A DNA stretch of 64,000 nucleotides from an uncultured Candidatus Poseidoniales archaeon (GTDB lineage Archaea > Thermoplasmatota > Poseidoniia > Poseidoniales > Thalassarchaeaceae), in contig CACKMK010000004.1 in assembly GCA_902601345.1 (NCBI GenBank), forward strand, positions 1-64,000. Reading direction: 5' to 3'. The notes under the pieces were generated by a model. It did no database searches. It was not told the DNA's origin and worked only from the letters and a program-made list of their open reading frames with translations. Shown here in pieces: positions 1-64,000 of this stretch. Position 1 is the first letter of the stretch; each line of letters opens with the position of its first letter. The position numbers and the translations under genes were made by a program.

Positions 1-2
1 TT

Positions 3-365
3 GACACGACTAATAGAACCCGCCAGACCATGGCAAAGAAGGAAGGGTGGCCCTGGCTCGAGGGAAAGGGTTTCAGAGGGTCTGGAGTACTTGGAACCTG
101 GACTGACTGGGACGACAGGCCGATGGAGATAGGCCTGTCATTGAACGGTGAGGCTAGGCAGCTATCCTCGACAGAGGCCATGGTTCACTCAGTTGAGTCC
201 TTGTTGGAGCATCTCAATAACTGGTACGACCTAGAACCGGGGGACATGGTATGGACGGGGACTCCGAAGGGAGTTGGGCCAATGAGCCCGGGCGATTCAG
301 TGAATGCCTGGATGGACAATTCGGAAGGAGACAGAATCAGCGTACTGAATGCAGTATGCGAATAG
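3..365 (+). CDS. Fumarylacetoacetate hydrolase family protein, C-terminal part (5' end truncated by window)
   Basis: Motif GDMVWTGTPKGVGPMSPGDSV typical of FAH-family C-terminus; frame is open to the window edge. Confidence 0.8.
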   Translation, partial: DTTNRTRQTMAKKEGWPWLEGKGFRGSGVLGTWTDWDDRPMEIGLSLNGEARQLSSTEAMVHSVESLLEHLNNWYDLEPGDMVWTGTPKGVGPMSPGDSVNAWMDNSEGDRISVLNAVCE

Positions 366-384
366 GGGTTTCAGGAGTGCTAAG

Positions 385-1650
385 ATGGACTCCGGCACTA
401 GGAGAATCACGAATACGTGGTTAATTCAAGAGGGTGGTTCCGCCAGCAGAGGGGACTTTCTGCTACACAGCGATGGGTCTGTATCAGATAGCAAAGGTGA
501 CGAGGACGTTATCGAGACTATCGATGGTAGGCATCGCCTGGTAACCCGCTCATTGCAGAACTGGCATACACATCTCGGGATGATTCTAAATCGAGGGATG
601 GGAGAGGGTTTGCCTCTGATGGAGTGGTTGGAAACAGCGATATTTCCCGTCGAGAAGCGACTCACGAATGAATTGGTGGAGTTTGGGACCAGAGCAGCTG
701 CGGCAGAGATGATTGCGACCGGTACAACCTATGCCTGTGACATGTACTACTACACCCAGACCGTGGGCGAGACCCTAGCAGAAACAGGTGTCAGAGCAAC
801 TCTATGCGGGCCCATTACAGATGGTTTGACACCCAACTTCAAGCCAGGTTCTGGAGATGCTTTGCGTCACATGGAGAGTCTGATCACCGGCCCTTCCCCA
901 CGTCCTGGTAGAATCGAATACGGGATAGGCACACACTCAGTTTACGTCTGTGACGAGGAGATACTTCGCAAGGGTTCAGAGCTAGCGAAAAAGACAGGAT
1001 CACTGTTGCACATACATACTTCTGAGACAAGGAAGGAAGTGGCCGACTGTCATGCCAAACACGGCATGTACCCCATTGAGTATCTTGACTCTCTTGACTA
1101 CTTCCAGGACGCAGAAAGCGGAGGTACGGTTTGCGCCCATTGCGGCTGGGTCACCAAGAAAGAGATGAGGATTCTTGCCGGGCACGGGGCTCACGCTGTA
1201 CACTGTCCGACCTCGAATCAGAAGTTGGCATGCGGAGGTACCATGTCGTATCCCGCGATGAAGGAGGCGGGAGTAGACGTTAGGCTTGGAACCGATGGTT
1301 CAGCAAGCAATAATTCACTGGACCTGAGAGCCGAGGCCAAGGCTGCTAGCCTCGTACAGAGACACGATCATTGGGATGCTAGGATTCTCGGACCTGAACA
1401 GACCTGGGATTTGGCAACCAAGGGGTCACAGGACTGGGTTACATGGGACCTCTCGGACATTAGGATGAGGCCATTTGGCAGGGACGGGAGGAGGTTGCTA
1501 TCCAATCTGATCTACTCTGGGGCTAAGGTCCTGGACGTATTCGTAGAGGGAGAGGCGGTCAGGAGGGATGGGATGACTTTGACTCTAGACGAGGATGTGG
1601 TTGCCCAGGAATTGGAAGAGTCCGTGACCGAGTACTACCAAGATGTTTGA
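385..1650 (+). CDS. Amidohydrolase, MtaD/SsnA-like (5-methylthioadenosine/S-adenosylhomocysteine deaminase-like)
   Basis: NWHTHLGMILNRGMGEGLPLMEWL, HIHTSET, HCPTSNQKL, LGTDGSASNNSLDL motifs; ORF opens at 349 but ATG at 385 avoids overlap. Confidence 0.8.
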   Translation: MDSGTRRITNTWLIQEGGSASRGDFLLHSDGSVSDSKGDEDVIETIDGRHRLVTRSLQNWHTHLGMILNRGMGEGLPLMEWLETAIFPVEKRLTNELVEFGTRAAAAEMIATGTTYACDMYYYTQTVGETLAETGVRATLCGPITDGLTPNFKPGSGDALRHMESLITGPSPRPGRIEYGIGTHSVYVCDEEILRKGSELAKKTGSLLHIHTSETRKEVADCHAKHGMYPIEYLDSLDYFQDAESGGTVCAHCGWVTKKEMRILAGHGAHAVHCPTSNQKLACGGTMSYPAMKEAGVDVRLGTDGSASNNSLDLRAEAKAASLVQRHDHWDARILGPEQTWDLATKGSQDWVTWDLSDIRMRPFGRDGRRLLSNLIYSGAKVLDVFVEGEAVRRDGMTLTLDEDVVAQELEESVTEYYQDV

Positions 1651-1651
1651 T

Positions 1652-2776
1652 TCAAGGGTGGAATAGAAACGCTGCTGCAAGTACTCCGTAGGATGATAGG
1701 AGCATGGCCCCTTCCAACCAGTTAGATTTCCCATCTGCTGCGATCGAGTTGACGATTAGCACCGCTAGGAAGGCCGAGACTGTCTCGAGGGTGCCAAACT
1801 CGAAGGTCAGTGGAACACCGAGTGCCCACGCGATGATTACCATCAGGGGAGCGATGAAAACTGCAATCTGGGTCGAGGATCCCATAGAAATCGCGAAAGA
1901 AAGGTCCATCTTGTCCTTACCAGCGACTGTGACTGCGGTAAAATGCTCCGCAGCGTTTCCGAACAGCGGAAGAAGTATGACGCCGATGAAAAGGTGAGGA
2001 AGACCGAAGTCTTCTGCCGCATACTCGACGGAGTGAACAAGGATCTCGGCCATCCACGATACTAGGACGGTCGCAACAACCAGCAGGATGATTGAGTCTC
2101 GCTGTGTCATTTCCGGTTCTTCGTGATGAGACCCGTCCGTAGCGAAAAGGTGTACATGAGTACGGAATTGGAAGAGCAGGAACAGGCCATAGACCAAGAG
2201 CAGGATTGCCGCGGCGATATGGCTTAGATCCAGAAGTCTGGAGTCTCCCCCCTCGCCCCCAACCGAAGAGTGGAATACCGTCGGAATGACCAGGACAATC
2301 ATTGACAGGAGGAGGAGGGATCCGTTGGAGCTAACTTGTGTCTCGGAATATTTCTGCTCTGAATGATGTATTCCACCCCATACGAATGCGAGTCCCATTA
2401 CCAACAGGAGGTTTCCAAGGATACTCCCAATCAGGCTGGCTTGTACAAGTTGGATGAAGAAGGATTGTGTTTCTGGGTCAGCAACTCTGGATGCCTCCAA
2501 GATAAGGAGGACCGCGATAATGAGTTCTGCGGCGTTTCCGAATGTAGCATTCAGCAATCCACCAAGAGATTCAGTTGTCCTCAATGCTATTTCCTCTGTT
2601 GCTCTACCCATGAGGAATGCCAGAGGCATAATTGCTACCAGAGAAGAGAAGAATGCCATGGAGTGGTTCTGATCTATGTAGTTGAAGTAGAGAGTTATCG
2701 GTAGTGCGAATAGTAGTATGTTCAGCTTTGTTTCCCTCGGGTCCATTGCCTTCAACCAGCTAACTGACTCTGCCAT
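1652..2776 (-). CDS. Ca2+/H+ antiporter (CaCA superfamily, Cax-like)
   Basis: Two GNAAE motifs (TFGNAAELIIA and LFGNAAEHFTAV) and multiple TM segments. Confidence 0.85.
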   Translation of the reverse strand: MAESVSWLKAMDPRETKLNILLFALPITLYFNYIDQNHSMAFFSSLVAIMPLAFLMGRATEEIALRTTESLGGLLNATFGNAAELIIAVLLILEASRVADPETQSFFIQLVQASLIGSILGNLLLVMGLAFVWGGIHHSEQKYSETQVSSNGSLLLLSMIVLVIPTVFHSSVGGEGGDSRLLDLSHIAAAILLLVYGLFLLFQFRTHVHLFATDGSHHEEPEMTQRDSIILLVVATVLVSWMAEILVHSVEYAAEDFGLPHLFIGVILLPLFGNAAEHFTAVTVAGKDKMDLSFAISMGSSTQIAVFIAPLMVIIAWALGVPLTFEFGTLETVSAFLAVLIVNSIAADGKSNWLEGAMLLSSYGVLAAAFLFHP

Positions 2777-2858
2777 ATTGGTAGGGACAGTAGTTTTCTA
2801 GGTCAATGTTGCGATTCTGCACGGAGTATTCTTGTCGTTCGGACTACTCGATGTGTTC

Positions 2859-3401
2859 ATGGATAGGTGCTTTAGGCTGGCGCTTACGGGAACTCCGGGG
2901 GTTGGAAAGACCACTATATCCTCACTACTATCTGATGTTGGATATCAGGTCGAAACGGTGCAGGACATTGCAGAGAGGTTTGGTTGTATTGACGATGTTG
3001 ACCCAGAAGATGGCGCAAGGCCTATTGATATTAGCGATTTGAATACCCAGATTCATTCTGAATGGAAAAATGATCCGATTAAATCAATCGTTATTGACGG
3101 TCATCTCTCTCACTTGCTACCGGTTGAATGCGTCGTTGTTCTTCGTTGCAGTCCATCTGTTCTCAGGAAAAGATTGACTGGGAGATCATACGCGGAACAA
3201 AAGATCTCAGGCAATACTGACTGGGAGATACTTGGATCGGCTTGGGCCGAGATGGATGATAATATTCCGGCAATAGAGTTTGACACTTCGACAGATGGAG
3301 TGGAAACAGTGTTTCAGGGAATTATGGATTGGGTAGCAGATGACTTCAAGCCGAGAAGGCCACTCAGTCTAATCGACTGGATAGAGAGAGGAGAGGTTTA
3401 G
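2859..3401 (+). CDS. Fap7/AK6-like adenylate kinase family NTPase
   Basis: GTPGVGKTT Walker A, IVIDGHLSHLLP, short ~180 aa AK6-like layout. Confidence 0.75.
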   Translation: MDRCFRLALTGTPGVGKTTISSLLSDVGYQVETVQDIAERFGCIDDVDPEDGARPIDISDLNTQIHSEWKNDPIKSIVIDGHLSHLLPVECVVVLRCSPSVLRKRLTGRSYAEQKISGNTDWEILGSAWAEMDDNIPAIEFDTSTDGVETVFQGIMDWVADDFKPRRPLSLIDWIERGEV

Positions 3402-3402
3402 G

Positions 3403-4080
3403 ATGTTCGAGAAGATGAGGGAAAGGTGGACGAAAGCGATTAATCCACTAGTTCACAGAATGGAGGGCGTCGATCCTAGTTTACTTACTTGGACCAGCCT
3501 CGTCTTGTCTATTTTTGCATTCTATCTCCTAATGACCGCAGGCAATGACACCAATGGAGCAATCCTGATCGTTGGAGGTGTGATCGTGATTCTAGTCGCC
3601 GGAGTTTTAGACGGATTAGACGGAGCCCTGGCAAGGCACCAAGGAACTGATGGGCCATATGGGGACTTTCTCGACCACACTATTGACAGGATAGTCGATG
3701 TTGGAATTCTAGTTGCAATCGGGATGAATGCAGCATTCGTGGACAATGTCGGCTCTGGATATCTGGCTGGCCTCCTCACCCTCTTCGGTTCTTACATGGG
3801 CACTCAGGCCCAATCGGTCGGTCTGGACAGAATTTATGGGGGATTCTCGAGAGCCGATAGGATGGTGCTAACTCTAGTTGCGCTGGTTCTGGCTGCATGG
3901 CAGGCGCATTGGGGGGTAGCAGGAATAGAGATATCCGATCTCCAGTGGTTAGGAGAATGGGCGCTACTGGGGAACAGTGAGTTGAACGGTATGACTTTCG
4001 CTTTGGGTATTTCAGCTTGGGGCGGAGTGTACACATTCCTAGTCAGGTTCGTCAAAACTAGGAACGGGCTACTGGCCTGA
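3403..4080 (+). CDS. CDP-alcohol phosphatidyltransferase family protein
   Basis: DGLDGALARHQGTDGPYGDFLDHTIDRIVD matches the CDP-alcohol phosphotransferase signature; TM segments. Confidence 0.85.
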   Translation: MFEKMRERWTKAINPLVHRMEGVDPSLLTWTSLVLSIFAFYLLMTAGNDTNGAILIVGGVIVILVAGVLDGLDGALARHQGTDGPYGDFLDHTIDRIVDVGILVAIGMNAAFVDNVGSGYLAGLLTLFGSYMGTQAQSVGLDRIYGGFSRADRMVLTLVALVLAAWQAHWGVAGIEISDLQWLGEWALLGNSELNGMTFALGISAWGGVYTFLVRFVKTRNGLLA

Positions 4081-4135
4081 GTGGCATCAAGACTGAGGCG
4101 TAAAAACGCTTGTCTGACCCATATACAATGGGGCA

Positions 4136-5287
4136 ATGGTTATCCTCTATTCAACTCCCCTAACTTCCGTGAAGCACCTAATCGAGAGAGTTCTGGAGCT
4201 CAACGATGACGAGACACAGTCACCGACAGTTCCCGAAGTTGAGGAAGTCCCAGACCTCGAGAACCTTCTGAAATCGCTACAACCGAAGATTAGGGTCTTT
4301 GGTTGCGGTGGGTGTGGATCAAACACGGTTGCCCGATTAGAGCAAGAGGGCCTGTTCGATGATGAATATGTCAAGGGGATGGCAGTAAACACAGATGCTC
4401 AACATCTATTGAGAGTGAATGTCGAGAACAAGGTACTGATTGGTCGGTCCGCCCGAGGCAGGGGGGCGGGGGGCGATCCAGAAAAGGGAGAGCAAGCAGC
4501 GTACGAGTCAGAGCGTGTGCTGAAAACAGAGGTTGAGGAGTGCGATTTAGCATTCATCACCGCGGGCCTAGGCGGCGGCACTGGGACAGGCAGTGCCCAT
4601 GTCGTCGCCAGGCTCGCAAAAGCATCTGAAGCTCTGACTATTGCAGTAGTTAGCTACCCCTTCGTATCAGAGGGCGCCGTACGTAGACAAAATGCGGAAT
4701 GGGGGCTAGAGAGGCTAAGGGAAGTATGCGATACTGTGATAGTTCTTCCAAACGAAAGACTGCTCGAAGTCGAGGGAGTGAGGGATCTCCCTCTGGATGC
4801 AGCATTCAGGGTTGCAGATGAGCTCCTGATGAGGAGCATATCCGGAGTCTCTGAAATGATCGCTAAGGAAGGAGTCGTCAACCTCGACTTCCAGGACCTC
4901 CGCTCAGTCATGGAGAACGGAGGAGGAGTGGCGATGATCGGACTTGGAGAGGCTTCAGTAGAAGAAGGAGCCGAGAAAGCAACCATGGAGGCACTACAAT
5001 CTCCTCTTCTTGATATTGATATTTCAGATGCCAGAGGAGCTCTGGTCAATGTAGTAGGTGGACCGGGTCTGACGCTCGGAGAAGCGGAGCAGTGTGCCAA
5101 GATAATCCGAGAGAGCATCAATCCGTATGCGAGAATGATTTGGGGGGTGACTACAGACGAATCAATGGGCAGCGATATCAGAGTTCTTCTCGTCCTGACC
5201 GGGGTGAAGAGCGAACAGATTCACGGTGCTTCTCTACACACTCAGATGAGGAACCTAAGAAACAGAACGGTAGAGTTCGTTAGTTAA
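4136..5287 (+). CDS. ftsZ: Cell division protein FtsZ
   Basis: FGCGGCGSNTVARL, ITAGLGGGTGTGSAHVVA tubulin/FtsZ G-box. Confidence 0.95.
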   Translation: MVILYSTPLTSVKHLIERVLELNDDETQSPTVPEVEEVPDLENLLKSLQPKIRVFGCGGCGSNTVARLEQEGLFDDEYVKGMAVNTDAQHLLRVNVENKVLIGRSARGRGAGGDPEKGEQAAYESERVLKTEVEECDLAFITAGLGGGTGTGSAHVVARLAKASEALTIAVVSYPFVSEGAVRRQNAEWGLERLREVCDTVIVLPNERLLEVEGVRDLPLDAAFRVADELLMRSISGVSEMIAKEGVVNLDFQDLRSVMENGGGVAMIGLGEASVEEGAEKATMEALQSPLLDIDISDARGALVNVVGGPGLTLGEAEQCAKIIRESINPYARMIWGVTTDESMGSDIRVLLVLTGVKSEQIHGASLHTQMRNLRNRTVEFVS

Positions 5288-5360
5288 CCGTATCAAAATT
5301 CGAGTAGACGAAGATTGATTGCTTCCCGTTGTCCTTAAATGGAATCTGTAGGTCGGCGGG

Positions 5361-5642
5361 ATGCTTCTAGGTGTTAGCATGGCGGTTGAGAACTCTAAGG
5401 TAGGCCCTATCGAAGAGATGGCTCAGTCCTGGCAGGACGAGATCGAGGGGCGTGTCAAGGGACTACAGACCGGTTCCTACGCTAGAATCCTGAAGATGGC
5501 CAAGAAGCCTTCTAAGCAAGAGTTCAGGCAAACTGTAATCGTTTGTGGAATTGGCATGTTTGTGCTGGGTGCAATAGGTTTCGTAATCCTAGCCCTAATG
5601 GTCAATGTTTTCCCGCCATTTTTCCAATGGCTGATAGGTTGA
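5361..5642 (+). CDS. secE: Protein translocase SecE/Sec61-gamma subunit
   Basis: KMAKKPSKQEFRQTVIVCGIGMFVLGAIGFVI with a single C-terminal TM; sits directly upstream of Spt5. Confidence 0.85.
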   Translation: MLLGVSMAVENSKVGPIEEMAQSWQDEIEGRVKGLQTGSYARILKMAKKPSKQEFRQTVIVCGIGMFVLGAIGFVILALMVNVFPPFFQWLIG

Positions 5643-5651
5643 GGCGGTAAG

Positions 5652-6518
5652 ATGTCAGAGGCATACACTGTATATCTTCGAAGCGGAGAGAAGGTGCTTC
5701 TGATGCAGCGCTCAGATGAGGTCGCTGACTTTCCGGGTGCATGGGATGGAATTCACGGCATAGGGGATCCTAATGACCATGATTCGGTAGTTGCTAGGGT
5801 TACAGAGTGCACCGGGATTGCGGCGGAGAGTCTGCAGTTGGTTCGCTCTGATATGGCACGGGGGCTTGCCTACGGAAATCGATTGAATGACGTTACGCCA
5901 ATTCTGTTCATTACAGAAGAGGCTGAGGTAAGTCCTGGAGCCCTGTACAAGAATAGTGAGTGGGTAGATCCCGGTGCAATTCAGACCAAGGACTACGCGA
6001 CTCCGCAGTTGAGAGAGATGTATGGCGACGTTGCCTCTTACCTGTATATCCTGAAAACCTCGATCGGTCAAGAACAGAATGTAGCAGGAGAGATACGTGC
6101 CAGATTGTCTGGAACTGGATCACTAAAGGATATCCAGGACAAAATCTTCGGAGTTCTCAGTCCTCATTACATGAAGGGATTCATCTTCGTTGAAGCCACT
6201 GCTATGCACCATGTGCAGAAACTGATCGGAAGAGTTGGCGTTGGAGTCACTCCTCTGAAGAATTGCAGCAAGGTTCTGGATGGAGAGGCACCTCTTGAGG
6301 ACGTTCTTCCTTACTTGGAACCCAAGGCTGCGACTTCTGGAATAGAAGAAGGCTGTATTGTCGAGATATCTGGCGGAGCATTTAGGGGCCAGGCTGCAAG
6401 AGTCACCAGAGTTGCAGAGACCAAGGAAGAGGTGACAGTTGAGTTATTCGAGGCAGCCGTACCCGTTGCACTCACTGTCCGGGCAGACCAAGTCAGAGTT
6501 ACTCAGAGAGTGGAGTAA
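5652..6518 (+). CDS. spt5: Transcription elongation factor Spt5/NusG with N-terminal degenerate Nudix-like domain
   Basis: C-terminal half: YILKTSIGQEQNVAGEI...PHYMKGFIFVEA...EEGCIVEISGGAFRGQAARV (NGN+KOW). N-terminal ~125 aa: LLMQRSDEVADFPGAWDGIHGIGD...VARVTECTGI (Nudix-like). Confidence 0.85.
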   Translation: MSEAYTVYLRSGEKVLLMQRSDEVADFPGAWDGIHGIGDPNDHDSVVARVTECTGIAAESLQLVRSDMARGLAYGNRLNDVTPILFITEEAEVSPGALYKNSEWVDPGAIQTKDYATPQLREMYGDVASYLYILKTSIGQEQNVAGEIRARLSGTGSLKDIQDKIFGVLSPHYMKGFIFVEATAMHHVQKLIGRVGVGVTPLKNCSKVLDGEAPLEDVLPYLEPKAATSGIEEGCIVEISGGAFRGQAARVTRVAETKEEVTVELFEAAVPVALTVRADQVRVTQRVE

Positions 6519-6601
6519 CCCGAAAAAACGATTTTCTGGGACTACATCATTATCATATAGGGAGAGCAGGTCGGCGAGTTCCGCGATAGGAGGTCATTTT
6601 C

Positions 6602-6880
6602 ATGTCAGCACGCAATGAAACCCCTCACAAAGTGGTTCAGGCTCTCGGGAAGAAGAAGTGCAATGGGTCATGGGAGGAGTCAACCGAGAATCTGACTATG
6701 GACCAAGTTAAGGGCATAGCCGAGGAACAGAAGGACCGATTGACAGGGAAGTCGCTTTACGCACGCTGCCGAGAAGTAATGGGAACGTGCGTCGCTATGA
6801 GAGTCAGAGTCGAAGGAATGGAGCCAAAAATGGCTCTAAACGCAATGAGCGAGGGGGAGTTTAGCGAGCATTTCAGCTAG
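6602..6880 (+). CDS. rpl11: Ribosomal protein L11, C-terminal domain only
   Basis: ETPHKVVQALGKKK...ENLTMDQVKGIAEEQKDRLTGKSLYARCREVMGTCVAMRVRVEGMEP resembles the archaeal L11 linker and CTD; syntenic between Spt5 and L1; SD-like aggaggt upstream of ATG 6602. Confidence 0.75.
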   Translation: MSARNETPHKVVQALGKKKCNGSWEESTENLTMDQVKGIAEEQKDRLTGKSLYARCREVMGTCVAMRVRVEGMEPKMALNAMSEGEFSEHFS

Positions 6881-6936
6881 ATTCACACGAGTTGCGGGAG
6901 AGGTGAAAAGCCTCGTGGACCGCAGAGGTGAGAAAA

Positions 6937-7581
6937 ATGAAGGAAAATCTGCAAACGGCGATTCAGAGAGCAATTGACGAGGCCCCAGAGAGGGGCTTCG
7001 TGGAATCTATCGAGATTTCCTTCACTATCAAGGACGTTGATCTGAAAGTCCCTACAAATAGAATCCAGGAAGAGGTCAGGCTTCCATCCGGAAGGGGAAA
7101 GCCAGTGAAAATAGCGATGTTCGCCGGTGGCGAGATGGCAGCAAAGGCGAAGGCTGGGGGTCTCGAGGTAATCGATCCCACCACCATCGAGGACTTGGGT
7201 GGAAATCGCCAGAAGGCCAGAAAGATAGCAAAGCAGTATGACTTCTTCCTATCGGAAATTCCGCATATGGGTACTGTCGGAAGATTCCTCGGAGGAGTTC
7301 TGGGGCCTAGAGGAAAGATGCCAAGACCGGTCCCCCCCACTCTGGATCCGTCCGCTCTTGCGGCAGGACTGAAGGATACAGCCATAGTTCGTTCAAGGGA
7401 CAGAGTGACATTCCACGCCGCAGTAGGATCTAGAGAACAGGGTATTGATGACTTGACCTCCAACGCAGTGGCCGTCTGGGAAAGAGTGACGGGCAAGCTT
7501 GAGAGAGGCGCGGGGAATATCCGTTCGTGTTTCGTTAAGACTTCTATGGGGCCATCAGTTAGAGTGGAGGTGGTCATTTGA
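6937..7581 (+). CDS. rpl1: Ribosomal protein L1
   Basis: FLGGVLGPRGKMPRPVP, L1 family layout; synteny with L10/L12. Confidence 0.92.
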   Translation: MKENLQTAIQRAIDEAPERGFVESIEISFTIKDVDLKVPTNRIQEEVRLPSGRGKPVKIAMFAGGEMAAKAKAGGLEVIDPTTIEDLGGNRQKARKIAKQYDFFLSEIPHMGTVGRFLGGVLGPRGKMPRPVPPTLDPSALAAGLKDTAIVRSRDRVTFHAAVGSREQGIDDLTSNAVAVWERVTGKLERGAGNIRSCFVKTSMGPSVRVEVVI

Positions 7582-8591
7582 TTCCTAAGGTAGCGGGATG
7601 GAAAAAAGATAGAGTTTCAGAACTAACTGAAATCTTCAGCAGGGACGGAGTGGTAGCCGTTGTCGATGTGTCCGGTGTGCCTGCGAGCAATATGATCGAT
7701 ATGCGGAACACCCTTCGAGATAGAATGAGCATCACAATGGCCAAGAAGTCGCTAATGAGGATAGCATGGTCAAACGCTGGAAGACCCCCGGAGGAAATAG
7801 ACGCCCTGCTGGAAGGCGCTCACATTCCTTGCGTGGTCCATAGTAACTCAATGAATGCCTTCGAGGTTTTCGCCGAACTGGAGAAGACCCGTCAAGGCAG
7901 GGCTGCAAAAGCTGGAGAGTCTTTTCCGGATGATGTGACGATTCCAGCAGGCCCTACAGAGTTCGGTCCAGGTCCAATAGTTGGAGAGTTCAATGCAGTG
8001 GGCATACCAGCCAAGATCGACAAGGGCAAGGTTGCTATCCAGAGAGAGACGACTTTCTCCAAGGGAGATGAAATATCGGCGGACTTAGGGATAATGCTTG
8101 CCAAGCTGGGAGTCAATCCAATTGAGATTGGGCTTATACTGACTGGAGCAATTGAAGAAGGGCATATTTTCCAGTCATCTGACTTGGATCTAGACACAGA
8201 CGGACTACGTAACGACATAGTGGTAGGGACTTCTGGTGCTTTCAATCTGGCATGCAATATCAGGTGGTTCTCCTCCATTACAACTCCAACCCTCATTTCA
8301 AAGGCCTCTTCAGAGGCACTATCTGTTGCTATCGAGGCAGGGGTGTTGAACGATGCTACTGCTGCTTCCATACTATCCCAAGCGCGTGCTCGTGCTCTGT
8401 CCCTAGCAGGACAATTAGATTCCTCAGCTCTTGATGAAGAGTTGCAAGCTGCTCTAGGAGCAGCGTCTCAAAGTGCTGAAGCTGCCCCCTCCGAGGCAGC
8501 AAGTTCGGAAGAGGCCGAAGAGGCCGAAGCCGTTGAGGAAGAGGAGGAAGAGGATGCTGGGTTCGGTGGACTCGGTGATCTCTTCGGATGA
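7578..8591 (+). CDS. rpl10: Ribosomal protein L10 (P0)
   Basis: L10/P0 N-terminus ([25 protein letters not shown]) and acidic tail [21 protein letters not shown] start overlapping L1 stop. Confidence 0.92.
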
Positions 8592-8608
8592 ATAAAAAGG
8601 TGAATGAA

Positions 8609-8923
8609 ATGGAATATGTGTATGCTGCAATGTTGTTGCATTCTGCAGGAAAGGACATCGATGACAAGGCCGTCGGCTCAGTGCTGAAGGCTGCAGGAGT
8701 CGAGGCTGACGGGGCCCGAGTGAAAGCCCTTGTAGCCTCTCTAGGCTCTGTGGACATCGATGAGGCCATGGCGACCGCGGTCGCCGCCCCAGTGGCATCG
8801 GCTGCTCCTGCTGCTTCTTCCGGTGGAGCTGCCGATGAGGCTGCTCCCGCTGAGGAAGAGGCGGCTGAGGAGCCCGAGGAAGAGGCGGGCGGCTTCGAAG
8901 GTCTTGGCTCCCTGTTCGGCTGA
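8609..8923 (+). CDS. rpl12: Ribosomal protein L12 (P1)
   Basis: [34 protein letters not shown]...[15 protein letters not shown]. Confidence 0.93.
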
Positions 8924-8957
8924 AGCAACGATTGGAACGAATTAACGCGAAGCCGCT

Positions 8958-9452
8958 ATGGGCGAGGGCCTCGAGGGTGTCCCAATGTCAGTTGAGCGGA
9001 TGCTGGAAATTCCCGTCAGCATAGTGCCTACCGATGCCATCAGGGCCATGAGGATTATTGGAGGGAGTCGCGGATGGGAAATGAGTCGGTTTCAAGACTC
9101 AACTTTGGTTCACCGTTGGGCGATTATTGTTCCAATAGCAAAGAGAGCTAGGGTTCTCGGTCTGAAGGTTACAGATGGAGAGGCCAAGGGACTGGAAATC
9201 AGATCTTGGAGCAACGTCCCCGGGTCATCTGGAAGGCTGTCCTTCGTTACCTTCAGAATTCCAGTGCAATTTGATCAGGGTTGGAAAGAATTCCTGAATC
9301 AATGGATTACAAAACTGCCAAGGTGCCCATGGAAGTGGACTTTCATCGAGAGATCGATAATAGGTTATCTCCTTCCAGAATTCAGAAAATCAAGGAAGAT
9401 CTTCTCCAAAGAGGGCGTAGATATAGGGAACTGGAAGGGACTTCAAGACTGA
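8958..9452 (+). CDS. Hypothetical protein
   Basis: Open reading frame in a colinear gap after L12; no family recognised. Confidence 0.5.
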   Translation: MGEGLEGVPMSVERMLEIPVSIVPTDAIRAMRIIGGSRGWEMSRFQDSTLVHRWAIIVPIAKRARVLGLKVTDGEAKGLEIRSWSNVPGSSGRLSFVTFRIPVQFDQGWKEFLNQWITKLPRCPWKWTFIERSIIGYLLPEFRKSRKIFSKEGVDIGNWKGLQD

Positions 9453-9524
9453 TGATTCACACTTCAATGATTCACATTGGGAGAGAAATTGATAGGGAGG
9501 CCAGAGAGCGACAAGCGAAGCGGC

Positions 9525-10214
9525 ATGGACTTTCAAGATCTAGTAGATACCCCTCAGAAAATAAAGACCCTGGCTGGAACCGTGGTTTTCCTCGTTGCAT
9601 TTCCCATATACTTCGAGGCTCTGCCATCTCTAATAGACGATGACCTTGGAGGTGGCGGATCTTCAGGTCTTTCGGGTTCTCTGCAGGTTAGTTTCGAGGA
9701 AGTTTCGACAACGCTGACAGAGTCAGTCACGCTAGGTGATGGACAGAGTCACGACTCATTCTTCGACTTGATGATTGAGACGGAACTAAGCATAGGATAC
9801 GTGCAACTACAGATATCATGCTTCGATAACGACGAAGCTGGGCCGGGATTCACGGACGCCGTTGATGGAGAGAGCGATCTAAGTGACATTGAGGGAGTCG
9901 ATGACCAGACTGCTGATGGAACCTGCTCTGGAGGAGGAAATGGTGGATTCACGATGAGGTGGGACGTCACAGAGGGCTACACTGGCGAGAGTTACTCAGA
10001 GCAGAATATGACCGAGAAGGAAATCAGAGAGTTTTGGAACGATGGAGGTCGGGGCAGAGGCGCGTGGATAGCCACTATCACTGCTGATATCGAAGCAGTC
10101 CCAGTCCCGATAGCCGGGGAAGCGATTGACGACGATGAGGATTTCGATATCAGTTGGACTGCTGTGAGCTACGATTTGATAATTGAGTTAGCCGAAGTCT
10201 CAACTCAGGACTAG
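9525..10214 (+). CDS. Hypothetical membrane-anchored protein
   Basis: N-terminal TM (LAGTVVFLVAFPIYFEALP) followed by an acidic extracytoplasmic region; start inferred at 9525. Confidence 0.55.
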   Translation: MDFQDLVDTPQKIKTLAGTVVFLVAFPIYFEALPSLIDDDLGGGGSSGLSGSLQVSFEEVSTTLTESVTLGDGQSHDSFFDLMIETELSIGYVQLQISCFDNDEAGPGFTDAVDGESDLSDIEGVDDQTADGTCSGGGNGGFTMRWDVTEGYTGESYSEQNMTEKEIREFWNDGGRGRGAWIATITADIEAVPVPIAGEAIDDDEDFDISWTAVSYDLIIELAEVSTQD

Positions 10215-11494
10215 GTCTTTGCTAAGATGGAGACCACGTCCCCGTCAGAAAGTTCGTGATCAGCCCCAATCACTCTTCCATTTCTTGCATCTATGGCCCT
10301 GACGAATCCTTCCCCTAAATCAGAATGCACTTGATACGCGAGTCCCTTAGCGGTGGTTCCAGCAGGAACTAGAATAGCGTCAGGCAGGGATTTTCCGTCT
10401 CCATCCACCCAATGAGTCTCATCCTGAACAGGGTAGCAGACAATTCTTGACAGTTGTCTGAAGACCATGTCAGAAAGAAGGCCAACTAGACCACCGCCTC
10501 TCCAGGAAGAAATAGAGTCAGAGATTGACCCCAGTGCTTCCCTCTGCCGTTCTGAGAGCATATCCTCACCCGCTTCTGTTAGACTGAAGTCAGTGTCTCC
10601 TGGTTGGTAGATTATCATTCCAGAAGAAGATGCTCTCCGAAGAGCCAGCTCGGCCTCGGCACTGGTGAAAATAGCCCTCCCTCCAGAGGACTCGATTTCC
10701 GATTCTAATTCTGTACAGCTGTGGATCTGATTGTCTGCCTTGTTTGCTGCAATAGATATCGGGAACATGCTCTTTCGGATTGATGAAGCGATTGTCCTCA
10801 GTTGGTCATCCCCCCATGATGAGATGTCTTGTGAATCCGGGTATTCCCTCTGGACGGATGAGATGGCCACAGAAATATGAATGTCCTTAGCCCCGATTCC
10901 AGTCAATCTGTCCATTAGATGCTCTTTTACGGCTCTGTTTCCTTCTGCTTGGGCCCTTCTCGAGACTCTGTCCCATCCATTCCCTATTATGCCCATGATC
11001 CACAAGTCCAGCTCGGACAGGAGGAAGCGATGCTCTTCAATTGGCTCCGAGCCACCCGAACCTACTGGATTTCCTTCCAAGTCAGTTGTTCCGGATACGT
11101 CGACGATCTGGATTAGGGCATCACACCTGGAGAGATCAGAGAGAAATTGGTTCCCCCTGCCCCTTCCCTCGTGAGCTCCTGGAACCAAACCGGCTACATC
11201 GACCAGGGTCACTGGAACCAGTCTCTTGAATCCGGAACATGAACCGGTGTTGGGCGAGCATATGCTGCCCCCCCTATCATCATCTGATCCAGAGGGGTCC
11301 AGACGGCCCGAGGATTCCCTTCGTTCACGGAGTTCTGAACAGGCACAAGGGCTTGGAAGCGGTATCCAAGTGACACCCACGTTGGGTTCTATCGTCGTAA
11401 AAGGATAATTTGCGATATCAACCGGCATCTCAGTCAATGCTGAGAAAGCGGTCGATTTCCCCACATTGGGCTTCCCGACCAGTCCTATTCTCAT
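10211..11494 (-). CDS. Obg/YchF-like GTPase with C-terminal TGS domain
   Basis: GLVGKPNVGKSTAFSALT, TLVDVAGLVPGAHEGRGRGNQFL, TGS-like C-terminus. Confidence 0.88.
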   Translation of the reverse strand: MRIGLVGKPNVGKSTAFSALTEMPVDIANYPFTTIEPNVGVTWIPLPSPCACSELRERRESSGRLDPSGSDDDRGGSICSPNTGSCSGFKRLVPVTLVDVAGLVPGAHEGRGRGNQFLSDLSRCDALIQIVDVSGTTDLEGNPVGSGGSEPIEEHRFLLSELDLWIMGIIGNGWDRVSRRAQAEGNRAVKEHLMDRLTGIGAKDIHISVAISSVQREYPDSQDISSWGDDQLRTIASSIRKSMFPISIAANKADNQIHSCTELESEIESSGGRAIFTSAEAELALRRASSSGMIIYQPGDTDFSLTEAGEDMLSERQREALGSISDSISSWRGGGLVGLLSDMVFRQLSRIVCYPVQDETHWVDGDGKSLPDAILVPAGTTAKGLAYQVHSDLGEGFVRAIDARNGRVIGADHELSDGDVVSILAKT

Positions 11495-11544
11495 GATTCC
11501 CCGATGGAGGCAGTGGCTATTGACCCATGGGCTATGTGGTCAAA

Positions 11545-13206
11545 TCAAATCTCTGTAGCACTACCTGGGAGCTCAGTGCTGGATTCTGGAACCACAACTG
11601 TGTCTAGTTTCCCCTCCCTCTGGGCTAGAATCTTCCTGACCGTGGTCTCCTTAGTTAGCATGTAAGGGCTGGAAATTGACGTCGACGAGAGGTTTTGCTC
11701 CTCACTGGCCGGGGTCCCTCTGAATGTCCCGCTAATCATGTTCAATGAGTGGTAAACTGAACCGATGACCGTGCCGTAGAAAAGGACGGATCCAAGAACG
11801 CGAATCCTATTCGCAGTCGAGTTTTCTTCGTCGACTGCTGCTTCAATAAGTGCCATGTCGGAGAAATCGGCCATCATTGTGAAGACTATACCCGAGAAAG
11901 CTCCCCCGGCCATTAACCAAAATGCCCACCTAGAACGATTAATTGAAAGCATGTTCCTCCCTGAAACTTCAGGGAAAATGGATAGAGCGGAGCCCAGTGA
12001 GGCAGGGATGAAGACCACCCAGAGACCCAAGAGAACTAGAGAAGTATGGATTCCCGTTAGTTCATTGGTTCCTGTGAGGTAGTCGGTGTGGACAAATAGC
12101 CCGCCGATAGCAATGGGTACGGCCATAAAGGCAGCTAGGTTGATTTCTGGCATTCCGGGAGAGTCGGGGTTCTCCATAAACACGTCATCCCCCCTCATTG
12201 TCGCTAGAACGTTGGCAGAAAGGGCGATAATCGGTATGAGTGAAAGTGCCAGTAGGAAAGATCCTGCAAGGATATCGTTTCTAGTTGGTTCGAAGGTTGC
12301 AGTCCCGATTCCAAGGAAGTCAGAAGCAATCTCGCCTTCGATAAGACCAGCTGGATTGATCGAGATGATAGCACCGGCCATGGTAACCGCTGCGAGAGAT
12401 CTTGACCAAAGTGGGTTTCCACTGCCTTTTGAAGAACCATAGAGAAGCGCTCCAGAAACCATCAGGAAGAATGTAGTCCCGCTGAACCTAGTGGCCAGCC
12501 ACTGACCTGATCCTAAATTAAGAGAACCAGTGAGCGCTAGGGATAGTATGGAGATTGGTGCTGAAATCATCCCGATAATCATCATCCAGGCAGGTAGGGG
12601 CATCTTCCTAGTCCGAGACGCGGCGGTAAGTAGCATGTTGACAATTACAGCAAGAAGGACTAGGTTGGTGAGTATGGTAGCTATAGGCATTACAGGAACG
12701 CCGGCGATTTCAGGATTGTTTGCGGCGACGAACATCACAATAACTGCTAGTGTCCAAACAAAAGACATGAGGGTTGCATTCTTCTCTGAAGCCAGAGAGG
12801 TTGCGCCTAATTCTGGTACTATATGCATCGAGGAGCCGATTAGGAGCATCCCCATAGACCCGTATACTGCAATTAGTATTCCCGATGTCGTCAAGGATTT
12901 TGATGCCGGATTCAGCCCCCATGCTGTTAGGCTGTGAAGAGCTTGAGGATCGTGTGAAAGCCAGAGTCCGCAGAATGTAACCAATGAGGCGGGAATTATC
13001 CAGAGGGTTCCTTGCAAAATCCAAGTGGTGGATGCTGAGCCCTTTTTCCCGTCCACGAAGTCTATGGGCGGGCCTAGTGCCTTCTCGAGCATGAACAAAC
13101 TCATACTCTTCGAGACATCTGTAAATACCCATACTCCCCTATTTACCATGATGAAAACAACTAGGGTAATCAGCCAGAAGGTTATCATTGCAGTGATTAG
13201 CCCCAT
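11545..13206 (-). CDS. Polytopic membrane protein resembling heme-copper oxidase subunit I, ligand residues apparently missing
   Basis: Multi-TM; SSMHIVPELGATSLASEKNATLMSFVW and GSALSIFPEVSGRNMLSINRSRWAFWLMAGG resemble HCO-I helix boundaries; canonical HH / HxH motifs not found. Confidence 0.5.
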   Translation of the reverse strand: MGLITAMITFWLITLVVFIMVNRGVWVFTDVSKSMSLFMLEKALGPPIDFVDGKKGSASTTWILQGTLWIIPASLVTFCGLWLSHDPQALHSLTAWGLNPASKSLTTSGILIAVYGSMGMLLIGSSMHIVPELGATSLASEKNATLMSFVWTLAVIVMFVAANNPEIAGVPVMPIATILTNLVLLAVIVNMLLTAASRTRKMPLPAWMMIIGMISAPISILSLALTGSLNLGSGQWLATRFSGTTFFLMVSGALLYGSSKGSGNPLWSRSLAAVTMAGAIISINPAGLIEGEIASDFLGIGTATFEPTRNDILAGSFLLALSLIPIIALSANVLATMRGDDVFMENPDSPGMPEINLAAFMAVPIAIGGLFVHTDYLTGTNELTGIHTSLVLLGLWVVFIPASLGSALSIFPEVSGRNMLSINRSRWAFWLMAGGAFSGIVFTMMADFSDMALIEAAVDEENSTANRIRVLGSVLFYGTVIGSVYHSLNMISGTFRGTPASEEQNLSSTSISSPYMLTKETTVRKILAQREGKLDTVVVPESSTELPGSATEI

Positions 13207-13215
13207 AAGATTGCC

Positions 13216-13494
13216 TCACTCACTGGTTGCCTCGGCTAGCATTGTCCCTAATATCGCAAAAATCCCAATCAAGGCCCCTAGGATGAAGAACCATATTCCT
13301 GAGTCGAAAACGCCATCGAAGACGGGAAGAACGCTAGAAATTACTGGAAGGTCACTGGAAGGGAAGAGGATTCCATACAGGACCAAGAACACTATGGTGG
13401 ATACAAATCCCATCACCAGCATTACCCACGATGACGATGGTTCTCCCTCGCCTTGCAGGAACTCGCCAATCAAAGTTGATTCCTCATCGGACAA
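13216..13494 (-). CDS. Small two-TM protein, possible partner of the oxidase-like protein
   Basis: Two hydrophobic segments; directly upstream on the same strand with a short gap. Confidence 0.5.
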   Translation of the reverse strand: MSDEESTLIGEFLQGEGEPSSSWVMLVMGFVSTIVFLVLYGILFPSSDLPVISSVLPVFDGVFDSGIWFFILGALIGIFAILGTMLAEATSE

Positions 13495-13579
13495 TCAATC
13501 ACCCCGGAATCTCACAATTCCGATTCAACCACCGGAGATTTGCCCTTAAGCGTTGGGCGTACATAGTTAGTCAACCGCG

Positions 13580-14713
13580 TTAAGGGGCACGAACGATGTC
13601 TGTCGGGTTTCCTCTGCGGAACGTCCCGGAACCTAGAGGTATGGGGAAGCTGTTATCATTCTCGATTTCTGCTCTCCAATGTGACTTACATGAGCATTCA
13701 AGGTGACTGAACTCTTCAGTATCTCCGGATACTGAGTATCTCTCTATAGCTGCTACGACCTCGCTGTCACATTCCCCGCAATTGTGAGCTCCACGAATCT
13801 TTCCACCTGCCGTAGGGTGGACGATGATCCTGCAAGAGTCGTCTCCAAGATGCTCGTGCGACCTCAAAATCATCTCCACCAACGACCATAGCCAGGGAGG
13901 CCTGTACTCCTTGTTCCTGAACAGCCTATCGACAATCGTATTCTTCTGGATGTTCATTGGGTTGACTGATACTTCGTCAGAATATTGAGCAACTTCGGTG
14001 AGCCAGGAGGTCGTATGCACCAGTGCGTCGCCCTCGGACATGAATGGTGGCTTGAACAGAAGGTATGTCTTCACGCGCAAGTTGTTGTCCCGAAGCATTT
14101 GGACCGCTGAATGCCATTGTTTCGTAGTGAAACCCTTGTTGACATGGAAACGAAGGACTCTGTCGTCATAGGCTTCTAGTCCAATTGCCACAGTACAACC
14201 AGGATGTCTCTCTGCGACCCATGATATCTTCTCGGGAGTACACATCTGAGCCTGTGCTTCGACTACTAGATGTAGTCCCATCTGGGCAGTTTCTCGAAGG
14301 ACAAGATCCTGCCACTCGGGAGGGTTCTCTCGATCTTCGAAGAAGGTCCCCGAGGTGTAGACCTTGACCATGCCACAGTCTTCGAATTGATTCGTAGTTT
14401 CCTTAGCAAATTCCCACTGAGAAAACATATCTTCTGCGGAAACATCGTCTCTGACGTCATTGAAGTAGCCACAGAATGTGCAACCTGACTTCCACCACCA
14501 AGCACAACCCTTCGATCTCAGTATTACTGTAGCTGCTGTACATGGCGTGCCATCGGGTAGATTCTCTGGAGTCTTGTAGACAGTAACTGGCTTACTTGCA
14601 TCCCAAGACTCACGGAATGAAACCGACTCTGGAGTATTCTCTGGAGCCTTGATTAGATGATGCACCTTGAGGGCCTTGGAGCCATCTCCTAGCACTCCGC
14701 ATGCATTGGCCAT
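13580..14713 (-). CDS. Archaeosine biosynthesis radical SAM protein RaSEA-like
   Basis: KGCAWWWKSGCTFCGYFND radical SAM Cys motif, VYTSGTFFEDRENP, C-terminal HNCGECD. Confidence 0.85.
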   Translation of the reverse strand: MANACGVLGDGSKALKVHHLIKAPENTPESVSFRESWDASKPVTVYKTPENLPDGTPCTAATVILRSKGCAWWWKSGCTFCGYFNDVRDDVSAEDMFSQWEFAKETTNQFEDCGMVKVYTSGTFFEDRENPPEWQDLVLRETAQMGLHLVVEAQAQMCTPEKISWVAERHPGCTVAIGLEAYDDRVLRFHVNKGFTTKQWHSAVQMLRDNNLRVKTYLLFKPPFMSEGDALVHTTSWLTEVAQYSDEVSVNPMNIQKNTIVDRLFRNKEYRPPWLWSLVEMILRSHEHLGDDSCRIIVHPTAGGKIRGAHNCGECDSEVVAAIERYSVSGDTEEFSHLECSCKSHWRAEIENDNSFPIPLGSGTFRRGNPTDIVRAP

Positions 14714-14825
14714 GATGCCCGTTCCATGTCCTGCTCTTGATATTGACGTGCTTCAGAAGTGTTTAACACTAAATGTGGCAGAATACACTAAACGTCTTCT
14801 CGCTGTGGATATTTATGGTAATTGG

Positions 14826-16637
14826 ATGGCGTTTTCATTAGGAGGAAAAATTGACGGGATGAATGAAGATGACAACAGGGCTCTGACGAGTTGGTACTGG
14901 TACGATTGGGCCAACCAAGCATTCGCACTGACAGTTGGGACTGTACTCGGCGGTCAACTAATTACGAGGTACTTCAATCTAGCAACTGGGGGCTCGTCCG
15001 AAATCGCAGGATTCAACGTCACTGGGACTTCTTTCTATGCAGCAGTACTTGGTTTGTCCATGGTTTTTGTCGCTATCTCCAGTCCCATTCTCGGAGCCAT
15101 TGCAGATAGAATCAGAATCAAGAAGAAGATAGTGTGGATCTACACGTTAGTAGGAGTCGTGTTTACTGCATTCATGGGGGTAGCACCACATCTGGATGCT
15201 AATTCTGCCTACAGACTTCTGGCTTTCTGCTTCTTAATGGGGCAGATAGGGATGGCTGGTGGTAACACGATATACTACGCATTCATGCCCTATCTCGCTG
15301 AACAAAACCAGATGGAGAAGGTGTCGAGTTGGGGGTTTGCCTACGGCTTTGCTGGTGGGTCTCTAATTCTGATATTGCACCTAATCGTCTTGGTAACGGG
15401 TGCGTTCGGACTAACGGATGCGTACGGTCCATGGACACTGACCTTTGCATTCGTGACCACTTCTCTCTGGTGGCTTGGTTTTGGTCTACCATTCTTTAGG
15501 AATACTCCAGAACCGGAAATCGCGAATGAGAGGTCTTATGGTTCTATTATGGAAGCTGTTGGTGATGGGTTTAACGAGGTCAGGGGTACTTTCAGAGAGG
15601 TAAAGAAATACAGAATTTTAGTAATTTACCTGGTATCTTACCTTCTGTTCTATGACGTTCTCCATACTGTTGGAGGAGTTGCGACTTCATTCGCTGAAAA
15701 TGATCTTCGACTGCCGGTATTGATGAATTTCGTTCTTATTCTTCTGGCCAACATAATTGCCATCCCAATGTCAGTAGTAGGAGGGATGTTGGCTGCAAGA
15801 TACGGGGCAAAGTCAGTTCTCGGGGGATCTATTGGTGTCTACATGGTTGTTCTAATCCTTGCAACTGGGTTTGCACCGCTTGACCTGGAAGATGATCACG
15901 ATAGGTTCGACTTCAGGTACGATTACGATTCTGAATCTGATGAATACGTCCTCTCCACCCTTCATGATAGAGGGGTGAAGGGTTGGGTTAGCAAGTCTGG
16001 ATCGGGTGATGAGGAGTTCAGGAACGCCTTCCTGCATTACATGATTGAAGGAGAATTAGATGGTGAGGTTTGGTCTGATTCTGACGTAGAGAGAACAAGG
16101 ATATCGGTCGATGAGGCAACGCTTCTTGAGTCTGAAACGCACGAAATGCTCGATCACAGATGGTCATTCTCATTCAAGGGCGGAATCCTAGATGGTAATC
16201 ACTCAGTGGGGGACAATCACATCACAATTATCGAAGGAGGGCCTATTGACTGGTGGCCTAATTTCCTAAGAGAAAACGTCTGGGGCCCTCTAAACTTCGG
16301 AGTAACATTACAATGGATACTTCTAGGCACCATGGTTGGTTTCGTCCAGGGCTCTGCTGGGGCACAGGCAAGGAGTCTGTTCGCATATCTTGTCCCAAAG
16401 TCGAGGACTACTGAGTTCTTCGGCTTCTTCGGCTTCATGGGCAAGGCTGCTGCAGTGATTGGTCCGTTCATTTTCGCCTTCTTCTCTGCTGCTTTCGACA
16501 CGAGATTTGGGATTATGGTGTTGCTACTGATACTCGTTTTGGGGTTGCTTCTTTTCCCGTTAATTGACGTTGAGGAAGGAAAGAGGGTTGCTATAAAGGC
16601 AGATATTGATGCTGGATTATACTCCGAGGAGGAGTAA
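14826..16637 (+). CDS. MFS transporter, UMF1/Atg22-like, with a large acidic insertion
   Basis: SWYWYDWANQAFALTVGTVLGG is typical of UMF1/Atg22-like MFS; start uncertain (14826 or 14859). Confidence 0.8.
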   Translation: MAFSLGGKIDGMNEDDNRALTSWYWYDWANQAFALTVGTVLGGQLITRYFNLATGGSSEIAGFNVTGTSFYAAVLGLSMVFVAISSPILGAIADRIRIKKKIVWIYTLVGVVFTAFMGVAPHLDANSAYRLLAFCFLMGQIGMAGGNTIYYAFMPYLAEQNQMEKVSSWGFAYGFAGGSLILILHLIVLVTGAFGLTDAYGPWTLTFAFVTTSLWWLGFGLPFFRNTPEPEIANERSYGSIMEAVGDGFNEVRGTFREVKKYRILVIYLVSYLLFYDVLHTVGGVATSFAENDLRLPVLMNFVLILLANIIAIPMSVVGGMLAARYGAKSVLGGSIGVYMVVLILATGFAPLDLEDDHDRFDFRYDYDSESDEYVLSTLHDRGVKGWVSKSGSGDEEFRNAFLHYMIEGELDGEVWSDSDVERTRISVDEATLLESETHEMLDHRWSFSFKGGILDGNHSVGDNHITIIEGGPIDWWPNFLRENVWGPLNFGVTLQWILLGTMVGFVQGSAGAQARSLFAYLVPKSRTTEFFGFFGFMGKAAAVIGPFIFAFFSAAFDTRFGIMVLLLILVLGLLLFPLIDVEEGKRVAIKADIDAGLYSEEE

Positions 16638-16638
16638 G

Positions 16639-17346
16639 ATGAAGAATTTCGAACTGTTTCAGAATTTACTCTCAGTTCTCGTGATGATGCTCTTTGGGGT
16701 TATCATCGGTTTGGCTATGGTTCCCTCGTATCTACTATTCATCGAGTTGACTTCGATAACAGAAGGGAAAGGAGGACTGGTTGAGGCAGTTGGAATCTGT
16801 GTCGGTTTGGGCTTGGGTTACATCATTTGGGGAGTCGTACTACTACTCATATGCGGACTAATGGGGGGCCTGTTCAGGATCAGGAAGGAAGAGGGGAGGT
16901 ATTCTCTGAGGTCTTTCATTACAATTCAATGGGCATTCTCATTGGTGTCTCACAGGGTAGCTCAGATTTTCCTAGGCCTCGTAGTACCCTCCTTCCTTGC
17001 AAATTTGTATTACAGAATGATGGGAGCTAAGATTGGGAGAGGCGCCCAACTAAATTCGATGATGATTAATGACGCATCCATGGTTACTATCGGAGACAAC
17101 GTAGTCGTGGGTGGGAATGCTACAATCAACGGTCACGTAGTTGAGAGCGGAGAGATAGTACTCGCACCAGTTAGGATAGGGAACGGCGCCCTAATTGGAG
17201 GAGATAGTATTGTGCAGCCTGGGTGTACGATAGGGAATGGCGCTGTTGTGGCTTCCAAAGCTGTCGTTCCAAAGTGGACCGAGATACCAGCAGGAGAAGT
17301 CTGGGGAGGGATTCCTGCAAGATTCATCAAGAAGATAGGGGAATGA
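16639..17346 (+). CDS. Membrane protein with left-handed beta-helix (hexapeptide) acyltransferase-like domain
   Basis: IGDNVVVGGNATINGHV...IGNGALIGGDSIVQPGCTIGNGAVVASKAVVPKWTEIPAGEVWGGIPARFIKK. Confidence 0.8.
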   Translation: MKNFELFQNLLSVLVMMLFGVIIGLAMVPSYLLFIELTSITEGKGGLVEAVGICVGLGLGYIIWGVVLLLICGLMGGLFRIRKEEGRYSLRSFITIQWAFSLVSHRVAQIFLGLVVPSFLANLYYRMMGAKIGRGAQLNSMMINDASMVTIGDNVVVGGNATINGHVVESGEIVLAPVRIGNGALIGGDSIVQPGCTIGNGAVVASKAVVPKWTEIPAGEVWGGIPARFIKKIGE

Positions 17347-17350
17347 CTCG

Positions 17351-17986
17351 CTACTCGTTTTCTGGTTCAGGGTCTTCTTCCTCTGTTAGTCCTTCTTCGG
17401 TGGACAACTCCTTGATTTCCTCTATCACTGCCTGCTTCTGCTCCTGGAATGACTCCTGCTTAGACTGGATATCCTTGGCGGTCGAAATGGCCCTGTCAAT
17501 CATATCGTGACGAGTCTGAATCGCATCGCTGAGGTCCTCGAACAGTTGCATGTGCTGCACGTACCAGTCATCCCTGGCTGCTAGCTCTGATTGGGCGGCT
17601 TGGTTGGACTCATCGATCTCCTCTGCGACGGTGAGTACCTGGCCGAGTCTTGCTTTCTCCCTCTCCAGCATCTCCTCGGTCTTGTCGAGTTTGTTCTCTA
17701 AGAATGGGATCTTCGTATTGGCCTTCGCGAGTTCCACTTCCATCTCGTCCTTCTGCCTGCGGAGGTTGCTGAGGAGGTTGTTGATTCCCTCCTTCTCGGT
17801 CTCCTTGTCGATTAGTTCACGATTAAGCGTCTCAACTTGGGCCTTCATCTCTCCGATGTCAGCCTCCTGGGCCTGGTAAGCAACGAGGAGTTTGTCCAAT
17901 GCCTCCTTGTCCCTCGCAGCCTGCTGTTCGAGGTCTCGGATTGTCTGTTGGGGATCGGCTCCTGCAGAGTCGTCTTGGTCCATCAT
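17351..17986 (-). CDS. Coiled-coil protein
   Basis: Heptad-rich charged sequence throughout. Confidence 0.65.
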   Translation of the reverse strand: MMDQDDSAGADPQQTIRDLEQQAARDKEALDKLLVAYQAQEADIGEMKAQVETLNRELIDKETEKEGINNLLSNLRRQKDEMEVELAKANTKIPFLENKLDKTEEMLEREKARLGQVLTVAEEIDESNQAAQSELAARDDWYVQHMQLFEDLSDAIQTRHDMIDRAISTAKDIQSKQESFQEQKQAVIEEIKELSTEEGLTEEEDPEPENE

Positions 17987-18052
17987 CCTCCTTTGTCCGA
18001 AGGTGCCCCCGATATAACCTCGGCGGCAACAGGATTGGTGAGTCCGGGCAAA

Positions 18053-19471
18053 TCAGAGGTTTTCGGAAATTGCTGCTATTGTTGCTGAAAGAGCGACTGT
18101 CAGCCTCTTGGATGAGGGGATGTGCAGTTTCTCGTCTGGTCCATGGGCGTTGTTACCTGGTCCCGAAGTACCGGTGCACAGAAACATAGCTTCTGGGTAT
18201 TTGCCCTGCATCATCGACATGAAGGGGATCGTCCCACCTGTCCATGTTGCCAGTGGGGGTAGCCCCGTCAATTCCATCGATGCCTCGTTAATGGCTTCTG
18301 AGATCGGTCCGTCTAGTGGCGGTGCATGGAAACCGTCGGCACATGAGTCAGGAGTGAATGTGACCTCTGCCCCATACGGCGGGTCCTTCTCCAGAATTTC
18401 CTTTGCACTAGCTATAGCACTTTCCGAATCGACCCCAGGAGGTATTCTGAAGCTCAGTTTCAGGTCTGTGTTCGTTCGGAGGACGTTTCCCGCATCCTGC
18501 ACCGAAGGAATTCCATCTGCTCCGATGATGGACAGGGTAGGCTCCCAGTTCATGGCCACTATCATGTCCTCTGTAGTTTCGGAGGCCTTTCTGAGGGTGT
18601 CCACCGTTGGGAACTGCTCCCATATGCTGTCACCTACTATGTCCCTGAGTGCGATTGCGTTCTCCCAGACTTCTTCGGGGATTTCCACGTGCATCCCTGG
18701 GATTGTGACCTTTCCGGAGGATGAGTCCTCCACTCTGTCTAGTAGAATCCTCTGGATTCTGAAAGAAGATGGGATCGAGCCCCCTGAATTACCTGAGTGA
18801 ATTCCCTCGTGAGATACCTTCACGGAGAGAGTCCCGGAGACGAGCCCACGAAGGGCCTCCGTCATCCAAATATGGTCATAATCGGGACCACCGCTGTCCA
18901 AAACGACCACCATGTCCGGATTTCCAAGTCGCTCGGTAAGTGCCTCCAAGTACGGGGGGAGATCGGATGATCCGGATTCCTCGCATGTCTCGATGATCAT
19001 GGTACAACGGGGATGGGGGGCGCCCGCCTCTTGCAAGAGCCTTACAGATGTGGCGCAAAGGTACCCCCCATACCCATCGTCAACGGAACCTCTGCCATAG
19101 AGCCATGGATCCCTCCTCACTGCTTTCAGTGGGTGTAGGCCCTCTGACCACAGTTCTGGCTTTGATGGCTGCTTGTCCAGGTGGGAGTAGAATATCACCT
19201 CGCCCGGTCCGGTTCCCTCTATTGTGACGATTAGTACGGGTGATAGTTCTCCTATCCTATGCTTCTCGTACGACATTCCCTCTATTCCCTGATCGTCCAA
19301 CCAATCGCAAAATAGTTCGATTGTGGCATCGAGCTCGCCCATCTCGGCCCAGTTGGGCTCGAATAGGGGAGATAGGGCCTTTATTCCGATGAAATCGGAC
19401 AGACTAGGCAAAATGGAGGACTCCCATATCTCTTCACTTCTATCCATCAGTCGTCCTAAGTCGAGCGTCAT
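18053..19471 (-). CDS. M20 family metallopeptidase
   Basis: VIFYSHLDKQP, LYGRGSVDDGYGGYLCA, IETCEESGSSDLP metal-ligand motifs. Confidence 0.9.
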   Translation of the reverse strand: MTLDLGRLMDRSEEIWESSILPSLSDFIGIKALSPLFEPNWAEMGELDATIELFCDWLDDQGIEGMSYEKHRIGELSPVLIVTIEGTGPGEVIFYSHLDKQPSKPELWSEGLHPLKAVRRDPWLYGRGSVDDGYGGYLCATSVRLLQEAGAPHPRCTMIIETCEESGSSDLPPYLEALTERLGNPDMVVVLDSGGPDYDHIWMTEALRGLVSGTLSVKVSHEGIHSGNSGGSIPSSFRIQRILLDRVEDSSSGKVTIPGMHVEIPEEVWENAIALRDIVGDSIWEQFPTVDTLRKASETTEDMIVAMNWEPTLSIIGADGIPSVQDAGNVLRTNTDLKLSFRIPPGVDSESAIASAKEILEKDPPYGAEVTFTPDSCADGFHAPPLDGPISEAINEASMELTGLPPLATWTGGTIPFMSMMQGKYPEAMFLCTGTSGPGNNAHGPDEKLHIPSSKRLTVALSATIAAISENL

Positions 19472-19493
19472 GGTCCCATCCCTGGGTGTTCAC

Positions 19494-22400
19494 TCATGGA
19501 CTCTTCGACTCGATTTCCTCTGAGATCGAGCAGGTCCTGCACTTCGAAATACGGTCCTCGTAGTCCTTCTCTAAGTCGGATAAGGGAAACTCTGAGGCTA
19601 ATGACATCCTAGCCGTCAGGGCAAGCGTCTTTTTCAGGTCTTTCTTGGCCTTATCGAGGGTCTCGGAGGGATACTCCACCAGCCTTCCAGAAACCCCGAC
19701 TAGTATCGCTGGAGGGAGGACCTTCCGCCTAGGTAGTCCCTCACGCTCCTTGTCCGACTCCGACTCTTCCAATGCTATTTGGTATAGAGCCATCTGCAGC
19801 CTGTGCTTGTGTAGTAGGGATTCCTCTGCCTGGCAAGAGGGTCCTTTTGACTCCTCACCGAGAGAGTCCAGAAGGCCACTTTCCCAATCTCCAAGTAGGG
19901 AGCTTGCATCCGTGGTTTTCAGGTCAATGGCTCGGATCGCTGGAGCTCCGTCATCGCTCTTAGTGCATAGAACCAAGTCTATGATCCCGCTTAGCTCTAC
20001 TCTGGTGGAATCTAATGAGATTAGTAGTTCTTCTCCGTCTGGTGTCCACTTCCCTCTTGTCACAGATTCGAATTCGGTGGGGATGGATATGTGGAATGGC
20101 ATCTCGGTCCTCAAGCCCTCTACCTTTCTGCCATCAACCTCCAGGCCCCTGACCATAGCACCCAGTTTCCCGTCGGAAACTCTGCGCGACATGGTTGAAG
20201 TGACCTCTGAAACCTTCTCGAGGTCTGCTCCTGGAGGGAGTAGTTCTCTGAAGGCGGTCTGATGTGTCTCTTTGTTGTTTATTCTGTCCTCTGTGGGAGT
20301 AGTCCAGGACTTGGGCAGAGGGGTGCTTGGTCCGTTCTGTCCGGGTCCTGGGTTCCCGATTCCAATCTCGATTATCCTGTGGAAAACGTTTCCGAATGTT
20401 GCTGGGTCAACAGACAGCGAGTTTTGGTGCCGATTCTGGGAATCGTCGTTTGTCATGGTAGTGCTTAGCTCTAATCCTGCTCTCACCTCCATCCAATGGC
20501 ACCTTGGACAGTCGAAATAGGATGGTAGCTTGCTGGGATTCGCCCTGACTATCGTCGAGTAGCTAATCGGTTCTGGGATTTCTGGCTTGGGGTCTTTTTC
20601 TATGATGATTCGGGATGCTGTGTCAATAATCTCGACTTGTTGAATCGGGGTGGTGAAGACGTTTCCATCGCTTCCGAGTCCGGTGAAGCACTCTGGATGG
20701 TGTAGCATTATGATGCCAGTCTTTTTCCTGCAGCCCAAGTATGCGTCTTCCATTATCGAGGCTGGACATATCTTTCTGTCACCCCCATTGACTAACATTG
20801 GTTCGGAGTGGGCGTCTGTGGGGCTCAACCATGGGGAGTGGTCCTCATTCCTTCTCCATGAGCCCATCCTCAAGGATTCCAGCCACATCTGACCTAGTTG
20901 AGGTGCTTTCTTATCATACGTCCATGGAAGTAAGATTCCCTCTTCTTCTACCCATTCAGTTCCCTTGGGGGATCCAGCAATGATTAGTCTCTCCTCTGCC
21001 CTGGTGGCTGCGACGTATAGGAGTCTTCTTGCTTCGGCATTCTTCCTGGCTCTGTGAAGGAGGGCCGCGTGATCCCAGAGTGCGGAAATAGGCGTCTTTC
21101 CCGAGGGCCATGGCTTTGGGTGACCTGCAAATATCTCTGGTCCGACTATCAGCCTGCTGTTCTGCTCATTCCTCATGTTGGTCTGTCTGGAGGAAAATAG
21201 GTCTGCTAGGACGACCACCTTCGCCTCTAGTCCCTTAGAGCTGTGAATCGTCATGACCCGTACAGCATCGCTTTGCGGGATCGTGGATGCCTCGAGAGAC
21301 TGGGAGCTCCTTTCCCTCAGGTCCCTTAGTCGGTCGGCGAGCACTATCGGATCACCGCCGACCTGCTCTGACAGCTCCCTGAACAGTTCGACAAATTGTT
21401 CGGCATCCTGGCGCGATACGTCATCTGGGTATGCCACTAGCAAGTCAGAGCGATCTATTGTATCCTCGAGAAGTTCCGCCAGCCTGGAGGAAGATGAGAG
21501 CTCGCACCACCGAGAGACCAACGCCCTCTGCCTCTCGTCACGGCAGTGAGATAACATTACTGAGAGAAGGTCCGCACCCTTCTCTGCCGATGAAAGATAC
21601 CTCTGAAGTTGTCCATCGCTCATTCCAATCAGAGGAGAACGGGCGACCCATGCCGCATTATGGCGAGAATTTGGTCTCGCAGCCAATTGCACCAGACCCT
21701 CTAGAGCGGATGCCGCAGGACGTTCCAGAAGGCTTCCCTCTCGATCTACCTGCGATGGCACTCCTACATCCTGGAGGTTTCTGACGATAATGTCCCTGAG
21801 GTTCACCCTGTTAGGTAGTAGGATTGTAATATCGCTGGGCTGGACTGGTTCTCCGGAATTAACTTCTTTCCATTTCCCGCATGAGGACTTCACCCTTACC
21901 GGTGTTCCCTCAATCAGGCTTCTTACCCTCAATGCGATTAGCAGTGCCTGCCTCTCTAGCCTGTCCGGGCTGCCTGGACCGAAGGGATCCAAGTGCGTCT
22001 CCAGATCGGTTGGGGGGTCAGATGAGTCATCAGAGTCAGGAGGGCATATCCACTCGATTGATGCTGGGGCGTCCCTCTTATCTGGGAACGAGTGCAGTGT
22101 CTGGGAGGATGCGTAGAAGTCAGCCTTTGAGAGGATCCTATGCCTGTCAGAGAACAGGTCTTCCCACCACTCGTTCATTACTTCCAACAGCCCTCCAGCA
22201 GAACGATAGTTCACGTTCAAAGATACCATTCCCTCTTGTCGGGACCTTACCTCCTCAGAAGATGGGGCGGGAAGGTCCCAGTCGGTTGCGTCGAAAGGGA
22301 TCCAGGGGGCCAAGTCCCTGCCGCCCCTCTCCATATGCTCAGTAGCCCTAGCTATTGACGAAAGGTGGTCATTCCTCGGATCCCTGCTGTGTGTCTCCCT

Positions 22401-24416
22401 CCTTAATGATGGCTTCCTGGTGAGTTCCGGCACACAGGAGAACTCGTGAACGTTGACTGCCCTCAGGGACTTTGCGTAGTTTAGGAATCCTGTGACCTCC
22501 GCCTGTCTGAAGGCATAGATGCTCTGCTTAACGTCTCCGACATAGCATACCGTTGGTTCCCAGGGGGTGTTCGCCCTAGGGCCGTCTTCTTCTCTTACCT
22601 CCCTAGGACCCCAGAGACGCGAAAGGAGCCTCCATTGCAAGGGCGAGTTGTCTTGGGCCTCATCGATGATGAATGCTCTGAACCTCCTTCGGATTTGGCC
22701 TAGGAGGAGGTGCCGACTCTCGATATCGGCTCGCATTGCTTCCAGACTCGAGGCCGCCTCGCCTGCCAGGTTACGGTTTTCCTCCAGATTGGAGATTGCT
22801 TCTAGTGCCCTGTGGATATGATCGTCCCTCCAGGGGCTGTTCTGGTCTATGGAGTCCAGAGCCTGTTGGACACTAGGGTGATAGAACTCCCTGCATACCT
22901 CGGGGCAGTTAGCCAGCAGTAGGTCACCTGCTAGCCTCTGGATGTCGTCGAAGTCGTGAGCCTCATCACGTCGCTTTAGGTTCTTAATGACGCCCTGGAA
23001 TCCCAGATGCAGAAGGTGGAGGTCTCTGAGATTCTGGATCTCGGCCTCTAGGCTGAAATGATGGTGCTTATTGGGATTTTCGAGTCTCTCGGGGATATTC
23101 ATTTCCAGGGCGGTAATCGGCTTCGACCAATCATCGGGGACCTGTGGCGGCTCGGACTCTCCTAGTAGGGTTGCCATCCTCACGAAGTGGAGGACCATAA
23201 TGCCCAGTTCATCAGACCAGATACCAGATAGTTCTGCTGTTTTCTCCTTCAATGTAGTTTTGTAAAGTGCCTTCAGGTTCGCATCTTTGATGTCGGCGAA
23301 ACTCCCAATCCCTGCTTCCCACTCATCGGATGGGAGCTTCATTCTTGGGAAGTGCCTCATTTCCTTTGCCATCAGCGTGGATGGGCTCACGGTGCACGTC
23401 AGTACGTGCCCCATCCAGCAGAGTTTCCCCCAAGAATCGGTGGGAGGTCCCGTTCTATCGAGCTCTTCTAGGCAAGCCATCCTAGTCCCGGCTGCCCATC
23501 CTGATGTAGAGGGAGTCTGGATGCATTCCTTGATTGTCTCGAAGACTACCCGGATGATTTTGTGGACTCTCTCGGCTTGTTCGTTGATATCCGCTTCTTC
23601 TATCGATGACATGACCATCGCGAGTAGCTTGTCCCTGTCCACATCGCCTTTTTCGTCCATTACTTTGCGAGATGACTCCTCAACGAACACCGATTTCCCC
23701 ACCAGTGCTCGGAGCACCCGGGAAGCAGAAGTCCTACCAGAATAGTGCTGAGCGACCCTGTCTCTCGCGGAAAGTACCTCGGTAGCGATATGCGCGGGAA
23801 TCCCCGCGTCGACTGCATCCCCGATTCTGGACCTGTCGCTTGCGAGCCTCCATATCGTTCTGAGAGACGTCTCCACTAGTATTGCCCTTGCAGCGTCAGA
23901 AACATTCTCCCTACTGAGGGCATCCCCCAGTTTCCCTCTATAAGGAGAAACTAACTGAGACAGGAACGAGTCAATGGTGCCGATGGGGGCATCCTCGAGG
24001 AGAGTGAGGAGTTGCTCGATGAAACCTTGACTCTTGACCCTTGGATCGTAGCGATGTTTACTGTCTTCCCCGAGAGGTCCTGGCCTGATTCTCGAGATGG
24101 TTCTTCGCAGTCTGTCCTTCATCTCGTCGGCTGCTCTATTGGTGAACGTGAGTAGTACTACCTCGCTTGGCAGTAGACCATCCCAATCCTGCAGATTGAT
24201 CCTCTCGGAGGCGGGTGCGGTTACCATCCCCCCTCCAATGCTTGGTGCCCTAGCTGGCTTTGGGAGGATTCTGGTTGCCCTCTGGTCGTTAGCCAGATAG
24301 TGCTCTATGACTCTGTCAACGATGGTACTTGTCTTACCGGTTCCGGCTCCTGCATCTATTACGATATGCGAGTCCAGATTCAGAGCCAGTCGCTGAGCTG
24401 TGTTCAGTCGAATCAG
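19494..24416 (-). CDS. AddA/UvrD-like superfamily 1 helicase with C-terminal PD-(D/E)XK nuclease
   Basis: Reading frame extends upstream of the tracked ATG (24227) to include LNTAQRLALNLDSHIVIDAGAGTGKTSTIVDRVIEHYL (Walker A); LTFTNRAADEMKDRLRR, FIIDEAQDNSPLQW, VMTIHSSKGLEAKVVVLADLFS, LLYVAATRAEERLIIAG; C-terminal AIDLKTT...LQMALYQIAL; start codon uncertain. Confidence 0.88.
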   Translation of the reverse strand: MIRLNTAQRLALNLDSHIVIDAGAGTGKTSTIVDRVIEHYLANDQRATRILPKPARAPSIGGGMVTAPASERINLQDWDGLLPSEVVLLTFTNRAADEMKDRLRRTISRIRPGPLGEDSKHRYDPRVKSQGFIEQLLTLLEDAPIGTIDSFLSQLVSPYRGKLGDALSRENVSDAARAILVETSLRTIWRLASDRSRIGDAVDAGIPAHIATEVLSARDRVAQHYSGRTSASRVLRALVGKSVFVEESSRKVMDEKGDVDRDKLLAMVMSSIEEADINEQAERVHKIIRVVFETIKECIQTPSTSGWAAGTRMACLEELDRTGPPTDSWGKLCWMGHVLTCTVSPSTLMAKEMRHFPRMKLPSDEWEAGIGSFADIKDANLKALYKTTLKEKTAELSGIWSDELGIMVLHFVRMATLLGESEPPQVPDDWSKPITALEMNIPERLENPNKHHHFSLEAEIQNLRDLHLLHLGFQGVIKNLKRRDEAHDFDDIQRLAGDLLLANCPEVCREFYHPSVQQALDSIDQNSPWRDDHIHRALEAISNLEENRNLAGEAASSLEAMRADIESRHLLLGQIRRRFRAFIIDEAQDNSPLQWRLLSRLWGPREVREEDGPRANTPWEPTVCYVGDVKQSIYAFRQAEVTGFLNYAKSLRAVNVHEFSCVPELTRKPSLRRETHSRDPRNDHLSSIARATEHMERGGRDLAPWIPFDATDWDLPAPSSEEVRSRQEGMVSLNVNYRSAGGLLEVMNEWWEDLFSDRHRILSKADFYASSQTLHSFPDKRDAPASIEWICPPDSDDSSDPPTDLETHLDPFGPGSPDRLERQALLIALRVRSLIEGTPVRVKSSCGKWKEVNSGEPVQPSDITILLPNRVNLRDIIVRNLQDVGVPSQVDREGSLLERPAASALEGLVQLAARPNSRHNAAWVARSPLIGMSDGQLQRYLSSAEKGADLLSVMLSHCRDERQRALVSRWCELSSSSRLAELLEDTIDRSDLLVAYPDDVSRQDAEQFVELFRELSEQVGGDPIVLADRLRDLRERSSQSLEASTIPQSDAVRVMTIHSSKGLEAKVVVLADLFSSRQTNMRNEQNSRLIVGPEIFAGHPKPWPSGKTPISALWDHAALLHRARKNAEARRLLYVAATRAEERLIIAGSPKGTEWVEEEGILLPWTYDKKAPQLGQMWLESLRMGSWRRNEDHSPWLSPTDAHSEPMLVNGGDRKICPASIMEDAYLGCRKKTGIIMLHHPECFTGLGSDGNVFTTPIQQVEIIDTASRIIIEKDPKPEIPEPISYSTIVRANPSKLPSYFDCPRCHWMEVRAGLELSTTMTNDDSQNRHQNSLSVDPATFGNVFHRIIEIGIGNPGPGQNGPSTPLPKSWTTPTEDRINNKETHQTAFRELLPPGADLEKVSEVTSTMSRRVSDGKLGAMVRGLEVDGRKVEGLRTEMPFHISIPTEFESVTRGKWTPDGEELLISLDSTRVELSGIIDLVLCTKSDDGAPAIRAIDLKTTDASSLLGDWESGLLDSLGEESKGPSCQAEESLLHKHRLQMALYQIALEESESDKEREGLPRRKVLPPAILVGVSGRLVEYPSETLDKAKKDLKKTLALTARMSLASEFPLSDLEKDYEDRISKCRTCSISEEIESKSP

Positions 24417-27400
24417 AAAGACCCCTCCACCCTAACATCGCAGATTTCTCTCACGGGACAATATGCACAGACTTTCGGGGAAGGGGTGGGGTGTACCTTT
24501 CCCAATCTGGCATCGCTAGCTACTCCCATAGCCACGGAGAGCCGTTGGGCCAACCAAGCCCTGAAATGATCTGAATCGGCTTCCTCGTCCTCATCCATGA
24601 ATCTATGTAATCCGGAAGTGATTGTGGTTTGTGTACCGATATTAATTCCCGAATGAGGAGAGTCGAATAGTGAGGATAATTCTAGGAAGTGTTCTGATTT
24701 GTGGCCGATGACGGAAATTCCAGCTGCAACTACTAAGTCACCGGGATGGGCTTCCTCCCATGCCCTGGCATAAATGGCAAGTTGGAGTTCTTCGAGAAGA
24801 CCCATGTAATGTCTATTCCTTTGGGAAGAATCCTCGGAGGTCTTGAGATCCCTAATTGCAATCAGTCTTCTCGGCCTCCATCCCGATCCCGTGACCCGAA
24901 TCGGTGCCACGGAATCGCTCCCTCCGTCGTCTATCCAAGTTTCCGAAGCCAGGTCTATTGGTAGTAAGTCGACTCTATCTATCCATCCTCTGACTCTGAT
25001 TGGATCTAACTCTCCTCTTACGGATATCTCAGGTGTTGGGTGAAGTTGGACGTAGTCTGAGGAGGTGTTTCCAATCTTCCACTCTATCGACAGGGGTGCA
25101 GAGTCCCCTAAATCGAGCTCCGCAGTTACTATGCTTCCTATCCTGCCTCTGGGGGAGATTGGTTTTGGATCTGCCAGCCAGCTACCCCATTCCTCCCTAT
25201 CCATCCCGGTAAGAGATCTGAGTCGTTGGGTCGATACGGCATCGGTCCTCTCCAGCCAGGGAGCTCTGGAGTCCAATGACTCGAGTGCTATGCGCATGAC
25301 CTCATCTTGGTCCAGTCCAGATCTCTGTACGCTGACATGGCCAAGACCGCCGTCATGCCCTCTCTCTACGCTGGTCTCGAAGCCTAGTGTTTTGGCGATT
25401 ATGTCATGATGGACGTTGTGAAGAAGTTCCCCGTACGTCCTATTGTCTATATCCTCTCCCTGTAACTCCTCTCTTTCTGCACCTAGTTCCCTGGAGAGCC
25501 ATCCTCTTCTCGGACACCTTAACCAGTCCTGGAGTCTAGTCGGGGACCACACCTGTATCTCCTGCGGGGCCTCCCCGGAGTGACCGTGTCTGGAGTCGCT
25601 GACTTGGCTACCAGTAGCTATTGGAGAGAGTGGGCGGGGATCTATCGATGGGGTGATCTTCCCGTTTACGGAGGCTCCCACCACTGGCCATCTACCATTG
25701 GTTCTGGGTGATTCTATTCCTTCTGGTGGTTTACCGTGAAACTTCAGGTTCTCAATGGAGAGTATGTGCGAGTGGTTTTCCTTAGGCAGATATCCGTCCA
25801 CGGAGGCTATGGTCGGCTGCCTTCTCTCTCGGTCCCTCTGAACAGCTGTGTCTAGGGGGATAGAGACAGCGCTCGGGTTGATTGGCGGGTCGTAAGGAGG
25901 CTTGCCCTGTCTTATCCTGAGACCATCGATCTGTCTAGAGGCCCTGGGAGAGGGGAACGGATAGATCATTTCGTGAGTTTCGGATTTGATGCCGGACAAC
26001 TCGAAGTCCCTGGCCCATTCTCTTATTGGCGCAGCTGGTGGTGAGGTTTCGTCCATGCTCGGGTCGAGGACGAAAACCTCTTCCGAGCAATTCAGCAGAT
26101 GTAGCAAATTGTGCCTGGCGTCTCTGATTGGTGCGTCTGGTCTAAGGATTCCCAGCGAGTGTCGTTCGTCCTCACCAACGAATGGCACCTTTGGCACTCT
26201 CAATTCCCATGATGAACTGGACAGGTTTGACAGGACCACCAGGTCGGCAGAGCATCCCAGAGCCTCCTCTGGAGTCATCACAGAAACGCTGCTAGTGAAG
26301 TTGGAACCCCCTGTCATTGCCTTGGTCTGATCGGCAATTGAGCAGAGCTCGTCGACCCAGTCGGATCCTAGGGTGTGAGTAGGGTGTTCTGATCTTCTCT
26401 GCATCTCCCTTAGGGTTGCTCTCTCTTCCATGAGGGCACTTACTGCTGCTGCTGGGGAGAGTCCTCTACCTGGGAAGCGGGCCATCTGAGATGGCATGTC
26501 GATTAGGGAGAGCGTGTTATGCAGCCATTCGTCACCGTCTTTCGGGGAATCCGGCATAGGAAGGCGCTGGCCAGAATGGCATCCCACGGCGTCCTTTAGG
26601 TTGCCAATCAGTTCTCGGTCATGCCCTCGGAGTAACGGTCGAATAGATACTGCCAGGCACATTAACCACCATTGTGTTGACTCCTTTACTGGGCCGTCTC
26701 TCTCATCAGTTGGTTGTCTGGAAAGTGTCTCAAGCCACTTTGACAGTGCACCTGGTCCGCCAAGGACATGCTCATTCCTAGCTAGCCTAGTTAGTAATTC
26801 AGAGTCGGCTAGAGGGGAGATTTCTTGATCTGATGGATGTTCTTCTGGTTCCTCGAATGGAACGACCGAGGTTTGGAGAGACAGTGCTCTAAGGCTCTCG
26901 AGGGAGAAGGCGTCGGCTCCGTGTCCCAATCTTGCTAGGAATAGTATCCAGTGACCGATGGGATGGGATGAAGGAGGCGCCCTCCTCCTTTCCATACAAA
27001 CACCTATTTCCCCAAGCAGTTGCTCCCATCTGTTCCTGTTGTTCTCCAGGGCCGGGTCTACGATAATTATCTCAGAGTCCTCGCGGCTTAGCCTTTCAGA
27101 AACGATTCGAATGGCTACTTCGAAGGAGTGAGCCTCCCTATTCAGAAGGATCCTGTTCACATTATTGGTGTGTTCTAGTAGAGGGTCTCTTTGGGACGGA
27201 ACCCAACCGGGAAGTTCACTTTTATCCCCGATCGGGTGTTGGTCTACTAGCATGTGTCCATGGTGACCGAGGCGGAAGTTTCCCGGGAATGTTAGTTGGT
27301 GTATCGGTCTAATCTTCGAAAGGGACAGGAGAATCTGGGTGTGAGATTTACTCATCACCGGCGAGTGGTCAAGCATGATTATCCCGTCTATGTCCGAAAT

Positions 27401-28096
27401 GGTGAATGGCGTCCTCCCCTTGTCCAGAGCATCGATTATCCGTTCGCATACCATGTCCGGGTGTGTGAATCGAAGTTTCTCCTCGAGCCTAGTGATTATC
27501 CTCCTGAATGTGGGGATTCCGGGTCCTTCCCACCTCTCAGCGACCAATTCCCTGGAAAGATGGTGATGGAGGTTTGCTAGTGCCTCTGTCTTGCCCTTGC
27601 CCCACTTCATCTCTGGTAGCGGGTTGATCATCGGGAATCCAAGCCTCGAGGACTCCTTCTGACACTCGGCGTGAATGATGGCACTGAGTGGGCCTTGATT
27701 GGAGATTACTCGAGGTAGCCTCAGGTCTGCGACCAGTGAAGAAATCAGTGAATCCATGGTGTGGTGGAGGGTACGATCTACTGCTCCTCTGAGGTCTATT
27801 GATGAAAGTGCTTGTCTCTTGGATTTCTCTGTTGGGTAGATAATGAGGATTCTCCCCTGGAGATTAGAATCATTGCTGGGTTTTCCTAGGGACTGTAGTC
27901 GGATGTGTTGTTTCAACCAGTCCGGTATCCTACCAGCTGGGACCTCCTCGATAGTCACAGAGTTTTCCGTTGGTCGCAAATCATCATCTCCGAGCTTTGT
28001 GCATGCCCGACGGTGGTTATTCAACCCACTGATTGAGCGAAGGTCTACGACCGGGATTCTCCTTGGCGTCTTGGGACCAAGGCAGCAAGCATGCAC
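24413..28096 (-). CDS. AddB-like exonuclease subunit with PD-(D/E)XK nuclease and Fe-S-type cysteines
   Basis: WSPTRLQDWLRCPRRGW ... AIRDLKTS ... LQLAIYARAW ... KVCAYCPVREIC; no Walker A recognised; start uncertain because the ORF overlaps the upstream CDS. Confidence 0.8.
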   Translation of the reverse strand: MHACCLGPKTPRRIPVVDLRSISGLNNHRRACTKLGDDDLRPTENSVTIEEVPAGRIPDWLKQHIRLQSLGKPSNDSNLQGRILIIYPTEKSKRQALSSIDLRGAVDRTLHHTMDSLISSLVADLRLPRVISNQGPLSAIIHAECQKESSRLGFPMINPLPEMKWGKGKTEALANLHHHLSRELVAERWEGPGIPTFRRIITRLEEKLRFTHPDMVCERIIDALDKGRTPFTISDIDGIIMLDHSPVMSKSHTQILLSLSKIRPIHQLTFPGNFRLGHHGHMLVDQHPIGDKSELPGWVPSQRDPLLEHTNNVNRILLNREAHSFEVAIRIVSERLSREDSEIIIVDPALENNRNRWEQLLGEIGVCMERRRAPPSSHPIGHWILFLARLGHGADAFSLESLRALSLQTSVVPFEEPEEHPSDQEISPLADSELLTRLARNEHVLGGPGALSKWLETLSRQPTDERDGPVKESTQWWLMCLAVSIRPLLRGHDRELIGNLKDAVGCHSGQRLPMPDSPKDGDEWLHNTLSLIDMPSQMARFPGRGLSPAAAVSALMEERATLREMQRRSEHPTHTLGSDWVDELCSIADQTKAMTGGSNFTSSVSVMTPEEALGCSADLVVLSNLSSSSWELRVPKVPFVGEDERHSLGILRPDAPIRDARHNLLHLLNCSEEVFVLDPSMDETSPPAAPIREWARDFELSGIKSETHEMIYPFPSPRASRQIDGLRIRQGKPPYDPPINPSAVSIPLDTAVQRDRERRQPTIASVDGYLPKENHSHILSIENLKFHGKPPEGIESPRTNGRWPVVGASVNGKITPSIDPRPLSPIATGSQVSDSRHGHSGEAPQEIQVWSPTRLQDWLRCPRRGWLSRELGAEREELQGEDIDNRTYGELLHNVHHDIIAKTLGFETSVERGHDGGLGHVSVQRSGLDQDEVMRIALESLDSRAPWLERTDAVSTQRLRSLTGMDREEWGSWLADPKPISPRGRIGSIVTAELDLGDSAPLSIEWKIGNTSSDYVQLHPTPEISVRGELDPIRVRGWIDRVDLLPIDLASETWIDDGGSDSVAPIRVTGSGWRPRRLIAIRDLKTSEDSSQRNRHYMGLLEELQLAIYARAWEEAHPGDLVVAAGISVIGHKSEHFLELSSLFDSPHSGINIGTQTTITSGLHRFMDEDEEADSDHFRAWLAQRLSVAMGVASDARLGKVHPTPSPKVCAYCPVREICDVRVEGSF

Positions 28097-29067
28097 AGAA
28101 ATGTAGCCACTCCTGGAGCCGGGATGGAGTTCGAACTATTGGCAGCATCTCGAGATTCCCAGTCTACAATCAGGACAACGGACATATCGTCCCCATCCCA
28201 TGGTTCGGGGGGCTCGAATGCGAAGGACCCTGCATGGCTTGTGCCCACGTTGACAGCCTCGTGAAGGACATTAGTGTAGTTCGCCTTCCCGTTGCTCCCC
28301 TCTGGGTGGTATGCGACATCCTCCACGAACATCAGCCAGGTGTTCAGCTCCCATGGGGAGTCTTCCTCCGACCAGAGGCTTATGTCCCACTGGAAGTTGT
28401 AGTCCAGAATCTCTCCAGATTGGTTCCCACCCTGGTCGTTGGCTGGCATGGCCATGGAAGCAGACAATTCTAGGGAAATTGAGCCATTTGATGAGAAGGG
28501 GTGGTTCGAGCCCAATGCCAGTGCGGTAGAGTAGTCGGTCAGCAGACTGTTGGATTTTGTACTGATTCCTGTGTACATCCTCTCTCCGTCGAAGACCTTG
28601 CTTGGAGCGGATCTTTCTGTCCCGGGAATCTTCATGACCCCCCCATCGGATGCGGTAATTGACCTCTCGGTGGAAAGAAGGGATCCGGCCCCGTAGGTTT
28701 CCACCCATCTAGAATCAGTGGAGTTGCTTCCGAATGGGTCCAGGGTCTCGTAAAGGTGTCTGTGGTAGTGTATCCTGGTGACATCGAGGTCTCCGATCGC
28801 ATCATCAAGGGCCTGTTCGGTCTTGATGCAGTTGGAACACCATGTGGCTGTGTAGACCTCCACTATTCTCGGAAGATCGATAATTCCAGATGTGGATTCC
28901 TCATAGGTCGTATTGGACAACTCGATCGAGATCCCTCCGATGGTGCCGTATCTGGTCCCTATCTCGTCAGTTATCCTTGCATCGTCCCAGAGGCTTTCCG
29001 TAGCTCCAGAGGATTGCATAGGGATTACGATGAGTGCAACCAGGAATAGTGCCCACAGGCGCCTCAT
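28045..29067 (-). CDS. Secreted thioredoxin-like protein with C-terminal hydrophobic tail
   Basis: Signal peptide; VEVYTATWCSNCIKTEQAL CxxC motif; tail PAPGVATFLCMLAALVPRRQGESRS. Confidence 0.75.
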   Translation of the reverse strand: MRRLWALFLVALIVIPMQSSGATESLWDDARITDEIGTRYGTIGGISIELSNTTYEESTSGIIDLPRIVEVYTATWCSNCIKTEQALDDAIGDLDVTRIHYHRHLYETLDPFGSNSTDSRWVETYGAGSLLSTERSITASDGGVMKIPGTERSAPSKVFDGERMYTGISTKSNSLLTDYSTALALGSNHPFSSNGSISLELSASMAMPANDQGGNQSGEILDYNFQWDISLWSEEDSPWELNTWLMFVEDVAYHPEGSNGKANYTNVLHEAVNVGTSHAGSFAFEPPEPWDGDDMSVVLIVDWESRDAANSSNSIPAPGVATFLCMLAALVPRRQGESRS

Positions 29068-29105
29068 GACTACTCGACTAGGAGGGGTTATTGAACGGTT
29101 ACGGG

Positions 29106-30158
29106 TTATTGTGATTTCTCGAAGGCCTCTGTGGCCGTGTCTATGTCCCCATCAGTGATGTGGAGATGAACTACTGCCCTCACTATGGAGTCTGTCTCCA
29201 CGCTCACGTCTACTCCTAGTTCGGCGAGCCTCCTGGCCACTTCAGTGGCACTTTCTTCCATGCACTGCACGTAGACCATATTCGATTGGACTCCCTCCAG
29301 TTCTACGAAGAAGGAGTCCATCGCATTGATCGATTCAGCGAGCCTAGAGGCCCGTGTATGATCCTCGGAAAGTCGCTCGATGTTGTTTTCCAAGGCATAG
29401 ATGCCAGCTGCGGCTAGTATTCCGGATTGCCGCATCCCGCCTCCGAAGGTCTTCCTCCACCTACGAGATCGGGAGATTGTATCCGCGTCACCGACAAGAA
29501 CAGATCCCACTGGGGCCCCTAGTCCCTTTGACAGGCAAACCGAGATAGTATCGAAGTCCCTGACCATGCGAGCTGGGTCCGTCCCACTGCCTATTGCGGC
29601 ATTGAAAAGCCTGGCACCATCTAGGTGGGCTCTACAGTCGTTTTCATGGGCGACGTGACAAATCCCATCCAGAACATTCTGATCGTAGATTGATCCCCCT
29701 CCTACGTTAGCGGTGTTTTCTACACAAACCAATTTGCAGTCGGGGAAGTGATAGTTGCTTCCGGCCGTCTTCCTGATCGCACTTTCGACTCCTTCCGCAC
29801 TCATCTGGCCCAATCGTCCGTCGACAAACGCGATAGAGCACCCTGCTACGGATGCGTATGCTCCGGATTCCCACAGGTAGATGTGGCTATTGCGATGTGT
29901 AACTATCTCATCACCGTGGTTTGTCTGGGTTTTTATCGCAATCGTATTCGACATTGTGCCGGAAGGAACGAACAAGGACTCCTCCTTACCGAGCATTTCA
30001 GCCACCATCTCTTGAAGTTGGATCACTGTGGGGTCGTCCCCCCATACGTCGTCCCCAACCCTGGCTCCTGCCATCGCCTCCCTCATCGGAGGGGTTGGCT
30101 GTGTCACCGTATCGCTTCGGAGGTCGACTCTGGCACCTGGGTAGTCCCTCATGTCCAC
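29106..30158 (-). CDS. ltaE: Low-specificity L-threonine aldolase
   Basis: [55 protein letters not shown]. Confidence 0.92.
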
Positions 30159-30194
30159 CTCTGATGGATGTCCTCACATAACTGGTGCGATAGG

Positions 30195-33100
30195 CTAGGG
30201 CTGCTTCTTCCTGATGTCCTCGGAGTACAGGTATGACTTTCCTTTGCCACTTGAACCAGTACTCTTCTTGTTGGAGATGTAGAGGATTGCCATGGTTCCT
30301 ACCAGTATGGCCGGAACTCCGAACATCAATATCGACATCCACAGGGGCCTTTCTACATCGATGCACGAGACCTGCCCGCTCAGCTCCTGCTCCTGTCCAG
30401 ACGGGCACCTGTTCTGCTCAGTTGATGCGGCTTCGGAGACGTAGTTCCCCGGATCAGCGGGCAGGCATCCTACCTTACCTCCCTCTGGCTGGTAGTTCCC
30501 AGGTTGGCAGGGACTCTGGGAAATCGCGGCTGATGAAGGGACGAAGTTTCCGGGATCAGCGGGAATGCAGCTGTCCATGCCCTCATCGGGTTGGTAATTG
30601 CCTGCCCTACATGAGGTCTGGGACATCGCGCCCTCTTCGGGGACGTGATGACCTGCCATAGCAGGAGTGCATGAGTCCTGGCCACCAAACGACTGGAACT
30701 GACCAGTCGGGCAGGGTGTCTGGCTTGATGAACCGGGAGAACCGACGAAGTTTCCGGGATTTGCCGGCAGGCACGATGACTGTCCCGGATCCGGTTGATA
30801 TGTTCCGGGCAGACACTGACTCTGGGATGAGGATCCAGTTTCGTTGACGAAGTATCCTGGAGATGCATCCACACAAATTGACTGGTCACCGGGCTGGTAC
30901 TTTCCAGCTGGGCATGAAACCGTGGTCGATCCGTCTGGACTGGCTATCTGGCCCGGGGGAGGGGATTCGCATCCTGATGACCCTGATTCTGACTGGAACT
31001 GTCCAGGCGGGCATGGAGTAGGTCCCGTAGCTCCGTCCAGATCGACGAAGAATCCGGGCTCTGAGGGGGTGCAGGACCCCTGACCTGGCTCAGATGAGTA
31101 GGTTCCGTTCTGGCATAGGTTCTGTGATGTAGATCCTAGTTCGGAGTAGAATCCCGGTTCTGCTTCTATGCACGATGTCTGTCCTGAGTCGGGTTGGTAA
31201 GTTCCAGCGGCGCATAGGGTCTGCTCTGCCGATCCCTCCGAGTCTGTGTAGTGCCCGGGAGTGGTTGGCAAGCAGGAGGTCTGAGCGGAAGAATCCTGGA
31301 ACTCTCCAGGCTGGCAGGGGGATTGCGAAGATTGCTGCACCCCATCTACGAAATATCCTGGTGAGGCATCGGTGCAGACTGCCTGGCCCTGCTGGGACGA
31401 GAATGTTCCCGGTTGGCACTGCTGCTGGGAGTCTGATCCCTCTGAAGGGACGTGGAATCCTGGTCCGGCTTGGAAGCATGAGGTTGCGCCTGAAATGATC
31501 TGGTACGTACCTGCTGCACAGGGGGTCTGCTCTTCCGACGCGAAGCCAGTAACGTAGTATCCGGGACTTGCATCCAAGCAATCTGTTGCACCTGAAGATG
31601 GTTGATAAGTTCCTGAAGAGCACTGATTCTGGCGTATCGATCCTTCGTCTGAGACGTAGTTACCTGGCTCGGATTGGATGCAGGATGACTCGCCTGAACC
31701 GGGCTGGTAGCTGCCTACCCCACATGGGGTCTGAGACGCAGATGCAGCATCCGCTACGTAGTGACCAGGGCTCGCATCTATGCAGTCCAGCTGACCGTAG
31801 CTCGGTTGGTATGTTCCTAATTGACAGGGGAACTGCTCGTATGGCGGGAGGTCGTTTGTGTAGTGTCCTGGTTCGGTCAGTTCGCATGTGCCATCCGTGG
31901 CGTAATGTCCCGACGGGCATCCGTCAGGGAACGGGTCCAGGATGTTCACGATGCCGTCGTCGTCATTGTCCCTCTCGCTCATCAGGGCGTGCCTACCAGT
32001 TCCCAGATCGACGTAGGCTGGGACGTCGCTATCCACGTCCTCCCCGAGTCCAAGGGCTCCTTCTTCGTGGTATCCCCAGCAATAGACTGAGCCGTTTGTC
32101 GCCACTGCACAGGTGTGAATCCAACCTGACGAAATCTCTGCTACTCCCAGACCTGTGGGCATAGATACGCTCACAGGGGTTGAGCTGTTGTTTGTGGTTC
32201 CGTCTCCTAGCTGACCCTGCTCATTGAGCCCCCAGCAAACAGCGCTACTGTCATCGAGTATGGCACATGTGTGATCAGTGCCTGCATCTATGGAAATAGC
32301 TGTCCTTCCTGTAGGAAGGGAAACGCTCCTTGGGAACCTTGAGCTGGTGTTAGAACCGTCACCCAACCTCCCCTCGGATTCTCCATATGAGAATGTGTTG
32401 TTACCCCAGCAGTGAACCGATCCGTCGTCTAGGATTCCGCAGGCGTGTCCCGCGCCTAGATCCATTGCAACTAATGAGCGGTTTGCAGGAAGGATGGAAA
32501 TTGGGGTCGGCTCATTTCTGTCATTGTAAGTCCCATCGCCGATGTGCCCGTAATCGTTGTTCCCCCAACACATGCCTGAGCCATTGTCCAGGATGACGCA
32601 AGTAGAGAACAACCCTGCAACAACGGAGATCGGATGTCTACCCTGTGGAAGGTCGATTTCGGTTGGAGCGTTCCTGTCGGATGTATCGCCTGTCCCGAGT
32701 TGCCCATCGGAATTCTCGCCCCAGCACCAAAGCGCCATGTCGGGTTCGGTAATCGCGCAGGTGTGGACCATCCCTGTGGCTAAGGTGACGAAAGTCCTGC
32801 TTCCGGGCATCACAGAGGGACCATGAGGCTGATCACAGATATTGAAGCAACTAATGTGACCATGTCCTATTTGTCCAGAGTAGTCCTCCCCCCAGGCATA
32901 GATATCTCCGCTTGATGTAAGTGCTACTGAGTGGCGTCCGTCTGGGCTAGTCTCAATCACGTCCGAGAGGCAGCAGGTTGAGTCGTCTACTTCGTTTACT
33001 GATACTGGGGTGTATTGGTTTGGGACAGCGAACCTGTCTTCCGAAATACCCAGGAACGAGCCATAGTTGCTACCCCAGCACTTCATCTCATTGTTATCCA

Positions 33101-33326
33101 AAACAACGCAGGTGTAGTCGTAGGATGCTCCCAGTGCAGTTAGAGAGTAAATAGATCCTACCGTGGAACCAGGCATATTGAGTCCAGAATGGGTTTCCAT
33201 TGAGGTTGGTTCTTCGTCAAGGATTTCCCCATTATGTTGGTGCAGTCCCACGGACAATGACATACCCAGAAATAGAATGGTAATTGTTAGTGCTAGAGTC
33301 CTGTTACGTTCGATACGTCCGCTCAT
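30195..33326 (-). CDS. Secreted/membrane-anchored RCC1-repeat plus GCC2/GCC3-like Cys-repeat protein
   Basis: Several RCC1 units (e.g. HTCAITEPDMALWCWGENSDGQLGTGDTSDRNAPTEI), then 15 units of ~34 aa (xPGxYV...C..GTYQP..G...C..A), C-terminal TM. Confidence 0.88.
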   Translation of the reverse strand: MSGRIERNRTLALTITILFLGMSLSVGLHQHNGEILDEEPTSMETHSGLNMPGSTVGSIYSLTALGASYDYTCVVLDNNEMKCWGSNYGSFLGISEDRFAVPNQYTPVSVNEVDDSTCCLSDVIETSPDGRHSVALTSSGDIYAWGEDYSGQIGHGHISCFNICDQPHGPSVMPGSRTFVTLATGMVHTCAITEPDMALWCWGENSDGQLGTGDTSDRNAPTEIDLPQGRHPISVVAGLFSTCVILDNGSGMCWGNNDYGHIGDGTYNDRNEPTPISILPANRSLVAMDLGAGHACGILDDGSVHCWGNNTFSYGESEGRLGDGSNTSSRFPRSVSLPTGRTAISIDAGTDHTCAILDDSSAVCWGLNEQGQLGDGTTNNSSTPVSVSMPTGLGVAEISSGWIHTCAVATNGSVYCWGYHEEGALGLGEDVDSDVPAYVDLGTGRHALMSERDNDDDGIVNILDPFPDGCPSGHYATDGTCELTEPGHYTNDLPPYEQFPCQLGTYQPSYGQLDCIDASPGHYVADAASASQTPCGVGSYQPGSGESSCIQSEPGNYVSDEGSIRQNQCSSGTYQPSSGATDCLDASPGYYVTGFASEEQTPCAAGTYQIISGATSCFQAGPGFHVPSEGSDSQQQCQPGTFSSQQGQAVCTDASPGYFVDGVQQSSQSPCQPGEFQDSSAQTSCLPTTPGHYTDSEGSAEQTLCAAGTYQPDSGQTSCIEAEPGFYSELGSTSQNLCQNGTYSSEPGQGSCTPSEPGFFVDLDGATGPTPCPPGQFQSESGSSGCESPPPGQIASPDGSTTVSCPAGKYQPGDQSICVDASPGYFVNETGSSSQSQCLPGTYQPDPGQSSCLPANPGNFVGSPGSSSQTPCPTGQFQSFGGQDSCTPAMAGHHVPEEGAMSQTSCRAGNYQPDEGMDSCIPADPGNFVPSSAAISQSPCQPGNYQPEGGKVGCLPADPGNYVSEAASTEQNRCPSGQEQELSGQVSCIDVERPLWMSILMFGVPAILVGTMAILYISNKKSTGSSGKGKSYLYSEDIRKKQP
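30355..31882 (-). repeat. 15 tandem ~102-bp coding repeats (GCC2/GCC3-like)
   Basis: Manual alignment of 15 successive units of 32-34 aa, two Cys each. Confidence 0.85.
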
Positions 33327-33425
33327 GGCTATCGAAGTAGAATGGATGTATTAACGGTTTTTTCGTCATTGTAACTGTCCCCACTTGATGGTCAAACTAA
33401 TTTGTGACATGCTACACGGGTGGTC

Positions 33426-34685
33426 ATGTCAGATAGTGGTGTGCTTGTAGAGTCCTTCCTGTCTGACAACTGCCCACCTATGGGAATCTATGAGACTCTA
33501 TACGCCTTCAGAGATTCGTTCGGCAGTTTCATGGGAACTGAAGGCACTCATCCATGGTCTCAGGGATTCCCACTCACAACCCCTCTAGAGAAATTCGGAG
33601 GCCCCCCTCTACCGGACAGTGTAGATGTCACTTGGGAGGATCGCTTCTATCCGAAGGCGTGGGGCCATCCGGACTTGCGAGAAGCTATTTCGGGGTACTA
33701 CAACGATCAATACGGGTCGAAAGTAAAGCCCGAGAATGTGATGGTGTTCGCTGGAGGTAGGCCAGGGATATTCACTGTTCTGGCATTCCTCAAAGATCAC
33801 GTGCAGGTAAGGATTGGCAACATTGAGTGGCCGGCCTATCTGGATATCTTGGAGCAGACAGATACGGATTTCCAAATTGTCCCGTTCACCAAGGAGAACG
33901 GCTTCCATCCTAGCAACGAGGAGTACTTCGATAGATCTGGTCTGAATGCAAAGACAAGCCTGATGCCGATCATCTCTAACCCCCAGAACCCTTCCGGGCA
34001 GACGAGATGGGGGGACGAGTTGCGGGATCTAATCAGACTGGCGGAGGGTCCCAAAAACGGTATCCTTCTGGATGAGGCATACGAGATGTTTCACTCGCCT
34101 TCGGTGAGTGGAATTCAGTTCATAGAGGACCTTGACAACAGTAACGTGTTCATCGCAGGGGCCTGTACAAAGGGATTGCAGTCTCCAGGAATCAGAATTG
34201 GATGGATCGTCTCTAGTAAGAAAAACATCGAGACGCTGTCCAACTTCTCCAGTTTCGGCATGGGTGGAGTCAGTCATCCTTCCCAGCACTATGCGATCAA
34301 ACTCCTAGAGCCCAGTAGAGTCGAGAAGGCTAGGAAGGCAGTGGAGGAGCATTACAACTGGCAAAGAGGAAGGTATGGTCAGGCATTCGAGGAAATGGGG
34401 CTTGGAGTGTACACTGGCGATGGTGGTTTCTACCACTGGCTAGAGCTGCCTGAAGGTATGACAAGTTCCGAGTTAAACAAACGATTGTTCAAGCACGGCG
34501 CTGCAATACTATGCGCTACTGACTGCGACATGGCACGTCCACATTCGAAAGACCCGAGTTATGAGTCGCCTTATTCCCGGTTCTTCCGATTTTCCTTCGG
34601 TCCGCTGCTTCCTGAAACCTTTGATTCAGACATCGAATTATTCCGAGGAGTTTTCGATGGTTACAGGGAAGAGATTGAACTCTAA
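33426..34685 (+). CDS. Class I/II PLP-dependent aminotransferase
   Basis: ISNPQNPSGQTRW, ILLDEAYEMFH, AGACTKGLQSPGIRIGWIVSSK. Confidence 0.88.
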   Translation: MSDSGVLVESFLSDNCPPMGIYETLYAFRDSFGSFMGTEGTHPWSQGFPLTTPLEKFGGPPLPDSVDVTWEDRFYPKAWGHPDLREAISGYYNDQYGSKVKPENVMVFAGGRPGIFTVLAFLKDHVQVRIGNIEWPAYLDILEQTDTDFQIVPFTKENGFHPSNEEYFDRSGLNAKTSLMPIISNPQNPSGQTRWGDELRDLIRLAEGPKNGILLDEAYEMFHSPSVSGIQFIEDLDNSNVFIAGACTKGLQSPGIRIGWIVSSKKNIETLSNFSSFGMGGVSHPSQHYAIKLLEPSRVEKARKAVEEHYNWQRGRYGQAFEEMGLGVYTGDGGFYHWLELPEGMTSSELNKRLFKHGAAILCATDCDMARPHSKDPSYESPYSRFFRFSFGPLLPETFDSDIELFRGVFDGYREEIEL

Positions 34686-34687
34686 AT

Positions 34688-36259
34688 TTGGTCAAATCCT
34701 TAAGTGATGGATTTCCTCAAAGCCCTGTGGCGACAGGACCAACAGCGCAACAGGCAGCCAAGCTGGCCAAGGCGACGTATACTCAATTCTTGGAAGAACC
34801 CGAACGTTCCAAACAAATTGCGAATATCCCGAAGCTACTGAAGAAGTTCGAAGGTAACTATGGAACTATGGTCAAGGGACTCCAGAAGAAGTACGGAAAG
34901 GTGAGCAAAAAGTCATCGGAACCAGAGCCGGAGCCGGAGCCCGAACCAGAGCCGGAGCCCGAACCAGAGCCGGAGCCCGAACCAGAGACTAAGAAGAAGG
35001 CCAAGAAGACAGCGGATCCAGCAGAGGCGAAAGCCAAGGAGGCTGAGGCAAAGGCCGAGGCTGCAGCAGCTAAGAAGGAGTTAGAGGCTGCTAAGAAGGC
35101 GCAAATGGGAGATGCGAAGAAAGCTGCGAAGGAGGCAAAGGCAGTTGCTAAGGCAGAGGTCGAGGCGAAGAAGGCCGAGGCCGGAAGAAAGGCAGCAGAG
35201 AAGCAGGCCGAGGCTGCAAGGAAGGCCCTTGATGATCTGAAGAGTTCCGCCAAGCTTTCCCCGGAGGAGCTTAAGGACAAAGAGGCCGAACTAAAGGAGA
35301 AAATAAAGTCGGAGACCGCTGCAGCCAAGGAGTTCGGGAAGGAAGCCAAGGATGCTATGGCCGAGGCTAAGAAGCTCGGAACAGAGGTTGCTAGGGAAGG
35401 AAAGGCCGCAGCAAAGGCGGAGGCAGAGCTGAAGAAGGCCGAGATGGAGAGAAAAGTAGCAGAGAAGCAAATCAAGGCCTCTGGTAAGGCGAAGTCGAAG
35501 GCGGAACAGCAGCTCGAGGAGTTCCGTGCAAAGCGTGAGCTTGCAGAATCGAAGATGGAGAGTACCATGGCCAAAAAGCAAGAGGCTCTGGAGGCTTCAA
35601 AGGCAGAGGCCGAGGAAGCGAAAGGTGCTCTCAAGGACGTCAAGGATCAGATGAAGACCGAGATGGCTGCTGCCAAGAGCTTGGAGAAGGAAGTCAAGGC
35701 CAAGCAGAAGGAGATACAGAGAGTAGAGGAAGAGGCTAAGAAGGCCGAAGCACAGAAAATCAAGGTCCAGCAGGAAATAGAGGACAGTCACAAATTCAAG
35801 TCGGAGACAGCGAAGAAGGCCGAGCAGGTCGAGCAGGAGATAGAGAAAATCCAGAGCGAGATGAAAGGGAAGGAAGAGGCCCTTGTCGGAGTCGAGACAG
35901 CTGCAATGAAGGCCGAGAGGGAAGCAGCTCATGAAGAGTTGAAACTAAAGGCTAACCTGATGGAAAGAGAGGAGTTAATCCTAGAGAGGGTCAGCCTCAA
36001 GGCTGTCCAGATCAACTGGGCTCAGATCGGGGAAGCAGAGGGCCAGAGGCCAGACGATTTGACTCGAATACAGGGCCTGGATGAGTTCTCACAAAAGAAG
36101 CTCAACGTTCTTGGAATCCACACCTACGACCAGATTTCCAAGATGGACCCAGTCACTGCCGAGGTCGTCAATGACGCCATGGAGTTCACACCTGGAAGAG
36201 TTACAAAGATGATGTGGGTGCAGCAATCAGTCCAACTGATGGCAGAGAGAGGCCGCTAG
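34688..36259 (+). CDS. Long coiled-coil protein with (EP)n linker and C-terminal HhH-like domain
   Basis: PEPEPEPE tract, Ala/Lys/Glu-rich coiled coil, C-terminal DDLTRIQGLDEFSQKKLNVLGIHTYDQISKMD; TTG start. Confidence 0.75.
   Translation: MVKSLSDGFPQSPVATGPTAQQAAKLAKATYTQFLEEPERSKQIANIPKLLKKFEGNYGTMVKGLQKKYGKVSKKSSEPEPEPEPEPEPEPEPEPEPEPETKKKAKKTADPAEAKAKEAEAKAEAAAAKKELEAAKKAQMGDAKKAAKEAKAVAKAEVEAKKAEAGRKAAEKQAEAARKALDDLKSSAKLSPEELKDKEAELKEKIKSETAAAKEFGKEAKDAMAEAKKLGTEVAREGKAAAKAEAELKKAEMERKVAEKQIKASGKAKSKAEQQLEEFRAKRELAESKMESTMAKKQEALEASKAEAEEAKGALKDVKDQMKTEMAAAKSLEKEVKAKQKEIQRVEEEAKKAEAQKIKVQQEIEDSHKFKSETAKKAEQVEQEIEKIQSEMKGKEEALVGVETAAMKAEREAAHEELKLKANLMEREELILERVSLKAVQINWAQIGEAEGQRPDDLTRIQGLDEFSQKKLNVLGIHTYDQISKMDPVTAEVVNDAMEFTPGRVTKMMWVQQSVQLMAERGR
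34921..34988 (+). repeat. Low-complexity tandem repeat encoding (EP)n
   Basis: Imperfect repetition of gagccggagcccgaacca. Confidence 0.85.
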
Positions 36260-36784
36260 TCACTCGGCTGGAGAATATATCTTGTATTCGCTAAGAGGCG
36301 GGGTATAGACATGCAAATTAATCAGGTTAGTTCTTTCATCGTTTGAAACGCGATGGATATCCGGCTCCTCTGCAGCACAAACCTCTCCTGGGACGTACCT
36401 TCTGTCTGATACTGGGTAGGCCAAACCTTCCGCATTGGTCTCGTACACTGTCTCCGTTGACACTCCGGAGACAATCAAGAATGCGCAGTCGCTACCAGTG
36501 TGATCGTGGATCGGAGTATCCTGCCCTGGGGTCCAGCATATGGCCACAAGTTCGTAGTGCTCATTCTTCTTGATCACATTCCTCTGATACCCATCCTCGG
36601 AATACCCAATGCAATGCTCCAATGCATCGACGTTAACTTCCAATGAAGAAAGACGAGCATCTAGCTCATCGAGGCCCGGCCTTCTGTCGATTCCGTCCAG
36701 CCATTCTGTTAGGCCCCTGAGGGATGCACACTGGGACAGAAGAGTGGATCGCTCTTTTTCTGATAACGGGGCCTGAGTAACCAC
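36260..36784 (-). CDS. Cysteine dioxygenase-like cupin
   Basis: CWTPGQDTPIHDHTGSDCAFLIVSG and downstream HRVSN typical of type I cysteine dioxygenases. Confidence 0.8.
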   Translation of the reverse strand: MVTQAPLSEKERSTLLSQCASLRGLTEWLDGIDRRPGLDELDARLSSLEVNVDALEHCIGYSEDGYQRNVIKKNEHYELVAICWTPGQDTPIHDHTGSDCAFLIVSGVSTETVYETNAEGLAYPVSDRRYVPGEVCAAEEPDIHRVSNDERTNLINLHVYTPPLSEYKIYSPAE

Positions 36785-36853
36785 ACACCTCGCAGAGGGA
36801 CTCGATTCAAGACTCTTCTTACAAAGTCCTAGATGCGTCTATCAAACCTCGAG

Positions 36854-37225
36854 TCAACCAACTAGGGATAGTTGTCCGGTAATCTTGTCTATCTCGTCCC
36901 TGGACCCTGGGCCTATTCCGACCACCGTCTCAGTTCCAGGAGGGATTTCGGTATGTCCTGCATCGGTGACTAGTTGACATACCAATCCTGCCCTCTTCGC
37001 CCTCGTGTAGACTTGCTTCAGAGAAACTAGATCTGGTACCTTGCACACAATCTTTCTGGCTCCTCTTCTGAGATACTGATCCAGAGTCCTGGGGTTTTTC
37101 CTCTTAGCGGAAAGCACGCATTCTGCCGATGCGTGCGCGCATTGTGCCGCTAGTTTTCCCTTCGAAAGCTGTAAGTCCTGCCTGGTAACAAGGACCATGG
37201 TTAGTTCTTCAGTTGGCGACACCAT
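36854..37225 (-). CDS. pth2: Peptidyl-tRNA hydrolase Pth2
   Basis: VTRQDLQLSKGKLAAQCAHASAECVL ... AGHTEIPPGTETVVGIGP; start may be internal (MVLVTRQDL, 37198). Confidence 0.93.
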   Translation of the reverse strand: MVSPTEELTMVLVTRQDLQLSKGKLAAQCAHASAECVLSAKRKNPRTLDQYLRRGARKIVCKVPDLVSLKQVYTRAKRAGLVCQLVTDAGHTEIPPGTETVVGIGPGSRDEIDKITGQLSLVG

Positions 37226-37862
37226 CTCTCACCGATTCTAATGACTGAGAAGACCGATGCCGAGACATGATCTCTCCGAGAGGAGTGGCCATCCATGCGA
37301 CGAAGAGTATGTTACCGAATGCGTGATAGAGGTCGAAAACCAGACCATTCAGGAGATACGGGACAAGCATGGAGAATCCTGTATCGAGAAGAATACTCAG
37401 TGATACGAACCAGTTGAAAGCTATTCCTGATGCTGCTGCCATCAATGCAAGACGGTTGAGCCTGAGTTTTTCATTGACAACTAGCTTGTCGGAGAGAAGA
37501 GCGCCGCATATCCCTATTGCTCCCCACCCGATGGCTTGGAAGATGGTCCAAGGACCGTGTCCCATGAAAATCACATTTGAAGCGAGAGCTACGATTGCCG
37601 CTAGGGCTATTGCTCGTGGTGCTCCGAAGTACGCCCCGGTCAAAATAACGAGTACCGTGACCGGTTGAACATTAGGAATGGGTTCCATGAGTATCCTGCC
37701 AGACACTCCGAATATAGCAAGGAGAATCAGCATCCCCCATTGGCTCTGGTCCCTAAGAGATCGTTCACTCCTGATTAGAGAGAATACGATTATAGAGAGC
37801 ACTGCTACATTCAGAGCGAGAGTTTGTAACGGAGAAAGATAGATGTTATGAAAGTCGTACAA
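37209..37862 (-). CDS. ECF-type transporter S component-like membrane protein
   Basis: RILMEPIPNVQPVTVLVILTGAYFGAPRAIALAAIVALASNVIFMGHGPWTIFQAIGWGAIG; multi-TM. Confidence 0.7.
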   Translation of the reverse strand: MYDFHNIYLSPLQTLALNVAVLSIIVFSLIRSERSLRDQSQWGMLILLAIFGVSGRILMEPIPNVQPVTVLVILTGAYFGAPRAIALAAIVALASNVIFMGHGPWTIFQAIGWGAIGICGALLSDKLVVNEKLRLNRLALMAAASGIAFNWFVSLSILLDTGFSMLVPYLLNGLVFDLYHAFGNILFVAWMATPLGEIMSRHRSSQSLESVRDGVAN

Positions 37863-37915
37863 AGTTCCGCCCCAAGCCTCTGTCTCAACCCCGCCTCTTC
37901 ATAGTTCCTCAAGAG

Positions 37916-38467
37916 TTACCATGTCCCGATACTCCATTCAATGACGTCTCCCTCGGACATAACGAGGTCTCCTATGCCCACCATGGAGGAAGCCCCATTG
38001 TGGTCTAGGTGCCAGTATGCTCCATTGAAGTCCCCAGTCAAAGTCTCCGGATTCAACCCGCCAATTGTGTGAACAAACGCCCCCCATTGCCCGACTTCGT
38101 ATCCTACTGATAGGTGTCCATTGGCCATTCTAGTTGAGTTCATCATGAAGTCTAATCCGTTTGAGTACCCCTCAAATCCTCCAACACACGCACCGGTCCT
38201 GTTCAAATCCTCATTCGTTCCGATCTCTTCACCATCTGAACCAATCATGGTCACTCCAAGGTTGAATTCAGAATGAGGAGAGTCCGATGGGAAATAGATA
38301 CAGAGGACTTGCTGCTCGTCCCATTCTGCAGGTAGTCCGTGGTGGGAAGACTCGTTGTCTTCGATATATCGAGTCGACTCTTCCGCTAGTCTATCCTGTA
38401 TGGATGGAGCTAGAAGGATAAGCGCTACTAGGGCTACAACAGATGCGGGTTTCAACCAATCAGACAT
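37916..38467 (-). CDS. Hypothetical secreted or membrane-anchored protein
   Basis: N-terminal hydrophobic segment followed by extracytoplasmic domain. Confidence 0.55.
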   Translation of the reverse strand: MSDWLKPASVVALVALILLAPSIQDRLAEESTRYIEDNESSHHGLPAEWDEQQVLCIYFPSDSPHSEFNLGVTMIGSDGEEIGTNEDLNRTGACVGGFEGYSNGLDFMMNSTRMANGHLSVGYEVGQWGAFVHTIGGLNPETLTGDFNGAYWHLDHNGASSMVGIGDLVMSEGDVIEWSIGTW

Positions 38468-38536
38468 GGAGTCAATGCTAGACAGGTTCAGTCTATCAAG
38501 ATAGTTGTCTAATCATAATTCAAAGATACCCTGTTA

Positions 38537-40612
38537 TTATCCAATCATCTCGGAAATCCTATCCCTGAGAATCTTGCTTACCAGTTTCCCATCTGCAGAA
38601 CCGCCTAGATTCTGCATCACCATGCCCATCAGCGGCCCAACTGCTCCCATACCTCTTTCTTTCACAAAGTCAGAGCGATTGCTAAGGACCTCAGCCACCG
38701 CATCCTCAACAGATGACTCATCGGCTGGAACGAAGCCTCGTGATTCGGCTTCGGACGACATGAAGTCCACCATTCTCTCAATTGGGCCCTCGACTGATTC
38801 CATTAGAAGGGTCTCCGCTCCCTCTCTTGTCAGGAGACCCTCCTCTCGAAGGTGAACAGACGCCGCTAGGGAGTTTGGCTTGGAGATGCCGCTCTCTAGG
38901 AGGGCGCTTGCCCATGCCTTGGCTGGGAGTTTAAGAGGGCCCTCGATTCCCTCGAATAGTAGGTCATCTATCTCCCTGTTAAGCAAGGCCTCTTCCTGAT
39001 TTTTAGATAGCCCCAGGCCTGATATTCTGTTCTTCCTTTCCTGAGCGGACAGTGGAAGGTTTTGACAAATAGAATCCCATCTCTCTGGTGATATTTCCAG
39101 AACTGGTATGTCTGTCTCGGGATACATCCTAGCACCTCCTGGGAGAGGTCTGAGAGCCGTTGTGGTTCCATCTTCCGGCTTCCCCTTCCGTACCACTACG
39201 TTCCTCACCTCTCTGGGTATCCTGTGGAAGGCTAGTCGTGCCCTGTCAATGACTGCCTCGAGTGCCAGTTCGGACTGCCATTTTGGAGCCATGCACAGAA
39301 CGAATGCGTCGGCTTCTGACAGAGACAGTTGACTCTTGACTGAGTCGACCTCAGTTTGAGAAATCCCGTATGCGGGGAGTTCGTCAGAATGGAAGATTCC
39401 CGATACCCCAGCAAGCTTGGCGGCACTGGCTAGCTCCCTTCCCAATCTTGACAACTGTGAGCCTTTTTCGTCCATCGTCTTCCTTCCGATCTTTCCTGAG
39501 AATCCTAGAAGGGATATTCCGAGCATACATGAGCCATTCTGCAAGGACGAGGACACCATGTCTGAATCGCATTCTGAGAAGCATTCTGTCACATCGTGAG
39601 TAGAGTAGGGTATTCTCTTCTTCGTGGCAAGTTCTACCCTATTCTCCACTGGCATCGAGTCAGATTCCCTATTCGGAGGAAGGGGAGGGAGGGAGAACTC
39701 GCTTCTCAGTTCATTCGCCAGACGGTAGAAGTGGAGTTGACGAGCCATCTCCAATCGAATAATTCTCGGAATCCAGTCTAGGTCCTGGCATCCTTTGATC
39801 TCAACCCTATCTCCACAAGAGATGCTGACATTGAGGTCTTGTCTGATTGATCCTAGTCCCCTCCTGACCCTGCGAGTATCACGTAGCAGGCGGCCCAATG
39901 CCAATGCGGTCTCCTTTGCATGCTCCGGAGATCGAACATCCGGAGCAGTGGCGACTTCTACTAAGGGGACGCCCAGTCTGTCCAGATTGTACACTACGGT
40001 TTCTCCGACATCGCTCCTCTTGGTCTCGAGCTTCCGAGCAGAGTCTTCCTCCAACGAAATCAAATCGATTCCAACCTGGCTAGAGGCGGCCTCTATTTGT
40101 CCATCAGTAGCCACTATCGTTGTTCTCTGGAAACCACTGGTGTTGGAGCCATCCACTACCGTCTTCCTCATTGCTTGCAGGTTTGGGATTGGTTTTGCAC
40201 CCATCAGAGCGGCCATAGTGAGAACAACATCTACTGCCTCAGAGTCATGGTTTCTTGGTGGCGACTCGTCCAACTCGATGAGACTGGCATTGGGAGATTG
40301 GACATACTCGAATGTCCGATTCCTCCTTTGCTCGAATCTAGCGGCGACATCTGTACTCCCCCCTTCTCCCTTTGAAGCTCGGAGCCTTCTTGTGGAACGC
40401 GGCCAGTGATGAGGGATGTCCTCGGAGTTGTAGTCGAATAGTTCGCTTGGCATTCTAGAGTGTAATTTGTCGGTTGCCAACTGCTGATGAATCTCCAACC
40501 CGCACATGAATCCAAGAGCTACGGGATCAAGATGTGCAGGTTTGTTGACGTCTCCTAATGGCTCCATTACAATTCCTTGGGAGGGGGCGGTGCTCATAGG
40601 GTCAACGGGCAA
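38537..40612 (-). CDS. gatE: Glu-tRNA(Gln) amidotransferase subunit E
   Basis: GFMCGLEIHQQLATDKLHSRMPSELF, GLGSIRQDLNVSI, GGARMYPETDIPVL; GatB/GatE C-terminal domain. Confidence 0.93.
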   Translation of the reverse strand: MPVDPMSTAPSQGIVMEPLGDVNKPAHLDPVALGFMCGLEIHQQLATDKLHSRMPSELFDYNSEDIPHHWPRSTRRLRASKGEGGSTDVAARFEQRRNRTFEYVQSPNASLIELDESPPRNHDSEAVDVVLTMAALMGAKPIPNLQAMRKTVVDGSNTSGFQRTTIVATDGQIEAASSQVGIDLISLEEDSARKLETKRSDVGETVVYNLDRLGVPLVEVATAPDVRSPEHAKETALALGRLLRDTRRVRRGLGSIRQDLNVSISCGDRVEIKGCQDLDWIPRIIRLEMARQLHFYRLANELRSEFSLPPLPPNRESDSMPVENRVELATKKRIPYSTHDVTECFSECDSDMVSSSLQNGSCMLGISLLGFSGKIGRKTMDEKGSQLSRLGRELASAAKLAGVSGIFHSDELPAYGISQTEVDSVKSQLSLSEADAFVLCMAPKWQSELALEAVIDRARLAFHRIPREVRNVVVRKGKPEDGTTTALRPLPGGARMYPETDIPVLEISPERWDSICQNLPLSAQERKNRISGLGLSKNQEEALLNREIDDLLFEGIEGPLKLPAKAWASALLESGISKPNSLAASVHLREEGLLTREGAETLLMESVEGPIERMVDFMSSEAESRGFVPADESSVEDAVAEVLSNRSDFVKERGMGAVGPLMGMVMQNLGGSADGKLVSKILRDRISEMIG

Positions 40613-42779
40613 ATCGCCAAGCGAGAGGGTTAGAAGATGATTCGTACAGCTCCCCAGTTTGATTCATCTTCTGCACCACTTTGTCGACTTCGGCTTCGCT
40701 GATTTTTCTATTGATTGCAATATTGTAAATCTCCGTCAGTTCTGCCTGTCCCTTCTCCTGGCATAATTTCCTAACTATATTCATGATAGTAGAGTTGTTT
40801 GAACGCTCTTTCACGGAGACCCCTGAGTGCAGTTCTGATTCGTCTTCTATTCCCGATTCTTCTCTCCAGTGTTTGAAGACGGCTAGAGCCACTTTTGCAT
40901 TTTCCAGGGTTGCTATCTCTTGGAGGTGCATCCTAGCGTGGGCTTCTGTCAGTCTAATCAGGGCTTCCAATGCTCTTGCTGTAATTGGGATGACTGTGTC
41001 GTTATCATGATCAGACTCGAACTGTGAGGGGCTCTGGTCTTCTCTTCCGAATGACTGCCTCTCTTCTGTGTAGTACTTGAGGATGGCATTCTTGGCATCC
41101 TCGTCTAACTGTGGGTGTACTGTTCTTTTAGCGAATGCGATGTACTTCCTCAGGAAGTCCTGAGATAGGTGCTCATTTCCGTTTTCAGAGGTGATGATGA
41201 ATGACTCTTCGTCTAGTTCGGATGGGCCTAATTCGATCGTATTCTCCAATTGAGCCTCACTCTTACCCGAAGTCCTGTTGTCGAGTATGTGCCTAGCAAT
41301 TCTCTCATCGTCATGAATCCGAACTTCGTCCCTAATCATCCAGATGATATCGAACCTAGATGCTAGTGGAGGTGGTAGCCCGGTCTCTTTGAATGACCTA
41401 ATTACACTCGTATTTATGCCTCTCTTGGTAAAACGTCCTTCCTTAGGGTTTGCAGCCGCCAGGATTGAGCACCTTGAGTGTAGTGTAGCTGTAATTCCGC
41501 CCTTGGCCACATGGACCTTTTGCTGCTCCATTGCGGGATGCATCATTCTTTTGTCATCTGGTGAAATCTTGTCGAACTCGTCGATGGCAGCCAACCCCCT
41601 ATCCGATAGTGGTAGGACCCCTGCCTCCAGTGCGAACCGGCCATCCCCGAAAGCATCCCTGACCGCAGCCGCAGTGAGGCCTGCTCCAGAGACTCCCCCG
41701 CCAGTAGCGAATCTTCCCCTAGGAGAAAGTGCGGAGATGAAGGAAAGCAATTGGGACTTGGCGACTCCTGGATCTCCCATCAAAAGGATGTGGATATCTC
41801 CTCTAGACCTAGTCTTATCATTCAGCTTCCTTGACACTCCTCCGAATAGTTGCAAAGCTAAGGAGCGTTTCACATGGCCTAGTATGCCAGTAGCGAAAAT
41901 AGATGGTGCAATAGAACGCTGAATCAGAGACATCAAGTCCTCTCTCTTCGAAATCTCGAGAATCCTCTCGCTATCCTCCTCTTCAATAGAAATCTCAGTG
42001 AACGGAGTACTCTCATGCTCGGAGCTAATCAGATGATAGATTACATCGAACATAGGTGTCTTCTTTCTGTTTCTTACTTCACTTCTCACGACCGGGATTA
42101 CGTTTGCAGTAATCCTCTCTCCCGGGAGATGCTTGTTGACCTGGTCCCCCTCGATAAGCACCATCCCCCTCCTTGGCTGAGCTCCGCTCGGAACATACTC
42201 GGGTTGCTCCTGAATCTCTATCCACTGGTTGTTTACCATTCTAGAGCTTAGGAGTACCAAATCGAACCGCGTTTCGGCTTTGGTACTCCCACATCCGCCC
42301 AGGGCCTGTGGACAGATCAGTGGTTCCTTCAATTCTCTCTCGTTTTCCTGGTCGATTTCTATGTCATGGCCGCACGACTCGCACTTGAAAACCGCCCTGT
42401 GTATTCTGGGTTTAATCTCGGAAATCTTGGTGACAATGACGTCGACGCTGCGCAGTTTGTCTATGTCCGAGCTGCCTATCTCTCGCAGGGGCATCCTTGT
42501 GTCTCCAGGTAGCTCTCCGACCCGTAGTAAGGCATCTATCTCCTCCCCCCTCTCTCTGCAAATCTCCATCAGAGTCTTGGAGCCAGCGGAGAGAATCTGT
42601 TTTGGATGCTCCAGTACGTCCTCTGCAAATTCCGGATCGAAAGTCTGGATCTCATGGAATGGGACGGAGAGATAGGGGAAGTTGGTTTGACGAGACAACA
42701 ATGTCATGACCTCTGACTCCTTGGCCTCCTCAAGGAAGGTCCTCCATCTGGCCGAAGCGTCATGTGCTGCCATTGTCAT
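40602..42779 (-). CDS. mcm: Replicative helicase MCM
   Basis: LLMGDPGVAKSQLLSFISALSPRGRFATGGGVSGAGLTAA, LAAIDEFDKI, SRFDIIWMI; no intein evident. Confidence 0.95.
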   Translation of the reverse strand: MTMAAHDASARWRTFLEEAKESEVMTLLSRQTNFPYLSVPFHEIQTFDPEFAEDVLEHPKQILSAGSKTLMEICRERGEEIDALLRVGELPGDTRMPLREIGSSDIDKLRSVDVIVTKISEIKPRIHRAVFKCESCGHDIEIDQENERELKEPLICPQALGGCGSTKAETRFDLVLLSSRMVNNQWIEIQEQPEYVPSGAQPRRGMVLIEGDQVNKHLPGERITANVIPVVRSEVRNRKKTPMFDVIYHLISSEHESTPFTEISIEEEDSERILEISKREDLMSLIQRSIAPSIFATGILGHVKRSLALQLFGGVSRKLNDKTRSRGDIHILLMGDPGVAKSQLLSFISALSPRGRFATGGGVSGAGLTAAAVRDAFGDGRFALEAGVLPLSDRGLAAIDEFDKISPDDKRMMHPAMEQQKVHVAKGGITATLHSRCSILAAANPKEGRFTKRGINTSVIRSFKETGLPPPLASRFDIIWMIRDEVRIHDDERIARHILDNRTSGKSEAQLENTIELGPSELDEESFIITSENGNEHLSQDFLRKYIAFAKRTVHPQLDEDAKNAILKYYTEERQSFGREDQSPSQFESDHDNDTVIPITARALEALIRLTEAHARMHLQEIATLENAKVALAVFKHWREESGIEDESELHSGVSVKERSNNSTIMNIVRKLCQEKGQAELTEIYNIAINRKISEAEVDKVVQKMNQTGELYESSSNPLAWRFAR

Positions 42780-42985
42780 ATTAGTCACCGGGCTTTGAGA
42801 CTCGGAACACACGGCCTATGAACAGTATGGTTGATTTTTCCAACCCCCTTACTTCCGGTGGAGATATGAAACTCCTTCAGGATGCTTTTCTGGATTTTTT
42901 TCACTTCTACTGCAAATTAGAAAACGAGTCCTCCGGACTGATTTAGATATGGTGATGTTGAAGTCTAGAGCCCTAATCGACAAGC

Positions 42986-43423
42986 ATGGAATTTCGACGA
43001 TTTGGTCGTGACCTATTCGTGAGGCTGGACAAGGGAGAGGGATTACATGATGCCATTAGGAGTCTGAGCAATCATGGAATAAGCACTGCAGCAATCACCA
43101 GCGGAATAGGGAGGGTGAGGGGGACAGAAATAGGGTTCCTTGACTCTGACGGGATTTACCAGAAGATGAAAATTGAGGAGCCGATGGAGTTACTTTCGAT
43201 GCAGGGCAACCTGACTCCCGGCCCAGATGGGGCTTTCACACACATCCACATTGTAGCCTCAGATGATGATCACGTCGTCAGGGGCGGTCACCTCTTCGAG
43301 GCAACCGTCGAGGTTACGGCAGAGATTCACATGAGGGTATTGGACGAGGGAGAGGCGTCCATGGTAAGAAAAGCGACAGAGAGCGACTTCTTCGGGCTCT
43401 CATTCTATGACTTGGAGGGTTAG
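42986..43423 (+). CDS. PPC/DUF296 domain DNA-binding-like protein
   Basis: GHL and HIHI motifs in a ~145 aa DUF296 layout (LLSMQGNLTPGPDGAFTHIHIVASDDDHVVRGGHLFEA). Confidence 0.82.
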   Translation: MEFRRFGRDLFVRLDKGEGLHDAIRSLSNHGISTAAITSGIGRVRGTEIGFLDSDGIYQKMKIEEPMELLSMQGNLTPGPDGAFTHIHIVASDDDHVVRGGHLFEATVEVTAEIHMRVLDEGEASMVRKATESDFFGLSFYDLEG

Positions 43424-43425
43424 TC

Positions 43426-45147
43426 GTGCGGGTGCTTTTCGCACATGGATTCGAAGGTAGTCCAACTGGATCCAAGCCCACCTACATGAGGGAGGCTTTT
43501 GGATGGAACGTTACGGCACCGAAGATGTCTGAGCTAGGATGGAGTATCGCGAGTCAGACGGACCTTCTAATCAAGCACTTGGACGAGGGAGGGTATGACT
43601 TGGTCGTCGGTTCTTCCATGGGCGGGCTAGCCGCGGCGAACGCCTCGTCAATGAGGCCTAACGAGGACATCAGATTACTGTTGATAGCCCCTGCATTCGG
43701 ACTTGCGGAGAACTGGGAAGGGATGGAAGAAACGGGCAGGAGTGCTTGGAAAACCACGGGAGAAAGGCGATACACTGGTTTCGAATTGGACATCGTTCTT
43801 CCATGGGAATTTATGGAATCCGCAGAAAGGATGTCCTGGCCAATTCCTGCACACCCCACTGCGATAATGCATGGGAGGTTCGATGAGGTCGTTCCCATCA
43901 GCTATTCGCGCAAGGTCGACGAATCCTGCGATAATGTTACTCTTTACGAGACAGATGACGGACATAGGATGAAGGATTCGTTGAGTGTTATCCAGGAAAT
44001 TGTATCCGAACTCATGGGTGGATTTGTTGGCAACCCGAATGAGGGGCAGAAGGTTGAGGTACAGGAGGAAGTATCGCAAGAGGTGAGCGTCGCTGGGGAA
44101 GAGCCTAACCTCGAGTTCGACGACGATCCAGAGGAAGAAATCGAACAGCTCGAGGCCGAGATGAAGAAGCTGGAAGTGCAGATGGCGAAGAAGAAAGAGA
44201 AGCTGGAAGCCTCGAAGAAGGAAGCTCAGATAGAAGAGTTGGCTCTGGAGAAGGAAGAGGAGGAAATTGAAAGAGAGCTCCAGTCGATGGAGGCGAGCGA
44301 GGCGGTTCAGAAGGCTGAGCAAGAGGTTGAGAAAGCTAGAGCAGAGGTCGAGGAGGCGACCAAGAAGGTCGAGGTCGAGGAGGCTGAAGCCGAGGAGGCC
44401 CGATTAATCGCAGAGATGGAAGAGGAGGAGGCAAGGGAGGCAAAGGCCGAAGCTGCCGCTGCAAAGAGGAAGTTAGCAGATGCAATCCTGAAGGCAGAGA
44501 TCGCTGGTAAGGATGTACAAGAGATCACTTCGGAGGTAGAGGATGAGAAGAGGGAGTTGCTCATTCTTGAGAGAGTGGGAAAGAGAAGGGCCTCAATAGA
44601 CTGGGAAAAGATTGGTGAGTTCGGAGGAGGTTTATCTGACGATTTGACATTGATTAACGGGATAGACGAGTTCACCCAGAGGAAGCTCAATTCTTTGGGC
44701 GTATTCTCCTATGAGCAATTGTCTAGAATGGATTCAACCAATGCTAAGGAAGTGAATGACGCGCTAGAGATGTTACCAGGGAAGGTCATTGAGATGGGTT
44801 GGACCAAGCAGGCGATAACGATGCTCGAGTTGAGGGGGGTCGACAAGGCATCTTCGAGCATCATCGAAGATGGGTCTGAGGAGGTCTTTGCGGACCTGAG
44901 TGCCGCTCAAATAAAATGGGCTCAGATAGGTAAGGCTGGAGATAGGAAGTCGGATGATCTGACTAAGATCAAGGGAGTTGATGCTGAGACTCAGAAGAAG
45001 CTGAAAGTCCTAGGAATTAGGACCTATGACCAACTCTCCAGAATGGATGCGGAAACCGCAGAGGCTGTGAATGGTGCGCTAGGAATGATGCCAGGGAGAG
45101 TTTCGAAGATGATGTGGGCACAGCAGGCAAAGGCTCTGATGGATTAG
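43426..45147 (+). CDS. Fusion: YqiA/alpha-beta hydrolase-like esterase + coiled coil + two HhH-like domains
   Basis: N-terminus LFAHGFEGSPTGSKP ... LVVGSSMGGLAAANAS ... DDGHRMKD; coiled coil; two ~85-aa C-terminal repeats (DDLTLINGIDEFTQRKLNSLG and DDLTKIKGVDAETQKKLKVLG); GTG start. Confidence 0.8.
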   Translation: MRVLFAHGFEGSPTGSKPTYMREAFGWNVTAPKMSELGWSIASQTDLLIKHLDEGGYDLVVGSSMGGLAAANASSMRPNEDIRLLLIAPAFGLAENWEGMEETGRSAWKTTGERRYTGFELDIVLPWEFMESAERMSWPIPAHPTAIMHGRFDEVVPISYSRKVDESCDNVTLYETDDGHRMKDSLSVIQEIVSELMGGFVGNPNEGQKVEVQEEVSQEVSVAGEEPNLEFDDDPEEEIEQLEAEMKKLEVQMAKKKEKLEASKKEAQIEELALEKEEEEIERELQSMEASEAVQKAEQEVEKARAEVEEATKKVEVEEAEAEEARLIAEMEEEEAREAKAEAAAAKRKLADAILKAEIAGKDVQEITSEVEDEKRELLILERVGKRRASIDWEKIGEFGGGLSDDLTLINGIDEFTQRKLNSLGVFSYEQLSRMDSTNAKEVNDALEMLPGKVIEMGWTKQAITMLELRGVDKASSSIIEDGSEEVFADLSAAQIKWAQIGKAGDRKSDDLTKIKGVDAETQKKLKVLGIRTYDQLSRMDAETAEAVNGALGMMPGRVSKMMWAQQAKALMD

Positions 45148-45154
45148 TGAGTAA

Positions 45155-45877
45155 CTAGTGGTTCTCGGTGGATCCCAGGAAGTACTCCCCTATCTCTGGA
45201 TCGGTCAGGATGTGCTGGGCATCTCCCGTGTGAACTACCTTGCCGTTGGAGATGATGTATCCTCTATCGGACCTGGCAAGGGAAAGTCTGGCGTTCTGTT
45301 CGACTATCAGAATCGTGATTCCTCTGTCCCTAAGCGAGTCGATGCTCTCGATTATCTGCTGCTGGTAGAGTGGGGACAGTGCAGCTGTGGGCTCGTCCAG
45401 CAGTAGGAACTTGGGGTCCGAAATTAGTGCCCTGGATATGGCTAACATCTGTCTCTCCCCGCCTGAGAGTGAGGCGGCTAGATCGTACTCCCTGTTCCTA
45501 AGGTCAGGGAACATCTCTAGGGACCGCTCTATCCTCTCTGCTAGAACTCCCTGCGATAGTGAGTTCCCGCCCATCTGGAGGTTCTCTAAAACCGATAGAG
45601 ATGGGAAGACGTTGTCCACCTGTGGAACATAGGCGATACCGTGGTTAACTAGCTGATCGGTCCTCCATCCAGAGACCTCCTGGCCCCTGTATTGAATGCC
45701 TCCTCGATAGTATGTAGCGATTCCAAAGATGGTCTTGATGAAGGTTGACTTCCCACATCCATTCGGTCCGATCACTGTTACGAATTCACCTTCGTCTACG
45801 TACATGTCTATCCCGTAGAGTATCTGTACTGTGCCATAGCCACCTTCAAGACCGCTAACCTCCAAGACACGCGTCAC
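45155..45877 (-). CDS. livF: Branched-chain amino acid-type ABC transporter ATPase LivF
   Basis: VIGPNGCGKSTFIKTIFG, LSGGERQMLAISRAL, LLLDEPTAALSP. Confidence 0.9.
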   Translation of the reverse strand: MTRVLEVSGLEGGYGTVQILYGIDMYVDEGEFVTVIGPNGCGKSTFIKTIFGIATYYRGGIQYRGQEVSGWRTDQLVNHGIAYVPQVDNVFPSLSVLENLQMGGNSLSQGVLAERIERSLEMFPDLRNREYDLAASLSGGERQMLAISRALISDPKFLLLDEPTAALSPLYQQQIIESIDSLRDRGITILIVEQNARLSLARSDRGYIISNGKVVHTGDAQHILTDPEIGEYFLGSTENH

Positions 45878-46668
45878 TCTTCTTCGCCCTCCGATTCTCC
45901 AGCAGCACCAAGATACGCCTCGATTACTGCTCTGTTGTTGCGAACTTCGTCGGGCGTTCCTTGCATCAGAACCCTTCCCTCGTTCATCACTATGATCCTA
46001 TCCACACCCTGTCTGAGGATGAAGTCCATGTTATGCTCGATAATCAGTATGGTGATGCCGGTCTCGTCCACTATCTTTCTGAGGTTGTTGAATATCTTCA
46101 TAGCCAGTGGTCCGGCAACTCCTGCTACTGGTTCGTCGAGAAGAAGAAGCCTTGGTTCGCCCATCATTGATCTGCCAATATCCACCAATTTGCTCTGTCC
46201 TCCAGAGAGCTCGCTAGTCAGATTGTGTGCCATGTGCGGAACCTCTAGCTGGTCTAGGACCTCGAATGCCCTAGACAGGCGTCCTTGTTCGGCTTGGTTT
46301 TTCGGGAGGAGGAGTGACCTAGCCAATTCTCTGATTGAGGAGCCGAACTGCCCCCTAGGAGGAACTAGGAGGTTCTCTATCACTGTCATCTCTCTCCAGA
46401 GATTGGTGTGCTGGAAGGTCCGCGTCATCCCTAGGTTCTGGATCTGGTCTGGTCTTAATCCGGAGGCGTCCTCCCCGAATATCTCGACGCTACCCGATGT
46501 CTTCTCCAGGAGACCACTGATGCAGTTGAAGGTCGTGGACTTTCCACATCCGTTTGGTCCGATAAGCCCTACGAACTCCCCCTTTCCGACAGTGAAAGAG
46601 ACGTCCCTGACGGCGACTAGTCCACCGAACTCCTTCCTGAGTCCAGAGACTTCGAGGACATTACTCAC
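45874..46668 (-). CDS. livG: Branched-chain amino acid-type ABC transporter ATPase LivG
   Basis: LIGPNGCGKSTTFNCISGLL, LSGGQSKLVDIGRSMM, LLLDEPVAGVAG. Confidence 0.9.
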   Translation of the reverse strand: MSNVLEVSGLRKEFGGLVAVRDVSFTVGKGEFVGLIGPNGCGKSTTFNCISGLLEKTSGSVEIFGEDASGLRPDQIQNLGMTRTFQHTNLWREMTVIENLLVPPRGQFGSSIRELARSLLLPKNQAEQGRLSRAFEVLDQLEVPHMAHNLTSELSGGQSKLVDIGRSMMGEPRLLLLDEPVAGVAGPLAMKIFNNLRKIVDETGITILIIEHNMDFILRQGVDRIIVMNEGRVLMQGTPDEVRNNRAVIEAYLGAAGESEGEEE

Positions 46669-49600
46669 CGCCAGTCACCTCCTCCGGTCTGGATGGTCTC
46701 ACGGGCACCTCTGGTAGCAGACCCTTTGGATTGTACTTCAGTGAGAACAGCATGAGGCAACCGATTAGGAGTATCTTGACGTATAGCATGTCAGCGGTGA
46801 CGACACCCCCGTAGTATGACTCGTCGATTGACCTCTGGCCGAGTGCAACAGCGGCGAATGCGAAGATAGCAGCGCCCGAGGCCCCGATATCAATGAGCTT
46901 TTCCGATCTGGTCGCCATACCGACAAGTGCGATTATAGCGAATATCCGGAAAACCTCCCACTGACTCGTCACGAGCCAAGCAAAAAGACTGTCGATCCTG
47001 TCTGCTGTAGTATGTAGCGGCAGGTCAGGTGAACCCTGGCCCACTGCCAGCACGTTGAAGACGAACTCCATCAGAACGATGATGAACGCACCCACGACCA
47101 TGCCTCTGTTATTCGATCTCCCCCCTATTACGAAGGCGGCCCAAACTAGGAAAGTGGAGCGTGCAGGCGCCATGAAACCAGGTTCGAAAGCAGTCAGCTT
47201 CCAAGCCCAGAATGCACCGGCTAGGCCTGCAATAGCAGCCCCCAAGGCCAGGCTCGACGCTTTGTGTTTCAGAACGTCATGACCATGGTGCTGGGCTACC
47301 TCTTCATCCTCCCTGATTGCCTTCAAAACGCGTCCCCAGGGGGAGGAAATGAGCACAGAGAGTAGTCTCCAGACTACCACTACAGCGACAACCGACAGAA
47401 GCATCAGAACGAAGAAGTAGGGGGCTGGTTGTCCCAGACCGAGAAGTTCCCCGACGAAGACTGCTGGGGTGTCCGTTAGTTCTACATCCGAAAGACAATC
47501 GTTTGGTCCAGCCCATGGCGTATCTGGACCAGGAGTCCTGGAGCCGCAAAACCACCAGTTCTCTAATGGTAGGGGGTAAGAGGCAATCCCTATTGCGGAC
47601 CCTACCGATCCTACTCGTAGCAGGGGCTCTCCCTGCAGGAGGACTTTGACGATCTCACCCAGTGAGATGGTCACTATTGCGAAGTAATCCGTCCTGAGTC
47701 GAGCTGTGGGATATGCCAGCGCCCACCCAAGAGCGCCGGCTAGTGCTACTCCGAAAATTGTAGCTGGGAGAATGCCCCATTCATACCCATGGAGCCTCTC
47801 CGGAGCAGTCAGAACCCCTACAGAGATAGCGCCTACTGAGACGAAGAAGATGACCCCGAAATTGACCATTCCCGTGTAGCCAGTATGCAGATTTAATGAT
47901 AAGGACATCAATAGGAAAACGGATAGTGTCAGAAGGACGTTTGAGACCTGTAGGGTCTTCTTGAATCGGAAGTCGTCAGACTCGGCGATTGGTAACCAAG
48001 CCAGGAACATGATCAGTATCAACATCAGAATTAGGAAGAGTGCCCATGATCCGAATGGGCTCTCTCTACCGTAAAGCTCGGCTTTCCTCCTCTCAACCGA
48101 GAACTTCGGCCCGAATACATTGTCTGAGGCATCGGTGACAGATGAGTAGGCCCTTCCGCTAATTTCTGAAGTCCTAGTATAGATGCTCGCAAGGAGGGGT
48201 CGGACCCGTGATGCTGCCGCTTCCAAGGCATTCTTGTGCTTATTATTCAACTCTGACATTTTTCTTCTCACTTGCAGAGTGGCCATTGATAGAGAAGAGT
48301 CGCCCTGTAACTTGAAAGAGGGCCACTCGATTGGCTCTTCCTTACCCGATAGCATCCTGAAACCCTCATATGCAGAGTAAATCCAGATGGCTACGATTGC
48401 TGTGGGCCAAATAACGTCCCCAAAGTCGACGATGAAATTAACGAAGTCGATCTCGAACCTGAACAAATCGAACCATGAGGAGTCAATTTCGGAAACTTCG
48501 GTATCAAAGTGGGGGGAGTCCTCCAAAAGCAGAGTACCGTCGTTCCTACCCGTGACTAAGGCGAGGTTTGTTTCCGCTGAGGCGTTGGCAAGACAGTCTT
48601 CAGAGCACGAGCCATCGGCTAACGAGTTCTTTCCCACGAAATCGCTGAATCTATGGAATACATAAGCAGAAAAGGTAGCGATGGAGAAGTTCTGCATTCT
48701 GTTTGGCCGATTCCTCCACCAATGGTGAAGTCCGAGAATGCCAGTAGGGAGTATGGCCAATGCGGCTGCTATCTTTATGTCCCGAACGGAGTCTTCTTTC
48801 TGCCTCTTCCTCAGCCTCTCTATCTTCCACTTCTCGTAAGCATCGCCTATCCCCTTGGGCATTATCATTAGGATCGCAATTAGGAAAATATACGGCATCA
48901 TAGAGTCGAGATTTGTTAATCCCGACCTACCAAGAGGGTATCCTATTCCGATTGTTACTGGGCCGGAGAGTGCCCTGACAAATCCAACGACTATCGAGCC
49001 AACCAATGCTCCTGGAACGGATCCTATGGTGCCCAACACTATGATCGCGAATGATGGAAGGAGAAGTGTGAATGCCGTTTCCGGACTGAATCTCAGGGTC
49101 AGTGCGAATACGGCCCCCCCTATTCCCGAAAGACCTGCTGAAAGGAAGGCACTGACCATGTGGACTCTCTCCACGTTGATTCCACTGCTTGCTGCCAGCT
49201 CCTCGTTATCGGCCACTGCCCTCATCCTCCTGCCCAGCCTGGTCTTGTTCAGAAGAAGGATCAATAGAAGCACGGCACTGAAAATTACGAATGGCACCAC
49301 TCCCTTGTAGTAGACGTAGTTGGTAGTTGCCTGGGCGCAGTTGAACGTGATGTCGTATACCTCCCAAGCGGGCTTGGACGTCTCAGTTACAATTCTAGAG
49401 AGGATGGGTTCTCCTGTTGATGCATCTAATCCTGTCTGCTCGCACTCCCATGTAGTGTACGTTCTGCCCTCAGCCACTGATCTATCTCCTAGGTTGAATC
49501 GCATCTTCGTGGTCGGAATCTCCCATGATAGGTCAGGTCTCCTCCAATCTCCCTCGGGCTCGAAAATCTGCCTCCCAGCTCCGAACCTGAGGTAGGTGAT

Positions 49601-50425
49601 GGCTCGGAGGATAAGTGCTACACCCAGAGATGCGATCATCATGACCTGAGGGCTTGCCCCCTTCTTTCGGAAATCCCGGTAAACCAGTCTGTCTATGATG
49701 ATGCCAGCAAACCCGGTTAGTACGAAAGCTGCAATCAGAATGAAAATGAAGACGGACCAAGTAAGAACTCCTTCCTGGGATGTAGAAAGACTGGACATAG
49801 GGAACAAAAAGTCAGTCCAAGTCATGATCACCGCAAGGTACATGCCCAGCATGAAAAGTTCTGATTGTGCGAAGTTTCCATACTTCTGCACTTTGTAAGT
49901 GAGTGTGAGTCCTATTGCTATAGCCAGATATGTGGATGACCATGTCAGAGTTCCTGTGCCTATGGATACGAAATCTAGAGTGAAGGAGGCACTTACGGCA
50001 AGGCCCTGCATCAGAAAATCGAGCGTGAGGAATACAAGTGCCACCATGAACAGAGGAGACGATATCAGTGCGGTTGTTCTGGGAATTCCACGAGGAGCGT
50101 CATCGAATAGAACCTTCACGACTACGAATCCCGCTGTGATTGACTGTACTACTTGTAGGATCCAGACCAAGTCATTGGGAAGACCACCCCCTACAATCTT
50201 GTCTAGAATATTCAGGGATCCGAACCCGTTCAGTAATCCTAGCAAGTTCGCATCAATGAAGAGAACTGTGGCGAAGATTACTCTCCTGGTCCACCTTGGA
50301 AGTTCGGAGAATCTGTCCAAGGATCTAGATCGAAGTGGTTCATCCCGAGTCTGATTATCCTCGCCCGCCTTGACCCCGGTCACGGGATTAATCCGATCCC
50401 GGACCTCCTTCTCTTCCTGACTCAT
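46661..50425 (-). CDS. Fused LivH-LivM-type ABC permease (1254 aa)
   Basis: N-terminal LivH-like half (GLTLTYKVQKYGNFAQSELFMLGMYLA; LGRRMRAVADNEELAASSGINVERV), central linker, C-terminal LivM-like half (NLHTGYTGMVNFGVIFFVSVGA; SPWGRVLKAIREDEEVAQHHGHDVLKHKASSLALGAAIAG). Confidence 0.88.
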   Translation of the reverse strand: MSQEEKEVRDRINPVTGVKAGEDNQTRDEPLRSRSLDRFSELPRWTRRVIFATVLFIDANLLGLLNGFGSLNILDKIVGGGLPNDLVWILQVVQSITAGFVVVKVLFDDAPRGIPRTTALISSPLFMVALVFLTLDFLMQGLAVSASFTLDFVSIGTGTLTWSSTYLAIAIGLTLTYKVQKYGNFAQSELFMLGMYLAVIMTWTDFLFPMSSLSTSQEGVLTWSVFIFILIAAFVLTGFAGIIIDRLVYRDFRKKGASPQVMMIASLGVALILRAITYLRFGAGRQIFEPEGDWRRPDLSWEIPTTKMRFNLGDRSVAEGRTYTTWECEQTGLDASTGEPILSRIVTETSKPAWEVYDITFNCAQATTNYVYYKGVVPFVIFSAVLLLILLLNKTRLGRRMRAVADNEELAASSGINVERVHMVSAFLSAGLSGIGGAVFALTLRFSPETAFTLLLPSFAIIVLGTIGSVPGALVGSIVVGFVRALSGPVTIGIGYPLGRSGLTNLDSMMPYIFLIAILMIMPKGIGDAYEKWKIERLRKRQKEDSVRDIKIAAALAILPTGILGLHHWWRNRPNRMQNFSIATFSAYVFHRFSDFVGKNSLADGSCSEDCLANASAETNLALVTGRNDGTLLLEDSPHFDTEVSEIDSSWFDLFRFEIDFVNFIVDFGDVIWPTAIVAIWIYSAYEGFRMLSGKEEPIEWPSFKLQGDSSLSMATLQVRRKMSELNNKHKNALEAAASRVRPLLASIYTRTSEISGRAYSSVTDASDNVFGPKFSVERRKAELYGRESPFGSWALFLILMLILIMFLAWLPIAESDDFRFKKTLQVSNVLLTLSVFLLMSLSLNLHTGYTGMVNFGVIFFVSVGAISVGVLTAPERLHGYEWGILPATIFGVALAGALGWALAYPTARLRTDYFAIVTISLGEIVKVLLQGEPLLRVGSVGSAIGIASYPLPLENWWFCGSRTPGPDTPWAGPNDCLSDVELTDTPAVFVGELLGLGQPAPYFFVLMLLSVVAVVVVWRLLSVLISSPWGRVLKAIREDEEVAQHHGHDVLKHKASSLALGAAIAGLAGAFWAWKLTAFEPGFMAPARSTFLVWAAFVIGGRSNNRGMVVGAFIIVLMEFVFNVLAVGQGSPDLPLHTTADRIDSLFAWLVTSQWEVFRIFAIIALVGMATRSEKLIDIGASGAAIFAFAAVALGQRSIDESYYGGVVTADMLYVKILLIGCLMLFSLKYNPKGLLPEVPVRPSRPEEVTGGE

Positions 50426-50467
50426 GCTTCTAACGGAACCGGTGCACGAGGTGGCATAACTGTTGGG

Positions 50468-50499
50468 GCAGTGCGGCGGGTTTTTTCCCGCCGCACTGC
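50468..50499. promoter_or_regulatory. Perfect 13-bp inverted repeat hairpin between binding-protein gene and permease gene
   Basis: gcagtgcggcggg-tttttt-cccgccgcactgc. Confidence 0.85.
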
Positions 50500-50514
50500 T
50501 TTTCGTATTCCCGA

Positions 50515-53500
50515 TTACTCAGTCGTGGCGGCGGTTATGCCGTTGACTGGGTCCCAGCTTCTAGCGCAGTCGTAGGAGACCGTGCCATCGGTGGCAGTGG
50601 AGAACTCTCCGATGCAGAACCCTGCAGCGGGTACGTCGCCGTTTGCCAGGAAGCTGAGTGTGCCGCTGGCACCGTTCCATCCCTGTCCTGTTCCCATGAC
50701 AGCGTCTTGGGCTGCCAATCCTGGGGTCGCCAGAGCTGTAAAGGCCGCGAACGCAGCGATGGTCACTGCGTCGAATGCCTCGGCGGTGTATATCCCGCCA
50801 GCGCAGTCAGTGGACTGGGCGCAAAGGGCCGAGAAGACCATTGCTACCGCTCCTGGGGTTCCAGCTGCAGCGGGCTTGGTTGCGATTATGCCGTTCACCA
50901 GAGTGGTGTCGGACATTCCTGCAGCCAGACCCTCTTCTGCTATGCCGTCAGCGCCGTAGATGGCGCCTGAGTATCCAAGACCTGCCAGTTCCTCGATGAT
51001 CCCCGCGCCGTCAGTGGCGTAGGACACGAGTAGAACGGATGTGCATCCTGCGTCTACCACGGCCTGGGCCATGGTAGCGAAGTCTGTCGTGGTCTCCTCG
51101 TAGCCAACCTGAGTGCAAACGTGAGAAGCGTTCATGTTATCCACGAAAGCGTCTGCCAGTCCAGCACCGTATGCGTTGGTCATGTGGACCACGGCAACGT
51201 TGTCCTGCCCGTCGGCTGTCATCACATCAGCAACGACCGCGCCCTGGAAGGCATCGCTCGGTACGACCCTGAAGAAATTGGGGTAAAGCGAGTCATCTGT
51301 TAGCGCGGGGCTGGTGCTTGCGTAGGAGATCTGTGGGATCCCTGCTGCAGAGAGAACTGCGTTAGCGGCCATGGAAGCTCCGGAGCAAGCTGCTCCGACT
51401 GCTGCCCAGACTCCAGCGTCGACTAGTGACTGGGCTGCCGTTCCACCCATTGTGGAGTCGCAACCCGAGTCAGCGTATACCAGCTCGAACTGCACGCCGT
51501 TGCTGTACCCGATTGTGTTGGCTAGTCCCAGTGCGATCTGGGAGGCTGACACGAAACCAGGGCCGTAAACGGCGATTGGACCAGTAGCGTCGTTCAGGAA
51601 ACCTATCTTGACAGTGGTTCCTGCGAACTCAACGGCTGAGAGGCCGCCAGCAGCGTCCCACATCCTGTCGCAGTTGAAGTACTCGCCGTATGTAGGCACG
51701 TGGTGGAAGGTGCAGACGTCGTATCCAGAGCCGCCGACATCGCCGTTGGCTAGGAAGGTGTGAGTTCCGCTGTCACCAGCGTAACCGTTGCCGACCATCT
51801 CGATGTGAGTAGCCATGTTGGCTCCGTCCTCCATCATTGCAGCGTGTCCAATCATCATGACAGTGTCGTAAGCCTCTGACTGGTAGATTCCGGTAGAGCA
51901 GACTGCGTCGTCTGCGCAAGCTGCTGCGAAGACACCTGCGCCTGCGGCTGCTGCCCTGGGCTTGGTGACCTGTAACAGGTTGGCTGCTGCTGGTGCCGAG
52001 TAGTCGTTCAGAGCAGCTTCGCCTGCCATTCCGTCAGCGCTGAAGGTCGGGATTGCTGCCCCGAGTCCTGCCATGGTCTCTACGATCATGGCACCGTCTG
52101 CTGAGTAAGAGGCTAGGAACGCGGAGTCGCATCCAGCATCAATTACAGCCTGGACTGCTGCCTGGAAATCTGTGGCGGTCTCCTCGTAGCCTGCTTGCAA
52201 GCAGACGTTCTCTGCTCCTAAGTTGGCCACAACTGCGTCTGCTAAGCCTGCGCCGTAGCTGTTCGTCATGTGGATTACTGCGGTGTTGTTGACGCCCGAT
52301 GCTGCAATCATGTCCGCAGCTGCCTGACCTTGTAGGGCATCGCTTGGAACAATCCTGTAGAAGTGCGGGTGGTCGGTATCACTCGACAGCGCTGGCGAGG
52401 TGCTCGCGTAGGAGATCATTGGGATACCAGCTGCCGAAAGCACTGCGTTTGCACCCATTGAAGCACCGGAGCAAGCTGCTCCAGCCACTGCCACTACACC
52501 CGAGTCCACTAGGGACTGAGCGGCCGTTTGGCCCATGGTACCGTCGCATCCTGAGTCTGCCTCGACTACCTCGAAGACGTAGTCGTCTCCCATAGCGTTC
52601 AGGTCAGACTGGGCCTGAGTCCATGCATAGGTGAAGGGCGCAGCGAACTGAGCTATTGGTCCTGTAGCGTCGTTCAGGAAACCGATCTTGATTGTGGTTG
52701 CCTCTGGCTCTACAACTGGAGCTACGAACACAGGGTTCGCGGTTCCCATGTAGTGAGATGCAATCTCGTCGACCACCGCGTGTGCCACATCTGCATCGAA
52801 GCCAACTACGTTGTTGTCAGCGTCGTAACTCTCGAAGGGCGGGTAAAACGGGTCTGTGCATACCTTCAGCTGCCCTGACTCCAGAACTCCAGTCAAAGTG
52901 GATCCCTCGCTGGGTGAGGTTGGGTAAGCCGTTGCGGTGTCAGCGGTGGTGTCATCTGCGAGAACTGCTGCACCATCGAATGAGGCCTGGAAGATTGTGT
53001 CGTACTCTCCAGAGTTGACTATTGCGCCGATTGCCACGTTGAGGGCGTCCAGGAGTTCCCCTGAGTCCTCGCGTACTGCGAACCCGAAGTTCTCGTCCGA
53101 GAACTGGGTCATCAGTGTACCTTCTAGGGAAAGCACTGGTGCGTCGCCCAGAGCGTACATGACGTCTCCATTGTCCAAAGCGGCTATGACCGATGGGAAG
53201 TCCTCATATGCAACAACGGTCGCATCTGGAAGGCTTGCCATGTTATCGGCATCCCCATTGGCGAAGATGTCCGAAGTCGTACCGGACTGTACGCCCACAG
53301 TTATTCCTGCGGCGTTGAGCTCGGATACATCGCTGACGGACGCAGATCCGGATCCGCCGATTACACCCTGGCTGCTTGTGTAGTAAGCCCTGGTGAAGTC
53401 AACGACTTGGTCGCGTGCCTCAGTCTTGGTCATCGCCGAGATGATTACGTCACACATCTCGCCGGCATTCAGGTTGGGGATGATGGGGTCCCATCCGGAC

Positions 53501-53643
53501 TCCACCCAGACAACCTCGACATCGCTGGCCATCGAAATGGCCCAATCGGCGTCATCGTCGTCATCCCCCCCTGCGCAACCAGCGAGACTAGCCGCTAGCA
53601 TGCTCAGGGTAAGCATCATTGCTATCATTTTCTTGTTGTACAT
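50515..53643 (-). CDS. Three-domain solute-binding lipoprotein: rearranged SBP family 3 domain + two LivK/Peripla_BP_6-like domains
   Basis: Lipobox LAASLAGC; SBP_bac_3-like segments; two IKIGFLNDATGPIA...GAACSGASMxANAVLSAAGIPxISYASTSPAL modules. Confidence 0.85.
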   Translation of the reverse strand: MYNKKMIAMMLTLSMLAASLAGCAGGDDDDDADWAISMASDVEVVWVESGWDPIIPNLNAGEMCDVIISAMTKTEARDQVVDFTRAYYTSSQGVIGGSGSASVSDVSELNAAGITVGVQSGTTSDIFANGDADNMASLPDATVVAYEDFPSVIAALDNGDVMYALGDAPVLSLEGTLMTQFSDENFGFAVREDSGELLDALNVAIGAIVNSGEYDTIFQASFDGAAVLADDTTADTATAYPTSPSEGSTLTGVLESGQLKVCTDPFYPPFESYDADNNVVGFDADVAHAVVDEIASHYMGTANPVFVAPVVEPEATTIKIGFLNDATGPIAQFAAPFTYAWTQAQSDLNAMGDDYVFEVVEADSGCDGTMGQTAAQSLVDSGVVAVAGAACSGASMGANAVLSAAGIPMISYASTSPALSSDTDHPHFYRIVPSDALQGQAAADMIAASGVNNTAVIHMTNSYGAGLADAVVANLGAENVCLQAGYEETATDFQAAVQAVIDAGCDSAFLASYSADGAMIVETMAGLGAAIPTFSADGMAGEAALNDYSAPAAANLLQVTKPRAAAAGAGVFAAACADDAVCSTGIYQSEAYDTVMMIGHAAMMEDGANMATHIEMVGNGYAGDSGTHTFLANGDVGGSGYDVCTFHHVPTYGEYFNCDRMWDAAGGLSAVEFAGTTVKIGFLNDATGPIAVYGPGFVSASQIALGLANTIGYSNGVQFELVYADSGCDSTMGGTAAQSLVDAGVWAAVGAACSGASMAANAVLSAAGIPQISYASTSPALTDDSLYPNFFRVVPSDAFQGAVVADVMTADGQDNVAVVHMTNAYGAGLADAFVDNMNASHVCTQVGYEETTTDFATMAQAVVDAGCTSVLLVSYATDGAGIIEELAGLGYSGAIYGADGIAEEGLAAGMSDTTLVNGIIATKPAAAGTPGAVAMVFSALCAQSTDCAGGIYTAEAFDAVTIAAFAAFTALATPGLAAQDAVMGTGQGWNGASGTLSFLANGDVPAAGFCIGEFSTATDGTVSYDCARSWDPVNGITAATTE

Positions 53644-53706
53644 AGTGTTCACACTATCCGTGCCCCCGCGAAATACATTGTGCATATAGAGATTGTTGAT
53701 TATTAT

Positions 53707-53715
53707 CTTTATAAG
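53707..53715 (-). promoter_or_regulatory. Possible archaeal TATA element for the SBP/Liv operon
   Basis: Minus-strand cttataaag about 65-70 nt upstream of the 53643 start, with a purine-rich/BRE-like flank. Confidence 0.3.
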
Positions 53716-53832
53716 TAAGGGGAAAAAAACAGCCCTAGCGTCCGAAAAACGAGGTTTTTTTTTCAGAAGATTTCCAGTGATTGAGGATTGTCCTTCCGAG
53801 ACAATGAAGTTGCTGTCTCCACACGGCTGGTT

Positions 53833-54954
53833 ATGGGCGAGCCGATGGACTACGCGTCTAGCGGGGTCGATATAGATCTAGAAGCCAAGGCAGTGGCTAG
53901 TCTGATCGGTTCATTGGCCTCCTCTAGCAGGGCTCCAGGTGAGCTTGGCGCTCCGGTGCACCTACCAGGGGGATTCGGAGGGATTATCGAATTTGGTGAC
54001 TCTTGTCTTGCACTAGCAACCGATGGCGTTGGTTCCAAATTACAAATCGCGAGCAAAGTAGGACAATTGGGTGGTGTGGGCTTTGACTGCGTTGCCATGA
54101 ACGTGAATGATCTAATTTGTGTTGGGGCCGAGCCCCTTGCGTTCGTAGATTACATAGCAGTCCCAGAGGCAGACCCAGAAGTTCACTCGTCTTTGGGCCA
54201 TTCTCTTTCTCAAGCATGCAATACAGCAAGAGTCACATTGGCGGGAGGGGAGACAGCTACGCTACCAGGGATCGTGAAGGAACTAGACCTGTCTGGAACT
54301 GCACTAGGGTGGTTTCCCAGGGGAGGGGGGATCACAGGAGAGAATCTTGCCGATGGGGATGTACTGATTGGACTTCCCAGCAGTGGGATTCACTCCAATG
54401 GATTCACCCTTGTCAGAGCAGTGATTGAGAGGTCTGGCTGCTTATTGGAAGACTCTTGTCCGTTCGATCCAAGCCATGATTACAGAGAAGTTAGAAGATT
54501 TTCTGGGAAAGACGGCGCCATCAGTCTGGCTGAGGTGATTTTGAACCCTACAAGGATCTATGTTGATCCGGTAGTTGAGCTCGTGCTGGAGTCAAGGAGA
54601 GTGGGGGGAGTGATTGGTCCAGATTGCATAAAGGCAATCGCGCACATCACGGGAGGGGGTTTGTCGAACTTGCTTCGTCTGCATAGCACTCTGGGTTGGG
54701 AAATACAGATGCCGCTAGACCCCCATCCAGAGTTTAACTGGATATCTGAAATCGGATCTGTTAGCGCATTGGAGATGCATAGGACCTTCAATATGGGGAT
54801 GGGTATGGTGGTGGCTGTATCAGAAGAATATGCTGATTCGGCTGAGAGATGGCTTAGTGAGCGACTTGCAGGTACTAGAATTGTAGGACGAGTAGTTTCG
54901 AATGGTAGAAGAGTTACACATTCTGACCCAGAAGTTGTATTCTCTCACTACTAA
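53833..54954 (+). CDS. purM: Phosphoribosylformylglycinamidine cyclo-ligase
   Basis: LATDGVGSKLQIASKVGQLGGVGFDCVAMNVNDLICVGAEPLAFVDYIAV, GGETATLPGIV, SSGIHSNGFTLVR, HITGGGLSNLLR. Confidence 0.95.
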   Translation: MGEPMDYASSGVDIDLEAKAVASLIGSLASSSRAPGELGAPVHLPGGFGGIIEFGDSCLALATDGVGSKLQIASKVGQLGGVGFDCVAMNVNDLICVGAEPLAFVDYIAVPEADPEVHSSLGHSLSQACNTARVTLAGGETATLPGIVKELDLSGTALGWFPRGGGITGENLADGDVLIGLPSSGIHSNGFTLVRAVIERSGCLLEDSCPFDPSHDYREVRRFSGKDGAISLAEVILNPTRIYVDPVVELVLESRRVGGVIGPDCIKAIAHITGGGLSNLLRLHSTLGWEIQMPLDPHPEFNWISEIGSVSALEMHRTFNMGMGMVVAVSEEYADSAERWLSERLAGTRIVGRVVSNGRRVTHSDPEVVFSHY

Positions 54955-54994
54955 TCGTTGGTAATTCCTTTTGTCGGGTTGCCCTGCGGGGGCC

Positions 54995-56311
54995 ATGTCG
55001 TTCGGCAACGGGGGCTTCCCTCATCGCGAAGGAAGGACGCTGATGCTTCTGCCCCAACTTCCCGAGGATGCACAGGGCCCTTCTGCGAAGTCTTCTGGAG
55101 AGGTTTTCTACAATCCGGCAATGGCTGGAAGTAGGACTCGGAGCGTTCTTCTCTTCAGGCATGCGATGGAAGAGGGCATGCTCGGTGATGGAACAGTTTA
55201 CGCTCTAGATGGGCTCACTGCCTCAGGTCTCAGAGCAAGAAGATGGCTGAATGAGTTGCCGTGTGAGTTATCGTCCAGAATCTCAGCCACAATAGTTGAT
55301 TTGGAGAAAGAAGCCCTTGACTGGGCTAGGTCCTCTCACAAGGAGTTCCCGCCATCTGATGGAGTTGGTAATTTGCAAACCTTCCAGGGAGACCTTAGAG
55401 CAGCAGTTCTCAGTAGTGGAAGACACTGGATTGACATCGACCCATATGGTTCACCCGCCCCATTCATTGATTCGGCCATGCAGTCCATGGCCAGGAGTGG
55501 AGTGATGGAGGTCAGCGCAACGGATACTGCTGCTTTGACTGGATCCTCGAAAACCGCTCTGGTGAGGAGGTATGGTGCCAGAGTTAGGACTGATTGCCTG
55601 GCCCATGATTCTGGGATGAGAGTGATGCTATCCAATATCTCCAGAATAGCTGCCAGACACGATAGAGCGATTGAGCCACTACTTTCGGTTTGGGACTCCC
55701 ATCACCTTAGGGTATCATTCAGGGTCGTCAAGAGTGTGTCTTCGGCCAATATATTGGAGGAAAGAATCGGTTGGAGAGTTTTTGCTCCGTCTAAGGAGGA
55801 GTTTGCCGCTTCAATTGATTCTGGGTTGCAAGTAGTAAGTGGAGGAGATGTTCTTCCAATGCATTGCATGCTACCACTTAATTTTCCAGTGGATAGGAAA
55901 GACCCCCGCGTGTCTGGTCCCCTATGGATAGGACCTACCGGCGATAGAGAGGCTATGTCTTCAATGTCTGAGGAACGAGCACTGGAGAGCTGTGGCCCTA
56001 TCTTCATCCCCGATGATCCAGTAGGTTGGAACCAGAAGAGCTTCGAAATCGAGAGGAGGAGGGTCGCCAAGAGCGTCAGACACCTCGCAGAGGAGTCGCA
56101 GGTGATTGATTCTTGCAACTTGGTTGTTGTGGACGATCTGGCCGCATGGCTTGGAACCGGTGCTCCCCCCAGTCCACGAAAGATTGTTGAGTTGCTCAGG
56201 CAGAACGGACATTTGGCCGCGATTTCCAGTTATGGAAAGCCTTCCTTCAGAACCGCTGCCCCCTGGGAGGCAGTAGTTGAGGCCGCTATGTCTATTCATC
56301 CGCCGATGTAG
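54995..56311 (+). CDS. trm1: tRNA (guanine26-N2)-dimethyltransferase Trm1
   Basis: VFYNPAMAGSRTRSVLLFRH, LDGLTASGLRARRW, IDIDPYGSPAPFIDSA. Confidence 0.92.
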   Translation: MSFGNGGFPHREGRTLMLLPQLPEDAQGPSAKSSGEVFYNPAMAGSRTRSVLLFRHAMEEGMLGDGTVYALDGLTASGLRARRWLNELPCELSSRISATIVDLEKEALDWARSSHKEFPPSDGVGNLQTFQGDLRAAVLSSGRHWIDIDPYGSPAPFIDSAMQSMARSGVMEVSATDTAALTGSSKTALVRRYGARVRTDCLAHDSGMRVMLSNISRIAARHDRAIEPLLSVWDSHHLRVSFRVVKSVSSANILEERIGWRVFAPSKEEFAASIDSGLQVVSGGDVLPMHCMLPLNFPVDRKDPRVSGPLWIGPTGDREAMSSMSEERALESCGPIFIPDDPVGWNQKSFEIERRRVAKSVRHLAEESQVIDSCNLVVVDDLAAWLGTGAPPSPRKIVELLRQNGHLAAISSYGKPSFRTAAPWEAVVEAAMSIHPPM

Positions 56312-57375
56312 GACATCTCCACCCTAGGAAGGGAGATTGGGCCCGAAGAGCGTTCCTCGCTGTATCTGTCTTTCCTAGCGGACCATATTGCTTCTATTGA
56401 TTGAGTGAGTCCCTCCGTTTCCCCGCCAGACCTAATCAAAGCGGACATGTCGTGCCCCATGGCCGTGAAAAGGCAGGTGAAAAACTTGCCATCGGAAGTA
56501 AGTCTGGCTCTCACGCAATCTCCGCAGAATGGCTGTGAAACGGAAGATATGAATCCAATCTCTCCCGAACCGTCTGAGTGAGCCCATCTAGAGGCCACAT
56601 CGCTGGCAGATTTTCTTGCTAAAGGAGTAAGATCAAATTCACTAGAAAGGAAGTCAATAATTTCGGAAGTTGGCACTACTTGGCCCTGTGTCCAACCATT
56701 TGTACTACCGACGTCCATGAACTCGACGAATCGCACAATAACGCCAGTACCTCTGAATTTTCTGACTAGCTTGGGAATCTGATGCTCATTTACCCCGCGT
56801 TGCACTACGCAGTTTACCTTAACGGGTCCCAGTTCGTATCTGATTGCTGCTGAGATTCCTCCTAGGATATCTCTGACTGGAACTTTAGAGTCGGTTATTT
56901 CGGAAAATACCTCTTGGTCAATTGCATCTAGGCTGATTGTGACTCTTGAGAGTCCTGAGTCGGCTAGGTTTGCTGCATTACTTTCCAGAAGTGATCCGTT
57001 TGTTGTGAGTGCGACTTCCATTTCCATGGAAGATAGTTGTCTGACTAGATGGTGGATGTCCTGCCTTAGAAGGGGTTCACCGCCGGTGATTCTTACCTTT
57101 CTTAGCCCTAGGGGTCTGCATGCTTGGACAAAATTGCGTATCTCTTCGTATGTCAGGATCTTAGCCTTTGGGAGGAAGTCGTGGCCCTTTCCGAATTCCT
57201 CCCTAGGCATGCAGTACCTACATCTGAAGTTGCACCTATCTGTAACAGAGATCCTGAGATCTCTCAGAGGCCTGCCCAGTCTGTCTAGCGCCACGTCCAG
57301 TGGGTTGGGTGTCAGGTGAATAGTTTGTCTGAAAGAAGAACAGGTTGAAGAATGAGGGTTTCCTGCATTAGACAA
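56296..57375 (-). CDS. moaA: GTP 3',8-cyclase MoaA
   Basis: DRCNFRCRYCMP, RITGGEPLLRQDI, C-terminal QPFCGDCVRARLTSDGKFFTCLF. Confidence 0.95.
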   Translation of the reverse strand: MSNAGNPHSSTCSSFRQTIHLTPNPLDVALDRLGRPLRDLRISVTDRCNFRCRYCMPREEFGKGHDFLPKAKILTYEEIRNFVQACRPLGLRKVRITGGEPLLRQDIHHLVRQLSSMEMEVALTTNGSLLESNAANLADSGLSRVTISLDAIDQEVFSEITDSKVPVRDILGGISAAIRYELGPVKVNCVVQRGVNEHQIPKLVRKFRGTGVIVRFVEFMDVGSTNGWTQGQVVPTSEIIDFLSSEFDLTPLARKSASDVASRWAHSDGSGEIGFISSVSQPFCGDCVRARLTSDGKFFTCLFTAMGHDMSALIRSGGETEGLTQSIEAIWSARKDRYSEERSSGPISLPRVEMSYIGG

Positions 57376-57935
57376 TGCTACAGATCACCGAGAAGGCCAG
57401 GGAGATGCTGGATAAGTTCGCCGAACAGGCGGATGACGACGATGTGGCACTCAAGATCGTGATACTTGGAAGAGGACCCAAGGGCTTCCAGTATGACTTG
57501 CAACTCATAGGAAGTGATGATGCATTGGATGATGACATCGAAACGGAAGTTGACGGTCTCGTAGTCTTCGTTGGTTCTAGGACCGCTCCCTATCTGGACG
57601 GAACTATTCTGGACTACAAGGAGACGCTAATGGGCGGGGGATTCAGTTTCGAAAACCCAAATCCTCTCTGGATAGATGATGTCTCCAAGTCCGTTGCAGA
57701 GGTAATCGAAAGCAAGGTGAATCCGCTTGTCGCGGCACACGGTGGTCACGTTGATCTCGTAGGCGTGGATGATGGTAAGGCAATGATCTCCTTTGGGGGT
57801 GGTTGCCAGGGCTGCGGCATGGTGGATGTGACTCTGAAGGAGGGGATAGAGGTCATGATCACTGAGGGGGTTCCGGAAATCACGGCAGTTGTCGATCTGA
57901 CAGATCACGATGCTGGTACCAATCCATTCTATTGA
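57375..57935 (+). CDS. NfuA-like Fe-S biogenesis protein (degenerate A-type domain + NifU C-terminal domain)
   Basis: C-terminal VNPLVAAHGGHVDLVGVDDGKAMISFGGGCQGCGMVDVTLKEGIE; N-terminal HesB-like fold without obvious Cys. Confidence 0.85.
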   Translation: MLQITEKAREMLDKFAEQADDDDVALKIVILGRGPKGFQYDLQLIGSDDALDDDIETEVDGLVVFVGSRTAPYLDGTILDYKETLMGGGFSFENPNPLWIDDVSKSVAEVIESKVNPLVAAHGGHVDLVGVDDGKAMISFGGGCQGCGMVDVTLKEGIEVMITEGVPEITAVVDLTDHDAGTNPFY

Positions 57936-58703
57936 TCAGTACATTGGGACGTCGTCTTCGTCGTCATCTGAGTCAGGAGCAGGAAGAGCGTTCGACTGAG
58001 CTTTCTCGAATGCTTCCCTAACTCTTTCTTCGATATTCCTCGCATCCTCTAGCAGTCCCTCGACGGGGACCTCTATCCCCACCAACTCGCTGAGGCCCTC
58101 GACTGCAATGATGGCTGCTCTTGCATCAGGGTACATGGGATTACACTCTGCCAGTAGTGCCGTGACGTCTAAGCCTCTCCTTTCTCCCTCAGCGATGAGA
58201 TATCCGGCTATTCCAGTAACTACTCCTTGCTGAATCCTCTGGATGCTCGAGTTGTCAAGTTGGTCACGACCTACCGAAGTAGAGGATACACCCCAAAGTT
58301 CGCTATCCTCCTTAATCCCCAATTCATTGCTTACGACTCCATCAATTACAATCAGTCTGTCGAAGCCACCTTTGGTGAACCACTCGAGAACAGTATTGGC
58401 AAAGTAGACGTCGTGTTCGCTGGTGAATTGGATTTCTGATGTGAAAACACCAATTCCGTCTCCCTGGTACACTCTCACAGGGTGCTTAGGTACAGAATCG
58501 TGAATCAGGGCTACTGCAGGAAATTGAGGATGAAGAACGGTGCCCATCGGACTAAGCTGCAGTGAGCTGATGAGATGGGATGTCGCAATGACTCCAACAG
58601 AGCCCACGGTTGAGAAGCCGCATACTGCGGTACCGCCCAATCTGGAGGGGTCGGCCTCTGAGTGCAAAACCAGTGGATAGCCGTCCCCAGATTCCGCGCT
58701 CAT
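57936..58703 (-). CDS. PAC2 family (proteasome assembly chaperone-like) protein
   Basis: Family-like organisation (GVVTGIAGYLIAEGERRGLDVTALLAECNPMYPDARAAI). Confidence 0.8.
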   Translation of the reverse strand: MSAESGDGYPLVLHSEADPSRLGGTAVCGFSTVGSVGVIATSHLISSLQLSPMGTVLHPQFPAVALIHDSVPKHPVRVYQGDGIGVFTSEIQFTSEHDVYFANTVLEWFTKGGFDRLIVIDGVVSNELGIKEDSELWGVSSTSVGRDQLDNSSIQRIQQGVVTGIAGYLIAEGERRGLDVTALLAECNPMYPDARAAIIAVEGLSELVGIEVPVEGLLEDARNIEERVREAFEKAQSNALPAPDSDDDEDDVPMY

Positions 58704-58816
58704 GGGGTTTCGTTATGCTGACGCTCTTTGAATTTCACGGCTACTTAATAGTCCCTGAGATGTTAAAGAAATATAGAAAAAAATAACCTGATAAGTGACA
58801 TCGCGCGGGGCTGATC

Positions 58817-59368
58817 ATGTCTGCAAAGGACTCCAAGGAGCTAGGGGGACTCTTCCTGAGACTAGGTTCACAGGACATCAATCTGGCTGACTACACCAAA
58901 GAGGCAAGCGATAGATGGCTGAAGGTTACCAGTCAGGATACGTGGTCCTCAACTCTCTCGCGTGTAAGAATTGCCAGGCAGGAGGCCATGGAGATGACTC
59001 TTGAGGCAATCAGGTCCAGTGGCTTTCCGGATAGAGGGACTTCTTTCGCCAGACTACTGGACTCGTGTGGAATCGAGAATAAGTCTGATGTTATTCTGGC
59101 CGCGATACAGTACATGAGGTCTGTTGAGAAAGAGGGAAATACCCCTCCTAGGGAGATAAGGAGGCTAGTTGTAGAGACCGGCAAGTGGACTAAGAGATCG
59201 GTGAAGAAGTGGAACGTGTCATTGTACATAGGGAGAATGCTTGAGAGTGGCCCTGGTGGATCTGGATCTTTCTTGGAGTATCCTCGAAGAAGACCAAGGA
59301 AGAATGCGTTCGTGGTTCTTACTGAAGCGGGAAGGGACCATCTTGACCAGTTGTCTCTAAAGAGGTGA
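58817..59368 (+). CDS. Hypothetical basic protein, possibly winged-helix C-terminus
   Basis: SD-like context; C-terminal RPRKNAFVVLTEAGRDHLDQL resembles a winged-helix end. Confidence 0.5.
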   Translation: MSAKDSKELGGLFLRLGSQDINLADYTKEASDRWLKVTSQDTWSSTLSRVRIARQEAMEMTLEAIRSSGFPDRGTSFARLLDSCGIENKSDVILAAIQYMRSVEKEGNTPPREIRRLVVETGKWTKRSVKKWNVSLYIGRMLESGPGGSGSFLEYPRRRPRKNAFVVLTEAGRDHLDQLSLKR

Positions 59369-59372
59369 GGAT

Positions 59373-59762
59373 GTGGCAGAAGGAGATAGCAAAGACTGGT
59401 CATTCACATCGCATGTTGGAGAGGACTTGCGAGGAGCTGACTTATCCGGCGCCAACCTAAGGAGGGCGATTCTAGATAGGGCCGACCTGGAGGGTGCGGA
59501 CCTTTCGGGTGCTGATCTAAGGAATGCGTCATTGAAGGGCGCTAACCTGATGAAGGCGGCACTGGATGGTGCCGATCTTAGAGGGGCTAGGATGGTTAAG
59601 GCCAGACTTGGCCTATCCAACCTCCAGGGAGCGAGGCTGGACGGAGCGGATATGAGAGGAATAAGGGGAAAGTATGCGGTTTGGAGAGGGGCTAACTGGT
59701 GGGATGCGACGATGGACGAGTCGCTGACAAAGGCACTATCGAAGAAGTGGCCTAGAGAGTAG
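59373..59762 (+). CDS. Pentapeptide-repeat protein
   Basis: DLRGADLSGANLRRAILDRADLEGADLSGADLRNASLKGANL. Confidence 0.9.
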   Translation: MAEGDSKDWSFTSHVGEDLRGADLSGANLRRAILDRADLEGADLSGADLRNASLKGANLMKAALDGADLRGARMVKARLGLSNLQGARLDGADMRGIRGKYAVWRGANWWDATMDESLTKALSKKWPRE

Positions 59763-60251
59763 TCATGATGATTCGATCTTGGCTAGGCAATCCCTCATCC
59801 AATCGGGGACAGCCATCTTACTCTTGACCTCGTTCATGTCTGTGCAGACAGTGACTTGGTCTGCCGTCCAGCAGAGTGTGCCGTGCTGGTTCCTGAATTC
59901 GTAGTGCCACGTGATGGAGGTTTCTCCGATTCTAGGCACCGTGATTGTACACTCCACGGTATCACCGTAGGAAATAGGATGGAGGAACTTCGCCTCGCTG
60001 TGGACTAGTGGGAATGCAATCTTCTTCTCAGAGAGGATTTCGTTGTAGTGCATGCCGCAGGTGAATTCCCAGGACTCCTCGTAGAACCTATGTGCCAGGT
60101 CCCAGAAACGAGGATAGTACACTATCTTGGCCAGGTCTACCATTGGGAAATCGATACGCCTCTGTGAGATGAAAGCCATGGTGCTGACAGGAAGCCATGG
60201 TTGAAGGCTGTTATGGAAATCTACTGGCCTCGAACATGAGATAGAATCCAT
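59763..60251 (-). CDS. 4HBT-type acyl-CoA thioesterase
   Basis: RIDFPMVDLAKIVYYPRFWDLAHRFYEE; hot-dog thioesterase layout; true start probably internal (MAFISQRRIDF, near 60180). Confidence 0.8.
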   Translation of the reverse strand: MDSISCSRPVDFHNSLQPWLPVSTMAFISQRRIDFPMVDLAKIVYYPRFWDLAHRFYEESWEFTCGMHYNEILSEKKIAFPLVHSEAKFLHPISYGDTVECTITVPRIGETSITWHYEFRNQHGTLCWTADQVTVCTDMNEVKSKMAVPDWMRDCLAKIESS

Positions 60252-61363
60252 TGCATTATTTCTGGATTATTGTAAATAACGAGATAGCCCCCATGCTCGC
60301 CGCCCACAACTGACTGGAATTCCATCTCCGAACCCAGGTTTGAGAGATTTTCTGCCATCTGGGCCGCCATATCATATGAGGATGTGCTGTCATTTGTTCC
60401 ATGGCTCATCCAAACAGGCAGGTGTGCAACATCTTCCGCTAGCGTGAGATATGAGTATGGCTCGTGATGAGGCTGGAGCGGCATTATGGCGGCAAAGTAG
60501 TCAGGCAGTGCTGCGGCGACAATGAAAGTCCCCCTTCCGCCCATACTATAGCCGGTTAGGTAGACCCTATCATCGTCTACATTGAGATTTGATTTGACAT
60601 CCTCAATAACATCGAGCACCTTCTTGGGGTCCCAATCCAATTCCAACTTTGAGGGTCGAACGATTATGTATTTGTCATCCTCGGGCATATGGAAGTTATT
60701 TGTCAGGAAGTTGTTGTAGAAATTTAAATCGTATATATCTCCATGAAGGAAGGCGAAGACTGGGTAGGAGTAACTGGAGTTGTATGCGGGTGGAATCTTG
60801 ACAGAATACGTGTATCCGCACATCCAGTCAAGTCTTTGATCGACCACTATTTCGGTCTCGTTATCATAATCATCCGCGGTGTAGGAGACTGCGGTCAAGC
60901 CATCGACGGATAACCATGTACCACTCTGAAATTCAGACCATTCGATTGGGTTGCTGGTTGAATTCAGCCCCATAGACGCTGTGACATTACATGGCGGCAC
61001 GTATGTTGGTCCTTCCTGTAGCTCCTCTCCTTCTGACTTCTGTTCTGGGAATGAACAATCGCGTATTTCCTCGTCCCAGGTTCCACCTCTCTGCTCGCAG
61101 TATATTTTAGGAGAATCTGGATCGTACGTTGGTTCCTCATCTAGGGAGCAATGCGATTCTCCACTCCGTTTTGATTCCTCGAACCATGTGCCCCCCCGTT
61201 CCTCGCATTCTTCTTTCCCAATCAGGGTCGTAACTACGACTTTCTCGTTATCTGATTCAATCTCAGAAGTGGTATCCTCTATATTCTCAGAGGTGGTATC
61301 TCCCGTACACCCAGTCAGAGTCGATGAAAAGATGACTAGGGTAACTAAGGCAATCAATCTCAC
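60221..61363 (-). CDS. Secreted lipoprotein esterase/alpha-beta hydrolase
   Basis: Lipobox LTGC; YLTGYSMGGRGTFIVAAALPDYFAAIMPLQ; LPVWMSHGTNDSTSSY; GGEHGGY. Confidence 0.8.
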   Translation of the reverse strand: MRLIALVTLVIFSSTLTGCTGDTTSENIEDTTSEIESDNEKVVVTTLIGKEECEERGGTWFEESKRSGESHCSLDEEPTYDPDSPKIYCEQRGGTWDEEIRDCSFPEQKSEGEELQEGPTYVPPCNVTASMGLNSTSNPIEWSEFQSGTWLSVDGLTAVSYTADDYDNETEIVVDQRLDWMCGYTYSVKIPPAYNSSYSYPVFAFLHGDIYDLNFYNNFLTNNFHMPEDDKYIIVRPSKLELDWDPKKVLDVIEDVKSNLNVDDDRVYLTGYSMGGRGTFIVAAALPDYFAAIMPLQPHHEPYSYLTLAEDVAHLPVWMSHGTNDSTSSYDMAAQMAENLSNLGSEMEFQSVVGGEHGGYLVIYNNPEIMQWILSHVRGQ

Positions 61364-61419
61364 GTCATTGATTTGTTGGTCGGGTATTTAGTATGGTTTG
61401 TAAATGGAAAGTGTACTGA

Positions 61420-61496
61420 TGGCGGACCCACCGCGATTCGAACACGGGTTTCCAGCTCCGGAGGCTAGAGTGATATCCAGGCTACACTATGGGTCC
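61420..61496 (-). tRNA. tRNA-Arg (anticodon CCG), CCA encoded
   Basis: Cloverleaf: acceptor GGACCCA/TGGGTCC, anticodon stem CTAGC/GCTGG with loop CTCCGGA, T-arm CCGTG-TTCGAAT-CGCGG, GCCA end. Confidence 0.93.
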
Positions 61497-61556
61497 TGAA
61501 TCCGCCCCCAGTACGCTCACTATTGAACCGGTCGCCCTTCTTCCTCGTCTACTAGG

Positions 61557-61633
61557 TGGCGGACCCACCGCGATTCGAACACGGGTTACAAGCTCCGCAA
61601 GCTCATGTGATATCCAGGCTACACTATGGGTCC
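61557..61633 (-). tRNA. tRNA-Arg (anticodon GCG), CCA encoded
   Basis: Cloverleaf: acceptor GGACCCA/TGGGTCC, anticodon stem TGAGC/GCTTG with loop TTGCGGA, T-arm CCGTG-TTCGAAT-CGCGG, GCCA end. Confidence 0.93.
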
Positions 61634-61680
61634 AGCGTGTGTTGGACTGTAGGACCCGGCTTAATCCCGACGGTGCAAAG

Positions 61681-62031
61681 TCACATTGACAGGGGCAGGA
61701 TGGTCTTCCAACTTGGCTCGGCTAGCTTCTTCGACTTCGGGCCTGTCATCGGCTGTGGTGTCCTGTGAGTAAGAACACCATGCATGCCCTGTACGTTGAA
61801 CTTGACTCTCAGTTCTAGCATTCTGTCCCTCTCGGCAGTTATTACCTGCTCCTCGTCCAGCTCAAAAGTAGAAGAGGGCTCCCCGGACTCGTTGACTATG
61901 CTCAGAGTGGTTCCTGAGAGATTTGCTCTGGGGGAGAAGTCATAGTCCTGGGGGTCCTTCATGCCCACCTTCGCATCTACGACCAGGCGTTCTCGAATGG
62001 ACACCTTTGTGATCTCAAACGACTTTGCCAT
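61681..62031 (-). CDS. Hypothetical protein
   Basis: Well-formed ORF between tRNA-Arg and PKD lipoprotein; no family recognised. Confidence 0.6.
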   Translation of the reverse strand: MAKSFEITKVSIRERLVVDAKVGMKDPQDYDFSPRANLSGTTLSIVNESGEPSSTFELDEEQVITAERDRMLELRVKFNVQGMHGVLTHRTPQPMTGPKSKKLAEPSWKTILPLSM

Positions 62032-62076
62032 GATAATCCCAATGACTGGGGGTTGAAAGGTCTTCGCTCGATGTCA

Positions 62077-63246
62077 TCAGACGCTTACTTCACTTACCCT
62101 TAGGAGCAATACGACGAACTGGGCCTCAAGAGTCCAATCGTTACCTTGGTCTGGATCCACTCCATCCACAGGAGTATCGGGGTCGCATTCCAGTGCGGTA
62201 ATCCTCCAGAACCAGTCTCCCTGTCCAAATCTTCCATCGGGATCTCCGAGAAGCGACTGCTCCAGTTCTTCCTTGGAGTCTGCGAAAACCGTATAATCGG
62301 ATTCTGGAGAAGGGTTCATTTCAGTCCTCTCGATTGTCGCAGATGAGTTCTCTGTGATATTTTCCTGAGTTGTAATAACGGTGTAGGACCATCCGGAGGA
62401 AGGGATGTCTACCTCTAGGGTGAAATTGTCCTCCGGCCAAGTGATTGGGAGGATATCTCTAGTCAGAGAGAGGGTTGCGGACACATCGATTAGCCTGGAT
62501 CCTTCCCCGGGTTGGAACTGAATCTCATGAGTCTCGCCCTGTTCTAGGTAGCCTGACCAGTCGTAGTCGACGAATACTTCTTCCCAAACAATCCTGAACG
62601 TACGAGAGACGACTCTGAGGGTCCAAAGTGTGGTATTCTTCCCTCCGCTATCGTCTGAGACCGTTACGGCCCCAGTGATATTTCCTGCTTCGGTAACTGT
62701 AATCCTAGTCACTGGACCGCTTCCATCGACGTCATTGAGAGGGTCGCTGTCTCCATCGGAATCGGTGTTCGCATCGAAGTCCCACACAATCTCCACCCCT
62801 CCTCCCTCGGGATCGAAGGAGTCACTGGCGTCGAGTCTGGCCTCCTGTCCTGTCTTGACGAAGTCTGGGATGTTGAGGATGATTTCTGGTATCGCATTTA
62901 CGAAAACTAGGATGCTGGCAGAGTCTGAGTCTCCATTGTCATTGAACACCTCAACTGTCACTTCGAAGTTCCCGGCCTTTGTGAATGCATGACTGATCAC
63001 GCCCTGCTTTGTTGTCTTCTTCTCGCCATCACCGAAGTTCCATCTGAATTCGTCGATTATCGTCGGATTGGGAGTGGTAGAGGAGCGTGCATCGAAATTT
63101 ATCGTCTCTCCCGTGTTAACGGTGGCTCTGTCTGATGTGAGAGCCGCATTTGGGCTGCCTGGACCTATGCCTCCGCATCCTGCCAGAGAATGGGAAATCA
63201 TCAGGATTCCAAGGAGCATTGTGAGTCTTTGTCTGCGTCCCGTCAT
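62077..63246 (-). CDS. PKD-domain surface lipoprotein
   Basis: Lipobox LAGC; PKD motifs FRWNFGDGEKKTTKQGVISHAFTKAGNFEVTVEVFNDNGDSDS and a second PKD-like unit. Confidence 0.82.
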   Translation of the reverse strand: MTGRRQRLTMLLGILMISHSLAGCGGIGPGSPNAALTSDRATVNTGETINFDARSSTTPNPTIIDEFRWNFGDGEKKTTKQGVISHAFTKAGNFEVTVEVFNDNGDSDSASILVFVNAIPEIILNIPDFVKTGQEARLDASDSFDPEGGGVEIVWDFDANTDSDGDSDPLNDVDGSGPVTRITVTEAGNITGAVTVSDDSGGKNTTLWTLRVVSRTFRIVWEEVFVDYDWSGYLEQGETHEIQFQPGEGSRLIDVSATLSLTRDILPITWPEDNFTLEVDIPSSGWSYTVITTQENITENSSATIERTEMNPSPESDYTVFADSKEELEQSLLGDPDGRFGQGDWFWRITALECDPDTPVDGVDPDQGNDWTLEAQFVVLLLRVSEVSV

Positions 63247-63344
63247 ACTACCAGAAATAGAAGGTCACTCATATGCGTGTTGGACGGCAATCCACCTAGA
63301 ATGGCTTTGGTAGGGTTCATGGATGGTGCCGGCAGCGAGGACTC

Positions 63345-63932
63345 GTGGTCTCTGATTTTCTTGGAGGGTTCAGGGTCCTTGGATTCGATTTGGAAACCAC
63401 TGGATTCAATCCTCGGCAGGATAGAGTGGTGCAGTTCGCACTGGTTGGCAGTGATTCTGATGGCTCGCCACTTAGTATGCAATCGCTAGTTAACCCAGGG
63501 TGTAGGATTCCAGTCGAGTCTAGTAACGTACATGGCATATTTGACGAGGATGTGAGAGATGCGGAGAGTTTCGGTGAGCACCTGGACTCCATCTGTGAGA
63601 TGATTGATGGTTCAATAATTGTAGGCCATAATGTCGTAGCATTCGACTGGAGGTTCCTAGAAATGGAGTGCATACGAATTGGGAGAGAAGTGCCCTCTCC
63701 GCTAGCCTTGGTGGACACTCTTGAGTTAGCAAGGACTCTTGGTATCCCGGGAGGACACAGGTTAGGTGTTCTTTGCGAACGCTTCGGGATATCACTTGAG
63801 AGATCCCATAGCGCGGATGCGGATGCTGGGGCTACCCTACTCCTTCTTTGGAAATTCATGGTCACCTTTCCTGAAAGGTTCGAAGGAGCCCCCCGAGACG
63901 TTTTGAACTCAATTTCTCACAGACCGGAGTAA
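63345..63932 (+). CDS. DEDDh 3'-5' exonuclease (DnaQ/PolC epsilon-like)
   Basis: LGFDLETTGFNP, IIVGHNVVAFDWRFLE, RSHSADADAGATLLLL; GTG start. Confidence 0.85.
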   Translation: MVSDFLGGFRVLGFDLETTGFNPRQDRVVQFALVGSDSDGSPLSMQSLVNPGCRIPVESSNVHGIFDEDVRDAESFGEHLDSICEMIDGSIIVGHNVVAFDWRFLEMECIRIGREVPSPLALVDTLELARTLGIPGGHRLGVLCERFGISLERSHSADADAGATLLLLWKFMVTFPERFEGAPRDVLNSISHRPE

Positions 63933-64000
63933 AGGGGACCAAGGGAGAATCTCCGACCAATCCCCCATTCGTGCGGTCTTACCACCGAACATGATACTGC

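Follow-up and report, generated by a model that had tools for sequence, protein, structure and literature searches.

Solute-binding proteins whose chain order has been circularly permuted are already known from two settings. TpMglB-2 (Tp0684), a membrane-tethered sugar receptor of spirochaetes that belongs to type I (cluster B), is a natural circular permutant with its first three strands moved, and its authors proposed membrane tethering as a reason for the permutation (PMC4990184). A circular-permutation relation among two-lobed binding proteins was likewise found, by structure, for the glycine-betaine receptors OpuAC/ProX and their relatives, between distant families with <24% identity (CPSARST, PMC2395249). 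In the amino-acid receptor family SBP_bac_3 (PF00497), which includes LAO/ArgT, GlnH and the domains SBD1 and SBD2 of GlnPQ, the order has been changed by design: the man-made biosensor cpLAO-BP is cut in a hinge strand and closed by a linker, and still binds lysine with an affinity 36-fold weaker (PMC5087393). The tandem receptors of GlnPQ, on the other hand, place several binding domains in one chain for one importer. We found no published case of a natural SBP_bac_3 permutant in the open-access papers searched.

Here we describe such a case from the window, by which we mean the whole 64,000-nucleotide stretch of DNA analysed, taken from an uncultured Candidatus Poseidoniales archaeon, which belongs to a group abundant in the ocean. 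Very probably, the product of the gene under study is a lipoprotein receptor that serves a LIV-type (HAAT) amino-acid ABC importer in a Thalassarchaeaceae (Marine Group IIb) archaeon, a multi-receptor collector of duplication origin that carries a permuted SBP_bac_3 domain and two LIV-type domains.

Domain order, operon and proposed function

The lipoprotein and its operon comprise the following features.

50515..53685, minus strand: three-domain solute-binding lipoprotein (LivK-like), 1056 aa (ORF translation; full-length homologues in many relatives)
53575..53643, minus strand: signal peptide with lipobox LAGC, residues 15-37 (sequence)
52975..53529, minus strand: SBP_bac_3 piece 1, residues 53-237, with strand beta2, hinge, lobe 2 and the last lobe 1 helices (PF00497 positions 35-128)
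52903..52974, minus strand: linker from old C-terminus to old N-terminus, residues 238-261 (alignment; a homologous linker occurs in hinge-type permuted proteins from another family)
52750..52902, minus strand: SBP_bac_3 piece 2, residues 262-312, beta1-alpha1, the canonical N-terminal part (PF00497 positions 1-36 and AF2 model)
52699..52749, minus strand: linker of low confidence leading into LIV domain 1, residues 313-329 (pLDDT <50 over most of it in both models)
51631..52698, minus strand: LIV-type (Peripla_BP_6) binding domain 1, residues 330-685 (profile and model)
50566..51618, minus strand: LIV-type (Peripla_BP_6) binding domain 2, residues 690-1040 (profile and model)
46661..50425, minus strand: LivH-LivM fused permease with two BPD_transp_2 domains, 1254 aa (profile; synteny in relatives)
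45874..46668, minus strand: LivG-type ATPase, ABC_tran and BCA_ABC_TP_C (profile and synteny)
45155..45877, minus strand: LivF-type ATPase, ABC_tran (profile and synteny)

Past the lipobox, which stands at the same position as [LF]AGC in homologues with a readable N-terminus, the lipoprotein continues as VEVVWVESGWDPIIPNLN..., that is, as SBP_bac_3 from profile position 35; the sequence-only reading had seen this mid-fold entry, and both the translation and the profile positions 35-128 bear it out. It had also placed the canonical N-terminal part behind the end of the domain, with coordinates right to within a few codons: LTGVLESGQLKVCTDPFYPPFESYDADNNVVGFDADVAHAVVDEIAS is found there in the lipoprotein ORF, and TLTGVLESGQLKVCTDPFYPPFESYDADNNVVGFDADVAHAVVDEIAS, also past the domain end, corresponds to profile positions 1-36. 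The family match reaches 89.6 bits against a curated cut-off of 26.4, in two stretches, and the swapped pieces recur in a whole-genome family-profile scan (52984-53529 as positions 35-128, 52762-52869 as 1-36). As the family's canonical order is replaced by beta2 to C-terminus, linker and then beta1-alpha1, the domain is a permuted SBP_bac_3 variant, while the two Peripla_BP_6/ANF_receptor domains match their own profile in canonical order. With a divergent PurM gene starting roughly 100 bases before the lipoprotein start, there is no room for an N-terminal half hidden in front of the ORF.

The swapped order was then read against a profile made from only ten canonical-order proteins of other families of the phylum, with each domain searched single or doubled (S+S) and its ends trimmed at the domain limits. 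Doubling gained 27-39 bits in 32/32 window-type homologues and restored one canonical-profile match, unbroken from about position 6 to 225 in those listed, so the earlier claim that joining the pieces recreates the normal order stands; for the canonical controls L101 and L102 doubling cost about 2.7 bits. With loose ends the window type showed no gain, owing to unrelated flanking residues at the junction. The match of the moved piece alone is not due to chance: its mean over the 32 homologues is 26.6 bits, whereas the window's own piece, shuffled 2000 times, never scored above 6.1. Searched against PDB sequences, the re-ordered domain aligned over its full length with 6h30 (GlnPQ SBD1-SBD2; E 1.1e-37) and AncQR (5.6e-24); in the order as found, the values were 1.7e-30 and 8.2e-21, with nearly all of the score coming from the first piece. 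The order is thus swapped relative to clear homologues, and both parts make up one domain once the ends are joined, as in a natural circular permutant.

The two LIV-type domains and the LivK-LivHM-LivG-LivF operon were absent from the sequence-only reading. The LIV-type domains are encoded together with LivH, LivM, LivG and LivF, as for a LIV receptor (LivK), and the gene order of divergent PurM, SBP, LivHM, LivG and LivF is kept in relatives; it is on these domains and this operon that we assign the protein to a LIV-type importer. The LivH-LivM chain (46661-50425, 1254 aa) has a long insert between its halves, TM2 domain-like by eye and kept in relatives. The window genome also encodes an AapJ-like receptor of canonical form, which has a fused permease of its own, and at 30195-33326 a secreted protein of 1043 aa with, by eye, RCC1-like repeats, then many cysteine-rich ones and a C-terminal hydrophobic segment. 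In coastal water, livK is among the most transcribed Thalassarchaeaceae genes and has been described as a branched-chain amino-acid receptor (PMC9723583); our lipoprotein is apparently the counterpart of the livK annotated there.

The protein has three binding domains in series: first SBP_bac_3, permuted by a cut that separates helix alpha1 from strand beta2, and then two LIV-type domains. The permuted domain is predicted to form one ordinary two-lobed flytrap, in which a linker of about 24 residues now ties the old beta1-alpha1 unit to the old C-terminus, and its new ends would suit anchoring at one side and LIV-domain fusion at the other. The whole lipoprotein would then act as a multi-receptor collector at the membrane that keeps captured amino acids near LivHMGF, the permuted domain broadening the set of amino acids that are caught there. 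Direct delivery of its ligand into LivHM we can only infer, since SBP_bac_3 proteins normally feed BPD_transp_1 permeases and LivHM is of the BPD_transp_2 family. The same mismatch would suit a binding domain that is no transport receptor and that senses or tethers amino acids or peptides, perhaps like the LDL-receptor-like canonical relatives, and that delivers nothing to LivHM, as would the placement of the canonical relatives L101 and L102 in multidomain surface proteins without a LIV domain and the simpler LivK-like proteins without SBP_bac_3 (L105, L112) that lie beside LivHM. We consider such a role rather unlikely: the domain shares its chain with the receptor of a complete importer whose operon is conserved, and its hinge-cut relatives, described below, adjoin GlnPQ-type transporters.

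Chain orders among relatives and the evolutionary route

Non-permuted homologues, which the sequence-only reading suggested looking for in related genomes, do occur in the same archaeal family as the window: L101 (892 aa, cut off by the end of its sequence) and L102 (1202 aa), both of them multidomain surface proteins, lack a LIV domain and carry a canonical-order SBP_bac_3 domain, which is 55-58% identical to the permuted form over the larger piece. An LDL-receptor class A module was detected beside the canonical domain in L102:1535-5143 (plus strand), and cysteine-rich modules like LDL-receptor class A are visible in L101:3-2678 (minus strand), which also has the canonical domain.

A second natural SBP_bac_3 permutation is cut at the hinge. 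Standalone proteins with this cut, some 320-348 aa long, are present in the window's family (L187-L203) and, within the same class, in a second family (L236-L238, L252, L254). Their chain runs from lobe 2 through the C-terminal helices, a linker, the N-terminal piece and the hinge to a hydrophobic C-terminal segment resembling a membrane anchor. Two loci were inspected.

L148:3010-3987, minus strand: hinge-cut receptor
L237:2771-3766, plus strand: hinge-cut receptor

In both, the neighbours are a GlnPQ-type permease with a YCF48-like propeller and a GlnQ-like ATPase. The permeases themselves (L148:4073-6256, plus strand; L237:894-2726, minus strand) are of GlnP/HisM type with the YCF48-like beta-propeller fused at the N-terminus. 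Doubling the hinge-cut sequences gained 48-66 bits for the second family, represented by three proteins, and 4-20 bits for the more diverged ones of the window's family. A plasmid search with a hinge-cut protein returned 34 records, none covering 80% of the query, and those listed match one third of it.

Receptors that lack SBP_bac_3 and lie beside LivHM also exist within the window's family, L112 with a single LIV domain and L105 with two, so an existing receptor has either gained or lost the permuted domain. In a divergent window-type homologue, L046:4701-7709 (frame from 3818), no lipobox was seen; ahead of the permuted domain come an N-terminus that resembles a zinc ribbon, then a hydrophobic segment and a stretch resembling calcium repeats. 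In related archaea, L103 (1422-aa frame) and L104 (1177-aa frame) have tandem LIV-type domains, behind which come thrombospondin-3-like calcium repeats and a hydrophobic C-terminus.

As to how these orders arose, the sequence-only reading proposed tandem duplication and trimming. Tandem duplication with different trimming is the likely route: a head-to-tail duplicated SBP_bac_3 would have lost its outer parts to leave the permuted domain, and relatives of hinge-cut and of canonical order would have come from the same circle, trimmed differently. In one continuous alignment (query 43-228, about 50% identity), the window form matches another family's hinge form across the C-linker-N junction. 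Their linkers also resemble each other (VVLTDDTDANTA..YP), with p = 0.0005 by shuffling for 3/4 sequences tested, a likeness absent in L046, the most diverged window-type sequence. These forms may, in our reading, go back to a single C-linker-N ancestor, whether tandem or permuted, that was cut anew at more than one place. A remnant of the duplication overlap after alpha1 gave no significant signal in the shuffle test (median p 0.57), where the candidate leftover 'HYMGTANPMFVAP' against canonical 'HYGVNLEFVPVES', suggestive by eye, did not reach significance, and no tandem N-C-N-C protein was found among 293 order and 293 phylum genomes.

A tree built on re-ordered sequences keeps apart the window type, the canonical multidomain proteins and every hinge-cut group, and places the canonical multidomain type as sister to the window type. 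When the long-branched hinge group is omitted, the window type no longer forms one side of a branch. A single clade of permuted types is not rejected (p 0.05-0.07), and on this tree the canonical order may have been either retained or regained. A single move of the beta1-alpha1 segment, or a fusion of gene fragments, made independently of the hinge-cut form and not by tandem duplication, would agree with a sister group that is canonical and not hinge-cut, with the negative overlap test and with the lack of a tandem intermediate. We nevertheless judge it unlikely, given that independent moves would not yield a C-linker-N junction and linker common to the window and hinge forms and that one clade of permuted groups is not rejected.

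Taking up again the re-cutting of one ancestor, we offer a broader scenario tentatively, as possible but short of probable. In this class of archaea the amino-acid receptor fold may have moved round its own circle at least twice, from an ancestral C-linker-N form (tandem or permuted) to the hinge-cut form with GlnPQ-type importers, to the alpha1/beta2-cut form fused to LIV domains and back to the canonical form with LDL-receptor-like modules, and the re-cuts may track changes of anchor and partner.

Predicted fold, pocket and independent assemblies

AlphaFold modelling, which the sequence-only reading had named as a check, packs both segments as one SBP fold (AlphaFold2, residues 40-330, 31 sequences; pLDDT 86.3, pTM 0.84), with the moved strand (model 233-238) and helix (257-274) confident and the tail behind them not. 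The full-length model (pLDDT 85.3, pTM 0.64) has three modules and a low-confidence linker after the first. Amino-acid SBPs came up in Foldseek with probability 1.00, and on the best target the first piece superposed to 1.6-1.8 A; since the program aligns sequentially and is not permutation-aware, it does not place the moved piece on a single-domain target, and the match is that of the larger piece. The whole permuted SBP_bac_3 domain is thus predicted to form a type II two-lobed fold.

For the pocket we used the residues of LAO that we take to be D11, Y14, F52, S69, S72, R77, T121 and D161. The equivalents of D11, Y14, F52 (as W), S69, S72 (as T), R77 and D161 are invariant in 31/31 sequences and that of T121 is kept in 30/31; those of D11 and Y14 lie in the moved piece, and the remaining positions in the first. 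This argues for a working alpha-amino-acid pocket made by both pieces, and because the pocket residues of both are invariant, the permuted domain probably still binds an alpha-amino acid. Alternatively, the pieces, a C-terminal half and an N-terminal fragment, could be unrelated SBP_bac_3 remnants that form no joint fold and amount to a dead spacer ahead of the LIV domains. A Foldseek alignment covering the larger piece only would agree with this, but the single-fold model with its high confidence over both pieces (pTM 0.84), the invariant pocket residues in both across 31 sequences and the conservation of the domain across 8 genera make this highly improbable.

Full-length colinear homologues of the lipoprotein are present in many relatives, in assemblies from dozens of species and down to about 52% identity, and with the pieces searched separately the larger one comes first in every LIV-fused homologue in which both were found. 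Their sources are many MAGs and at least three assemblies that we take from their naming to be single-cell genomes (AG-404-A19, AH-287-M04, AG-422-I20). A permuted-domain profile matched 72/244 genomes of the order, all of the window's own family (Thalassarchaeaceae) and from 8 genera, a count that includes a few weak matches to hinge-cut proteins. A collapsed tandem repeat in one metagenome bin could mimic the swapped order, and the window genome is a 64%-complete MAG in 37 contigs, but there is next to no chance of such an artefact: misassembly is ruled out by the same order in independent metagenome and single-cell assemblies, and PurM and LivHM flank the gene identically in relatives. Circular permutation, as first proposed, is therefore upheld by the assemblies, the doubled-sequence test, the single-fold model, the conserved pocket and the canonical-order homologues.

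Comparison with described systems

With SBP_bac_3 members the window protein shares an above-cut-off sequence, the predicted two-lobed fold and the alpha-amino-acid pocket, but it starts at beta2 with beta1-alpha1 last, it is fused to two LIV domains, and LivHM takes the place of a GlnP/HisM-type permease. Like TpMglB-2, it is a natural circular permutation in a membrane-tethered binding protein; unlike that type I receptor with three strands moved, it is type II, for amino acids and archaeal, its permuted domain being SBP_bac_3, and it has relatives in two further orders. Whereas the relation among OpuAC/ProX and their relatives is one between distant families, the canonical and permuted forms here are 55-58% identical within one archaeal family. 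GlnPQ differs in that both its receptor domains are of one family, in canonical order and fused to the permease, while the window protein mixes SBP_bac_3 and LIV families.

Natural circular permutation is usually inferred between distant proteins. In one archaeal class, by contrast, a canonical and two differently cut forms survive, the window type being 50-58% identical to both others, and this closeness opens the route of permutation to step-by-step study. In the apparent livK counterpart there is a third receptor domain, a permuted one, which shows up as two separate hits in profile annotation, and ordinary domain annotation will overlook such domains. Finally, cpLAO-BP belongs to the same SBP_bac_3 family and, although man-made and cut elsewhere than the window protein, has the design of hinge-strand cut and linker that is natural in the hinge-cut archaeal relatives. 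Nature has here cut at the same kind of place that biosensor engineers chose (PMC5087393), and the hinge-cut proteins could thus serve as ready-made scaffolds.
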